Positions 1-44,443 of a DNA stretch of 44,443 bases are shown in pieces. The notes under the pieces are model-generated. The model saw only the letters and a list, made by a program, of their open reading frames with translations, was not told where the DNA came from and ran no database searches. The stretch comes from an uncultured Oscillospiraceae bacterium (GTDB lineage Bacteria > Bacillota > Clostridia > Oscillospirales > Oscillospiraceae). The translations under genes and the position numbers were made by a program. Numbering within the stretch: the stretch's first letter is position 1; each line of letters opens with the position of its first letter. Location: NCBI GenBank assembly GCA_947625845.1, contig CANQQB010000010.1, forward strand, positions 1 through 44,443. The letters run 5' to 3'.

Positions 1-77
1 TGGACCGCCTCCCCTTCGAGCAGATGAACGACATGGCGGAACGGACAGTCCCCATCCAGGGCGCCGTGGGCTTTCTC
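1..77. repeat. Terminal direct repeat (circular contig overlap), left copy
   Basis: These 77 bases are identical to the last 77 bases of the window. Both copies lie in the same place within the portal gene, and the reading frame is kept when one copy is removed. A short exact overlap at the cut point of an otherwise continuous gene is what an assembler leaves on a circular or terminally redundant genome. It is better read as circularity than as a biological terminal repeat. Confidence 0.95.
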
Positions 78-1889
78 GTGGACTGGGACAACACAAAGCG
101 CACACACTCCACCGTCGGAGAGGTGGACGTCCGTGTGATCCATCCAAAGCAGATCGCGCCACAGCCTGGCGTCTTTACCTCCATCGCGGATATGGACTGG
201 CTGATCATCATCAACCCAACCACCAAGGACGCGGTGCGCCGCAAGTACGGTGTAGACGTCTCCCTGGAGTCCGAGGAGGATCCGCAGGTCCGCACCCTGG
301 ACGCAGAGGTCTACGACGACGCCGTGACGGAGTACATCGGATTCGAGCGCAACGACGACGGCGGCATTAACCGCTATTGTTGGGTGGGAGACATTGAACT
401 GGAGGACCTGGAGGACTACCAGGCCCGCCGGCAGCCGGTCTGCAAGCACTGCGGCAGAGTCCGCCCCATGCCTGGCCAGATGATCTCCGCCCGGAAGGGC
501 GGCATGCCTGGGCCACAGGTGGACCGCCAGGACATAGAGCGCCGCGTGGCCGGCAAGATGCTGGCAGCACAGATGGCGCAGTCTCTCCTCACGGGAGAGG
601 GCCGGGAGCAGAAGGACGGCGGCCTGGCCTCCCTCTCCGCCGTCCCCTACGACACCTCCGATCCGGATCCGGTGGAGTATAACGGCGGTCCATGCCCATG
701 GTGCGGCTCCAACAGCTGGGAGTCCAGAAAGCAGGACTGGGAGGAAGTCGTGGTGCCGATCCGCAACGCCCAGGGCGAGGAGATCATCCCAGGCGCAACG
801 CCAGGATTTGACGAGGACGGCAACCCGGTCAACAAGCCCACCAAGATTCCGTATTACAAGCCGGACGTCTTCCCGCTGGTGCTGCAGCGCTCCGTGTCCG
901 TGTATGGCCAGCTGTTCGGAAACTCCGACGTGGATCAGATCCGGGATCAGCAGAACACTATCAACCGCATGGAGCGCAAGGTGGTAGACCGCTTGCTGAA
1001 GGCCGGCACGCGGATCACGATGCCGGCAGACAGCAACCTGAACATAGACTCCCAGGACCAGGAGACCTGGTACGTCAACAACCCTCAGGATATCACCATG
1101 ATAAAAACCCTGCAGTTTGAGGGCAACCTGCAGTACGAGCTGATGTACCTGGCCAACGTCTACGAGGAGGCCCGGCAGCTGCTGGGCATTACGGACTCCT
1201 TCCAGGGCAGGACGGACACCACCGCAACCAGCGGCAAGGCCAAGGAATTCGCGGCGGCGCAGTCCGCCGGACGGCTGGAGTCTAAGCGGATCATGAAGAA
1301 CGCTGCCTATGCCCAGATGTTCGAGCTCATGTTCAAAAACTGGCTGGCATACGGAGACGAACCCCGCCCCATAAGCTACAAGGACACCCAGGGCAACGCC
1401 CAGTACCAGGAGTTCAACCGCTACGACTTCCTGGAGAAGGACCAGGACGGCCAGTATTACTGGAATGACCAGTTTCTATTCTCCGTGGATGCCGCAGAAC
1501 CATTGGCCAGCAACCGAGAGGCCATGTGGCAGGAGACCAGGCAGAACCTGCAGACTGGCGCCTTCGGTGATCCGACGCAATTGGAGACCCTGATTCTCTT
1601 CTGGTCCCAGATGGAGGGCTTGCACTACCCAGAGGCGGCGAAAGCCAAGACGGCCCTGGAGGACCGCCTCAAACAGCAGCAGATGGCCATGAAGCAACAG
1701 CAGATGGCGATGCAGCAGCAAGCGGCTATGCAGCAACAGCAGATGACCATGGCCCAGGCACAGGCCCAGAGACAGCAGCAGGGCGCCGCCGGCGGCGGCC
1801 AGCAGATCGACCCGCGCATGCTCCAGGCCATAGACAACGCGGCCCGTCAGGCGGCCCAGAGAGACGCCCAGGCCGGGCGCAGACAGTAA
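1..1889 (+). CDS. Portal protein, C-terminal part (gene continues from the window's right end)
   Basis: The portal is the dodecameric ring at the head vertex through which DNA is packaged and ejected. Joined with 44054-44366 the gene encodes about 733 aa, close to the P22 portal length, and it directly follows the large terminase. This part holds the body, with repeated aromatic and acidic segments and the conserved-looking ring region (QQNTINRMERKVVDR). The C-terminal tail is very rich in Gln and Met (roughly the last 70 residues). An unusual insert carries two CxxC pairs, CKHCG and CPWCG, about 85 residues apart, which looks like a zinc ribbon split by a helical segment. Assignment to the portal is firm from position and size; the zinc site is inference. 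Confidence 0.85.
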   Translation, partial: DRLPFEQMNDMAERTVPIQGAVGFLVDWDNTKRTHSTVGEVDVRVIHPKQIAPQPGVFTSIADMDWLIIINPTTKDAVRRKYGVDVSLESEEDPQVRTLDAEVYDDAVTEYIGFERNDDGGINRYCWVGDIELEDLEDYQARRQPVCKHCGRVRPMPGQMISARKGGMPGPQVDRQDIERRVAGKMLAAQMAQSLLTGEGREQKDGGLASLSAVPYDTSDPDPVEYNGGPCPWCGSNSWESRKQDWEEVVVPIRNAQGEEIIPGATPGFDEDGNPVNKPTKIPYYKPDVFPLVLQRSVSVYGQLFGNSDVDQIRDQQNTINRMERKVVDRLLKAGTRITMPADSNLNIDSQDQETWYVNNPQDITMIKTLQFEGNLQYELMYLANVYEEARQLLGITDSFQGRTDTTATSGKAKEFAAAQSAGRLESKRIMKNAAYAQMFELMFKNWLAYGDEPRPISYKDTQGNAQYQEFNRYDFLEKDQDGQYYWNDQFLFSVDAAEPLASNREAMWQETRQNLQTGAFGDPTQLETLILFWSQMEGLHYPEAAKAKTALEDRLKQQQMAMKQQQMAMQQQAAMQQQQMTMAQAQAQRQQQGAAGGGQQIDPRMLQAIDNAARQAAQRDAQAGRRQ

Positions 1890-1936
1890 GCATACATCAC
1901 GCCAGGGCGACGGCCCCAGGCGGTGTAGTTGCGCAA

Positions 1937-1955
1937 GGGAACGCGGAAAAATCCC
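1937..1955 (+). promoter_or_regulatory. Short hairpin with conserved 11-nt loop, copy 1
   Basis: Stem GGGA/TCCC closes the loop ACGCGGAAAAA. This is one of four hairpins in the 1.94-2.24 kb region with the same loop but different complementary stems. It lies between the portal stop and the Shine-Dalgarno sequence of the 51-aa gene. Positions 1932-1955 recur exactly at 2188-2211. Function is unknown; a protein-binding RNA or DNA hairpin is a reasonable guess. Confidence 0.6.
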
Positions 1956-1983
1956 GACAACCCAGGAAAGGAGGACATGCACC

Positions 1984-2139
1984 ATGGCAGAGAAGAAGCC
2001 AACCGGCAAACCGTGCTATATCGGTCGGATCAAGAACACTGGCTCCCAGATCGTGGAGGCCCCGGTGTCTCCCGGTCCCAAGAACAAGACTGGCACAGTC
2101 CGCACCGGCACAGACCTCCGGGCGGGGAAGGGCAAGTAA
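1984..2139 (+). CDS. Small basic protein of the head operon (51 aa), unknown function
   Basis: The ATG at 1984 follows a strong AGGAAAGGAGG ribosome site and the gene ends with TAA at 2137-2139. The product is 51 aa, rich in Lys, Gly, Thr and Pro (begins MAEKKPTGKP), with no membrane segment and one Cys. It sits between portal and scaffold, where many phages encode minor head proteins or small structural cofactors, and it is flanked on both sides by copies of the conserved-loop hairpin. I do not recognise the family. The strong ribosome site and clean placement support a real gene; the function is open. Confidence 0.7.
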   Translation: MAEKKPTGKPCYIGRIKNTGSQIVEAPVSPGPKNKTGTVRTGTDLRAGKGK

Positions 2140-2164
2140 TACCAGCCTAGCACCACCACTCGCA

Positions 2165-2185
2165 CGGCAACGCGTAAAAATGCCG
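2165..2185 (+). promoter_or_regulatory. Short hairpin with conserved 11-nt loop, copy 2
   Basis: Stem CGGCA/TGCCG (5 bp) closes the loop ACGCGTAAAAA. The stem differs from copies 1, 3 and 4 at most positions on both sides yet still pairs. The loop differs from the others by one base (G to T). Confidence 0.6.
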
Positions 2186-2192
2186 ATCGCAA

Positions 2193-2211
2193 GGGAACGC
2201 GGAAAAATCCC
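2193..2211 (+). promoter_or_regulatory. Short hairpin with conserved 11-nt loop, copy 3
   Basis: Stem GGGA/TCCC closes the loop ACGCGGAAAAA. It lies within an exact 24-bp duplicate (2188-2211) of 1932-1955, on the other side of the 51-aa gene. Confidence 0.6.
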
Positions 2212-2221
2212 AAACTCGCAC

Positions 2222-2240
2222 GTCAACGCGGAAAAATGAC
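2222..2240 (+). promoter_or_regulatory. Short hairpin with conserved 11-nt loop, copy 4
   Basis: Stem GTCA/TGAC closes the loop ACGCGGAAAAA, the third distinct stem in the family. It is followed at once by another small hairpin (CCTCC 2243-2247 with GGAGG 2253-2257) just before the AAGGAG ribosome site of the scaffold gene. This pair could therefore influence scaffold translation. Confidence 0.6.
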
Positions 2241-2270
2241 AGCCTCCTGGCAGGAGGGGAAGGAGCAACC

Positions 2271-3305
2271 ATGACAGAGAGTGACATTTTCGAGGCGCTG
2301 GGCATCGACCCAAATCAGACGCAGACGCAGACGGACCCCCAGGCAAACAACCAGGGCAGCACCCAGGCAGACACCCAGGACCAGGGAACCGATGCAAATG
2401 GCGGTACCGCCGAGAAACAGCCGAAGGAGACGCAGACCGACGATGACAAGGGGCAAGGCGCAAACGGGCGGGGCAACGCCGAACCCGCACCCGAAGACGA
2501 CCAGGACAGCGGCGACAGAGGCAAGGCAGCAGAGACCAAAGCAGATCCCCGTGCACCCAAGGGCGAGAAAAGCGCGGAACAGGCAGAGAAGCGGAGACGC
2601 GACGAGGAAGAGGCAAGAATCAGAGATGCCGTACAACGGGCTCTCGCCGAAGAACGGAAGCGGAACGACGAGGCCCAGCAGAAACTGTTTGAGGAACTCA
2701 ACCTCCGCGACACCTCCACCAACAAGCCCATCAAGAACTTGAAGGAGTACCGCGACTGGAAGGACAACTTCAACGCCCAGAAGCTGCAGAAGGATCTCAA
2801 GGCCGGCAAGCTGACCCAGGAGCAGCTCTCTCAGCTCGTGGACAGCAACCCAACAGTACGGGAGATGAAGCGCCGCCAGCAGGAGGAGGACACCCGGAAG
2901 CGGCAGACGCAGCAGGAGGCAGCCCGGAAAGAAATCGAACGGCAGCTATCCGAGATCAACAAACTGGATCCGTCTATCAAGACGATAGACGATCTGCGCA
3001 AGATGGACAACTATCAGCAGTTCTATCAGACTGTCTCTCGGGGAAACAACTTCGTGGACGCGTACAAGCTGGTGAACTATGACAAGTTGATGTCCAACGC
3101 CAGCAAGCAGACCGCAGAAGCGGCCAAGCAGCAGGCGCTCAACAACGCCAGAGGCAAGGATCACCTGACGGGCATCAAGCCCCAGGGCAAGGGCGGCGGA
3201 TCCATTCCGGATGATGAGCTGGAGATTTTCCATGCCATCATGCCCAACACCACAGACAAGGAGATCGAGGCATACTGGCGAAAGACTCACAAAGGAGGGA
3301 AATAA
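2271..3305 (+). CDS. Head scaffolding protein
   Basis: Scaffolds line the inside of the procapsid, guide assembly of the capsid protein and are then removed. The 344-aa product has the usual make-up of this class. About the first 115 residues are disordered and rich in Gln, Asp, Thr and Lys. A long charged helical and coiled-coil region follows (about 115-300), then a short basic C-terminal tail (ends KTHKGGK) of the kind that binds the coat protein. The ATG at 2271 has a GGGAAGGAGC ribosome site. The gene lies between portal and capsid genes, the standard place for a scaffold. No protease motif is visible, so it is probably not fused to a maturation protease. Confidence 0.8.
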   Translation: MTESDIFEALGIDPNQTQTQTDPQANNQGSTQADTQDQGTDANGGTAEKQPKETQTDDDKGQGANGRGNAEPAPEDDQDSGDRGKAAETKADPRAPKGEKSAEQAEKRRRDEEEARIRDAVQRALAEERKRNDEAQQKLFEELNLRDTSTNKPIKNLKEYRDWKDNFNAQKLQKDLKAGKLTQEQLSQLVDSNPTVREMKRRQQEEDTRKRQTQQEAARKEIERQLSEINKLDPSIKTIDDLRKMDNYQQFYQTVSRGNNFVDAYKLVNYDKLMSNASKQTAEAAKQQALNNARGKDHLTGIKPQGKGGGSIPDDELEIFHAIMPNTTDKEIEAYWRKTHKGGK

Positions 3306-3306
3306 A

Positions 3307-3735
3307 ATGGCGTTTGAGCTCTACTCCAACGCACACGGCGCAGTGACTCCCCTGGAGTACCTGCCCGCCGAGGCCGGCACATATGAGCCTGGCCAGATGC
3401 TGGCCTTTAAGGCCGGCAAACTCTCCGCCATCGCCGAGGACGAGGCGGGCATCCCGCCGTACATGTCCCACGCCGCCAAGACAATTGGCAAGGACGGAGA
3501 CAACATTCTGCCATGCGAGCACGTTTCGCATGACGCCGTATACGAGACCACCCTGGACGCTGCTGCTGCAGGCCTGGTGCCTGGTAACCTGATGAAGGTC
3601 AAGGCAGGCGGCCTGGCCCCAACCGGCACGGAGGGCGGCTCCTTCGTCGTGGTATCCGTAGACGGTACCGCCGAGGGGGACAAGGTCCGTGGCCGCTTCG
3701 AGCCTCAGCAGGCAGCGGCCAGCGAGGCCGTCTAA
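3307..3735 (+). CDS. Probable head decoration/stabilisation protein
   Basis: The 142-aa product (begins MAFELYSNAH) is a compact, Gly- and Ala-rich beta-type protein without membrane segments, encoded one base after the scaffold stop and just before the major capsid gene. Small proteins at this spot commonly cap the capsid surface (lambda gpD-like role). The ATG at 3307 follows AAAGGAGG with good spacing. A longer reading frame begins inside the scaffold gene but has no ribosome site. The role comes from position and size, not from a recognised motif. Confidence 0.6.
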   Translation: MAFELYSNAHGAVTPLEYLPAEAGTYEPGQMLAFKAGKLSAIAEDEAGIPPYMSHAAKTIGKDGDNILPCEHVSHDAVYETTLDAAAAGLVPGNLMKVKAGGLAPTGTEGGSFVVVSVDGTAEGDKVRGRFEPQQAAASEAV

Positions 3736-3766
3736 TCAATCTCTGAAGAAGAGGAGAGAACAAGAG

Positions 3767-4774
3767 ATGAAATTCCAATTCACCGAGGCCTCCGGCCTTG
3801 CGGACTCCATCTATGGCAAGTGCCAGACGCCTATCAAGATGTTCCTTGAGCAGCGGGGAGAGGCCATGGAAAAGGCCTCTCTGCTGAAGGAAGTCTTCAC
3901 CATGAACACCTCCAACAACTTCGGCGACACATACACCGGTATGACAGCCATGGAAGGCTTCAAGCCCGTGGGCGAGTCCGGCCCGTACCCAACAGACGGC
4001 ATGCAGGAGGGGTACAAAAAGACCATCCTGTATCACACCTGGAAAGACTCCTTCTCCATCTCCAAGGAGATGATCGAGGACGCAAAGCTCATGGACATGA
4101 AGAAGAAGCCCCAGAACTTCCTCACCGGCTACCACCGGACCCGCGAGAAGTTCGGCGCCGCCCTGTACGGCGCTGCCATCCAGGGCAAGAAGGAGACCAA
4201 CTTCAAGGGCGTAAACTTCGACACCACATGCAACGACGGTCTTCCTCTCTTCGACAAGGCTCACACCTCCATCCTGGACAAGAAGTTCAAGCAGTCCAAC
4301 ATGTTCTCCGACGCCTTCTCGGCAAAAGCCCTGGGTGCGCTGGAGACCCGCATGCAGAACTTCCGGGGCGATGCAAACGAGCTCCTGGACGTAGCCCCAA
4401 CCACCATTCTCATCCCAAATGACGCGGATCTGAAGGATGAGGTATTTGCCGCCATCGGCGCGGACAAGAACCCCGTCAACTCCAACAACGCGTTCAACTA
4501 CCAGTACGGTAGGTGGCGCGTGCTGGTCTGGAACTACCTCAACGACTACGTGGCCGATGGCAAAAAGCCATGGATCCTCCTGGACCAGGACTACAACGAG
4601 AAGTACAGCGGCGCAGTCTGGACGGACCGGATCCAGCTGGAGATGTCCTCCAAGATCGACGACAACACGGACTCCAACGTGTGGCGGGGCAGATCCCGTT
4701 ACAACGCTGGCTTCGTGGACTGGCGCTATGTCGCCATTGGCGGTGTAGACGGCGGAGACACGCTCATCGCGTAA
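3767..4774 (+). CDS. Major capsid protein (HK97-fold type)
   Basis: This protein forms the icosahedral shell. The 335-aa product starts MKFQFTEASG at the ATG at 3767, behind a GAAGAGGAGAG ribosome site; an in-frame extension upstream would overlap the decoration gene and lacks one. An early helical segment leads into a region resembling other HK97-like coat proteins (PLFDKAHTS near residue 155 and a DVAPTTILIP strand near 206). Order and length fit: scaffold, decoration protein, coat. It has no N-terminal delta domain, consistent with a separate scaffold gene. A hairpin follows the stop codon. Confidence 0.85.
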   Translation: MKFQFTEASGLADSIYGKCQTPIKMFLEQRGEAMEKASLLKEVFTMNTSNNFGDTYTGMTAMEGFKPVGESGPYPTDGMQEGYKKTILYHTWKDSFSISKEMIEDAKLMDMKKKPQNFLTGYHRTREKFGAALYGAAIQGKKETNFKGVNFDTTCNDGLPLFDKAHTSILDKKFKQSNMFSDAFSAKALGALETRMQNFRGDANELLDVAPTTILIPNDADLKDEVFAAIGADKNPVNSNNAFNYQYGRWRVLVWNYLNDYVADGKKPWILLDQDYNEKYSGAVWTDRIQLEMSSKIDDNTDSNVWRGRSRYNAGFVDWRYVAIGGVDGGDTLIA

Positions 4775-4799
4775 CCTGCACAGCAGGAATATGATTTGA

Positions 4800-4835
4800 G
4801 GCCCCGTGGGCAGGGTGATACCCGCTCACGGGGCC
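4800..4835 (+). terminator. Hairpin after the capsid gene (possible partial terminator)
   Basis: GGCCCCGTG (4800-4808) pairs perfectly with CACGGGGCC (4827-4835), a 9-bp GC-rich stem around an 18-nt loop. The tract after it is ATTTGG, so a strong intrinsic terminator is unlikely. It may instead stabilise the capsid message or attenuate transcription into the less needed connector genes. Confidence 0.5.
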
Positions 4836-4856
4836 ATTTGGAAAGGGGGCTATCCC

Positions 4857-5246
4857 TTGACAGTCCGAGAAGCGATAGAACGCGTGGACGACGTAAAGCC
4901 AAACTCTTTCACGGAGCAGGACAAGGTCCGCGCACTGAACCAGCTGGAGCAGAAGATAATGGCGGAGGTCTTCTATTGGCCTCCAGTGGAGATCAACCGG
5001 CAGCAGCTCATCTATCCGGATTGCCTGGATTACGAGCTCCTGGTGGATCCCCCCTATGACGACATTTACGAGTACTACCTGGAGGCCTGGGTGGACGAGC
5101 ACAACGGCGAATACGAGCGATACGCCAACTCTTCCGCCCTGTTCAACAACAGGTACGGAAATTTCCTGGCATGGTTCAAGAACCTGTACAGCCCCATTGA
5201 GGGCTATCACGGAGAGGAGAGGAGGTTTAGACATGGCTATGTATGA
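4857..5246 (+). CDS. Head-tail connector (adaptor) protein
   Basis: Adaptors sit below the portal and join the head to the tail. The 129-aa product matches a connector family I know from Firmicutes phages: an N-terminal helix with REAIERVDDVKPN, a middle strand region, and the segment PYDDIYEYYLEAWVD followed by NGEYERYANS. The likely start is TTG at 4857, 7 nt after GAAAGGGGG. The next in-frame upstream ATG would begin inside the hairpin region and has no ribosome site. It overlaps the following gene by 14 bases. Family recognition is good; the exact ring position is inferred. Confidence 0.75.
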   Translation: MTVREAIERVDDVKPNSFTEQDKVRALNQLEQKIMAEVFYWPPVEINRQQLIYPDCLDYELLVDPPYDDIYEYYLEAWVDEHNGEYERYANSSALFNNRYGNFLAWFKNLYSPIEGYHGEERRFRHGYV

Positions 5247-6102
5247 GAGGGCCCCGTACTACATCACCGCGTACGGCCTGGCCTGTAAGCACGGCTTCCA
5301 CGGCACGGAGGCGGAATGGCTGGAGTCCCTTCACGGAGAGAAGGGCGAGGACGGCCAGAACGCCGAGATTCAGAGATCCGGGAACAAGATCCAGGGGCGC
5401 ACTGGACCGGAGGGCGAGTGGTCCGATCTCTTCGACATCGACGAGCTGAAAAACGACGTGGTCCAGGAGACGGTCCAGGAGGCAAAGACAGCTGCCGAGA
5501 ACGCGCAGAAGGCCCAGACGGCGGCGGAGAAGGCCAAGACAGAGGCGGAGACGGCTGCCAAGTCCATCGCCGGAGACACCGACGCGGCGGCCAAGTCTGC
5601 AGCCCAGGCGGAGACGGCAGCTCTGGCGGCGTCGGAGTCTGCCAAGTCTGCAGCGCGGAATGCAACCGGCATTGCACAGTATACGCAGAGAGCCCTGGCT
5701 GCGGCAGAAGCAGCAGAGGCCGCAGACCAGTCTGTATCCCAGACGGCCCAGGAGGCCCTGGACGGCGCTCTGCTCTCCCGATCCTGGGCGGTAGGAGCCA
5801 CAGGCAAGCGGGAGGACGAGGACAACAACAACGCCAAGTACTGGGCGGCCAAGGCCAGGGCTGCAGCCGAGGAGGCGGTGGCGCCGGCGGTGAATGTGTA
5901 TAACATCATCGTCGAGGACCGGGACACCAAGGAAAACTTTGCAGTCCTGGTGGAGAACGGACAGCTGGTCCTGGTCAAGATGGAGAAGAAACTGAACGCG
6001 ACCGAGATGGATCTGGTGGACCGCCAGACCGGCAAGGCCTATGGCCTCATAGTCTCGGGAGGCGTGCTGCAGCTGGAGGAGCATCCAGCGGAAGGAGGCT
6101 AA
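5233..6102 (+). CDS. Fiber-like structural protein with collagen-type stretch and coiled coil
   Basis: The 289-aa product begins MAMYERAPYY. Residues about 18-32 (HGFHGTEAEWLESL) followed by GEKGEDGQ form a short module seen at the front of many Firmicutes phage fiber and collagen-like proteins. A long Ala/Glu/Lys-rich coiled coil of about 120 residues follows, then a small beta-rich C-terminal domain. Such proteins trimerise. The position between the connector and the DGR-target fiber suggests a head or tail fiber base, perhaps the attachment point for the next gene product. The ATG at 5233 has an AGGAGG ribosome site. The partner assignment is inference. Confidence 0.65.
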   Translation: MAMYERAPYYITAYGLACKHGFHGTEAEWLESLHGEKGEDGQNAEIQRSGNKIQGRTGPEGEWSDLFDIDELKNDVVQETVQEAKTAAENAQKAQTAAEKAKTEAETAAKSIAGDTDAAAKSAAQAETAALAASESAKSAARNATGIAQYTQRALAAAEAAEAADQSVSQTAQEALDGALLSRSWAVGATGKREDEDNNNAKYWAAKARAAAEEAVAPAVNVYNIIVEDRDTKENFAVLVENGQLVLVKMEKKLNATEMDLVDRQTGKAYGLIVSGGVLQLEEHPAEGG

Positions 6103-6105
6103 ACA

Positions 6106-7536
6106 ATGGCAACTCTGCCAGTAGTGATGGAATCACAGAAGGGTGTGGCGGACGGCGTGGCCCCTCTGGGACCGGACGGGATCGTGCCGGAGCAGCATCT
6201 GCCAAGCACCATCAACGACATCAAGGAAGACACCACGGCCATCAAGGAAGACACAGAGGCACTGCAGACAGATCTCACCGAGGCCAAGACAGACCTGGCG
6301 GCTGCCAAGACCGATCTGGCCCAGGTCAAGAAGGACACCGGCAACCTGATCACCATCCTGAAGCGCAAGCCGATCTGCTTTGGCTTCAAACGGATCCAGG
6401 AGGACAGCAATCCGGAGTCCCGAATCATCTACACCCACGAGGCCGTCGGTATGACGCCTGCCAAGATGGGCGCAGAGTCCTTCTCGTACGGAGACTGGGC
6501 CGATGCCTGGTTTGTAGCAGGGAACTATCCCTGCATGCTAAAGCCGGACGGCACCGAGGCCTATCGCCTCAACCCCAACGACTACGCCAAGCGGGCGGAC
6601 AGCGGCGAGGCATCAGGCATCGAGAACGCCGAGGGCGATCTGAACGCCATGGCCGCTATCCCCACGATCTGGGTAAAGCGGTACATGGAGGGGAAAGACG
6701 AGTGCGTGGTGTTCTGCCAAGAGCGCTATGACGACTCCTTCCACGCTTTCGCCCACACGGACGCCAAGGGAGTCATCAAGGCCCACGCGTACCACGCCAT
6801 CTTTGAGGGTTCCAAGGATAGCGCCGGGAAGCTCCGCTCTATCTCCGGGGCGGCGCCATGGAACACCACCGGCGGTATTGAGCCGGAGCGCACGGCGGTC
6901 AAGAAGAATGGCACAGACTGGGACATCCGCCCAGCGTCCTTCAACTTCCTGGTGGCGGACATGTGCACCATGATCTCCAAGAATGACAACAGCCAGGCCG
7001 CTTTCGGCAACGGCAACATGAGCGCCGGAACTGGTGCGGAGCATCTGCTGAACACCGGCATGCTCAACACCAAGGGCCAGTTCTGGGGCGACACGGTTGG
7101 TGCCACGTCCGGCGTGAAGATCTTCCATATGGAGAACTTCTACGGCAACCGCTGGGAGCGCCTGATTGGCCTCGTCCAGCAGGGCGGCTCCTTCCTGGTC
7201 AAGATGACGCCGGAGGGCGCAGGGTACAATCTCACCGGCGCAGGATACGACGCTTTCCCGGTGGGTATTGGACAGGTGGCCAACACCAACGGATCCGGCG
7301 GCCAACACCTCACATACACCTGCGATCTGGGCACGCTCCCATATGGCGCAACGTTCGATGGCACGGCCACCACCTACACCAGCGATTGGCTCTGGTGGAA
7401 TGTGCTGTTAACCACGATAGCGCTTGCCGGCGGCTGCTGCAGCTACGGTGCCCGCGTCGGCGTCCGCTGCCTCGCCCTGAGCCTCGCGGCTTCCTGGTCG
7501 TATTGGGACCTCGGCGGCTCGCCCTTCAAAATCTAA
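6106..7536 (+). CDS. DGR-diversified fiber/receptor-binding protein
   Basis: This 476-aa protein probably ends in the receptor-binding tip of the virion. The N-terminus (about 1-35) looks like a virion attachment segment. Residues about 36-85 form a heptad coiled coil (repeats of KTDLAxAKTDL). The remaining 390 residues form a large globular domain ending in a C-type-lectin-like module of the DGR target class. The last 40 residues are encoded by the variable repeat, in which 12 codons differ from the template at template adenines. The ATG at 6106 follows GGAGGCTAAACA. It lies directly upstream of the template repeat and reverse transcriptase. The lectin fold is inferred from the family pattern (GGS ending, AASW segment). 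Confidence 0.85.
   Translation: MATLPVVMESQKGVADGVAPLGPDGIVPEQHLPSTINDIKEDTTAIKEDTEALQTDLTEAKTDLAAAKTDLAQVKKDTGNLITILKRKPICFGFKRIQEDSNPESRIIYTHEAVGMTPAKMGAESFSYGDWADAWFVAGNYPCMLKPDGTEAYRLNPNDYAKRADSGEASGIENAEGDLNAMAAIPTIWVKRYMEGKDECVVFCQERYDDSFHAFAHTDAKGVIKAHAYHAIFEGSKDSAGKLRSISGAAPWNTTGGIEPERTAVKKNGTDWDIRPASFNFLVADMCTMISKNDNSQAAFGNGNMSAGTGAEHLLNTGMLNTKGQFWGDTVGATSGVKIFHMENFYGNRWERLIGLVQQGGSFLVKMTPEGAGYNLTGAGYDAFPVGIGQVANTNGSGGQHLTYTCDLGTLPYGATFDGTATTYTSDWLWWNVLLTTIALAGGCCSYGARVGVRCLALSLAASWSYWDLGGSPFKI
7426..7522 (+). repeat. DGR variable repeat (VR)
   Basis: The VR aligns without gaps to the template repeat at 7731-7827 (offset 305). I count 14 differences in 97 positions, and all 14 are at template adenines. 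Residue changes at 12 codons, template to VR: Y to C, N to S, N to Y, H to R, D to V, N to A, N to S, N to L, R to W, N to Y, N to D, I to L. The last 12 bases (7511-7522, TCGGCGGCTCGC) are identical in both copies and contain no adenine, as expected of an initiation-of-mutagenic-homing segment. Homology stops at 7523. Confidence 0.97.
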
Positions 7537-7549
7537 CTCTCCGGGGGGC

Positions 7550-7568
7550 GTGGGGGGTGCCCTCCCAC
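7550..7568 (+). promoter_or_regulatory. Hairpin/cruciform just after the variable repeat
   Basis: GTGGGGGG (7550-7557) pairs with CCTCCCAC (7561-7568) through a 3-nt loop, with one G-T pair. It lies 27 bases past the VR and 13 past the fiber stop codon. In the Bordetella phage DGR a hairpin/cruciform of similar stem length just downstream of the VR assists target recognition. This one matches in place and size, so a homing role is likely but unproven. It has no T-tract, which argues against a terminator. Confidence 0.55.
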
Positions 7569-7623
7569 AAACCGCGATGAGCTGGATCTGAAAGAGAAGA
7601 TCGCGCAAAAATCCGAAAATACC

Positions 7624-7641
7624 GCGTGCAGCAATGCACGC
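7624..7641 (+). ncRNA. Stem-loop with GCAA tetraloop in the template RNA leader
   Basis: GCGTGCA (7624-7630) and TGCACGC (7635-7641) form a perfect 7-bp stem closed by a GCAA (GNRA) tetraloop, about 90 bases ahead of the template repeat. In other DGRs, RNA flanking the template repeat is needed for RT binding and cDNA priming, so this is a candidate structural element of that RNA. The flanking 7570-7730 stretch shows no convincing gene. Confidence 0.5.
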
Positions 7642-7730
7642 AAATAGATCGTTGCACCCTGCATTTCCGTCGAGGACAAAAGGCGGAGGGTGCGAGGGTG
7701 CATGCTCCCGCCTTAGGCCATGTTCCCGGT

Positions 7731-7827
7731 GCCGGCGGCTACTGCAACAACGGTGCCCACGACGGCGTCCGCTGCCTCAACCTGAACAACGCGGCTTCCA
7801 GGTCGAATTGGAACATCGGCGGCTCGC
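7731..7827 (+). ncRNA. DGR template repeat (TR) within the template RNA
   Basis: This is the invariant template from which mutagenic cDNA is made. It is rich in AAC codons in the VR reading frame (7 of the 12 altered codons are AAC or AAT), the usual design that lets adenine mutagenesis reach many residues without creating stop codons. It lies 195 bases after the fiber stop and about 130 bases before the RT. The functional RNA probably spans about 7600-7957, but its ends cannot be read from sequence. An open reading frame crosses the TR in the VR frame but has no ribosome site and simply mirrors the fiber end. Confidence 0.95.
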
Positions 7828-7864
7828 AGTTTCTTTCCAACTAACATAATGGGAGCATGCATCC

Positions 7865-7951
7865 ATGCCCATTGGCAAAAATGAACCTCGTCGGAGAGGT
7901 GCGGCTAGTAAGCAGAAGGCTCAACGTCGCATAGAGGGAAAGAAAGGTTGA
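7865..7951 (+). CDS. Possible 28-aa basic leader peptide in front of the reverse transcriptase
   Basis: The ATG at 7865 opens a 28-codon frame ending in TGA at 7949-7951. The peptide is strongly basic (contains PRRRG, KQKAQRR and EGKKG) and a GGGAG sequence precedes it. Its frame is the same as the RT frame, and only the TGA and two codons separate it from the RT's apparent CTG start. It could be a small RNA-binding accessory peptide, a leader coupling translation to the RT, or non-coding template RNA. Evidence for translation is modest. Confidence 0.35.
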   Translation: MPIGKNEPRRRGAASKQKAQRRIEGKKG

Positions 7952-7957
7952 ATCTCT

Positions 7958-9115
7958 CTGAAATCGTATAACGGACTGTACCAGCGCATGCTGGACATAG
8001 AAGAAATCAAGGCGGCGATCCTGGAGGCCTCCCAGGGCAAGCGGAGCCGCCGGACAGTGGCGTACACATTGGACCGCCTGGACGAGGCCGCGCAGAAGAT
8101 CCAGGACATCCTCTTCAACGGATGGGAGCCCAGGCCGCACCCGAGGCGCCAGCTGAAAGAGGGAGGCCACAAGAAGCTCCGGAACAATATCCAGAAGCCC
8201 GCGTGGTGGCCGGAGCAGATCATCCATCACCTGATGGTCCGCCAGTTAAAGCCCATCATCATGCCGAGGATGGCGGAGAATATCTGCGGAACGGCTGGCC
8301 GGAAGGACCAGCAGCTGTACAAGCGCAAGGAGAAGGCCAAGGGAAAAGGCGCTCTCTATGCCTGCAAGAAGATGCAGGCCTGGCGGGGCAAGTACAACGG
8401 GAAGAAATGCTACGTGCTGGAGACGGATATCAAGAGTTTCTATGACTCCATAGACATCGATATCATGATGCAGAAACTCCGCCGTCGGATCCGGGACAAG
8501 AAGTTCCTGGATCTATGCGAGGCGGTCCTCCGCACAGCAGGTCCAGGCATTCCAAAAGGCTTCTACACCTCTCCGTGGTTCGCGCAGCTGTACCTGGAGG
8601 ACATGGACGAGTTCATCCTGCAGAGCAAGTTCGCGGATCACTACGTGCGGTACATGGATAACATGTTCCTCCTGGGCCGGAACAAGCGTCAGCTCCGCAA
8701 GGCCAGAGACAGCCTGGAGCAGTACCTGCAGACAAACCTGGGGTTGCATCTCAACAAGTCAACGCAGGTCTATCGTTTCGAGTACCAGGCCAAGGACGGG
8801 AGGGAACGCGGGCGCCCTATTAACTGTGTAGGCTTTTCCATCCACTGCAACCGCGTCAGCCTCCGAAAGTCCATTCTCAAGCGGATCCGGGCCAAGGCCA
8901 GGAGGATCGCCAGGCGCGGAGGCCTCCGCCTTTTCGACGCCCGTGCCATGATGAGTTACAAGGGATGGCTCAAGCACGCGGACGTAAATGGATACTATCA
9001 GAGGCACATCAAACCATGGGTAGATCTACGGTCTATCCGCCAGCGCATATCGAAGGGAGGAAAACAGAATGGCCACGAAGTGGCGCACACTGAGGTGTGC
9101 AGTAAAACTGCCTGA
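7958..9115 (+). CDS. DGR reverse transcriptase
   Basis: The enzyme copies the template RNA into adenine-mutagenised cDNA for transfer to the VR. From the CTG at 7958 it is 385 aa (375 from the first ATG at 7988). Residues LKSYNGLYQRMLDIEEI match the usual DGR-RT opening, so the real start lies before the ATG. The CTG has AAAGG 10 nt upstream, and no ATG, GTG or TTG exists in frame after the stop at 7949. Counting from the ATG, motif A is TDIKSFYDSI (Asp147). The region usually reading (I/V/L)GxxxSQ in DGR enzymes here reads KGFYTSP. The catalytic box reads YMDN (222-225), with Asn for the second Asp. The end overlaps the next gene by 47 bases. RT identity is firm; activity despite YMDN is inferred from the mutated VR. 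Confidence 0.9.
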   Translation: MKSYNGLYQRMLDIEEIKAAILEASQGKRSRRTVAYTLDRLDEAAQKIQDILFNGWEPRPHPRRQLKEGGHKKLRNNIQKPAWWPEQIIHHLMVRQLKPIIMPRMAENICGTAGRKDQQLYKRKEKAKGKGALYACKKMQAWRGKYNGKKCYVLETDIKSFYDSIDIDIMMQKLRRRIRDKKFLDLCEAVLRTAGPGIPKGFYTSPWFAQLYLEDMDEFILQSKFADHYVRYMDNMFLLGRNKRQLRKARDSLEQYLQTNLGLHLNKSTQVYRFEYQAKDGRERGRPINCVGFSIHCNRVSLRKSILKRIRAKARRIARRGGLRLFDARAMMSYKGWLKHADVNGYYQRHIKPWVDLRSIRQRISKGGKQNGHEVAHTEVCSKTA

Positions 9116-9338
9116 GACGGACGAGACCTCCAGCCCGTCCACCGTATACCAGCGCAGGAACTTCAAGCAGGTGCAGGAGCAGGACGAGATGGGAGGCGGC
9201 CAGCCGTACCAGCTCTGGGAGTTCGAGGAGAGACAGCTCACCAGGGCGGAATGGGACGCCATGTCCAGCCCCGCCCAGCAGCTCACCATGCAGACGCTCA
9301 ACGACCTAAAGGCGGACATCGCCTTTATCGGACTGTAA
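9069..9338 (+). CDS. Small conserved-type phage protein (89 aa) upstream of the XkdX-like gene
   Basis: The ATG at 9069 follows GGAGGAAAACAGA and lies inside the last 47 bases of the RT gene, so it is translationally coupled to it. The product starts MATKWRTLRC and is mixed helix/strand, acidic in the middle, with a helical C-terminus (AQQLTMQTLNDLKADIAFI). Proteins of this size often come just before XkdX-like genes in Firmicutes phages, between fiber and holin. It does not resemble the four-helix Avd accessory protein of DGRs, which normally precedes the RT. Function unknown. Confidence 0.7.
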   Translation: MATKWRTLRCAVKLPETDETSSPSTVYQRRNFKQVQEQDEMGGGQPYQLWEFEERQLTRAEWDAMSSPAQQLTMQTLNDLKADIAFIGL

Positions 9339-9351
9339 GGAGGGACAAGCC

Positions 9352-9504
9352 GTGTTCGAATACCTGAAAGAGCAATGGGCCATGAACTACGTCACCGAGG
9401 CCACGCTCAAGAAGTACGTCAAGCTTGAGAAGAAGAAGCCTGGCGCCGGGATCACGGAAGAGCAGTACCAGGAGATTACCGGCACACCATACGAGGAGCC
9501 CTGA
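9352..9504 (+). CDS. XkdX-like small phage protein
   Basis: The GTG at 9352 has AAGGAGGGACAAG upstream and gives 50 aa. The pattern FEYLKEQW, a short helix, then ITEEQYQEITG is that of the XkdX family found next to fiber and holin genes in Bacillus PBSX and many Firmicutes phages. Its role is not established in the literature I know. It lies 13 bases after the preceding gene and 2 bases before the holin gene, as in related lysis cassettes. Confidence 0.75.
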   Translation: MFEYLKEQWAMNYVTEATLKKYVKLEKKKPGAGITEEQYQEITGTPYEEP

Positions 9505-9506
9505 AC

Positions 9507-10001
9507 ATGGAGGACTCCCTGAACAGACTCAAGGTCTGGTTTTCAACCGTCCTGGGGATCCTAACCGGATTCTGGGGATGGTTCGGCTGGCTGCTGGTCC
9601 TATGGATCGTCTGCATGATTGCAGACTACATCACCGGCACCCTGGCAGCCGTAAAGGCCGGGGAGTGGTCCAGCAAGGTAGCCCGCGAGGGGATCTGGCA
9701 CAAGCTCGGCATGGTCTTCACAGTCGTCTTGACAGCACTGGCAGACCTCCTGCTGCAGATCGTACTGGAGCATATGCCGATCATCAACATACCATTCGCC
9801 GGCGTGCTCTGCCCGGTGCTGCTGGTCTGGTACGTGGTTACCGAGATCGGATCAAGTGCGGAGAACGCGGTGGCCATGGGGGCGCCCGTCCCTGCATTCG
9901 TGGAAAAAGCGTTGAAGAAGGCAAAGGACATGGCGGAGAAGGCCGGAGAGTCTATGCTGGGCGAGGATGAAGAAGACGACAAGGAGGACAGAAAGCGATG
10001 A
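9507..10001 (+). CDS. Holin (phage holin 4 / toxin-secretion type)
   Basis: Holins make membrane lesions that release the endolysin at lysis. The 164-aa product has a hydrophobic segment at about 20-45 (LLVLWIVCMIADYITGTLAA), then the conserved-type EWSSKVAREGIWHKLG segment, and further hydrophobic segments at about 68-88 and 92-112. The C-terminal tail is highly charged (ends EDEEDDKEDRKR). This matches the family of PF05105. It is followed, after two small genes, by an amidase, so the lysis cassette is complete. It overlaps the next gene by 4 bases. Confidence 0.9.
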   Translation: MEDSLNRLKVWFSTVLGILTGFWGWFGWLLVLWIVCMIADYITGTLAAVKAGEWSSKVAREGIWHKLGMVFTVVLTALADLLLQIVLEHMPIINIPFAGVLCPVLLVWYVVTEIGSSAENAVAMGAPVPAFVEKALKKAKDMAEKAGESMLGEDEEDDKEDRKR

Positions 10002-10273
10002 ACAACACAGACTTCGAATACCTGGCAAAGACAGCGGTAGTGAACTACCACAACAGCCAGGCGGACTCCACGGACAAAAACGGAAAGATCAGCACAGACG
10101 ATGTCTTTGTGGTCTGGATGGTTCGCGCATTGCAGAACAACAAGGCACTGCTCTCCACAAATATTCCGGACGGCATGTACTACGAGTTCACCTGGAGCGG
10201 GGACAAGCAGGAAGGCTACCTGGACGCGTACAAGAAGTGGAAAAACGTCGTGGTGCGGGGGGCTGAGTCGTGA
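9998..10273 (+). CDS. DUF6275-like small phage protein
   Basis: The 91-aa product contains the signature I associate with the DUF6275 family: FEYLAKTAVVNYHN, DDVFVVWMVRALQNNKAL, IPDGMYYEFTW and LDAYKKW in that order. The family is common in Firmicutes phages near lysis genes and its function is unknown. The start overlaps the holin stop (ATGA). It lacks a membrane segment, so it is not a second holin. Confidence 0.75.
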   Translation: MNNTDFEYLAKTAVVNYHNSQADSTDKNGKISTDDVFVVWMVRALQNNKALLSTNIPDGMYYEFTWSGDKQEGYLDAYKKWKNVVVRGAES

Positions 10274-10533
10274 AGGAACTGAAAGACACGGTGCAGGACA
10301 TGCTCTCCCAGGACTGGCGGGACCGCGTCCGGGCGGAGTATCAGCAGCTCACCAACCGGGCCATGGGCTTACAGCGCATGCTGGACAAGCGGGAGCGGGG
10401 AGAACTGGACTTTAAGCCGCTCTGCCCGAAGATGGTGCTGGAGCGCCAGCTGATCTACATGCGGGGATACCAGGAAGTACTGCAGCAGCGGGCCCAGATC
10501 GAGGGCATAGACCTGGAGGGCCCGGAGAAATGA
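10270..10533 (+). CDS. Small helical phage protein (87 aa), unknown function
   Basis: The GTG start at 10270 overlaps the previous stop (GTGA). The product is mostly helical and amphipathic (DWRDRVRAEYQQL, YMRGYQEVLQQRAQIEGI), about 87 residues. The pattern of an early DW-RV helix and a final helix with ILQQRA-IEGI resembles a small family found widely in gut phages, including crAss-like ones, but I cannot name its function. Its place between holin and amidase could suggest a lysis regulator, but nothing in the sequence shows that. Confidence 0.65.
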   Translation: MKELKDTVQDMLSQDWRDRVRAEYQQLTNRAMGLQRMLDKRERGELDFKPLCPKMVLERQLIYMRGYQEVLQQRAQIEGIDLEGPEK

Positions 10534-11408
10534 AGTACACGGTACAGAATCCGCCCATGCGCTGCTACATGACACAGTCTAGATGGTACCGCATGGCCAG
10601 GAACGTAGAGCCAATGGGCGTCTGCTGGCACAGCACAGGGGCAAATAATCCGAACTTGGCCCGCTATGTCCAGCCGGATGACACGGCAGCGGATCGGGAC
10701 CAGATACTGCAGCTGCTGGGAACAAACCAATACCGCAACGACTGGAACCACCTGCCGGACCTGGCTGCCGGCGTCCATGCCTTCATCGGCCAGGATGCCC
10801 ATGGCGAAGTCCGCGCCGTGAACGTAGGCCCGTGGATCAAGGAGGCATGGGGCGTCGGTACCGGTACCACTGGATTCAGCCTGAACCAGGGATGGATCCA
10901 GTTCGAGATATGCGAGGACGGCCTAAACAATGCGGTGTACGCCGCCCAGGTGTACCGCGAGGCCATCCACCTAACCGCCTATCTCTGCCAGCTATTCAAA
11001 CTGGACCCGAAAGGAACAGTAAGTTATCATGGCATCAAGGTGCCAGTGATCACATGCCACGCGGATGCATTCAAGCTCGGTATGGGTTCCGGCCACGTGG
11101 ATCCGCTCAACTGGCTGCCGAAGTTCGGCTACACAATGCAGACAATCCGGGATGACGTGCACACGCTGCTCCTGGAGTATGAGAAGGAGCTGCAAAAAGA
11201 GGAGGAACAACCCGTGCAGACAGGCACAGAAAAGCGGTACCAGAATATGCAGGAAATCCGGGATGGCTTCCCATGGGCTGCAGACACGGTCCAGAAGCTG
11301 GTGGACGCCGGATACCTCAGCGGCACAGACGATGGGCTGGATCTCTCTCAGGACATGCTGCGAATGCTGACGGTGATCCATAAGGCCGGAGGCCTGCCGA
11401 AGATCTGA
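10530..11408 (+). CDS. Endolysin: N-acetylmuramoyl-L-alanine amidase
   Basis: It cleaves the bond between muramic acid and L-alanine in peptidoglycan, releasing phage at the end of infection. The 292-aa product has an Amidase_2-type catalytic domain (about 20-205). Likely zinc ligands are His34 in CWHSTG, His177 in ITCHADA and Asp191 in GHVDPLNW. A charged linker (about 210-235) leads to a C-terminal helical domain of about 55 residues, probably for cell-wall binding. There is no signal peptide, so release depends on the holin. The ATG overlaps the previous stop (ATGA). A perfect 17-bp hairpin follows the stop. Confidence 0.9.
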   Translation: MKYTVQNPPMRCYMTQSRWYRMARNVEPMGVCWHSTGANNPNLARYVQPDDTAADRDQILQLLGTNQYRNDWNHLPDLAAGVHAFIGQDAHGEVRAVNVGPWIKEAWGVGTGTTGFSLNQGWIQFEICEDGLNNAVYAAQVYREAIHLTAYLCQLFKLDPKGTVSYHGIKVPVITCHADAFKLGMGSGHVDPLNWLPKFGYTMQTIRDDVHTLLLEYEKELQKEEEQPVQTGTEKRYQNMQEIRDGFPWAADTVQKLVDAGYLSGTDDGLDLSQDMLRMLTVIHKAGGLPKI

Positions 11409-11415
11409 TAGCAGG

Positions 11416-11460
11416 GCAACCTCATCAACCTCGGCAACCGAAAGAGGTTGATGAGGTTGC
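11416..11460 (+). terminator. Perfect 17-bp hairpin between the amidase and second fiber genes
   Basis: The arms at 11416-11432 and 11444-11460 are exact reverse complements (17 bp) around an 11-nt loop. It starts 8 bases after the amidase stop. No T-run follows, so it is either a Rho-dependent or processing signal or a barrier that lowers expression downstream. Its perfection suggests selection or recent origin. Confidence 0.6.
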
Positions 11461-11484
11461 AGCAGGACAAGGGGGTGTGAATCT

Positions 11485-12720
11485 ATGCCCAGTATGAATG
11501 CAATGCTGGACAACAACCTGCCTACCTTCGATGGCAGGAAGAGCTTGCCGGACAGGGTCCAGGCCATAGAGGGGTATATATACCAGCTGCTGGAGCAGCT
11601 CCGCTACTCCTGGCGCAACATAGACCCGTCCGTAAACTTCAACACAGCGGCGGCGCAGAAGTACGAGGAGACCATAACAGGGCCCATCAAGATCAGGATC
11701 GAGGACACCGAGGGGAACATCAACGAACTGAATGTGACAGCCAAGGGGCTGCAGATGGATCTGTACGGTGAGGGAGGAACCAGCGGAAAGCCCGCCAAGG
11801 GCTCCGTCAAGTGGACTGCCCAGGAGTTCCAGCAGTTCTACGGCGAGGGAGGAGACTGGACCAAACTGCAGCAGACAGCAGAGGGTCTGGTGCTGGACAT
11901 GTACGGAGAGAACGGAACAACAGGCAACCCTGCCATCGGCTCTGCCAAGTGGGCTGCCACGGGATTCCAGCAGTTCTTCAAGGAGAACGGAGCATGGACG
12001 CAGATGCAGCAGACTGTGAACGGGTTCAAGTTCGATCTGTACGGAACGGATGGAGACAGCGGAGACCCGGCAGAGGGAAGCATTCTATGGACGGCGAAAA
12101 GCTTCAACTCCTTCATGTCAAAAAACGGAACCTTCTCCCAGGTACAGCAGCAGGCCAACAAGATTAGCTGGTTAGTCAAGAGCGGAACGAGCAGTTCCAA
12201 CTTCACAATGACAGACAGGGCGATGGAGTTGGCCACTTCCAACCTAACCCTTACAGCAAAGGGAGTAGACTCGGGCGGAGGATCGTACTCACAGCTTACA
12301 CTCAGCTCCGGCGAGGCGGAGATCACATCAGCAAATATCAGCTTCAACGGCCTGGTGCGTTTTACAGACCTCAACACAACCGGCACGCCGTCCGAGACGT
12401 TCATCAATGGCGGATTGATCAAGGCTGGGTCTACGATCATGGCGCCCACGATAGCCTGGGGCGATGCCGCAAACATGCAGGGGGCCTATGGCTTCCTCAC
12501 ATACGGAAAAGGTTATAATGACTACGGCGTTACGGACATCGTGGCACTGTACAGCATGTTCGGCATTAAGATCAAGTGCAGCAACCAAGACTCCGGCATA
12601 AACCTGGATGCGTACCACGTCTGGTGCACAACGGACGCCAACGCATTCATGGTGATTTACAATAAAAAAAGTACAAGCCTGGTGTCGCTCATCAACCAAC
12701 TGATTGAAGCGGCGAAGTAA
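11485..12720 (+). CDS. Second fiber/tail structural protein with three 46-residue repeats
   Basis: The 411-aa product begins MPSMNAML and has a short helical N-terminus (about 20-45, VQAIEGYIYQLLEQLR). Three tandem repeats of 46 residues follow (starting near 92, 138 and 184), each with D-L/M-YG, a GxSGxPAxGS turn, a KWTAxxFQQF helix and a WTxxQQ ending. After these comes a beta-rich, Ser/Thr/Gly-rich region like a fiber shaft (about 230-330) and a C-terminal domain with Cys pairs. This looks like a trimeric fiber or appendage. It sits after the lysis genes, directly before the tail hub. The ATG at 11485 follows AAGGGGGTGTG. Exact role unknown. Confidence 0.65.
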   Translation: MPSMNAMLDNNLPTFDGRKSLPDRVQAIEGYIYQLLEQLRYSWRNIDPSVNFNTAAAQKYEETITGPIKIRIEDTEGNINELNVTAKGLQMDLYGEGGTSGKPAKGSVKWTAQEFQQFYGEGGDWTKLQQTAEGLVLDMYGENGTTGNPAIGSAKWAATGFQQFFKENGAWTQMQQTVNGFKFDLYGTDGDSGDPAEGSILWTAKSFNSFMSKNGTFSQVQQQANKISWLVKSGTSSSNFTMTDRAMELATSNLTLTAKGVDSGGGSYSQLTLSSGEAEITSANISFNGLVRFTDLNTTGTPSETFINGGLIKAGSTIMAPTIAWGDAANMQGAYGFLTYGKGYNDYGVTDIVALYSMFGIKIKCSNQDSGINLDAYHVWCTTDANAFMVIYNKKSTSLVSLINQLIEAAK

Positions 12721-12733
12721 CGGAGGGAACGGA

Positions 12734-12943
12734 ATGGAAGACAAGAAGAATATCCCGACACTCAAGAGAATGTCTGAGATGCTGCAGCAGGCCTGGCAGC
12801 ACAGCAATAACATCCAGGTCTGCGGCCCGTCTGTAGACTTTCTCTGCATCGTCCGGCAGACGATCCAACAGACGGCACAGCTGCTGCTGGACTACGCGGA
12901 GGCCCATCCGGAGGGGGCAGCAGATGAAGCTCCCCACGATTAA
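12734..12943 (+). CDS. Small helical protein (69 aa), unknown function
   Basis: The ATG at 12734 has CGGAGGGAACGG just upstream. The product (begins MEDKKNIPTL) is nearly all helical, with amphipathic helices LKRMSEMLQQAWQH and IVRQTIQQTAQLLLDYAEAH and two Cys. It overlaps the start of the tail hub gene by 20 bases, indicating coupled translation. A small tail assembly factor is possible; no family is recognised. Confidence 0.65.
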   Translation: MEDKKNIPTLKRMSEMLQQAWQHSNNIQVCGPSVDFLCIVRQTIQQTAQLLLDYAEAHPEGAADEAPHD

Positions 12944-14561
12944 GCAGCCGTCCGGGATCAAGAAGGAGTACCAGGACAAGTTCAAGGGCCTGAACCACAA
13001 CAAGGGCGCCGGAGACGGCGAACTGTGGGACATGCGCAATCTCACCAGCGAGTACTTCCCGCTGCTGGCCACACGGCCGGAGAGGCGGTTATACCGCAAG
13101 CTGAAAGAACCGCATGGAATGTTCGAGTGGGAGGGCCTGGCCTGGGTGGATGGGGACGGTTTCTTCTTCAACGGAGAGCGCAAGGGCACGGTCTCCAGAT
13201 CCGCCAAGAGCTTCGCCGCCCTGGGCGCATACATCGTGATAATGCCGGACAAGGCCTGGTACAACGTGGACACCGGGGAGTTTGGACAGCTGGAGTCCAG
13301 CTGGAGCGGGCGGCTCACTTTCACCAACGGCCTCAGCTACGGTGAAGAGGCGAAAGCAAACACCCTCCAGGCCTCCGGCGTGGCCTGGTCCAACTACTTC
13401 AATCCGGGTGATGCCGTAACCATTGAGGGTTGCACCAAGCACGCGGAGAACAACAAGACGCCCATCATCCGGGAGATAGACGGGGACAAGCTCTATTTCT
13501 ACGAGTACACCTTTACCCTGGATGGAGAGGACGCGGTGGCGCCCTACACCGAACCGGGGCAGATCTCCCTAAAACGCACGGTCCCGGATATGCTATACAT
13601 GTGTGAGAACGAGAACCGCCTATGGGGTTGCGACAAGCGCACAATCTACTGCTCCAAGCTGGGGGACATCTTCAACTGGAACGTGTTCGAGGGCCTGGGG
13701 ACGGACGCATACGCGGTAGACACCGGATCTGAGGGCAGCTTCACCGGCTGCATATCGTACCTGGGCGTCCCGATCTTCTTCAAGGAGAACATCCTGTACA
13801 AGGTCTATGGCACCATGCCGTCTAACTACGAAGTCACGCCAACCAACAACATACCGGGAGTGATGGAGGGCTGCAGCCAGTCCCTGGCGGTGGCCGGGGA
13901 GACGCTGCTGTACCTCTCCACGCAAGGCGTCATGGCATACTCCGGAGGCGTCCCGATCACGGTGGCCCAGCCATTCGGCCTGGATCGCTACCGCGACGCG
14001 GCTGCCGGCAGCACCGGGAACAAGTACTACATCAGCATGAAGGGCCCGGACGGCTTCGTGCTCTTCGCCTACGACGTGTACCAGGGCATGTGGCACACCG
14101 AGGACGAAAAGCACATGACCCACTTTGCCCGCTGGAACGCCAACCTGTATATGCTCCAGGATGACGGGCAGATCTGGATTACAGGCAATATCCTGGATCC
14201 GCCGGAGGACTCCACCCCGGAGGGCCCGTTCCAATGGATGGCAGAGTTTGGGGACATCGTGGAGGACAACACCGCCGGGGCAAGCCCCAACAAGAAGGGT
14301 TACTCCAAGCTGCAGATTCGGCTGGAGCTGGACGAGGACGCCGAGGCCACAGTGTGGATCTCCTACGACACCGCCATAACCTGGCAGCAGGTATCCACCC
14401 TCAAGCCGAAAGTAAAGCGCTCGTACTATCTCCCCATAATCCCGCGCAGGGCGGATCACATCAGACTCAAGATCACAGGCCAGGGCCAGTGCCGCGTGTA
14501 CGGAATGGCAAGAGAATACTATGTAGGCAGTGAGCTCCGCTCTCTGCCAGGCAGACAGTGA
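12924..14561 (+). CDS. Podovirus tail hub/nozzle protein (P22 gp10-like)
   Basis: In P22 the gp10 hexamer forms the lower tail tube and stabilises packaged DNA. The 545-aa product has the repeated blades and turns expected of a beta-propeller-like protein, with the characteristic stretch NENRLWGCDKRTIYCSKLGD (about 230-250), then NWNVF, GSFTGCISYLGVPIFFKEN and a later LYLSTQGVMAYSGG. I recognise these from gp10-like hub proteins of podoviruses. A DNA-stabilisation role is by analogy. It is coupled to the preceding small gene and followed by the candidate ejection proteins. This gene is the best argument for a short-tailed virion. Confidence 0.75.
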   Translation: MKLPTIKQPSGIKKEYQDKFKGLNHNKGAGDGELWDMRNLTSEYFPLLATRPERRLYRKLKEPHGMFEWEGLAWVDGDGFFFNGERKGTVSRSAKSFAALGAYIVIMPDKAWYNVDTGEFGQLESSWSGRLTFTNGLSYGEEAKANTLQASGVAWSNYFNPGDAVTIEGCTKHAENNKTPIIREIDGDKLYFYEYTFTLDGEDAVAPYTEPGQISLKRTVPDMLYMCENENRLWGCDKRTIYCSKLGDIFNWNVFEGLGTDAYAVDTGSEGSFTGCISYLGVPIFFKENILYKVYGTMPSNYEVTPTNNIPGVMEGCSQSLAVAGETLLYLSTQGVMAYSGGVPITVAQPFGLDRYRDAAAGSTGNKYYISMKGPDGFVLFAYDVYQGMWHTEDEKHMTHFARWNANLYMLQDDGQIWITGNILDPPEDSTPEGPFQWMAEFGDIVEDNTAGASPNKKGYSKLQIRLELDEDAEATVWISYDTAITWQQVSTLKPKVKRSYYLPIIPRRADHIRLKITGQGQCRVYGMAREYYVGSELRSLPGRQ

Positions 14562-14575
14562 GGAGGGAAAGAACA

Positions 14576-16840
14576 ATGGCGACTCCCTACAAAACAGTGA
14601 AGCCCAAGGTACCGGACGTGAACACATACCCGCCCACGGGCAGCGGTGCGGACACGGTGCCGGGCGCAGTACCGCAGACCGTAAGCAACACCACGCCCCA
14701 GACCGTGAGCACCACCACGCCCGGCGGTGGATCCGCACCGCAGACATCCTTCCCGGGCGGTACCGCCGGGAACAACGGCTACACCGGAGGCTATGGCGGC
14801 ACGGGGTACCAGGGCGGAACCAACAACCCAAACGGAACATTCGGCTTCTACGGCCCAGGGGCCTACACAAGCCAGCCGGGGCAGGACACGGGATACGGAT
14901 CGTACGGCGGGGGCAACTATTACCAGCAGTCCAACGGCGTTTCCCGTGAGGACTTCTACAACGCACTGCAGAACTCCGGCTACACGCTCAACGACGACGA
15001 CAGCCGCCTGGCGGACATGTACCCGGAGTTCGGCATGAGCATCCTGGGATTGTTGAAGGACTTCAACGATCCCAATGCCACGCCGGAGCAGAAGGCGCTG
15101 CTGCACCAGCAGGCCCAGGAGCTCCGGTCCAGTTACGGCGGATACGTCGGATCCGAGGACGGCACAGGGCGGATCTCGGATGGCCTCCTGCAAAACCAGA
15201 TTGACGACAGCATTCAGCGGCTGCAAAGCTATCCTGGCTTCAACTGGAACGGTGAGAAGCCAACGTACACGGACGGCTACGGGGACACCCTGCAGGCGCA
15301 GCTGGACGCACTGCAGAACTACGGGGACTTCTCCTATGGCGGAGAACGGCCCACATTCAACGATCAGTACGCCCCCAACATTCAGAACTACCTGGGCCAG
15401 ATTGAGGGATACCAGGATTTCTCCTGGGATCAGCCCCGCCCGGAGTACACCAACCAGTACCAGCAACAGCAGCAGACGCTGCTGGATGCCCTCCTGAACC
15501 CGGAGGAGTTCAGTTACGATCCGGAACAGGATCAGCTCTTCCAGAACTATCGGAAGCAGTACCGCAGGGAGGGAGACCGGGCCACGGCAAACGCACTGGC
15601 CCAGGCTGCAGCCGCGTCTGGCGGAAGGACGTCCTCCTATGCTGCCATGGCCGCCGGCCAGGCCGGGGACTACTATGCCGCACAGCTCAGCGACAGGATC
15701 CCGGAGCTGTACCAGCTGGCATATCAGAAGTACCTGGACGACTATGCCAGGACACAGCAGCAGCTGAACACAGTAAACAACATGGAGGCCAGCGATTACA
15801 GCCGCTATCGCGACGATTACAACCAGTGGAACCAGGACCGCGCCTTTGGCCTGCAGTCCTGGCAAGCCAACTATGACAAGCTCCTCCAGGGCCTCGGCGC
15901 ATACCAGGACGCCAGGAGCCAGGACTACAACATGTACCAGACAGAGTTGGACCAGTACAACCAGGACCGCAACCTGGCGTACACGGAATTCCAGAACAAG
16001 TTCGGACGGATGCAGGACGCATACAACGCCACGCTGAGTGCGGACAACAACGCATTCAACCGCTACCTTGCCGAACTGGATCAGTACAACCAGGACCGAA
16101 ACTTTGCATATGGTGTGTACAGCGACGACTACAACCGGGCGCTCAACAACCTGCAGGTGCTGCAGAACCAGGAGCAGACCGACTACAACCGCGCCCAGAC
16201 GGAGCGCCAGTGGAACTATCAGCTGGGCAGAGACCGGATCTCCGACGAACGGTACCAGGACGAGACAGCATATAACCGTCAGCAGGACGCCCTTGCACAG
16301 GAGAACTGGCTGAAGCAGTTCGAATACGGACAGCAGCAGGACGCACTTGCCCAGGAAAACTGGCTCCGCCAGTTCAACTACAACGCAAGTCAGGACGCCC
16401 TGGACCGGCAGCAGTACAACGACCAGTGGCAGCACAACCTGCAGCGCGAGCAGGTGGAGGACACCTGGCGAGAGAAGGAGTGGAATTACCGGACGGAACA
16501 GGATACGCTGGATCGCGAGATGCAGCAGCAGCAGATGGAATACGAGATGAGACAGGGCAACTACGACCTCATGGCGGACTGGGTACAAGGGATGGTAGAC
16601 TCGGGCCAGTGGACAGAGGAGCAGGCATTGGCCTACCTAGATTCGCAGAACGTGCCGGGGTACACATACCAGGCAGACAGCGCGAACCAGATGCCAGATA
16701 CACGGCTGCCGCTTGGTGCAGCGATGCAGGACATCTTCGGAAGAAAAGACCTGACGATGGAACAGAGGCAGGGGCTTGCCTATCAGTGGATGCTGGAAGC
16801 AGGGTACACACCGGACGAGCGGTACAATCCGAACAGGTGA
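14576..16840 (+). CDS. Gln/Tyr/Asn/Asp-rich internal virion (ejection) protein candidate
   Basis: The ATG at 14576 follows GAGGAGGGAAAGAAC and gives 754 aa; another in-frame ATG lies six codons earlier. The first 130 residues are Gly/Thr/Pro-rich and disordered. The middle and end (about 380-680) are built of degenerate helical repeats around DQYNQDRNxAY, DYNR and DALAQENWLxQF, with very little Cys. Long, low-complexity, Gln-rich helical proteins just ahead of a giant protein at the end of podovirus tail operons are typical of proteins ejected with the DNA. No enzyme motif is visible. An alternative is a tail-tube scaffold. Confidence 0.6.
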   Translation: MATPYKTVKPKVPDVNTYPPTGSGADTVPGAVPQTVSNTTPQTVSTTTPGGGSAPQTSFPGGTAGNNGYTGGYGGTGYQGGTNNPNGTFGFYGPGAYTSQPGQDTGYGSYGGGNYYQQSNGVSREDFYNALQNSGYTLNDDDSRLADMYPEFGMSILGLLKDFNDPNATPEQKALLHQQAQELRSSYGGYVGSEDGTGRISDGLLQNQIDDSIQRLQSYPGFNWNGEKPTYTDGYGDTLQAQLDALQNYGDFSYGGERPTFNDQYAPNIQNYLGQIEGYQDFSWDQPRPEYTNQYQQQQQTLLDALLNPEEFSYDPEQDQLFQNYRKQYRREGDRATANALAQAAAASGGRTSSYAAMAAGQAGDYYAAQLSDRIPELYQLAYQKYLDDYARTQQQLNTVNNMEASDYSRYRDDYNQWNQDRAFGLQSWQANYDKLLQGLGAYQDARSQDYNMYQTELDQYNQDRNLAYTEFQNKFGRMQDAYNATLSADNNAFNRYLAELDQYNQDRNFAYGVYSDDYNRALNNLQVLQNQEQTDYNRAQTERQWNYQLGRDRISDERYQDETAYNRQQDALAQENWLKQFEYGQQQDALAQENWLRQFNYNASQDALDRQQYNDQWQHNLQREQVEDTWREKEWNYRTEQDTLDREMQQQQMEYEMRQGNYDLMADWVQGMVDSGQWTEEQALAYLDSQNVPGYTYQADSANQMPDTRLPLGAAMQDIFGRKDLTMEQRQGLAYQWMLEAGYTPDERYNPNR

Positions 16841-16862
16841 CAATAGCAAAGGGGGTTAAACC

Positions 16863-19800
16863 GTGGCTTACGGATACGGTAACAACCAAAACAACGGGCG
16901 CCGCATGACGCTGCAGGAGCGTCTGGACGCGATGAGAAAGACGGCAATCCAGGGGCACTATGGCTTTTCCCAGGATGACACGCCGAAAGAGCGCCTGAAG
17001 AAGCGCCTGAAGGCACTAAGGGATGGGTACGGAACGATCCCGCAAAGCAGCTGGACAAACCGGCAGGAGCAGCAGGAGCAGGACACCACCTCCCCGTCGA
17101 TGCAATTTGACCCGCAGCACAATGAGGCAGCGCCGAAAGGTGCTGGGACAACAACAAACCGGACAGGGGCAGGCACAGGGGAGGAACGGCGTTTCGACCC
17201 GCTGCACAACACACTGGCAGCAGCAGGAGGCCAGGACGGCACGAGCCGTCCTGGCTCCGTGACGCCAACAACGGTGGAAACGACTCCGACAAGCACAAGG
17301 CAGCAGGACAACCGCACGTTGGAGCAGAGGTGGCTGGACATGATCGCAGACCAGCGCCGGGAGCGGGAAGAAGCTGCAGAGGCCGGGGAGGCCCGCCCGG
17401 TGCAGTCCTACACGGTGAGGGAGGATTCACCACTCAGCCGCATAATTGCAGAGGTGACGGGCACGACGCCAAGCACCGCGCAGGCAGAAGACTATCAAGG
17501 GGAACTGGACCGCATCGCAACAATTATGCCCATGATAGACCGCCTGGAAAAGGCGATCCGCACTGGTGCGCTCTCTCCGGATCAGCAGAAGGAGCTGGAC
17601 GAGGCCAGGGCGGCGCTCTCTCCGTACCTCCCGGACCTGGCGCAGACCAACAGTGCGGATGAGCTGCACAACAACCTGGAGTACCTGGCACGGCAGCGCC
17701 AGGACATACAGAACCGCCAGAACCTGGGGACGCTGCTGCAGAACCAGGACGCAATGGGCGCGTACGAGAAAAAGGACGAGTTCACCCAGGACCTCACGGA
17801 TCTAAACTACATGATCTCGGATCTGGTGAACGGAGGCCGGGCGGACTCGGACAGATACAAGGAGCTGAAAGAGAAATACAGCCTCACAGACTCCATGCTG
17901 GCCGGATACGTTCGGGCGGTGCAAACTGGCATCGAAGAAGAGGACTGGGAGGAAGCTGGCCTCACAGACTGGCAGAGTGTGGCCAATCTGAAGAATAACC
18001 TGCAGGACAACATAAACCGCTACAGCGAGCGCATGACAGAGGCCGGAGTGGATCCGGATCAGCTGGAGGAGTACATCACCAGGACGGCGAAAGAGCAGGA
18101 AGTACTGGACCAGGCGGAGTCGAACAGGCTTTACATGCAGGAGAATCCTCTGAACTGGCTATTTGGCTCTGCTGTATCCGTCTTCAGCAATATTGGCTCT
18201 TCCTTAGAAGCGCTGAATATGTACATCCGCAATCGGGATAACAACGACCCGATGAGCGAGGACTACAGGCCATACTCCGTAGCAGATCTGCCAAACACAA
18301 TCTACACCCAGGCGTTGCGCGAGGGTGGCGGAGAAGCGGTCGCCAACACGTTCGACACAGTCAAAGCACTTCTTGGCGGTGAAGATACCGAGGACGTTCG
18401 ATGGTTGGGGAACTTCCTGTACAACACGGGCATGTCCATCGCAGACTCCGCAACCGTGATGGCAGCTGCAGCCGCAACTGCCGGAGCCGCAGGTCTTCCA
18501 ATGGCTGCAGCAGAGGCTATGACACTGTTCACAATGGGCGGGACAGCAGCCAGCAACGCCGCAGTGGATGTGATCCAGCGCGGAGGCAGCAATCAGCAGA
18601 TCATGCAGGAGTCTCTGGCGTCCGGAGTCTTCGAGGCGTTCTTTGAAAAGTTCAGTGTAGACCGGATCTTTAAAATGGGTCACGTGGGAACGGTAAAGGC
18701 CTGGGTAAAGGAGATGCTGAAGCAAGCAGGCATTGAGGCATCCGAGGAGATGGCAACAGAGACCGCCAACATCATCGCGGATGCAATCATCATGACAGAC
18801 AAGTCGGACTTTGAGATGGCGGTGCAGCAGTACCGGTCGGACTTCATCAACAACGAGGGATACAGCTACGACGAAGCGGATCAGGCCGCCAGGGCTGCAG
18901 CCATCGTGGACATGGTGAGACGAGTTGGAGAAGCCGGCCTGGGCGGCGCTATCTCTGGAGCGGTGATGGGCGGTGTTCACAACTTCCAGGGTATGCGCTA
19001 CGAGTCTGCGGTGCTGGAAAACGCCAGGAATGGCATAGCACTAAACGCTGAGCAGAGGGAAAACATTTCCCGAAACGTGTTAGACGGAGAAGGGCTGCTG
19101 GCAGAACATGACCAGCTCATCCAGGAATACCGGGCACGCCATGCAGAGGAGATAGCGGCCAGAAGTGCGCAGAACGGCCAGGAAACGGCGCAAAACGGCG
19201 AGAACGGCAAGGGGGATACAGACACACGGCAGGATGGCCAGAACGGCAACCAGGACGAGCAGGGGCCGGACAATGGTCAGAATAGACGGGGCCTCACGCA
19301 ATCCATGCAGGAGTGGATGGACAAGTACCGCGAACGGCAGCAGGCCAGGAGACAGCAGAGGGAGACGCGGCGAGAGGGCCGCGTGTTTGCTGCCAGAGAC
19401 ATGCGCACATATCGGGACGGCGAAGCCGGGCGCGGTATCCTGACAACGGGGGACTATGCAAACCTGAACAGACTGGCCAGGTCCTCTGGCCAAAATATCT
19501 ACATTGTGGACGACGTGGAAAATCAGGATGTCCAGGGGTGGTACAAGGACGGGAGCATATACATCACAGAAAGCGCACTGAGAAGCGGAAGCAGCGCATG
19601 GACTACCGCTGTTCATGAGGCCTCCCACGCGCTGAAGGAGACGGCGCCGCAGCAGTACGCCAGGCTGCAAAGAGCTGCTGCTGCCATGTACGGCAGCGAG
19701 GAGAACATGATTCGCACACTGCAGCAAGCCTCCGCCAGAAGTGGGGTAGAGCTCACGGCGGAAGAGGCGGCAGACGAGGGCGTGGCGGTTCTGATGGAAC

Positions 19801-22800
19801 GTATGGCATACAACCCGAACTTGTTCGAGCGTGTGGCATTCCGGGACATGAACGCCGCACAGCAGATCTGGATCACAGTCCGGAACGAGCTGGGCAACAT
19901 TCGGGACGCCATCACACACCGGGAGCTGAGCAACACCGAAAGAGTGGTGAATGCTTGGGGCGATGCGCTGGATGAGGCCAGGAGAACCGCCAGGACAAGA
20001 CGCCAGGGCACGACAACCGAGGGCACGGACAACGGACAGGACACAGCCGCACCTCCGCCGGCGCCGGCTGCCGAGGGAGATCAGACAACCACCGCGCCGA
20101 CGCTGGAGAACGGCCAGGGACTGCGGGCGGGACCGGAGACAGAAGGGGAGACGGCAGCGCCGCAGACGGAGGGTGAGACCGTAACGGAAGAGACCGGAGA
20201 AGAGACGGCTGCCCAAAACGAAGGGGAAGAGACTGTAACTCCGGAGGCCGGAGAGGAACAGACGGCAGAGCCGGTACCGCTGGAGCAGAGATCTGTTGAA
20301 GAGCTGCAGCGGATGCTGGACGAGCAGCGCAATAATCCTACCATGACGCCGGAAGAGATGGTGGAGCTGGCAACAGTTCTGTACCAGAAGCAGCAACAGC
20401 AGGCGGAGACGCCGGTGCTGCAGGGCGACGGCCTGACGGCGGGCCCGGTGGAACAGGACCAGGCAAGAGAAGACCAGGAGCGTCAGGCCAGAGAGGAAGC
20501 TGCCGAGGAACGCCGGGAGGCGGCGGAGACAGAGGAGCAGACAACAGAGACCGAGGAGACGCCCCAGGAACAGATGCCGGCACTGCAGGGCGAAGGGCTC
20601 ACCGCTGGGCCAACAGTGGAAGAGCAGGAACAGACCAGGGCCCAGGAAGAGCAGACACAGCAGGAAGAAGAGGAACGCCAGAGGGCAGCGGAACAGGCAA
20701 GGCAGGAACAGCTCCGACAGCAGAGATGGCGCAGACAGCAGAACGAGACCAGGGCGCAGTGGCTGGATCGTCTTTATGCCGATCGCCTGAGCGGGCAGCT
20801 CACGCAGGAGGAATTCGAGCGCGGGATAGATGATTACAGCAGGAGCAGACAGGACAGTGTAATGGCAAGCCTGCAGAACGCTCTCCCGATGCTGGCCAAC
20901 GAGGAAGGCCTAAGGGCTGGAGATCTCACCGAGGAGGAGCAGGCGGCCGCCAGGGTGCAGAGTCTGCTGCCGTCGGAAGAGACAACAGAGGCAGAGGGCG
21001 CGGCAGAAGCAGAAGAGACGGCGGACGGTACAGAGGCAGAGAACACAGAGGAGACCAGGGAGACGGCGGAACCGGACGACGGAACGAGAGCATATCAGGA
21101 TAGGGTCATTTCGCAGATCCAAGATCTGATGCAGCATGACACTACACTCCGCAATCTGGCCCAGATGCAGCGCCAGGGAATTCTAACGGATGCCCAGTAC
21201 GCAAATCTGCGGGACGCTGCATTGCGTGCGAACGACCGATATCAATCCCTGGTGCGCAGCCTGACGTGGACGAACATAGACCAGACGCAAAGCGCCCAGG
21301 AGCAGGGCCAGGCGGTCCAGGATGAAGAGAGGACACCGCAGCCGAGATCTGAAGTAGAGCGAACCCAGCAGCGAGTGCAGGACGAGCTCACCATGGGGGA
21401 TATCAGCTACGACGAGGCACAGATCCAGCTCCGTATGGCGGAAGCTGCACAGCTGCCGGTGCGGAGTGAAGGCCTGGAAACTGAGGACGGACTCCGGGCC
21501 GGAGAGCTCACGGAGACGGAACAGAGAATCCAGGATATCACACAGCAGATGGCAGATCTGGAGGAGAGCATCCCGGCACTGCGCGGAAGCCGCCAGAACA
21601 TGGAGCAGGGATACCTCTCCCAGGAGGCGTACGAGCAGCAGAGGCAGGAGACACTGCAGAACAACGAACGGTACTTGGATCTAAGGCGCCAGCTCACCGA
21701 GGCCAGAAACAACAGATTCCAAGAGAGCAATCCGGAGTACGAACAACAGGCGGCGCAGATCCGGGACAGCTACGAACGGGCGGGCCTGGCTGAACATTAC
21801 GACCGGATCCAGCAGGCGAAGCAGGACTATCTCAACGAGGACGACACGGTACAATGGATCCAGCAGACATACGAACGTGGAGACATGACGCAGGCCGAGA
21901 GAGATGCGGAGATGTTGGACTATCTGACGAACAGCACGGAGTGGCAAAACCTCCTCACACAGGAGCGCAACCTGGCAAACCGACGGGACGGCGCGACAGC
22001 CGAGACGGCGGAGGACCTGCCAAGACTGCTGCCGGCGGACATGATCGAAGAGCAGCAGACCAGGAGCGCCGATGCAGAGAACCGTGCAGAGGCCCCGACA
22101 CTGGCGGAGATCCGGCAGCAGGCACGGCAGGAGGCACAGCAGAGAGGACAGGCGGAGATAGAAGAGCAGGTCCAGGAATTCGCCCGGCAAACATCTGATC
22201 CGTCTGTAACGGTGGAGCAGGCGCAGAACCGCATGGCGGAGATCTCACGAGAGATGGCTGAACAAAGCCCGGATATGATGGCACTGGAGGATAGCCGAAG
22301 GGCCGACGCGATCACAGAGGACGAGTACCGCCAGCGCAGGGCACAGATTCTGCTGGCAAACACGGAGTACCGCGAGATGGCCAGGGCAATCATCGCCAAG
22401 GGCCTCAATCAGATCCAGCAGCAGGAGCAGACACAGAGAGACGGCAGAATGTACCGGCTACAAAGCACCAGCGAGGCGGTGGAAGCGGCGCTTGCGCTGC
22501 AACAGCAGCTGGAGCAGGACAACAAGGAACTGCGGAAAACCAACAAGCGGCTGGAACGGCGCGTGGCCTACTACATGGAGCAGTGGAAAATCACGAATAG
22601 GCAGCAGGCAGACCCGGCAAAGGTACAGGAATACGTACGAAGAGAAATGGATTACTACGGCAGCCAGGCATACTTGGATAGCGTGCTGGAGAAGGTGACG
22701 GCTGCCTACGACCGCATGGCAACACTGGACCCGACAAAGGTGGACATCACACAGGACCAGCAGGTGAACGAATTGCTGCAGGAGGCTGCAGAGGAGATCG

Positions 22801-25800
22801 TGCGCAATGCGTACGAAGACTGGGCGGCGGAATACGGCGACGACCCGATGGTGGACTACATCCGTACCACGGCAATCGATATTACAGGGCTGGAAGAGGA
22901 AATCAAAAGCCGCTACGACACAATGAAGAATTTCCGGAAGGAAATGCGGGGAATCCTGCGAATTGCGACAAAGGCGCAATCCCGCAATGCGCAAAGCCCG
23001 GCGGGGCTGGTGCAGGAGCTGGAATCCACGTTCGGTACACGGATAACGCAAGGAGACAGCGAGGCGGAGGCTCTATTCTCTCTGATCCAATATGTTGAGC
23101 GCATGACAGAGGAAAACTGGCAGCCCAGTTTTGACGAAGAGGGGGTACAGGCAGAGTCTGCAAACCTGGCCGCGAAGCTGAAGGAGAGTTTCTTCACCCT
23201 GCCGAAGGTACGGGAGACACGGATGGACCGGCTGCAGCAGAAACAACAGCAGGAGCTGGACAAGCTGGAGAAGAAGTACCAGAAGCGCATAGACCAGATG
23301 AACCGGGAGAACGAGCAGACAGAGGCGTACCTCAAGAGCCGCATTGAGCGCACAAAGACGAGGGCGGCGATGGAGCAGCAGCAGATTCGGGCGCGGCACG
23401 CGGCGGCGGATCTGGCCAGGCGAAACAACCAAACCTCTCGGGAACTCCGGGACAAGATCTATCGCCACGCTATGCAGCTGAGCCATAAGCTCTTGAACCC
23501 GACGGACAAGCAGCATATCCCGGATACACTGCGGGACGCTACCAAGGCGCTGCTGGAGTCCCTGGACCTGGAGTCCTCCTTCGGCTACACCGACGACACC
23601 AGGACGTCGAGACGGCCCAACAAGGTAACCATCACTACCACCAACGAGGACGGCACAACGACAGTCCAGGAGATGCGTCGGGAAGATCTCTACCCGACAA
23701 AACGCACAGAGGCAGCCAGGGAGCTCTCCAAGGCTCTGACGGAGCTGCGGGACAGCGGCTTGAGTGAGATCACGATAGACCCGGACCTGGCGAACAAACT
23801 GGACCAGGTGGCCAACTTCCCGGATCGTATGGTGAGTGAGCTGGACAAGGAACAGCTGCAGGTGCTCTGGGAGGCAATCACCTCTCTGGAGCACGCTGTA
23901 ACCAACGCAAACAAGATGCTTGGCAGAAGCCGCATCGAAAATGTCAGCGACCTTGCGGTGCAAATCATCAAGACGGCGAACCAGGACAGAAGCCGGAGAG
24001 ACGCGACACGCCAGGACAAGTACAACTATCTCGGCATAGTTGGGATAGTGGATAACCTGCTGCAGGTGGAGCAGCTCACGCCGGAGACATTCTTCCACCG
24101 GATGGGACCGGGCGGAGACGAGCTTTTCCGCCAGGCAAGGCGGGCCCAGGAAGACCAGGTATTCATCCTGAATGAGGGCAGACAGGTCTTCAAGAACGCT
24201 ATGAAGTCTGCGGGCATTGACGAAAAGCAGGTGAGAGCGTGGGAGAAAGACCAGGACGCAGACGGCCACACCTTCACGTTTGAGGGTGCGGAGGAGACAA
24301 GGTCAATCAAACTCAGCACAGGGCAGATTCTGGAACTCTGGCTGTTGTCCCAGCGGGAACAGGCCATAGACCATATCACCATCGGCGGCATCCAGTCCAA
24401 GGTGGGCGAGACGACCGCCAAGAAATTCGGAGTGCCGATCAAGGTAAAGAACACATCGGCAGACGCGGTATTCATCGGCGCGGAAGGGATCAACACCATC
24501 ACCAAGGGGCTGACAGACCAGCAGAAGACATTCGCAAAGGCGCTGCAGAACTACCTGGCCGGAGGCCTGGCTGCGAGAGGAAACATGGCATCCGTGGAAG
24601 TCTACGGCTATTCCAAGTTCACGGAGCAGAACTACTGGCCAATCACGACGCAAAGCGAGTCTAACCAGGTGGACTTCACCAAGGGGCGGGACAACGCAAA
24701 CGGTGCAAACATGATTTCGTCCTATGGCATGGCCAAGGCAACGGTGCCGAACGCCAGAAATCCTGTGGTGCTTCGCAATGTGACGGACACATTTGCCCGT
24801 CACCTGGACCAGATGGCCACATACGCGGCCTGGCTGAGCACCAGCGAGAACCTGGCCAAGGTGTACAACTACAAGCTGATGGAGGAGTCCACAGAAGGCA
24901 AGCGCCTAAATACCACAGTGCGGTCTGCGGTGAACAAGATCATGGGAGACCAGGGGGATACCTACTGGCGAAACCTGCTCTTTGACATCGCCATAGGGAC
25001 AAAGGCCGGGGCGGAGAGATCTATCACGGACGCGGGCCTGAATGCATTCAAGGCCGCTGCCGTGGGTGCGAATATCCGCGTGATTCTGCAGCAGCCAACG
25101 GCCATTATCCGTGCCGCCGAGATGCTCAACCCAAAGTACCTCACCAAGGTAAAATCGCCGTTCCAGGCTTTCGAGCGTGCCAAGCAGCACAGCGGAATTG
25201 CCCAGTGGAAAGACTGGGGCTACTTCGAGCTTGACACAGGGCGCAACCTGCGGGAGCTGATGCTGGGTGAGGATAGCGCACTGGACAAGGTGAAGAACGG
25301 CATGATGGCCGGCGCCGGCATGGCGGACAACTTCGCATGGGGTATCCTGTGGAACGGAGTCGAGGCCGAGACAAGAGATCTGCACCCGGAGGTGCTGGAG
25401 GGATCCCAGGAGTTCTGGGACATCTGCGCGGAGCGATTCGGCGCGATAATCGACAGGACCCAGGTTGTGGACTCTGTGCTGCATAGATCCCAGATCATGC
25501 GGAGCACCGGAGGCCTGAACCGTTTGGCCACGTCCTTCATGTCTGAGCCTACCAAGGTGTATAACATGATCGTCCGAGACATCTACGACATCGGACAGGC
25601 GATCCGGACAGGAGACAAGGCAGCGGTGAAAGCCGCACGACAGCACGTGGCCAGGACAGCGGCGGCGCTGATCATCAGTTTTGCGGTGAACGGCATAGCC
25701 AGGGCAATCCCTGATTTCTTCCGTTCCGACGACCGGGACAAGGACGAAAAGACGTTCTGGGACGAGTGGTGGGAGAACTTCACCAGCGACTTTGACCCGC

Positions 25801-26804
25801 TCTCGTACATACCGTACCTGAGAGACATCGAGTCCATTATCCAGGGCTTCGACGTCGAGCGATCGGACCTCTCCGGGATCTCCGATCTGGTCCAGTCCGC
25901 ACAGGCACTGGTCCAGGCGGTGAACGGTGAGGGCAAAAAATCAGTGTTCAACGCTGGCCAGGCCATGGCCAGAAAAGGCGCTGCCGCCCTCGGCCTCCCG
26001 GTGGACAACCTGGCACGCGATGCGACGGCGATCTTTAACACGTGCCTCTGGAAGTCCGGCAACTATGTCATGACATACAACCTGGACAAGATCATGTTGA
26101 ACCAGGGCAACAAAGCAAACGACGCGACGTTCTACGACACGCTGTACCGGGCGATGATGGACGACAACAAACAATACCGGACGATCTACCAGGACATGAT
26201 CGCCAACGGCTACAGTGAGGAGTCCATCAAGTCCGCCATGGAGCAGCGCCTCTGGAAGGAGGCGCAGGAGAAATGGGCAGGCGAGGACGATATCACCGCG
26301 ACCGGATCCGGGCTGTTGCCGGTGGAGTGGCAAGCACCGGGGAAGGATACGAAGTGGGACAAGTTCCTGGAGGAGATCCGGGACGAGGACAACTGGGCGG
26401 ACGTGATCGGCGATGACTACTGGGGAATGGCAGCAACACTGCAGGATGCTCCGACGGGAAACAGCAAAGAGGCAACGGCGGAAAAGCGAAGAATGATCGC
26501 GGATCAGCCGTACACCGAAGACATCAAGGAAGATGCGATGGAGGCGATCCTGAGCGAGGGCGCATTCAAGAAGTACATGGCAGCCAGGGCCGCAGGGGTA
26601 TCGACGTACAACTATGTAGATCTCCTGGAGGACATGGAAGCTGAGGCGGAACGCGTACGCGTGAAGGAAGGAAAGAAGACGGCCACAATCACAATGGACA
26701 TTGTGGAGAAGATCCTGAAGCAGTCCAGCCTGACGAAGAAGCAAAAGGCCGCGATCTGGAAGAGCTACTCAAGCGCCAAGAACCCGGTGAGCCCCTGGGG
26801 CTGA
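16863..26804 (+). CDS. Giant polyvalent internal virion protein with HExxH metalloprotease-like domain
   Basis: The GTG at 16863, behind GCAAAGGGGG, starts a 3313-aa protein. Residues 1-200 are disordered. About 520-570 and 690-710 are Ala/Gly-rich hydrophobic stretches that could enter a membrane. HEASH at 918-922, with a downstream EEAADEG (about 966-972), fits a zinc protease site. About 1050-1850 is a very Gln/Glu-rich region carrying five GL(R/T)AG motifs and about five short helical repeats. Long coiled coils follow (about 1860-2200). The C-terminal 1000 residues resemble the globular ends of giant phage polyvalent proteins, with a hydrophobic segment near 2930-2950. It is probably packaged and ejected into the host. 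Function beyond this is inference. Confidence 0.7.
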   Translation: MAYGYGNNQNNGRRMTLQERLDAMRKTAIQGHYGFSQDDTPKERLKKRLKALRDGYGTIPQSSWTNRQEQQEQDTTSPSMQFDPQHNEAAPKGAGTTTNRTGAGTGEERRFDPLHNTLAAAGGQDGTSRPGSVTPTTVETTPTSTRQQDNRTLEQRWLDMIADQRREREEAAEAGEARPVQSYTVREDSPLSRIIAEVTGTTPSTAQAEDYQGELDRIATIMPMIDRLEKAIRTGALSPDQQKELDEARAALSPYLPDLAQTNSADELHNNLEYLARQRQDIQNRQNLGTLLQNQDAMGAYEKKDEFTQDLTDLNYMISDLVNGGRADSDRYKELKEKYSLTDSMLAGYVRAVQTGIEEEDWEEAGLTDWQSVANLKNNLQDNINRYSERMTEAGVDPDQLEEYITRTAKEQEVLDQAESNRLYMQENPLNWLFGSAVSVFSNIGSSLEALNMYIRNRDNNDPMSEDYRPYSVADLPNTIYTQALREGGGEAVANTFDTVKALLGGEDTEDVRWLGNFLYNTGMSIADSATVMAAAAATAGAAGLPMAAAEAMTLFTMGGTAASNAAVDVIQRGGSNQQIMQESLASGVFEAFFEKFSVDRIFKMGHVGTVKAWVKEMLKQAGIEASEEMATETANIIADAIIMTDKSDFEMAVQQYRSDFINNEGYSYDEADQAARAAAIVDMVRRVGEAGLGGAISGAVMGGVHNFQGMRYESAVLENARNGIALNAEQRENISRNVLDGEGLLAEHDQLIQEYRARHAEEIAARSAQNGQETAQNGENGKGDTDTRQDGQNGNQDEQGPDNGQNRRGLTQSMQEWMDKYRERQQARRQQRETRREGRVFAARDMRTYRDGEAGRGILTTGDYANLNRLARSSGQNIYIVDDVENQDVQGWYKDGSIYITESALRSGSSAWTTAVHEASHALKETAPQQYARLQRAAAAMYGSEENMIRTLQQASARSGVELTAEEAADEGVAVLMERMAYNPNLFERVAFRDMNAAQQIWITVRNELGNIRDAITHRELSNTERVVNAWGDALDEARRTARTRRQGTTTEGTDNGQDTAAPPPAPAAEGDQTTTAPTLENGQGLRAGPETEGETAAPQTEGETVTEETGEETAAQNEGEETVTPEAGEEQTAEPVPLEQRSVEELQRMLDEQRNNPTMTPEEMVELATVLYQKQQQQAETPVLQGDGLTAGPVEQDQAREDQERQAREEAAEERREAAETEEQTTETEETPQEQMPALQGEGLTAGPTVEEQEQTRAQEEQTQQEEEERQRAAEQARQEQLRQQRWRRQQNETRAQWLDRLYADRLSGQLTQEEFERGIDDYSRSRQDSVMASLQNALPMLANEEGLRAGDLTEEEQAAARVQSLLPSEETTEAEGAAEAEETADGTEAENTEETRETAEPDDGTRAYQDRVISQIQDLMQHDTTLRNLAQMQRQGILTDAQYANLRDAALRANDRYQSLVRSLTWTNIDQTQSAQEQGQAVQDEERTPQPRSEVERTQQRVQDELTMGDISYDEAQIQLRMAEAAQLPVRSEGLETEDGLRAGELTETEQRIQDITQQMADLEESIPALRGSRQNMEQGYLSQEAYEQQRQETLQNNERYLDLRRQLTEARNNRFQESNPEYEQQAAQIRDSYERAGLAEHYDRIQQAKQDYLNEDDTVQWIQQTYERGDMTQAERDAEMLDYLTNSTEWQNLLTQERNLANRRDGATAETAEDLPRLLPADMIEEQQTRSADAENRAEAPTLAEIRQQARQEAQQRGQAEIEEQVQEFARQTSDPSVTVEQAQNRMAEISREMAEQSPDMMALEDSRRADAITEDEYRQRRAQILLANTEYREMARAIIAKGLNQIQQQEQTQRDGRMYRLQSTSEAVEAALALQQQLEQDNKELRKTNKRLERRVAYYMEQWKITNRQQADPAKVQEYVRREMDYYGSQAYLDSVLEKVTAAYDRMATLDPTKVDITQDQQVNELLQEAAEEIVRNAYEDWAAEYGDDPMVDYIRTTAIDITGLEEEIKSRYDTMKNFRKEMRGILRIATKAQSRNAQSPAGLVQELESTFGTRITQGDSEAEALFSLIQYVERMTEENWQPSFDEEGVQAESANLAAKLKESFFTLPKVRETRMDRLQQKQQQELDKLEKKYQKRIDQMNRENEQTEAYLKSRIERTKTRAAMEQQQIRARHAAADLARRNNQTSRELRDKIYRHAMQLSHKLLNPTDKQHIPDTLRDATKALLESLDLESSFGYTDDTRTSRRPNKVTITTTNEDGTTTVQEMRREDLYPTKRTEAARELSKALTELRDSGLSEITIDPDLANKLDQVANFPDRMVSELDKEQLQVLWEAITSLEHAVTNANKMLGRSRIENVSDLAVQIIKTANQDRSRRDATRQDKYNYLGIVGIVDNLLQVEQLTPETFFHRMGPGGDELFRQARRAQEDQVFILNEGRQVFKNAMKSAGIDEKQVRAWEKDQDADGHTFTFEGAEETRSIKLSTGQILELWLLSQREQAIDHITIGGIQSKVGETTAKKFGVPIKVKNTSADAVFIGAEGINTITKGLTDQQKTFAKALQNYLAGGLAARGNMASVEVYGYSKFTEQNYWPITTQSESNQVDFTKGRDNANGANMISSYGMAKATVPNARNPVVLRNVTDTFARHLDQMATYAAWLSTSENLAKVYNYKLMEESTEGKRLNTTVRSAVNKIMGDQGDTYWRNLLFDIAIGTKAGAERSITDAGLNAFKAAAVGANIRVILQQPTAIIRAAEMLNPKYLTKVKSPFQAFERAKQHSGIAQWKDWGYFELDTGRNLRELMLGEDSALDKVKNGMMAGAGMADNFAWGILWNGVEAETRDLHPEVLEGSQEFWDICAERFGAIIDRTQVVDSVLHRSQIMRSTGGLNRLATSFMSEPTKVYNMIVRDIYDIGQAIRTGDKAAVKAARQHVARTAAALIISFAVNGIARAIPDFFRSDDRDKDEKTFWDEWWENFTSDFDPLSYIPYLRDIESIIQGFDVERSDLSGISDLVQSAQALVQAVNGEGKKSVFNAGQAMARKGAAALGLPVDNLARDATAIFNTCLWKSGNYVMTYNLDKIMLNQGNKANDATFYDTLYRAMMDDNKQYRTIYQDMIANGYSEESIKSAMEQRLWKEAQEKWAGEDDITATGSGLLPVEWQAPGKDTKWDKFLEEIRDEDNWADVIGDDYWGMAATLQDAPTGNSKEATAEKRRMIADQPYTEDIKEDAMEAILSEGAFKKYMAARAAGVSTYNYVDLLEDMEAEAERVRVKEGKKTATITMDIVEKILKQSSLTKKQKAAIWKSYSSAKNPVSPWG

Positions 26805-26819
26805 CAAGAGCAAACAAGA

Positions 26820-26850
26820 AGAGCACCCGGCGAAAGCTGGGTGCTCTTTC
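26820..26850 (+). terminator. Intrinsic terminator of the late operon
   Basis: AGAGCACCCGGC (26820-26831) pairs with GCTGGGTGCTCT (26836-26847) over 12 bp with one G-T pair, closed by a GAAA tetraloop and followed by TTC. It starts 15 bases after the giant gene's stop and ends the roughly 29-kb rightward late operon before the leftward lysogeny genes. Confidence 0.9.
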
Positions 26851-27158
26851 TGCTGCAGCAGCGCATGACAGGCGCGATGATGCCAAAAATGATGCTATTT
26901 TATTGGAGGATGTGGCAAGAAGTGTTGCGGCGTAAGGGCTTTTGAGATGCTGGATACAACCCGAAGTGGGTTGCCCTAGGGGCCGAAACAGTGAAAAATG
27001 AAATACGCGAAATAGTTATTTTTAAGTGGAATATAGCAAAGAAACAAAGGAAAAGCGGGCAAAAAAGTTCAAGAAAAGAAAGAAAGTGGGAGAATGAGAA
27101 AAGGGGGAAAGCATGGAAACGCCAAGATTCATCAAGATTTGATGATGCTAAACTGCTG
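26851..27158. other. Intergenic region beside the integrase (candidate attP zone)
   Basis: About 300 bases with no credible gene; one open frame crossing it runs antisense through the integrase. AT-rich for this genome from about 26985 on, with runs of purines. A small inverted repeat CAACCC/GGGTTG (26957-26962 and 26968-26973) and the palindrome CCCTAGGG lie near 26975. In many temperate phages attP lies next to the 3' or 5' end of the integrase gene, so this is the first place to look, but no core site can be named from one genome. Confidence 0.4.
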
Positions 27159-28283
27159 CTACTTCTGCGCGGCTTCCGGTATGCTCGGTCTCTCCATGAG
27201 CTTCATATACCTGTGCAGCGTGTCGGAGTCGTTATGGGTATAGATGTTGGCAGTGGTGCTGATGTTCGAATGGCCCATATACCGCTTGGCAATGTCGATG
27301 GGCACGCCGTTCTTTTCGCAGTTCGTACAGAAGGTGTGGCGGAGGCAATACACGGTTAGATCGTCTGCGAGCTTGTGACCTTTGATCCTGCCGCGGGGCG
27401 TTGTCTCAGCACCGAGATAAATATTAACAGACCTTGTAAAAGAGGACCACCAGCTGTACATGGTGCACTTGCTGGCGATAGAACCGGATGGGCCAGGGAA
27501 GACAAGGGAAAATGGGGGCCCTTTGAGAGGCCGAAGGATGTTCACAAGCTCGGACACCATAGGAATATCTCTGCTTCCGGCGTCGGTCTTGGGCGCTTTG
27601 ATCTCGGTGGTACCGGCAGCGCGGGCAGTGTGGATGTGGATCTCGTTCCGCTCAAAGTCTACGTCATTCCATACGAGCGTGGCGGACTCTCCGGGACGCA
27701 TGCCAGTATAAAGCAGAGTCTGGATCCATGCGCCGCGAGGGTGTGTCCGGGCGACTGTGAGAAAAGCATCTTGCTCTTCGTCGGTGAGGGAGCGGTGGCT
27801 GCCGGAAGTGCCGGACGGCTTCTCCAGCGAGGCAGAGGGGTCAAAGAGAATCAATCGGGAAGTGTGAGCCTTGGAAAACATAGACCGAAGCAGAATAGCA
27901 AGCTTGCTGATGTGATCGGAGCTCATGCCGGCCTGGGAATTCAAAATCTTCTGCAGATGGATGTCCCGAACGTTGCACAACTTCATGAGCCCAATGGACG
28001 GCGAAACGAGGCGGCGGTACATGGACTCCTGCCGCTTTAACACGGGCTGGCAGATACCTTTTGGAATACGGTAAGTCTCGAACCATTTATCAAACCAGGC
28101 GTCAACGGTCATGTTACCGCCGGAGACGTCAACACCTTGCTTTAAGGCGTCAAGCTTCTGCTGGAGCTTCTGCTGAGCCTCCTTCGCGGTGGAGCCGTAC
28201 GCGGAGTAGCTCTTGCCGTTGTACCGGGCAGACTTGCGGAACTTGGTGCCGGATGGCTTTTTGCTGGGATTTTTGCTTGACAT
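27159..28283 (-). CDS. int: Integrase, tyrosine recombinase
   Basis: It catalyses site-specific integration and, with helpers, excision of the prophage. The 374-aa product has an N-terminal Lys-rich arm-binding region (about 1-60), a SAM-like core-binding domain (about 60-165) and a catalytic domain (about 175-360). Visible catalytic elements are Arg in YTGMRPGE, the box YCLRHTF (Tyr where many have His, then Arg), His in MGHSNIS and the nucleophile Tyr in ANIYTH. Length and domains look complete, so the phage should be able to lysogenise. Its ribosome site GAGAGGTGATCAA precedes the ATG. It is the last gene of the leftward lysogeny block. Confidence 0.95.
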   Translation of the reverse strand: MSSKNPSKKPSGTKFRKSARYNGKSYSAYGSTAKEAQQKLQQKLDALKQGVDVSGGNMTVDAWFDKWFETYRIPKGICQPVLKRQESMYRRLVSPSIGLMKLCNVRDIHLQKILNSQAGMSSDHISKLAILLRSMFSKAHTSRLILFDPSASLEKPSGTSGSHRSLTDEEQDAFLTVARTHPRGAWIQTLLYTGMRPGESATLVWNDVDFERNEIHIHTARAAGTTEIKAPKTDAGSRDIPMVSELVNILRPLKGPPFSLVFPGPSGSIASKCTMYSWWSSFTRSVNIYLGAETTPRGRIKGHKLADDLTVYCLRHTFCTNCEKNGVPIDIAKRYMGHSNISTTANIYTHNDSDTLHRYMKLMERPSIPEAAQK

Positions 28284-28306
28284 TTGATCACCTCTCTTTT
28301 ATACTG

Positions 28307-28328
28307 AGAGGGCACGAGGCCCTCTTTT
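28307..28328 (+). terminator. Hairpin with T-run reading rightward, upstream of the integrase
   Basis: AGAGGGC (28307-28313) pairs with GCCCTCT (28319-28325), and a T-run continues to 28328. On the plus strand it has terminator form. On the minus strand it would be a hairpin in the integrase leader with no T-tract. Confidence 0.6.
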
Positions 28329-28367
28329 ACAGACGGCCAAAAACATCCTCCAATGTTGCTCGTGCAT

Positions 28368-28405
28368 GCCGGCGTCAGGGGCCTGCCCCCCTGGCGCCGG
28401 CTTTT
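28368..28405 (+). terminator. Strong rightward terminator between the membrane-protein and integrase genes
   Basis: The arms 28368-28381 and 28388-28401 pair over 14 bp with one G-T pair and a 6-nt loop, followed by TTTTATT on the plus strand. It has canonical form, but both neighbouring genes are read leftward, so it acts against antisense transcription or also as a hairpin in the leftward message. Confidence 0.75.
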
Positions 28406-28988
28406 ATTGTTTGATGAACTGCTTGAAGTATTCAGGTGTGTTTCCGGTGTAAAGGTCAAAATCTATACGTTCACGCGAAGGGGAAGCAAGAACATTTTCA
28501 GCGATTTTGACATTCTCGACAGCAAAATCTAAAAGACGCCTAGAAGTGCCGGAAGATCTAAGATAATCGACGCAGTTGAAAAAGGCATCACGATAATAAC
28601 TATGCCTGCTCGGGTAGAGAGAACTTTCTATGAGCTTGTAGTATAAACACTCAAAAAGATAGTAAACGTCATTTGATTCAAGCAATGTGCTACGTTTGAA
28701 ATCAATGCGTTCGCGAAGGCCATAAAGGCGGTTGTATTTATCCTCTAAATAATTACAGAGGTCATGATAGAAAACACTGCCGGGAGAGATGCGAGAACCG
28801 GACGATGGGACTTTGGCGTTTCTTGCTATCCTGCAGGCGCGACGCGCAAAATAATGAACAGCGCCGAAAGTTCCATAATTTCGTTTGTTGTCGAAAAAAT
28901 GAATTGGGTAGAAAATTGCAAAGAAAGTGAGAAGAGACCACAAAATAACCAAAGGGTTGTTGATGATTGTTTTTATAATATCAAGCAT
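28404..28988 (-). CDS. Membrane-anchored accessory (moron-type) protein, unknown function
   Basis: The 194-aa product starts MLDIIKTIINNPLVILW and has one hydrophobic segment near the N-terminus (about 12-30, LVILWSLLTFFAIFYPIHFF), then a basic, Tyr/Arg-rich soluble domain that should face the cytoplasm. The gene is clearly richer in A and T than its surroundings and lies between repressor and integrase, where prophages often carry genes expressed in the lysogen. Superinfection exclusion or host defence is a common role for such genes, but no family is recognised here. Its ribosome site GAAGG precedes the ATG at 28988. Hairpins lie at both ends of the gene, suggesting it was inserted as a unit. 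Confidence 0.75.
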   Translation of the reverse strand: MLDIIKTIINNPLVILWSLLTFFAIFYPIHFFDNKRNYGTFGAVHYFARRACRIARNAKVPSSGSRISPGSVFYHDLCNYLEDKYNRLYGLRERIDFKRSTLLESNDVYYLFECLYYKLIESSLYPSRHSYYRDAFFNCVDYLRSSGTSRRLLDFAVENVKIAENVLASPSRERIDFDLYTGNTPEYFKQFIKQ

Positions 28989-29005
28989 ATAATCGCCTTC
29001 TTTCT

Positions 29006-29045
29006 GGAGCTCCAGTACGGTATGTACTGGAGCTCCTTTTGTTTT
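29006..29045 (+). terminator. Perfect 13-bp rightward terminator between repressor and membrane-protein genes
   Basis: GGAGCTCCAGTAC (29006-29018) and GTACTGGAGCTCC (29024-29036) are exact complements around a 5-nt loop and are followed by TTTTGTTTT on the plus strand. The flanking genes are leftward, as with the other two terminators in this block. Confidence 0.75.
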
Positions 29046-29081
29046 GCTACCGGATTGGCAAGCCGTGTTTGATCCGGTAAA

Positions 29082-29591
29082 TCATGATGCTGCGGATTCG
29101 CCCGGCGGTTTCTTCTCGAGAGCAAGCTGCTCTTCGAGAGCGGCGCGGACTTCGTCGTCTGTCCACTCCTGATCTCGGCCAGGATCTGGCCTGGGCGGTG
29201 CTGGCTGCTCGGAGCGTACGGAGTCCACAAGGCCCTCCATGAAGTTGTATACAGCCTGCAGTTCGGAATCCGAGAGAGACAGCAACTTGGAGATGAAAGA
29301 CTTGGCCAGTGGGGAAAGATTCTGCTCTGCCGCGAACTGGTCCACAGGATCTGGCATGTCAGTCTTGAACATAGGGCCGGAGCCGTTGAGAAGCCAATCT
29401 TTAGAAGCACCAAAGCAGGAGCAAAGCAAAATTAGCATCGAATCAGTGACTGGCCTGTACTCACTCTCGATCTTACTAATTGCAGTCTTGCCGACACCGA
29501 GTTTCTCGCCGAACTCCGTTTGAGTGAGGCGCAGTGTGTTCCGCAAAAGTTTTACCCTGGACTGGATCGTATTGGGGGTACCGTCTGCCAT
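29082..29591 (-). CDS. XRE-family lysogeny repressor
   Basis: It should bind operators between itself and the early genes to hold the prophage silent. The 169-aa product begins MADGTPNTIQ. Residues about 8-65 form an XRE helix-turn-helix (LRLTQTEFGEKLGVGKTAISKIES, written here with its last helix at GKTAISKIE). Around 70-90 is the DWLLNGSGPMF segment common in Firmicutes repressors. The C-terminal half is helical and acidic, with no S24 self-cleavage domain visible, so induction may need another factor. The chosen ATG at 29591 has AAAGGTGGTGATTAAT upstream; a longer frame lacks a ribosome site. Confidence 0.85.
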   Translation of the reverse strand: MADGTPNTIQSRVKLLRNTLRLTQTEFGEKLGVGKTAISKIESEYRPVTDSMLILLCSCFGASKDWLLNGSGPMFKTDMPDPVDQFAAEQNLSPLAKSFISKLLSLSDSELQAVYNFMEGLVDSVRSEQPAPPRPDPGRDQEWTDDEVRAALEEQLALEKKPPGESAAS

Positions 29592-29632
29592 ATTAATCAC
29601 CACCTTTCCGGACAACAGGCGGGTCCTTGCTG

Positions 29633-29661
29633 ATTGTAGCATACAGAGTTCCCCTTGGCAA
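29633..29661 (-). promoter_or_regulatory. Leftward promoter of the repressor
   Basis: On the minus strand a -35 box TTGCCA (29656-29661) and a -10 box TACAAT (29633-29638) are separated by exactly 17 bp. The start of transcription would fall about 30-40 bases before the repressor ATG. Confidence 0.75.
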
Positions 29662-29667
29662 CAGGGG
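29651..29667. promoter_or_regulatory. Candidate repressor operator
   Basis: CCCCTTGGCAACAGGGG is an imperfect 17-bp palindrome (arms CCCCT/AGGGG) that overlaps the -35 box of the leftward promoter and lies about 27 bases before the rightward -35. Its position suits autoregulation by the XRE repressor. No second copy was found, so confidence is limited. Confidence 0.45.
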
Positions 29668-29693
29668 GATAAGAAAAAATTTTCAAAAGGGGC

Positions 29694-29721
29694 TTGACAA
29701 GTTGGCAGAGGGCACTATAAT
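29694..29721 (+). promoter_or_regulatory. Rightward early promoter
   Basis: A consensus -35 TTGACA (29694-29699) and a consensus -10 TATAAT (29716-29721) are separated by 16 bp. It is the best promoter in the window and drives the early operon beginning at 29770. Back-to-back arrangement with the repressor promoter forms the lysis/lysogeny switch. Confidence 0.9.
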
Positions 29722-29769
29722 AGAAGGCAGGGGCAACCCATGTACAAAACAAGGAAGGAGGACAACGGC

Positions 29770-29937
29770 ATGAAGCAGAACGAAGCGGCCCGGGTGCGGG
29801 ATGAGCTCACCGGAAAGGCGGTAAAGCTATTTCTGGAACTCCCGGAAGAGTGCCAGAAGATCTCCCACGCATTCATGCTGGGGATGGAGACGGCACGCAA
29901 GATCGATCCTGGGGACAAGACCGGGAAAACCGCGTGA
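29770..29937 (+). CDS. First early protein (55 aa), unknown function
   Basis: The ATG at 29770 has AAGGAAGGAGG 8 nt upstream. An ATG at 29740 is in frame but only about 12 bases after the expected transcription start. The product (MKQNEAARVR...) is one long amphipathic helix pair with a basic end. Being the first gene after the switch promoter, it would be made earliest after infection or induction. Such genes are often regulators or host-takeover peptides; nothing more can be read. Confidence 0.7.
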   Translation: MKQNEAARVRDELTGKAVKLFLELPEECQKISHAFMLGMETARKIDPGDKTGKTA

Positions 29938-29969
29938 GCGGCAGGAGCAACATTGGAGGAGGAACGAAC

Positions 29970-30386
29970 ATGGCAAGACTGATCGCATCAACGGGGCAGC
30001 TGGCAGAGATGCTCCGGAAGAACGCAGAAAGCATTCTGCAGGAAAGCGACTGGGCGGTGTTCCTGGTGATGCCGGTGGAAGGCAAGGACCCGGAATGGCG
30101 CATCCGGATCGTGCATGTCGCGGAGAACGAGTGGGGCAACCCGATCCGGTGGAAGACTGAGGGAGACCGGGAGATAGCCCGGTATGCCAACACCATCGAC
30201 ATGGACGCAGTCATGATGAACCTGGCCAGTCTGATGCTGGGGCAGACACCGCAGGAGATGCAGTGGCCAAACTGGCTGGTGATGGCAGGCACGATCCAGG
30301 CGGCCAGAGACACCGGAACCAGCAAGCTCTGGGAATACCGTCTGCGCCTCAACATGGAGCCGACGGAAGACGAGCTCAACAAGTGA
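29970..30386 (+). CDS. Early protein, paralogue of the next gene (138 aa)
   Basis: The product begins MARLIASTGQ. After a helical N-terminus (about 10-30) it contains WAVFLVMP, the segment GNPIRWKTEG, then ARYANTIDMDAVMMN and a helix ending in IQAARDTG. The same landmarks in the same order occur in the 275-aa neighbour (NPIRWESA, ARYAMLMDHQAVMVN, IMAARAND), so the two arose by duplication. Both have almost the same leader in front (GAGCAACATTGGAGGAGGAA). Acidic overall, no membrane segment, no known domain recognised. Confidence 0.7.
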   Translation: MARLIASTGQLAEMLRKNAESILQESDWAVFLVMPVEGKDPEWRIRIVHVAENEWGNPIRWKTEGDREIARYANTIDMDAVMMNLASLMLGQTPQEMQWPNWLVMAGTIQAARDTGTSKLWEYRLRLNMEPTEDELNK

Positions 30387-30409
30387 GCAACATTGGAGGA
30401 GGAAATACA

Positions 30410-31237
30410 ATGGCAGCAACAATGACACTGGCCCAGGAGCTGGAGACGGCCCTCTATGGCAGGCGCAACCCGTTAGCCTGGCTGCTGGTGGCCAAGGACA
30501 AGGAAGGCACGTACCTGGGCAAGGAATGGGACATCCAGCTGGTATACCCGATCGTGGATGAGGACTGCAACCCGATCCGGTGGGAGAGCGCAAGCAGCTA
30601 CCAGAAGGCACGCTATGCGATGCTGATGGATCACCAGGCAGTGATGGTCAACCCGCGCTTGGACTTCAACCTGGACATCATGGAGAAGGAACCGCACTAC
30701 GGCGCCATGGCAGACGCGATCATGGCCGCCCGTGCCAACGACAAGTTCAAGGTGCTCTGGATGCTGAACCGGCTGCAGGAGCCGGCAAAACTCTGGCACT
30801 TCGGCCGGGATGAGATCCCGGAGAAGGGGCGCAACGTTCTCTGGCAGCTGGAGAACAAGGTGCACAGCTACCGCCAGAGAAACGAGTGGTACAGCATCGA
30901 CGTCTTCTGCCAGCCCTTCGACGAGTTCGAGGAAGAGGGAGAAGAGGAGACGTGGCTCCGCGTGGAGGAAGACGGGGACGTCATCGTGAAAGGCTGGAGC
31001 TACCTGCCGGACCTGGAGAAGGGCATGGAAAAGCCGGAGGGCTGGGAGGACGAGGAAGACCAGAGCGTGTACCCGTCGGACGACCGCTGGTACGTCGTCA
31101 TCAAGGAGCACAACGGGCGCTTGTACTACGACATGGACCGCTGGACAAGCAAGGACGGCTGGGAGTGCTACAAGATCAACCACAAGAGCAAGGTGCGCTT
31201 CTACGCCGTCCCCGAGATCGCGGCGGGCAAGTGGTAG
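30410..31237 (+). CDS. Early protein, longer paralogue with acidic C-terminal extension (275 aa)
   Basis: The ATG at 30410 follows GGAGGAGGAAAT. The first 115 residues parallel the preceding 138-aa protein; the rest is an extra domain, rich in Trp, Glu and Asp, with a strongly acidic middle (EEEGEEETW, EGWEDEEDQ) and a Trp/Tyr-rich beta-type end. A very acidic Trp-rich surface could mimic DNA or bind a host protein, but this is speculation. A read starting earlier, at 30263, would overlap the previous gene and has no ribosome site. Confidence 0.7.
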   Translation: MAATMTLAQELETALYGRRNPLAWLLVAKDKEGTYLGKEWDIQLVYPIVDEDCNPIRWESASSYQKARYAMLMDHQAVMVNPRLDFNLDIMEKEPHYGAMADAIMAARANDKFKVLWMLNRLQEPAKLWHFGRDEIPEKGRNVLWQLENKVHSYRQRNEWYSIDVFCQPFDEFEEEGEEETWLRVEEDGDVIVKGWSYLPDLEKGMEKPEGWEDEEDQSVYPSDDRWYVVIKEHNGRLYYDMDRWTSKDGWECYKINHKSKVRFYAVPEIAAGKW

Positions 31238-31249
31238 GAGGTGGCACAG

Positions 31250-31483
31250 ATGTTCGGGAATAAGATCAAAGGCAGGGCAATCATCTGGGCTGAGCAGCAG
31301 GAAGAAGGACGGCTGCGGATATGCGCAAGGGTGAAGGCGAAGTCTGGCGAGGTGCTCCTGCACATGGTGGGAAGCATCATTATCTCGGTAGCAGAGGACA
31401 TAGGAGTGGATCCGATGGAAATGGCGCGAAGAGCAGTGGAAAAGGTAACCAAGGGCAGGGAGAAGAAGGAGGCGCAGGGATGA
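31250..31483 (+). CDS. Small early protein A (77 aa)
   Basis: The ATG at 31250 is 8 nt after AGGAGG; a GTG three codons earlier is less well placed. The product (MFGNKIKGRA...) has a strand-rich first half (RLRICARVKA) and a helical second half (SIIISVAEDIGVDPMEMARRAVEKV). It shares this layout with the following gene product, so both may belong to one duplicated family. Function unknown. Confidence 0.7.
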   Translation: MFGNKIKGRAIIWAEQQEEGRLRICARVKAKSGEVLLHMVGSIIISVAEDIGVDPMEMARRAVEKVTKGREKKEAQG

Positions 31484-31746
31484 AGGACGAGAGGAAAGTA
31501 GTGGGCACCGCCAAGCTGACCTGCGTCAAGATCGGAGACGGCATGGGCTGCCATCTGGAACTGAAGACGGAGGACATGGCCGCGCCGGTGCTCATGATCA
31601 AGCACCTTCTGACGGAGACATCCAAGCAAATCGGCTGCGAGCCGATCCAGCTGGCAGTCCAGGTGGGCAAGATGGCGCAGAAGGGCCGGGACATGAAGGT
31701 GGAGGTAATTGAGTACTACAACGACGGAGAGGAGGAAGACAAATGA
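31480..31746 (+). CDS. Small early protein B (88 aa), probable relative of protein A
   Basis: The start overlaps the previous stop (ATGA). The product has a strand-rich first half and a helical segment HLLTETSKQIGCEPIQLAVQV that lines up with SIIISVAEDIGVDPMEMARRA of its neighbour. It ends in an acidic tail (YYNDGEEEDK). The similarity is low and seen only by eye. No domain recognised. Confidence 0.65.
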   Translation: MKDERKVVGTAKLTCVKIGDGMGCHLELKTEDMAAPVLMIKHLLTETSKQIGCEPIQLAVQVGKMAQKGRDMKVEVIEYYNDGEEEDK

Positions 31747-32327
31747 TCTGGCATGACAGACTGCATTCCCTCCCCCACATGGCGGGAGAGTACCTCCTGT
31801 ATGGGAACACCGAGGAGCACGGGCAGACCTACACCACAACCACGCTCACCACGGGCCGCGTGGAGTGGCTGCGAAAGTGCGGGCGCTTCACCCAGGAGGA
31901 GGACCACCACATGGAAGTCTTGGCCTGGGCGCTGCTGCCACGGCTGCCGCTGTATCCGAAGTACCTCAAGAAGGGCCAGGATCCGGACTTCGTGAGCACC
32001 GCAGAGAGAATGCCTGAGCCCGGTGGGCCGTACCTCACGGTGGTAGAAACGGAGGACTATTTCTCTGGCCATCCGGCCTGGCTGTACTGGATCCAGTACA
32101 TCGAGGAGCATCCGGAGGGTGGGAAGCTCTACTTCGACCGCGACTGCGACAGCGACTATTACCGCACGCTGTACTGGGCCAAGATCGATCCGCCGCAGGT
32201 GAGCAAGAGCACCAGGGTCTGCGCGATCTGCAAGGCGTGGAACGGATTCGAGTGCCAGGACGGCAGCGACGGAATGGTATTCGGCGGCTGCACCTGCTTC
32301 AAGACCGATATCTATGCCAAGGTGTAG
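31743..32327 (+). CDS. Early protein with C-terminal Cys cluster (194 aa)
   Basis: Starts at ATG 31743, overlapping the previous stop (ATGA). The first 120 residues are mixed, with many His and aromatic residues (HDRLHSLPHM, EEDHHMEVLAW). Near the end are RVCAICKAW, a Cys near 178 and GCTCF, giving a candidate zinc site of four to five Cys. Such small zinc modules often mediate protein or nucleic acid binding. No known family recognised. Confidence 0.65.
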   Translation: MIWHDRLHSLPHMAGEYLLYGNTEEHGQTYTTTTLTTGRVEWLRKCGRFTQEEDHHMEVLAWALLPRLPLYPKYLKKGQDPDFVSTAERMPEPGGPYLTVVETEDYFSGHPAWLYWIQYIEEHPEGGKLYFDRDCDSDYYRTLYWAKIDPPQVSKSTRVCAICKAWNGFECQDGSDGMVFGGCTCFKTDIYAKV

Positions 32328-32577
32328 GTATTGCGGGGCGGTGGTTCGGTGGATCCGGACCACCGCCGGGGCCAGTATGCCGGTGGATGCAGATCCGGTG
32401 CGGTTCTGGAAGACCGGCAAGGAGTCCCGCGTGGTGCTGCAATCAGGCCACACAGTGGCCTGCAGCCTCCACGGAGAGAAGGGCAAGTATGACGGCATAG
32501 GCTTCGTTCCGCACTGGGCAACCTGCACAGGGGCGGACAAGGCCAGACAGAGGACGGCGGCAAGGAGGAAAGCATAA
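32314..32577 (+). CDS. Small zinc-ribbon protein (87 aa)
   Basis: The product starts MPRCRYCGAVVRW and continues with ASMPVDADPV, then a basic stretch and HWATC near the end. This matches a small family I have seen in phages and prophages of Clostridia, with a CxxC pair at the front and a single His/Cys pair at the back, probably holding zinc. The function is not known. It overlaps the previous gene by 14 bases; the ribosome site is weak, so translation is probably coupled. Confidence 0.65.
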   Translation: MPRCRYCGAVVRWIRTTAGASMPVDADPVRFWKTGKESRVVLQSGHTVACSLHGEKGKYDGIGFVPHWATCTGADKARQRTAARRKA

Positions 32578-32864
32578 TGGACAGCACCAACGAAAAGCTG
32601 ATGGCGCTCCTAGATCCGGGCGAGAGGGCCTATTTCGACCAGGCTTCCCGCCGGATTTTCAAGGTGATGCCGGGGCTGGGGCTCAACAACTACAAGGGCC
32701 GGTACAAGTACATAGACAAGGGAGACCGCATTTCCGGATGGAAGTGCATGCACAACCTTCCCTGGGCAGACACCAGGGAGCAGGCGCAGAAGGACCTGGA
32801 CGAACTGGCCAGGAAGAAGAAGTGGCTGCCGGTGATCCGACCGGAGGGAAAAGCAAATGGTTGA
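32577..32864 (+). CDS. Early protein of a duplicated small family, member 1 (95 aa)
   Basis: The start overlaps the previous stop (TAATG) after AAGGAGGAAAGC. The core YFDQASRRIFKVM, then GRYKYID, a GWK segment and the final helix AQKDLDELARKKKW recur in the next gene, and the last helix recurs in the protein at 33596. The pattern is a small beta-hairpin sheet plus a helix ending in Lys/Arg-Trp. No known family recognised. Confidence 0.65.
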   Translation: MDSTNEKLMALLDPGERAYFDQASRRIFKVMPGLGLNNYKGRYKYIDKGDRISGWKCMHNLPWADTREQAQKDLDELARKKKWLPVIRPEGKANG

Positions 32865-33168
32865 CTTCGGGAGGATCGGAAGACACCTGGAAGACCGTGG
32901 CTACTTCGACGAGAAGAAAGAACGGGTGTTCAAGGTGATAAGCACGTACCATGTATCAACCGGGGAGACCTGGTACCGGGGAAAGTGGAAGTATGTGTCC
33001 GAGGAGCCGGCCGGAGAGTACGGATGGAAGTCGGAGCCGAAGCTGCCGAAGCGCTCCACGGCGTGGGAGGCAGAGCAGGACCTGGAGGACCTGGCAGAGA
33101 GGAAGGGTTGGCACAAGGTAAAAGTCCTGGCCAGACGCGGATTTGTTGAGGGGGTGCGGTTCCTGTGA
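32857..33168 (+). CDS. Early protein of a duplicated small family, member 2 (103 aa)
   Basis: The ATG at 32857 lies inside the end of the previous gene (8-base overlap). YFDEKKERVFKVI, GKWKYVS, YGWKSEPKLP and AEQDLEDLAERKGW correspond one by one to segments of member 1. A basic tail follows (KVLARRGFVEG). Two adjacent relatives indicate tandem duplication and divergence. Confidence 0.65.
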   Translation: MVDFGRIGRHLEDRGYFDEKKERVFKVISTYHVSTGETWYRGKWKYVSEEPAGEYGWKSEPKLPKRSTAWEAEQDLEDLAERKGWHKVKVLARRGFVEGVRFL

Positions 33169-33599
33169 GCAGCAAAAAGCTCCTTCAGCAGATCGAGCAG
33201 AACTGGGAGACGATCCGCCACCGGATCGGAGACGAGCAATACATGACGGTCTATCGGCTGAACCCAGGAAAGTGCTGGACCGTGCACACATTTCCGGTTG
33301 TGGAGCACAACGGCGAGGCATGCGGCAAAACGTACACGGCGGGCTATGAGCTCTCCCAGCAAGACTATGAGCAGATACTGCAGATGGCAGAAAAGTCCAT
33401 ACTGATTGGATGCTCGGTATCTGGAAATATGTTTTTGCCGGAGACACCGAAAGAAATGGCGGATTCAGCAGAGAGGTGGAGATGCACATACCCAGGTGAC
33501 TTCGAGGAAACGCTGGAGATCTACGCTCCGGGTGCCTGGGAGAAGCAGTGGGCGAGGCGGAAGAAAAAGCTGGAGGCCTTGGAGGCCTCCAAGGAGTGA
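33165..33599 (+). CDS. Early protein (144 aa), unknown function
   Basis: GTG start at 33165 overlapping the preceding stop (GTGA). The product (begins SSKKLLQQIE after the start residue) has a helical N-terminus, a strand-rich middle with YMTVYRLNPG and an AEKSILIGC helix, and a basic helical C-terminus (KQWARRKKKLEALEA). No domain recognised. Confidence 0.65.
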   Translation: MSSKKLLQQIEQNWETIRHRIGDEQYMTVYRLNPGKCWTVHTFPVVEHNGEACGKTYTAGYELSQQDYEQILQMAEKSILIGCSVSGNMFLPETPKEMADSAERWRCTYPGDFEETLEIYAPGAWEKQWARRKKKLEALEASKE

Positions 33600-33901
33600 G
33601 TCAGATCTACAAGGACAAGCTCTCCGGCCGCTTCTACACCGTCAAGAGAAGACCAATGGACCAGGAGGAATGGCTGCTGCACTGGATGGAGCCAGGGCAG
33701 CAGCCGGAGACCTGGAGGCCGGCAGGCGGCTTCCAGGCCTGGCGATCGCGCAAGGCAGCAGAGGAGGATGCAAAACGGACCGCAAAGCGGCTGCACTGGC
33801 AGGCAGTGCAGCCGGATCAGATCAAGAGAGGAGATGTATTGCCATGGATCCCGCCGGATACGCCGGAATGGCGTTGTATATCAACCTCCTGCAGGAGGTA
33901 G
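33596..33901 (+). CDS. Early protein, distant third member of the duplicated family (101 aa)
   Basis: GTG start at 33596 overlapping the previous stop (GTGA). YKDKLSGRFYTVKRR at the front and the final helix AAEEDAKRTAKRLHWQAV resemble the ends of the proteins at 32577 and 32857 (DLDELARKKKW, DLEDLAERKGW). The last 58 bases overlap the next gene in another frame, so the C-terminal 19 residues may not matter. Confidence 0.6.
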   Translation: MSQIYKDKLSGRFYTVKRRPMDQEEWLLHWMEPGQQPETWRPAGGFQAWRSRKAAEEDAKRTAKRLHWQAVQPDQIKRGDVLPWIPPDTPEWRCISTSCRR

Positions 33902-34191
33902 TCGGCATCCGCAATGATGCCGAGATTATCCTGCAGAGGCTGGACAACAAGTACAAAATCAGGGACACGATGGAGAGGGACAAGAGCCTGGATTGGCAGC
34001 AGGAGCACGCCTGGGAGCTGATGGGGATCGTGTCCGATATCGTCAACAAACTGGAAGACACGGTGGAGCGGGCTGCACCGGGAGCAGGACTGGATGCAGA
34101 CTACTCAATGCGCCGCATAGCGCCGGACGAGGCCCGGACAGGTTATACGGCTATGGCACTCAAGCCCCATCGCGGGGCGGTAAGGAACTAA
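33844..34191 (+). CDS. Helical early protein (115 aa), unknown function
   Basis: The ATG at 33844 has GAGAGGAG about 10 nt upstream. The product (MDPAGYAGMA...) is mostly helical, with two long amphipathic helices (INLLQEVVGIRNDAEIIL and WELMGIVSDIVNKLEDTV) and a basic tail, so it may dimerise as a coiled coil. It overlaps the previous gene by 58 bases, unusually long for this operon. Confidence 0.6.
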   Translation: MDPAGYAGMALYINLLQEVVGIRNDAEIILQRLDNKYKIRDTMERDKSLDWQQEHAWELMGIVSDIVNKLEDTVERAAPGAGLDADYSMRRIAPDEARTGYTAMALKPHRGAVRN

Positions 34192-34212
34192 GAGCAACAA
34201 GGAGGATGCAAA

Positions 34213-34434
34213 ATGGCGCCGAGACCGGCAGTACAGGAAAAGCGCCGTGCCATGTTCGACAGGTACGGCGGAATGATGACAATGAAGGACGTGCAGCGGG
34301 AGCTGGGGGTCACGGAGGTAGTGGCCAGAGAGTGGATCCAGGCGCACGTCGAGGGGTGCCCGGTGGGCAAGAGGGTAAAGTACGAGACAGACGAAGTGGC
34401 CAAGGCAATCGTCCTGACTCGCGGTATGGTGTGA
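34213..34434 (+). CDS. Small HTH DNA-binding protein, excisionase/regulator candidate (73 aa)
   Basis: The product carries a single helix-turn-helix: MTMKDVQRELGVTEVVAREW (about 21-40), then a wing-like segment GKRVKYETDEVAKAI. This is the winged-helix pattern of excisionases and MerR/AlpA-like regulators. A temperate phage with a tyrosine integrase needs a directionality factor, and this is the best candidate in the early operon; a plain regulator is the alternative. The ATG at 34213 follows GCAACAAGGAGGAT. Confidence 0.65.
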   Translation: MAPRPAVQEKRRAMFDRYGGMMTMKDVQRELGVTEVVAREWIQAHVEGCPVGKRVKYETDEVAKAIVLTRGMV

Positions 34435-34446
34435 GGAGGAGCATCA

Positions 34447-34704
34447 ATGAAGAACTACGTAAAGAACCTGGCCGCGTTGATCGTGTTCGCGTGTGTGGCC
34501 GTCGTGGCCGTGTGTGCGGACGAGCACAACGCCGGCAATCCCTGGGCCTATGCGGCAGCCCTGGCTGCGCTGCTGGTGGCCGTGATCCTGGTGGAGCTGG
34601 ACTGGCGGGGCTGCCTGGATGCCTTCGACGCCAAGCCGGAACGGCAGCCGGTGCCGAGACGCCGGCGGAGACGGAGGAACCAATGGCGGTTGTCGATCCG
34701 ATGA
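34447..34704 (+). CDS. Small membrane protein, two predicted segments (85 aa)
   Basis: The ATG at 34447 follows GTGAGGAGGAGC. Residues about 8-24 (LAALIVFACVAVVAVCA) and 34-51 (YAAALAALLVAVILVEL) are hydrophobic; a Pro/Arg-rich cytoplasmic tail follows (RRRRRRR near 70). Early small membrane proteins often affect host entry or superinfection, but no family is recognised. Its last 22 bases overlap the next gene. Confidence 0.65.
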   Translation: MKNYVKNLAALIVFACVAVVAVCADEHNAGNPWAYAAALAALLVAVILVELDWRGCLDAFDAKPERQPVPRRRRRRRNQWRLSIR

Positions 34705-35018
34705 AGCACCAGGGCGTGTACAAGCTGAACACGGGCAAGGAGGAAGCAAGGAGGCAATTCCAGGCCTTCCACGAGAACTACGACCCGGAGAAGATCAAAC
34801 TGGAACAGATAAGCTTCTCCGGGGACAGCTGGAGCAGAAGCGCCAGCGACGTCGAGTACAGGGCGTATGTGGATCCGGAGACAGGGACAATGTTCTTCGA
34901 GGAGATTACCGAAGAGAACAGAGAAGCATACCAGCGAGAGAAACGGGAGAAGGAGTGGGAAGAGTTCCAGGAATACTTCCAAAAAATGGCCATTCATCCG
35001 AGCTTCTTCTACCGCTAA
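34683..35018 (+). CDS. Early protein (111 aa), unknown function
   Basis: The ATG at 34683 has ACGGAGGAACC upstream. The product (MAVVDPMKHQ...) has a mixed first half with YRAYVDPETGTMFFEEIT and a highly charged C-terminal helix (REAYQREKREKEWEEFQEYF). A much longer reading frame covers this gene but starts far upstream inside two others and is ignored. No domain recognised. Confidence 0.65.
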   Translation: MAVVDPMKHQGVYKLNTGKEEARRQFQAFHENYDPEKIKLEQISFSGDSWSRSASDVEYRAYVDPETGTMFFEEITEENREAYQREKREKEWEEFQEYFQKMAIHPSFFYR

Positions 35019-35034
35019 AAAAGGAGGAAACGCA

Positions 35035-35529
35035 ATGGAACACATAACAACGAACACAGAGGGAAAGGGGTCCCTCATGGATTACACGCCGGAGCAGCTG
35101 GACGAGATCGTGGACGACATGCTGAAGAAGACGGAGACGCGGTGGCCGGCGCTGCCGTTCGTGCAGATCTGGGAACTGCCTCACATGTGCGAGGAGCGGG
35201 AGCGCCAGTGCTGGGGATGCCCGGCGAAGAAGATCTGTGAGGGCAAGGCCAAGGAATGGAACCTGGGAGAGCTCATTCTCCGGGATGATGATTTCTACGT
35301 CTGCCGGGCCATCGGCGCCAAGTGGATCAGCAAGGACGAGTCCATGGACGGCTGGGTATCTCTCTGGGAACACAAGCCGGTGTACCGGAATGGCGTCTAC
35401 GTTGGGCCGGTGGTGGACGGAGTGCAGGAAAAGCAGATTGCCGATTTCAGCACCCAGCACCAGTTCAAGGCCTTCAACGAAAGCGGATGCTATGACGGTC
35501 CCATCTTGATCGAGGTGCCGGAGCATTGA
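35035..35529 (+). CDS. Early protein with Cys cluster (164 aa)
   Basis: The ATG at 35035 follows AAAAAGGAGGAAACG. The region 44-60 reads MCEERERQCWGCPAKKIC, with four Cys spaced as in a small metal-binding knuckle or iron-sulfur site. The rest is strand-rich with many Trp and acidic residues. No known family recognised. Confidence 0.65.
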   Translation: MEHITTNTEGKGSLMDYTPEQLDEIVDDMLKKTETRWPALPFVQIWELPHMCEERERQCWGCPAKKICEGKAKEWNLGELILRDDDFYVCRAIGAKWISKDESMDGWVSLWEHKPVYRNGVYVGPVVDGVQEKQIADFSTQHQFKAFNESGCYDGPILIEVPEH

Positions 35530-35777
35530 GCAAGTGGGGGCAACGGACGTACCGAAACGTCCCAGGGTGGCATATCGGTTATAAAGAGTTCTGCCGGTGG
35601 ATGGAGAACCACGTGGACGAGCTGGACGACGCAGAGGGGACAATCTGCATGGCGATCCTGATGGAGATGGATCTGTACGACGAGAGCCGCAGGGAACGGG
35701 CATTCGCAGACCGCTATGCCTGGAACATTGAGCGGGAGATCGTCAACAAGCACGGAGGCCGCGATGGCCGCAGATGA
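35526..35777 (+). CDS. Early protein (83 aa), TTG start
   Basis: TTG at 35526 overlaps the previous stop (TTGA), with GATCGAGGTGCC upstream. The product is helical and acidic, with many aromatics (WHIGYKEFCRWMENHVDEL). A shorter version could start at an internal ATG. It overlaps the next gene by 14 bases. Function unknown. Confidence 0.55.
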   Translation: MSKWGQRTYRNVPGWHIGYKEFCRWMENHVDELDDAEGTICMAILMEMDLYDESRRERAFADRYAWNIEREIVNKHGGRDGRR

Positions 35778-36465
35778 GAGCAAGCGCTTGGAGGCGATGA
35801 AGCTCCGGTACAAGCGGCCGGTGCTGATGTCTCTCTCCTTAGAGGCGATCCAGCAGGAGCTGGAGGAAATCACAGATGCCTGCAGCGAGGTCCAGTGGAT
35901 GAGCGAGGACGAGGAGCTGCTGCTCTCCGCGCTGGACGGAAACGAGGATCAGCTCTGGGAGTTCAAGGTGAGCTTTTCGGACTTATCCGGCAGCGCATAC
36001 CAGCTGGACCAGGCGATCCACAACAACGCCTGGGACATGAGAAGGTTCGAGCTTGAGTTCGACGACTGCCTGGTGTCTCTCCTGGGCAACCGGTACCACA
36101 TGGTGGGCTGGGACGACTACGAGGAGGACTATTACAGCCTTACCACGTTTGAGAGAGACCTGGCATTGACCGAGACCGGCAAGCGCCTTTCCCGTCTCAC
36201 AAAGAAGGACCTCCTGGCCACGGTGGGCCAGTGCCTGGGCATTGTGATATCCTTCCTGGACGTCCGCTATAAGTACGACTATCTGAAAGCTACTCTGGAA
36301 GTACTCCGGGGTAGCAAGGACTCCGTGCTGCAGACAATCCGCGAGATTGAGCAGCTCTACGACGATCTGCAGAAGCTGCCGCTATTCTCCTCGGAGAGAC
36401 GGCAGAAGGAAGAGCAGTGGGAAAGACTCATGGGAGAACTGCCCCAGCGGACTTTCCTGGAGTGA
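35764..36465 (+). CDS. Large acidic helical early protein (233 aa)
   Basis: The ATG at 35764 follows CACGGAGGCC. The product is almost wholly helical and strongly acidic (EEITDACSEVQWMSEDEELL, DDYEEDYYSL), with later coiled-coil-like helices (LGIVISFLDVRYKYDYLKATLEVLRG). Acidic helical phage proteins include DNA mimics and inhibitors of host enzymes, but no such family can be named here. Confidence 0.65.
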   Translation: MAADESKRLEAMKLRYKRPVLMSLSLEAIQQELEEITDACSEVQWMSEDEELLLSALDGNEDQLWEFKVSFSDLSGSAYQLDQAIHNNAWDMRRFELEFDDCLVSLLGNRYHMVGWDDYEEDYYSLTTFERDLALTETGKRLSRLTKKDLLATVGQCLGIVISFLDVRYKYDYLKATLEVLRGSKDSVLQTIREIEQLYDDLQKLPLFSSERRQKEEQWERLMGELPQRTFLE

Positions 36466-36504
36466 CAGACAAGCAACGAGCAACAAAGGAGGATACATTA
36501 CATT

Positions 36505-36840
36505 ATGTGGTATATGAACAGCAGGGGCGTAGCACTGGACCTGAAAAGGGTGGTGTCGTTCGCACGGATGGCACTGCATGGCTCGGACGATGAGACCGCA
36601 TATGCGGTCCTGGCAAATTGTGGGGACGAGGGAATGTTCCTGATCGTGGTATGCACGAACGAGGACGAGGCAGATGGAATGGTGGTAGACCTGACAAAGC
36701 ACGCGGACGAGAACGGACTGATGGAATGCCTGGCGGAGTACACGCCAAAAGGGCTGCACATTGACCTGGATATCCGTGGCCGTGTGACCACGATCTGGAC
36801 CGATGGAACACGCGTGTATAACGCCGCAGAGGACAGATGA
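36505..36840 (+). CDS. Early protein (111 aa), unknown function
   Basis: The ATG at 36505 follows CAAAGGAGGATACATTACATT, one of the repeated GAGCAACA-type leaders. The product (MWYMNSRGVA...) alternates strands and helices, with a hydrophobic core strand GMFLIVVCTNEDEAD and a final strand RGRVTTIWTDGTRVY. The layout is a compact alpha/beta fold. No family recognised. Confidence 0.65.
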   Translation: MWYMNSRGVALDLKRVVSFARMALHGSDDETAYAVLANCGDEGMFLIVVCTNEDEADGMVVDLTKHADENGLMECLAEYTPKGLHIDLDIRGRVTTIWTDGTRVYNAAEDR

Positions 36841-37610
36841 ACGTCTATTGCGGTTACATGGATCCACGCGAGGCCGTTCTGCTGCTACCGAATGAGACGG
36901 AGTGGGCACTGGGCAACAAAGCCCATGTGCTCCTCCGCCCCATGGATCCGGACGGCGAGTCACGCTGCAAGGAGCTCCACCAGGAGTACCGAAACGGCAA
37001 GCGGCTCAAGCCGGAGCAGGTGGGCGTGTCGATGGACGTGCCCTGGCACGAGCTATGGAAGCCCAAGTGGCTTCTGGAGCCGTGGTGTAATACCAGGGAT
37101 CTCCACAAGCTGAGGCCGGCGCTATTCCCTGGCTTCAAGAGCTATCCGCCGTACCTGTACAAGGTAGGGTACAACTGGGGGAACATTCCGGAGGAGGTTT
37201 GGCAGGAACCTTCCCGGATGCCTCCCGAGGCCTGGCGGAAAAAAGTCTGGTTCATGGCCTGGGACATTTGCCGTGTGATGGATCTCAAGCCATACGAGGT
37301 GTACGACCTCCTTCCGGTGGAGCTTACGCTGCTGCAGGGGGAGAAAGAGCGGATCTACCGGGACGCCGTTGGAGGCGTCCCGGACAAGCCGCGAAAGCTG
37401 AAGCAGTCCGAGGTGCTCAACCTCTATTTCAAGATCTACCTGGAGAACGAGATGGGCCAGGACCTGGCGAAGGTGTACTGGAACACCTGGAAAGACAGGC
37501 TGCAGATGGATCCGCAAATGTGGATCCACGTCGTGCGGTACAGCGAGTACACACAGCGGGACGAGGAGCGGATGGAGGAATACCGCCAGCGCCATATGGA
37601 GGAAGACTGA
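36837..37610 (+). CDS. Early protein, Trp/Pro-rich (257 aa), unknown function
   Basis: The ATG at 36837 overlaps the previous stop (ATGA). The product has several PW/KPKW segments and a helical C-terminal half (LNLYFKIYLENEMGQDLAKVYWNTW). It is one of the largest early proteins, has no membrane segment, and shows no nuclease, polymerase or helicase motif I can see. Confidence 0.65.
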   Translation: MNVYCGYMDPREAVLLLPNETEWALGNKAHVLLRPMDPDGESRCKELHQEYRNGKRLKPEQVGVSMDVPWHELWKPKWLLEPWCNTRDLHKLRPALFPGFKSYPPYLYKVGYNWGNIPEEVWQEPSRMPPEAWRKKVWFMAWDICRVMDLKPYEVYDLLPVELTLLQGEKERIYRDAVGGVPDKPRKLKQSEVLNLYFKIYLENEMGQDLAKVYWNTWKDRLQMDPQMWIHVVRYSEYTQRDEERMEEYRQRHMEED

Positions 37611-37987
37611 TGGCCAAGAAAGTCAAGGAGAAGACCAGGGCAGAACTGGCTGCCGAGGGTCTGAAAGCCGCCCCAAAAGACGGGAAGGTGTGGTATGCGG
37701 ACCAGTTCATCTCCAACAGGCCGGAGTGGGAGTACAAGCTGGATCTGCTCTACATGGCGGGGATCGGGAGGCAATTCCAGCACCAGGATGAAAACCAAGA
37801 CCCCGAGTGGTGGATGCTGAGCTTGATCCACTCCGGCGGCTACGTGTACTGCTACTACCGCTGCACCTCCTCCGTAATGCATGAGTATTACACCACGGAG
37901 GAGATAGCTGGGCCTGATCCGGAATGGGCAGAAGGCAGCGAGGAGAGACTGAGGAGGGCATACAATGCGAAAGATAGCAATGCTTGA
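37610..37987 (+). CDS. Early protein (125 aa), unknown function
   Basis: The ATG at 37610 overlaps the previous stop by one base (TGATG). The N-terminus is Lys-rich (MAKKVKEKTRAEL); the middle is aromatic (WEYKLDLLYMAGIG and GGYVYCYYRC) and the end acidic. It overlaps the next gene by 23 bases. No domain recognised. Confidence 0.6.
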   Translation: MAKKVKEKTRAELAAEGLKAAPKDGKVWYADQFISNRPEWEYKLDLLYMAGIGRQFQHQDENQDPEWWMLSLIHSGGYVYCYYRCTSSVMHEYYTTEEIAGPDPEWAEGSEERLRRAYNAKDSNA

Positions 37988-38237
37988 CGCCAGCAGATGG
38001 CGGAGAGAACTGCATGGGGTGCCGGAGGATCTGGAGGACGTCAGGGTACTCCTGCAGAAGATTGCGACCGGTACGGACTGCGCACTGCAAAATTGCAGTG
38101 ACGATGTGCTGACGTCGATGCGCAGAGGAATGGAAGGCCTGATGGGATCGCTGATAAAGGCGTATAACTTCATCAATGAATTCCTGAAAGCCACGGAAGA
38201 CGACGACATTGAGGACGGATACGAGGAGGATTGGTAG
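37965..38237 (+). CDS. Helical acidic early protein (90 aa)
   Basis: The ATG at 37965 lies in the end of the previous gene. The product is helical (LEDVRVLLQKIATGTD, MEGLMGSLIKAYNFINEFL) with an acidic tail (EDDDIEDGYEEDW). The tail could bind a basic surface; no family recognised. Confidence 0.6.
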   Translation: MRKIAMLDASRWRRELHGVPEDLEDVRVLLQKIATGTDCALQNCSDDVLTSMRRGMEGLMGSLIKAYNFINEFLKATEDDDIEDGYEEDW

Positions 38238-38238
38238 A

Positions 38239-38493
38239 ATGGAGGAATTCGACAACTACTTGCAGTTCGAGCTGCAATGGCATAGCAACAAGGACGAGTG
38301 GGAGAAGGCGCTCCGGGTATTGATCCACACTCTGACGGACATGGAGCAGGGCGGGATGATGATGGAGGACGAAGCGTACGAAGATGGAATGCGCACTGTG
38401 ATGCGGTTCCACTGCGAAGATGTGGGCGCTGGCAAAAGTGGTACAGATGCTGGAGACATTTCTGCATGGAGAGAAAGAAGGGCGGAACCGTGA
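38239..38493 (+). CDS. Early protein (84 aa), unknown function
   Basis: The ATG at 38239 has GAGGAGGATTGGTAG upstream, one base after the previous stop codon. The product (MEEFDNYLQF...) is helical at first and ends in a mixed charged segment. Nothing more specific can be seen. Confidence 0.6.
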   Translation: MEEFDNYLQFELQWHSNKDEWEKALRVLIHTLTDMEQGGMMMEDEAYEDGMRTVMRFHCEDVGAGKSGTDAGDISAWRERRAEP

Positions 38494-38840
38494 CGGTCGG
38501 TAACGAAAAGACGTACCTCAACTGGTCCCAGGTGGTGAAGCACCTCCGCTCGGTGGAGAACAAGCTGGAGCGGGATGCCGCCTTTGTAGCCAGTTCTCGG
38601 GATCTGATGCGGAACGAGGTCCTAACAGATCAGGCGGAGGCGGTACGGTTCGCCCTGGCTGTGATCTGCGCCGTGGGGATGCAGAAGATGGAGGACGAGA
38701 CGGAGCACATTTGCGGGAACTGCAAAGACTGGGACGAGATGTGCACCACCTGCACCAAGAAGGGCGGAGGATGGAGCGGCCAGATGGTATATCGGCACTG
38801 GAGCTGCAGCGGCTTCACGCAGAAGGAGGCCACACCGTGA
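38490..38840 (+). CDS. Early protein with C-terminal zinc-ribbon-like Cys cluster (116 aa)
   Basis: GTG at 38490 overlaps the previous stop (GTGA), with AAGGGCGGAACC upstream; an in-frame ATG at 38466 is the alternative. After a helical part (WSQVVKHLRSVENKLERDAA) comes CGNCKDWDEMCTTC, then WSCSGF, a set of five Cys that probably binds zinc. Similar Cys-rich ends occur on small phage proteins of unknown function. Confidence 0.6.
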   Translation: MTVGNEKTYLNWSQVVKHLRSVENKLERDAAFVASSRDLMRNEVLTDQAEAVRFALAVICAVGMQKMEDETEHICGNCKDWDEMCTTCTKKGGGWSGQMVYRHWSCSGFTQKEATP

Positions 38841-39073
38841 CGCCCATGGAGTACTTTGTGGAGTTCGGCAAGATCTTCATCAACACTTTCTTTTTGCTCG
38901 CCTTTGTGGTGAGCGTGATCGCGGTGCCAGTGTGCGTGATTAAGATGCTGAAAGCGCAGACGGACATCAAGGCAGACAAGTACCTTTACATGTGCATAGA
39001 CTGGATCCTGATCGCCCTGGCGTCCCTCTTCTTCTGCTGGCTCACGAAAGAATGGGGGATACAGATATGGTAA
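38837..39073 (+). CDS. Small membrane protein with two segments (78 aa)
   Basis: GTG at 38837 overlaps the previous stop (GTGA). Hydrophobic stretches at about 11-34 (FFLLAFVVSVIAVPVCVI) and 52-72 (YMCIDWILIALASLFFCWL) flank a short charged loop. The product could be a small host-membrane protein; no holin family fits and a holin is already present elsewhere. Confidence 0.6.
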   Translation: MTPMEYFVEFGKIFINTFFLLAFVVSVIAVPVCVIKMLKAQTDIKADKYLYMCIDWILIALASLFFCWLTKEWGIQIW

Positions 39074-39780
39074 GCAACATACCAGGCATGGACCTGGCTG
39101 CACTATCAGACTACGCCAACCGCCACGGGATCAGCTATGGCCAGCTGGTGGCCAGGATCGGCCCGGCGGAGACCAGGGCAATCGTGGAGAACTACGTGAA
39201 GAACCGGGACGAGATCCACGCGGAGAAGCGCAAGCAGACAATGGACCGTCTCGCGGAGAAGCTGGACAAAGACCAGGCCATACAGTACTGGAGGCAGGGC
39301 TGCTCTGATCTGGAGATAGCGGAGCTATGCGGCGTGGCCGGGGAGACAGTCCGGAGGTGGCGTGTAGACAACGGCTTGCGCAAGATGACGAAGCAGGACA
39401 AGGAGGAGCGAAAGCGCCAGGAGATCCTGAAGGAGCTGGAGACAGTGCTCCCGAAGGACCAGGCAAAGAGGAAAGAGGGGCACATAGACGACGACCGCGC
39501 AATGTACCTCTACGAGAAGGGATTTTCAGACTACGCCATCGCGGACGTGATGAGAGTCACGCCGGACAGCGTGAACAAGTGGAGGCAGAAACGCGGGCTT
39601 GTATCCCAGTGGGTGCGGAAGAGCCAGGAGAGGAAGCAGACCATGCTGGACATGTATGCCAAGGGCGTCTCGATCGCGGAGATCCGGAAGCAGATGGGCG
39701 TCTCGGATCAGTGGGTGCGGACGGTGATCCGAGAGGACCAGCAGAAGAAGGAAGCACAGCAGGACAAGCAGACGGAGTAG
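39067..39780 (+). CDS. Multi-HTH DNA-binding regulator (237 aa)
   Basis: The ATG at 39067 overlaps the previous gene. Three helix-turn-helix units of the resolvase/transposase-like kind follow one another: about 70-104 (SDLEIAELCGVAGETVRRW), 144-178 (SDYAIADVMRVTPDSVNKW) and 192-222 (SIAEIRKQMGVSDQWVR). A weaker fourth may lie at 12-40 (HGISYGQLVARIG). Linkers are charged and helical. Three HTHs in one chain suit binding to repeated DNA, and an 11-bp repeat array lies 340 bases downstream. It may regulate late genes or replication. Inference only. Confidence 0.7.
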   Translation: MVSNIPGMDLAALSDYANRHGISYGQLVARIGPAETRAIVENYVKNRDEIHAEKRKQTMDRLAEKLDKDQAIQYWRQGCSDLEIAELCGVAGETVRRWRVDNGLRKMTKQDKEERKRQEILKELETVLPKDQAKRKEGHIDDDRAMYLYEKGFSDYAIADVMRVTPDSVNKWRQKRGLVSQWVRKSQERKQTMLDMYAKGVSIAEIRKQMGVSDQWVRTVIREDQQKKEAQQDKQTE

Positions 39781-39835
39781 AACAGACAACAGGCCGAGGG
39801 CAGGCCGGCCGATGGCGTAAGCCGGAGGTGTGGCA

Positions 39836-40117
39836 ATGGCGCAGTTTCACATCAAGAAGTCAATCGGGTGCACGTACATAGAGCAGGGATACGTGTACTT
39901 CACGAGCAGGAACTATTCGGCACTGCCGCGCAAACGGCAGGAACGGATAGAGCAGCTGGCAAAGGAGGTTGCCGGCGAGTACGCAGACGCGCTGCTGGAG
40001 TTTGTCACGACGGACAAAGGATATGTGGCCGTCTCCCAGAAATACCATCTCTCCGAGAGGACGTTATACGGAGTGGTGGCCAAGTACTACCAGGGTTTCG
40101 TTCGGCGTCGGATCTGA
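39836..40117 (+). CDS. Small HTH-like protein before the replication region (93 aa)
   Basis: The ATG at 39836 follows CGGAGGTGTGGC. Residues about 60-88 (YVAVSQKYHLSERTLYGVVAKYY) form a helix-turn-helix, preceded by a helical segment (RKRQERIEQLAKEVAGEYAD). It is the last gene of the early operon and ends one base before the 11-bp repeats. ArpU- or sigma-like late activators occupy this kind of place in Firmicutes phages, and an origin-binding role is also possible. Confidence 0.65.
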   Translation: MAQFHIKKSIGCTYIEQGYVYFTSRNYSALPRKRQERIEQLAKEVAGEYADALLEFVTTDKGYVAVSQKYHLSERTLYGVVAKYYQGFVRRRI

Positions 40118-40118
40118 T

Positions 40119-40437
40119 CTCAACAGAGGCTCAATTGAGCTCCATTGAGATTGACTACCGCCGAGGCGAAGCCGGGAGCTTAGTCTATCGGTTAGTCAAG
40201 TCACGAGAAAGTCACGAGAAAGTCACAGGCAGCAAGTCCCAAGTTATGACAACGAGGTTGCAACAAGCTTGGTACTAACTTGGTACTAACTTGGTGCTTC
40301 TTGAAACTTAGCTGAAACTAACCTGAAACTGTTCGGGAGGTTTAAAGGCGGTTTAGTTGCAACTGGGCATAAACTCAAAACCAACTCAAAACCAACTCAA
40401 AACCAACTCAAAACCAACTCAAAACCAACTCAAAACT
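40119..40437. repeat. 11-bp-period repeat mosaic, candidate iterons/operator array
   Basis: Successive small families each repeat at about 11 bp: a CTCAATTGAGC-type set at 40119-40151 (weak); GTCACGAGAAA twice plus a partial at 40200-40226; CTTGGTACTAA twice plus a variant at 40268-40300; TGAAACT at 40302, 40313 and 40324; GGTTTA at 40339 and 40350; then AACTCAAAACC five times plus a near copy at 40372-40437. The families differ in sequence but share the period, about one helical turn, so bound proteins would line one face of the DNA. The stretch is non-coding; open frames across it have no ribosome site. Confidence 0.8.
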
Positions 40438-40472
40438 GAAGGATGGACAGAGGGTGCAGGCCTGGTGCCTGC

Positions 40473-40581
40473 TGCCTCTGCAATGTCCCGCACCAGATGC
40501 CGGGAAGCGGCTGCCGGAGGTCTCATCACACTTCCTCCTCTCCCTCCGGCAGCGGCAAAGGTGCGGGGCATTGCAGAGGCA
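40473..40581. promoter_or_regulatory. Long-stem inverted repeat, candidate replication origin structure
   Basis: The outer arms 40473-40494 and 40560-40581 match over 22 positions, with 21 Watson-Crick pairs and one T-G. Further in, TGCCG (40498-40502) pairs with CGGCA (40553-40557), and CTGCCGGAGG (40511-40520) pairs with CCTCCGGCAG (40543-40552), leaving a 22-nt loop. The element lies 110 bases before the Rep start. Such extended hairpins mark double- or single-strand origins of rolling-circle replicons. A MITE-like insertion is the alternative. Confidence 0.65.
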
Positions 40582-40598
40582 TGAACTATATACTATTT

Positions 40599-40643
40599 GC
40601 TATCGCACACCGTGCGAATAGCCGGGCTTGTTAGGGGCCTAAC
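40599..40643. promoter_or_regulatory. Two further small hairpins upstream of Rep
   Basis: GCTATCGCAC (40599-40608) pairs with 40612-40622 over 10 bp with one bulged A. GTTAGG (40630-40635) pairs with CCTAAC (40638-40643). With the 109-nt element they make the 170 bases before Rep unusually structured. A clear promoter for Rep was not found here. Confidence 0.5.
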
Positions 40644-40691
40644 TTTGAAACCACTTCTTATATATTCGGAGACACACCAGGCAGGGGGTCA

Positions 40692-41618
40692 ATGTCAATG
40701 GCTAAGGGAAACGGAAATCAGCAGCAGGAGCGGGGATACTGGGTGGTCCGCACATACAAGGCGGGACGCGTCGGGGAGAAGATCAAGTACTGGGTGCCGG
40801 GATCGGCTCCCACGAAGTCCGCCAGGAAGATGAAATCAGACATCAACAAAGTCAAGCAGAACGAATACAGCGCCGAAAAGCGCGTGGCTCGTTTAATCAA
40901 CGCCAACTTTCAAGGCGGGAAAGATATCCTGCTTGGGCTTTCATATGATGACATCACTTTGCAGGAAATCAAAGACGCGGCTGCCGGGGCGGAGGACCAG
41001 GAGAAGGCTGCCTATGCCGGGGCACACCATCAGCTCCGTCTTTTCATCCGCCGCGCCCGCCGTGCCTGTGAGCTGGCCGGGATCCCCTTCCGATACATCG
41101 CTGTCACGTCAGACTGGAACCTGAAGGAAGACCGCCCGGCACGGCTCCACCATCATCTCGTGATCAACCGGGAGGCGCTGGAGATCTGCCTTTCCAAGTG
41201 GACTGCTGGCACAACAAACCACGAGGCCCTGGACGATGATCCGGATCATAGCGAACTGGCCGCATATCTGATCAAGCAGGTGCGCCACGAGCCGGACGAG
41301 AAGAAGTACATTCCTTCCAGGAATCTCACAATCCCAGCCCCGAAGGACAGACGCGCCGTAAGCGGGGCGGAACTCACCTGCCCCAGGGGCGCCGTCATGA
41401 AGCACCGCAACGAGTGGCAGCCTGGCCGCCCCCAGTACATCCGGTATGTCCTCTCAGAGACGCCCCAAAAAGTTGACACGACACGCGCACGCGGGGGCGC
41501 CCGCACGCGCACGCGTTCTGGCAATTCGCCCGATCTCCCGCCCGATCCGGAGGACTTTCTCCCCGGTGATCCGGAGGCGGAAGAGCGCCGTTTGCCATCC
41601 GGACATTACCGGGAGTAA
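40692..41618 (+). CDS. HUH-type replication initiator (Rep)
   Basis: HUH Rep proteins nick one strand at the origin through a Tyr and start rolling-circle replication. The 308-aa product has the three family motifs in order: motif 1 DILLGLSYDD (about 78-87), the metal-binding His cluster RLHHHLVI (His153-155), and the catalytic AAYLIKQV (Tyr192, Lys195). One active Tyr is seen, as in plasmid and microvirus-type Reps. The end is Arg- and Pro-rich (about 265-308). The ATG at 40692 follows GGCAGGGGGTC. No helicase or polymerase gene is visible in the genome, so host machinery must extend the nicked strand. Confidence 0.8.
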   Translation: MSMAKGNGNQQQERGYWVVRTYKAGRVGEKIKYWVPGSAPTKSARKMKSDINKVKQNEYSAEKRVARLINANFQGGKDILLGLSYDDITLQEIKDAAAGAEDQEKAAYAGAHHQLRLFIRRARRACELAGIPFRYIAVTSDWNLKEDRPARLHHHLVINREALEICLSKWTAGTTNHEALDDDPDHSELAAYLIKQVRHEPDEKKYIPSRNLTIPAPKDRRAVSGAELTCPRGAVMKHRNEWQPGRPQYIRYVLSETPQKVDTTRARGGARTRTRSGNSPDLPPDPEDFLPGDPEAEERRLPSGHYRE

Positions 41619-41680
41619 TCAGCCGGAAAGTAGATACCACTTTCGCCGAAAAGCGATCACGGGATAACTATGCCCATTGA

Positions 41681-41722
41681 GCCCGAAAACCTTTGCAGTA
41701 TAAAGGTTTTCGGGCATTTTTT
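41681..41722 (+). terminator. Intrinsic terminator after Rep
   Basis: GCCCGAAAACCTTT (41681-41694) and AAAGGTTTTCGGGC (41702-41715) are perfect complements (14 bp) around a 7-nt loop, followed by ATTTTTTATT. It ends early/replication transcription before the late operon. Confidence 0.95.
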
Positions 41723-41760
41723 ATTGCTAAAAAGTTTGCGGATTCGAGGGGGGTACCCTG

Positions 41761-41769
41761 TGCTAAAAT
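41761..41769 (+). promoter_or_regulatory. Possible extended -10 promoter of the late operon
   Basis: TGCTAAAAT is an extended -10 element (TGn then TAAAAT at 41764-41769), 22 bases before the small terminase start. No good -35 box lies 17 bases upstream, which would fit a promoter needing a phage activator. Only weakly supported. Confidence 0.4.
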
Positions 41770-41790
41770 TTCACAAAGGAGGCGGGAGAA

Positions 41791-42312
41791 GTGAAGGGCA
41801 GAAAGAGCAAGTACAGGACGGCGAAAGCGCTGGAGCGGGCCATCCAGGCATACGTCCGGAGATACTCCCGCGTGGTCCCCTTCACGGAAGAGTACGACAC
41901 TGGAGAGCGGGACGACAAGGGGCACACGATCACGGGCCAGCGCCCGGTGCTTGCCGAGGATGGAGAACCCGTTACATACCGTGCCTGGGCCATCCCGCCC
42001 AACGTGGGGGGACTCTGCCGGGAACTGGGCATCAGCCGGCAGACCTGGTCCGAGTACTGCGATCCAGCCCGACATCCGGAGTTCGCAGAGGCCACAGAGT
42101 GGATCCGGGATCTGATGCAGACCTGGCTGGAGGAGCAGCTCCTCACCCGTCCGGACAAGGAGCTGAAGGGCATTATTTTCAACCTGGAGAACAACTACAG
42201 GTACCGCCAGCACGTGGAGGTGCACGGCGTCTCCACCATGGAGGATCTGCTTGGCATAGGCAAGGACAGCAACGCCGAGGCAGGGGCGCAGGATGCAACG
42301 CCTGAATTCTGA
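41791..42312 (+). CDS. terS: Terminase small subunit
   Basis: It recognises phage DNA and loads the large subunit for packaging. The 173-aa product starts at GTG 41791 after CAAAGGAGGCGGG. It has an HTH-like segment GGLCRELGISRQTWSEYC (about 70-87) and a helical oligomerisation region after it, ending in LENNYRYRQHVEV, a pattern common in small terminases. It overlaps the large subunit gene by 20 bases. Position and motif make this a confident call, though small terminases diverge fast. Confidence 0.8.
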   Translation: MKGRKSKYRTAKALERAIQAYVRRYSRVVPFTEEYDTGERDDKGHTITGQRPVLAEDGEPVTYRAWAIPPNVGGLCRELGISRQTWSEYCDPARHPEFAEATEWIRDLMQTWLEEQLLTRPDKELKGIIFNLENNYRYRQHVEVHGVSTMEDLLGIGKDSNAEAGAQDATPEF

Positions 42313-44032
42313 GCAGGCGGACAAGCTCCGGAAGATGCTCCGCAACTGCCGGCAATACGTGGAGTCCTTCCTGAAGATCCGCACCAAGGAAGGAGAGCTC
42401 AAACCGCTCATTCTCAACGAGCCGCAGCAGAAGCTGTACAAGGCGCTGCAGGAGCAGGCAGCGGCGGGAGTGCCCGTCCGTCTGATCGTACTAAAGGCCC
42501 GCCAGATGGGATTCTCCACACTCTCCGGTGGAGTGATCTTCCAGCGCACGGCAACCCGCCCGGACACCGAGTCACTGATCGTGGCTCACAAGGCAGACGC
42601 CACGGCCAACCTGTTCGGCATGTACAGGCAGTTCTATGAGCAGCTGCCGGAGTTCATCCAGCCTATGCGCAAGGCGGTAAACGCCCAGGAGCTTGTCTTC
42701 GACAATCCTTCCCGCGATCCGTCGGACAAGCGCAAGCATCCTGGCCTCCGTTCCAGGATCAGATGCGCCACGGCTGGCGGCCAGGGCGTGGGCCGGTCCT
42801 ACACGGTCCAGAACGTCCACATGTCGGAGTACGCATTCTGGCCGGGAGATAAGAACCTAACCTTCGCCGGCATCATGCAGGCAGTCCCGGACAGGCCGGG
42901 GACTATCGTAATCATCGAGAGCACCGCCAACGGCTTCGACGACTTCAAGGACAAGTGGGACGACGCTTGCGCCGCGTGGGATCGCGGAGAGCGGGACGGC
43001 TTCCGCCCGATCTTCTTTGCCTGGTGGGAGATGCCGGACTATCGCAAGCCCGTTCCGCCAGATTTCCAGGCCACGCCGGAGGAACTGGAGATAGCAGCCG
43101 CCTATGGCCTGGACATGGAGCAGATTGTGTGGCGCCGTTGGTGCATCCGCAACAACTGCGGCGGCTCTCTGGATCTCTTCCACCAGGAGTACCCAGCCAG
43201 CCCGGACGAGGCCTTTGTGGCCAGCGGCGCTTGCATTTTCAACAAGGAGCACATCATCCTGCAGCGGGAAAGGGCCCGGAAGCTGCCCAGGAAGAAGGGC
43301 CGTTTCATGTACAAGTACAACGGCCTCTCCGTAATCGAGGCAGTGTTCCAGGAAGCCTGGAACGGAGAGATATCCGTGCTGAAAGATCCGATGGAGGGAC
43401 ACCCCTATGTGATCGGCGGAGACACCGCCGGCGAGGGGTCAGACTACTTCGCGGCCCACGTCCTGGACAACTCCACCGGGGAGATTGTGGCAGTCCTCCA
43501 CCAGCAGAACGGAGAGGGCGAGTACATCCGCCAGGTGATCTGCCTTGGCAGGTGGTACAACGCCGCGCTGATCGGCATAGAGTCCAACTTCTCCACCTTC
43601 GCCAACAATGAGCTGGCACGGCTCAACTATCCGAATATCTACGTCCGGGAGCAGACGGACGTATACACCGGAGAGCTCAAGAAAGCCTTTGGCTTCCGGA
43701 CAGACACCATCACAAGACCCCTGATCCTCTCCGAACTAGTGGAGCTCACGGAGCAGCACCTGGAGCTGGTCACGGACTACGAGACCCTGGGCGAGATGCT
43801 TACTTTCGTACGCAAGGAGAACGGCAAGGCGGAGGCCCAGGAGGGCAAGCATGACGACCTGGTCATGTCCTACGCCATCGCCAATCACATCCGATCCAGG
43901 CAGTCCATGCAGATCAAGACCAAGGGCAAGAAAAAGCCGGAGCTGGAGTGGACGCCGGACATGAAGCAAGACTATCAAAGGGCCACACCGGAGCAGCGGG
44001 AACTGCTGCTGCAGCTCTGGGGACGGCAGTAA
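42293..44032 (+). CDS. terL: Terminase large subunit
   Basis: The packaging motor: an ATPase that pumps DNA into the head and a nuclease that cuts it. The 579-aa product has a Walker A-type loop LKARQMGFST (about 67-76) and ESTANGF near the ATPase coupling region. The nuclease domain has metal-binding acidic residues in GGDTAGEGSD, then GIESNF and KHDDLVMSYA. Length is normal. The ATG at 42293 overlaps the small subunit gene. The cutting mode (pac or cos) cannot be read directly. Confidence 0.95.
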   Translation: MQRLNSEQADKLRKMLRNCRQYVESFLKIRTKEGELKPLILNEPQQKLYKALQEQAAAGVPVRLIVLKARQMGFSTLSGGVIFQRTATRPDTESLIVAHKADATANLFGMYRQFYEQLPEFIQPMRKAVNAQELVFDNPSRDPSDKRKHPGLRSRIRCATAGGQGVGRSYTVQNVHMSEYAFWPGDKNLTFAGIMQAVPDRPGTIVIIESTANGFDDFKDKWDDACAAWDRGERDGFRPIFFAWWEMPDYRKPVPPDFQATPEELEIAAAYGLDMEQIVWRRWCIRNNCGGSLDLFHQEYPASPDEAFVASGACIFNKEHIILQRERARKLPRKKGRFMYKYNGLSVIEAVFQEAWNGEISVLKDPMEGHPYVIGGDTAGEGSDYFAAHVLDNSTGEIVAVLHQQNGEGEYIRQVICLGRWYNAALIGIESNFSTFANNELARLNYPNIYVREQTDVYTGELKKAFGFRTDTITRPLILSELVELTEQHLELVTDYETLGEMLTFVRKENGKAEAQEGKHDDLVMSYAIANHIRSRQSMQIKTKGKKKPELEWTPDMKQDYQRATPEQRELLLQLWGRQ

Positions 44033-44053
44033 CAGCAGACAGGAGGAACTGCA

Positions 44054-44443
44054 ATGCGAGGAGACATAGACAAGCTCAACATGTGGCGGGAGCGCCTGGA
44101 AGAGTCCAAGAGGGCCTATGGCGAACTCTACGAGCTCATGGACGAGCGGGAACGGCTGTACAACAAGGACCGACGCATCCGCACCATGGTAGAGGGCGAC
44201 GTGGAGCGGGACGGCACGCTGCGCCAGACGCCACACGTCCGAAATATCATCTTCGAGAACATCGAGGCCCAGGTGTCCAGCTCCATTCCAAAGCCAAAAG
44301 TCACGCCACGCCGGAAGAAGGACGAGAAGCTGGCCGAGGTGATCGAGCATTTCCTCCGAAACGAGCTGGACCGCCTCCCCTTCGAGCAGATGAACGACAT
44401 GGCGGAACGGACAGTCCCCATCCAGGGCGCCGTGGGCTTTCTC
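44054..44443 (+). CDS. Portal protein, N-terminal part (continues at position 1 of the window)
   Basis: The ATG at 44054 follows CAGGAGGAACTGC, 22 bases after the terminase stop. The frame runs out of the window and resumes at position 1 in phase once the 77-bp duplicate is counted once. The N-terminal 105 residues are helical and charged (MWRERLEESKRAYGELYELM), with THVxNIIFENIEAQVSS-like features typical of portals. See the entry at 1-1889 for the rest. Confidence 0.85.
   Translation, partial: MRGDIDKLNMWRERLEESKRAYGELYELMDERERLYNKDRRIRTMVEGDVERDGTLRQTPHVRNIIFENIEAQVSSSIPKPKVTPRRKKDEKLAEVIEHFLRNELDRLPFEQMNDMAERTVPIQGAVGFL
44367..44443. repeat. Terminal direct repeat (circular contig overlap), right copy
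   Basis: Identical to positions 1-77; the unique circular length is 44366 bp. See the left copy. Confidence 0.95.

Follow-up and report, generated by a model that had tools for sequence, protein, structure and literature searches.

A small RNA pseudoknot beside the presumed scaffold gene suggests an undescribed switch of scaffold synthesis in gut phages

The head operon and its repeated element

The window, meaning the whole 44,443-nt stretch of DNA analysed here, opens on a phage head operon whose features, all on the plus strand, are as follows.

24 to 1889, plus strand: P22-type portal protein (listed start; the window opens 23 nt upstream)
1932 to 1955, plus strand: predicted pseudoknot copy 1 (S1 1932-1934/1943-1945; S2 1937-1940/1952-1955; A-rich L3 1946-1951)
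1967 to 1974, plus strand: ribosome-binding site AAAGGAGG of the 51-aa gene, read from the sequence
1984 to 2139, plus strand: 51-aa basic protein, PHROG 30605 (function unassigned)
2161 to 2185, plus strand: predicted pseudoknot copy 2 (S1 2161-2163/2172-2174; S2 2165-2169/2181-2185; L3 TAAAAA 2175-2180)
2188 to 2211, plus strand: predicted pseudoknot copy 3 (S1 2188-2190/2199-2201; S2 2193-2196/2208-2211)
2217 to 2240, plus strand: predicted pseudoknot copy 4 (S1 2217-2219/2228-2230; S2 2222-2225/2237-2240)
2243 to 2257, plus strand: local hairpin CCTCC-TGGCA-GGAGG, adjoining the presumed scaffold ribosome site and outside the conserved element
2260 to 2265, plus strand: ribosome-binding site AAGGAG of the presumed scaffold gene, read from the sequence
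2271 to 3305, plus strand: presumed scaffold protein, PHROG 35275 (no function label), its role taken from its position in the interval between portal and major head protein
3307 to 3735, plus strand: 142-aa head-region protein, PHROG 24113 (no function label)
3767 to 4774, plus strand: major head protein, PHROG 371, Pfam Phage_capsid_4

The name "scaffold" follows gene order only, in the window and in the other head types described below, as no profile supports the label. Copy 1 ends 11 nt before the ribosome-binding site of the 51-aa gene, and the distance from the end of copy 4 to the presumed scaffold ribosome site is 19 nt. A sequence-only reading of the window had placed four hairpins around the 51-aa gene of the head operon, the last of them closely preceding the presumed scaffold ribosome site; this setting is borne out, and the four loop copies and their stems lie exactly where that reading put them. 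The local hairpin at 2243-2257 would find no room in 22 of 41 relatives, in which fewer than 10 nt separate the pseudoknot end from the ribosome site. Elsewhere in the window, a 3313-aa open reading frame at 16863-26804 has zero Pfam matches and presumably encodes a giant virion or ejected protein.

The hairpin portions of the four copies read GGGA-ACGCGGAAAAA-TCCC (1937-1955), CGGCA-ACGCGTAAAAA-TGCCG (2165-2185), GGGA-ACGCGGAAAAA-TCCC (2193-2211) and GTCA-ACGCGGAAAAA-TGAC (2222-2240). A CGCA begins 4-5 nt 5' of each hairpin (at 1932, 2161, 2188 and 2217), and its CGC can pair with the GCG of the loop. The hairpin with a single-stranded 11-nt loop, as first proposed, was rejected, since scans that ignored S1 show an upstream CGC matching the loop GCG. 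The element is instead predicted to be an H-type pseudoknot of 24-25 nt, ordered CGC(S1)-AN-S2-AC-GCG(S1')-GAAAAA-S2', with an S1 of 3 bp and an S2 of mostly 3-5 bp; L1 is mostly 1-2 nt long, L2 mostly 2-3 nt, and L3 is A-rich and 6 nt long. In the window, tandem pseudoknots are spaced by 27-29 nt. Between copies 1 and 3, sequence identity spans the 24 nt of the pseudoknot exactly and breaks off at the first base on either side, so that it does not belong to a longer plain repeat. A search of the window for the loop returned three exact matches and one with a single mismatch, all inside this cluster. With up to two mismatches allowed, the whole window gave 15 matches against 10.1 expected, a number equalled in 7 of 100 shuffles and thus unremarkable; it is the exact copies, the way they cluster and their stems that carry the evidence. 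A covariance model whose 55 source copies all lie outside the window and belong to a different loop-length class recovered exactly the four copies in the 44-kb window (E 8.5e-5 to 7.2e-4), with the next match at E 6.2. Nested folding alone gave no signal at the element (z 0.55), as would be expected of stems of 3-5 bp.

Pairing and covariation in relatives

Relatives came from three scans, of which the first applied a pattern to IMG/VR (17 contigs), the second used the major head protein (50 loci) and the third applied a broader pattern (69 stretches). Forty-eight loci (L038-L085) were fetched by capsid protein alone, with the element playing no part in their selection. The anchor site, defined as GNG plus an A-rich hexamer, is found in this set at 82 distinct places near the small and presumed scaffold genes, and both stems form at 57 of these, S2 only at 2, S1 only at 3 and neither at 20; both stems form at 9 of 472 sites elsewhere on the same strand and at 2 of 76 on the antisense strand. 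Of the 59 capsid-fetched sites near the two genes with an S2 of at least 3 bp, 57 carry a matching S1 triplet (53 CGC/GCG and 4 CCC/GGG), the two with S2 and without S1 carrying GGG and GAG. Conversely, S2 forms in 57 of the 60 S1-paired sites near the two genes in the capsid-fetched loci, by means of 15 different stems.

The same relationship was found in the wider set, in which an S1-blind examination of 152 distinct hairpins near these genes found the complement present at the proper spacing for 130 of 130 GCG, 6 of 6 GGG and 2 of 2 GAG triplets, in sequences partly fetched with patterns containing CGC, GCG and most of S2, so that these counts lean towards the structure. The remaining 14 of the 152 carry other triplets, 11 unpaired and 3 paired, and resemble chance. 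An S2-blind examination of 141 sites, in which 2 lacked S1 pairing and were chance-like, found an S2 of at least 3 bp in 132 of the other 139, spread over 30 stems, whereas 500 re-dealings of the 3' ends gave 56.6 on average and 75 at most; kinship among the sequences, together with pattern fetching, inflates this count as it does the S1-blind and covariation values of the wider set. When 55 copies are aligned without gaps, pairing holds in 99.7% of cells and the covariation score is 0.322 versus 0.110 (0 of 500 shuffles); sliding the structure lowers pairing to 21-46%. The S2 pair of columns 8-23 is paired in 55 of 55 copies (34 C-G, 21 G-C), under a fetch pattern that let C or G stand independently on either side. 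The outer two S1 pairs are invariant in this alignment, partly fixed by selection, and the middle pair is G-C in 51 copies, C-G in 3 and U-A in 1. Compensatory change is thus present in both of the interleaved helices, in the middle pair of S1 and in the variety of S2. The CCC/GGG variant occurs in L072, L046, L004, L065, L174 and L147, and the CTC/GAG variant in two copies of L142. In the L142 group, the variant copies (U-A in the middle of S1) lie between the small and presumed scaffold genes, with a G-C copy 27 nt downstream. S1 is otherwise near-constant, the first base of L1 is invariant in the selected copies and L3 is A-rich. A G-U pair stands at the innermost position of S2 in 16 of the 55 copies, and this tolerance argues that the element acts as an RNA of the coding (sense) strand. 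The pairing and covariation tests in relatives thus uphold the earlier proposal of a real structured RNA with compensatory stems, and neither of the two contrary outcomes named in advance, namely a kept loop over stems that do not pair and a motif embedded in a longer plain direct repeat, was encountered.

Prevalence and position

Among the 39 non-redundant capsid-fetched loci having the region, 33 carry the element; it precedes the presumed scaffold gene in 31 of 39 and the small gene in 25 of 38. The descriptor finds no copy in six of the 39 (L040, L044, L045, L052, L079 and L084), L052 having a bulged copy. Since the descriptor shows no copy in these six and 4 of 9 relatives of L211 (see below) show none, the element is not indispensable. 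Repeats of AATTAAC occupy the same gaps in L040 (4111-4220), and a repeated CCCGCGAACCGTAGG unit does so in L084 (4183-4310), no pseudoknot having been found in either stretch. Copy number is at least two in 46 of the 72 loci with distinct copies and one in the other 26.

In the window's phage group, copies precede both the small gene and the presumed scaffold gene. Over all loci, a pattern-biased total of 133 distinct CGC/GCG descriptor matches includes 60 in the gap between small and presumed scaffold genes and 46 in that between portal and small genes. The nearest copy ends at a median of 7 nt from the presumed scaffold ribosome site (n = 41; quartiles 2-20; maximum 151; 31 below 20 nt) and of 11 nt from that of the small gene (n = 50; quartiles 10-14; 45 below 20 nt), and such distances mostly fall within the reach of an initiating ribosome. 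In L041, where an apparent open reading frame (by eye) follows the small gene, the pseudoknot still lies beside the presumed scaffold start. The human faecal record MT837280 (L201), of the window's head type, carries a copy before the presumed scaffold gene, recognised by eye, with an S2 of CCGA/TCGG, to which the covariance model gives only a partial match of 8.6 bits. The expectation that copies with varied stems would recur in relatives was confirmed, but that of a general spread between head genes was not, the copies of the window's group standing before the small and presumed scaffold genes.

Loci with other major head proteins

In head type 2, whose major head protein is PHROG 267, the element lies right before the presumed scaffold gene in L211, L087/L200, L162, L213 and L215. 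L211, from a genome of the same order but another family, has the gene order terminase, portal, two tandem copies, presumed scaffold and PHROG 267, and lacks a small gene; its portal belongs to PHROG 156, as does that of the window, so that the two types have some relationship. A copy right before the presumed scaffold gene occurs in five of the nine capsid relatives of L211 (two distinct elements), and the other four show none. A covariance model built without L200, L211, L213, L215 and L221 finds all of them (E 5.8e-7 to 0.0046), the second L211 copy being found at E 0.016; the L162 copies were among the source sequences of the model. In head type 3, with major head protein PHROG 422, a copy lies 50 nt 5' of the presumed scaffold start codon in L017/L221 (E 0.00067). 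At the same place, L222 and L223 have CGC...GCG with S2 changed to GGGC/GCCC and GCGC/GCGC, still pairing; the L222 copy came from a looser script and the L223 copy was found by eye, and the covariance model finds neither.

The presumed scaffolds of type 2 match the family model of the window's protein weakly (L162 E 2.4e-5, L213 0.001, L211 0.005, L215 0.024), and those of L087 and of head type 3 have no match to it at E < 1. These weak matches could come from composition; they would also fit a common binding partner. L087 has an 80-aa K/G-rich open reading frame without a PHROG match in place of the 51-aa gene (5833-6075). In L162 there is a gap of about 360 nt between portal and pseudoknot (5705-6067), with no obvious gene and self-complementary-looking by eye.

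Searches of genomes and databases

No match at the gathering cut-off of Rfam 15 was found in the window or in six relatives, the three sub-threshold matches being attributable to chance, in keeping with the earlier remark that no described phage RNA family is known to have this loop. The literature search, in which PMC8040213 was covered in part and whose scope ended at subscription papers and outside preprints, yielded no description of such an element. On this account we regard the element as a new RNA family.

In 99 host genomes, the strict pattern matched only in the window's own genome; the covariance model finds a copy in G077, one of these 99 genomes, in which the strict pattern had no match, and this makes the strict-pattern result weak evidence on absence from hosts. 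The covariance model matched 7 of 391 genomes of the class, three of which were accepted by context (the window, L205 and L206/L211), and the 3-kb loci of the other four held no head-family match; in 398 genomes of the phylum it matched three, the same three. A pattern scan of the genome collection gave 46 loci, 11 of them (14 copies) accepted by stem pairing and next gene and 35 ascribed to chance, some of the accepted ones being host contigs of IMG/VR loci already in the set. A contig of Oscillibacter sp. ER4 (L182) is one carrier of the element. When a non-G-C middle pair was forced, nine loci were returned, of which four near-identical CTC/GAG loci and one CCC/GGG locus were accepted, and four were judged to be chance, as S2 pairing, S1 pairing or neighbouring copies were missing. 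The accepted matches in bacterial genomes adjoin head genes, and the element thus looks phage-borne.

Comparison with known systems

The P22 scaffolding protein (gene 8) exerts post-transcriptional feedback on its own synthesis, as established genetically, and we know of no RNA target for this feedback. The likeness to the present case lies in the control of scaffold synthesis; however, the P22 portal-scaffold junction, in which the scaffold gene begins 13 nt after the portal gene, holds no such pseudoknot. The coat-protein operator of MS2/R17, RNA phages, is a simple hairpin over the replicase start codon, and the resemblance here is that a protein of virion assembly governs translation by way of a small structured RNA at the start site. 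The preQ1-I riboswitch and other small H-type pseudoknots with A-rich loops share the topology and the A-rich third loop. However, the present element has a 3-bp S1, lacks an Rfam match and lies among head genes rather than in a metabolic context, which places it outside the preQ1-I family. The type III antitoxin RNA ToxI likewise consists of tandem short pseudoknots, whereas the present element has head genes as neighbours, frequently occurs as a single copy and is placed at ribosome sites.

The closest precedent is the operator of gene 32 in T4, T2 and RB69, a small pseudoknot (about 28 nt) 5' of the ribosome site in a dsDNA phage mRNA, through which the gene is autogenously repressed (PMC3014915; PMC535899). 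However, that operator serves a single-strand binding protein gene, apparently differs in sequence, and consists of a single structure that lies 67 nt upstream and has an A+U-rich region for spreading, whereas the present element is often tandem and mostly less than 20 nt from the presumed scaffold ribosome site. As judged by gene context, the element falls outside the gene 32 operators, the downstream gene being a presumed scaffold or small gene, and by analogy it would most likely work like the gene 32 pseudoknot outside that family. The gene 32 pseudoknot is possibly the only viral one in translational autoregulation, according to a review (PMC3014915). In the literature passages covered, those of PMC3185693, PMC12005531 and PMC9320234 among them, the P22 scaffold feedback was not found stated. 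For T4, a review describes minimal feedback between assembly and structural protein translation (PMC9576892).

A model for control of scaffold synthesis

Position, a weak unliganded fold, tandem copies and limitation to the small and presumed scaffold genes lead us to propose that the element may well be a cis-acting translational operator for synthesis of the presumed scaffold. The earlier suggestion that it controls expression is thereby plausible too. This model proposes that the pseudoknot, single or in tandem, would stand in the mRNA just 5' of the presumed scaffold ribosome-binding site and, in the window's group, the same operator would also stand at the small basic protein gene. A trans-acting partner would bind or lock the weak pseudoknot, whose 3' end would mostly lie inside the footprint of the initiating ribosome, such that binding may lower or tune scaffold initiation while the portal upstream and the coat downstream would stay unaffected. 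The element, its two stems, its covariation, strand, position and spread and its independence from the 51-aa gene are shown here; transcription as part of this mRNA, an effect on translation and binding by a protein are what we infer. The likeliest partner would be free scaffold protein, giving feedback as in P22. This identification is a guess that we hold with less than even confidence; the P22 analogy and the weak matches of type 2 scaffolds speak for it, while the lack of a match for the scaffolds of L087 and type 3 at E < 1, the lack of the element in P22 and the T4 review leave room for coat protein or a host factor.

An alternate scenario, which we consider unlikely, is that the pseudoknot is recognised by a host component found in many bacteria, such as an initiation factor, a ribosomal protein or the 30S ribosome, and would favour high translation as an enhancer or standby site rather than serve phage feedback. 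The near-constant S1, the invariant first base of L1 and the A-rich L3 across different major head proteins would fit this, as would the ribosome site close by. However, the window copies stand only before the small and presumed scaffold genes and not before the coat gene, which requires the highest output, and the element appears phage-borne. It is less probable still that the element governs mRNA processing or stability, blocking a 5' exonuclease after cleavage between portal and scaffold and so raising scaffold and coat over portal. Its location at that boundary and the loci with at least two copies are compatible with such a role, but stems of 3-5 bp are weak for the purpose, and neither the short distance to ribosome sites nor repeats flanking the small gene would be needed.

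The 51-aa protein is a further candidate partner, encoded between two sets of copies. It is basic (11 K+R, 3 D+E), belongs to a small basic family (PHROG 30605) of roughly 43 aa that sits between copies in the window's group, and could on this account be an RNA-binding repressor of itself and of the presumed scaffold gene. Querying with the 51-aa protein by itself returned no relatives, and AlphaFold gave no confident fold for the family (pLDDT 61, pTM 0.14), a result uninformative on RNA binding either way. However, the small-protein model has no match at E < 1 in the element carriers L211, L162, L087/L200, L213, L215 and the L017 group, and the gene occurs where the descriptor detects no element in L040, L044, L045, L079 and L084. 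The element thus does not depend on this gene, and the protein is unlikely as sole partner, the repressor proposal being one that we regard as distinctly improbable.

That the element mimics an RNA of defence or of a toxin-antitoxin system (type III antitoxin repeats or a CRISPR repeat) is very improbable; the tandem spacing in the window resembles that of type III antitoxin arrays, but the copies are placed at ribosome sites and are single in 26 of 72 loci. In a profile search of the host genome for ToxN (PF13958), neither the query nor its control matched anywhere. Chance similarity or an unstructured plain repeat, which the shortness of the element and the 35 chance loci among 46 in the loose genome scan might suggest, is contradicted by the pairing of both stems in capsid-fetched loci, covariation, position and enrichment, and can be practically discarded.

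The operator model has a further, tentative extension that we think doubtful on balance, by which the element would be a mobile RNA module that moves among phage lineages whose major head proteins differ and settles next to the scaffold cistron as a general rheostat of capsid assembly. If true, scaffold synthesis would gain its first RNA operator family, perhaps recognised by a factor common to these phages or by one of the host. The balance of scaffold, portal and coat in dsDNA phages is an old question, and an element of 24 nt, backed by covariation and placed at the presumed scaffold start in many gut phages, offers a concrete target that is easy to mutate. Should it prove to be an operator, it would join gene 32 as a viral autoregulatory pseudoknot and provide a compact regulatory part from uncultured phages. 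The available data thus suggest an undescribed switch that sets the amount of scaffold protein in gut phages of three head types.
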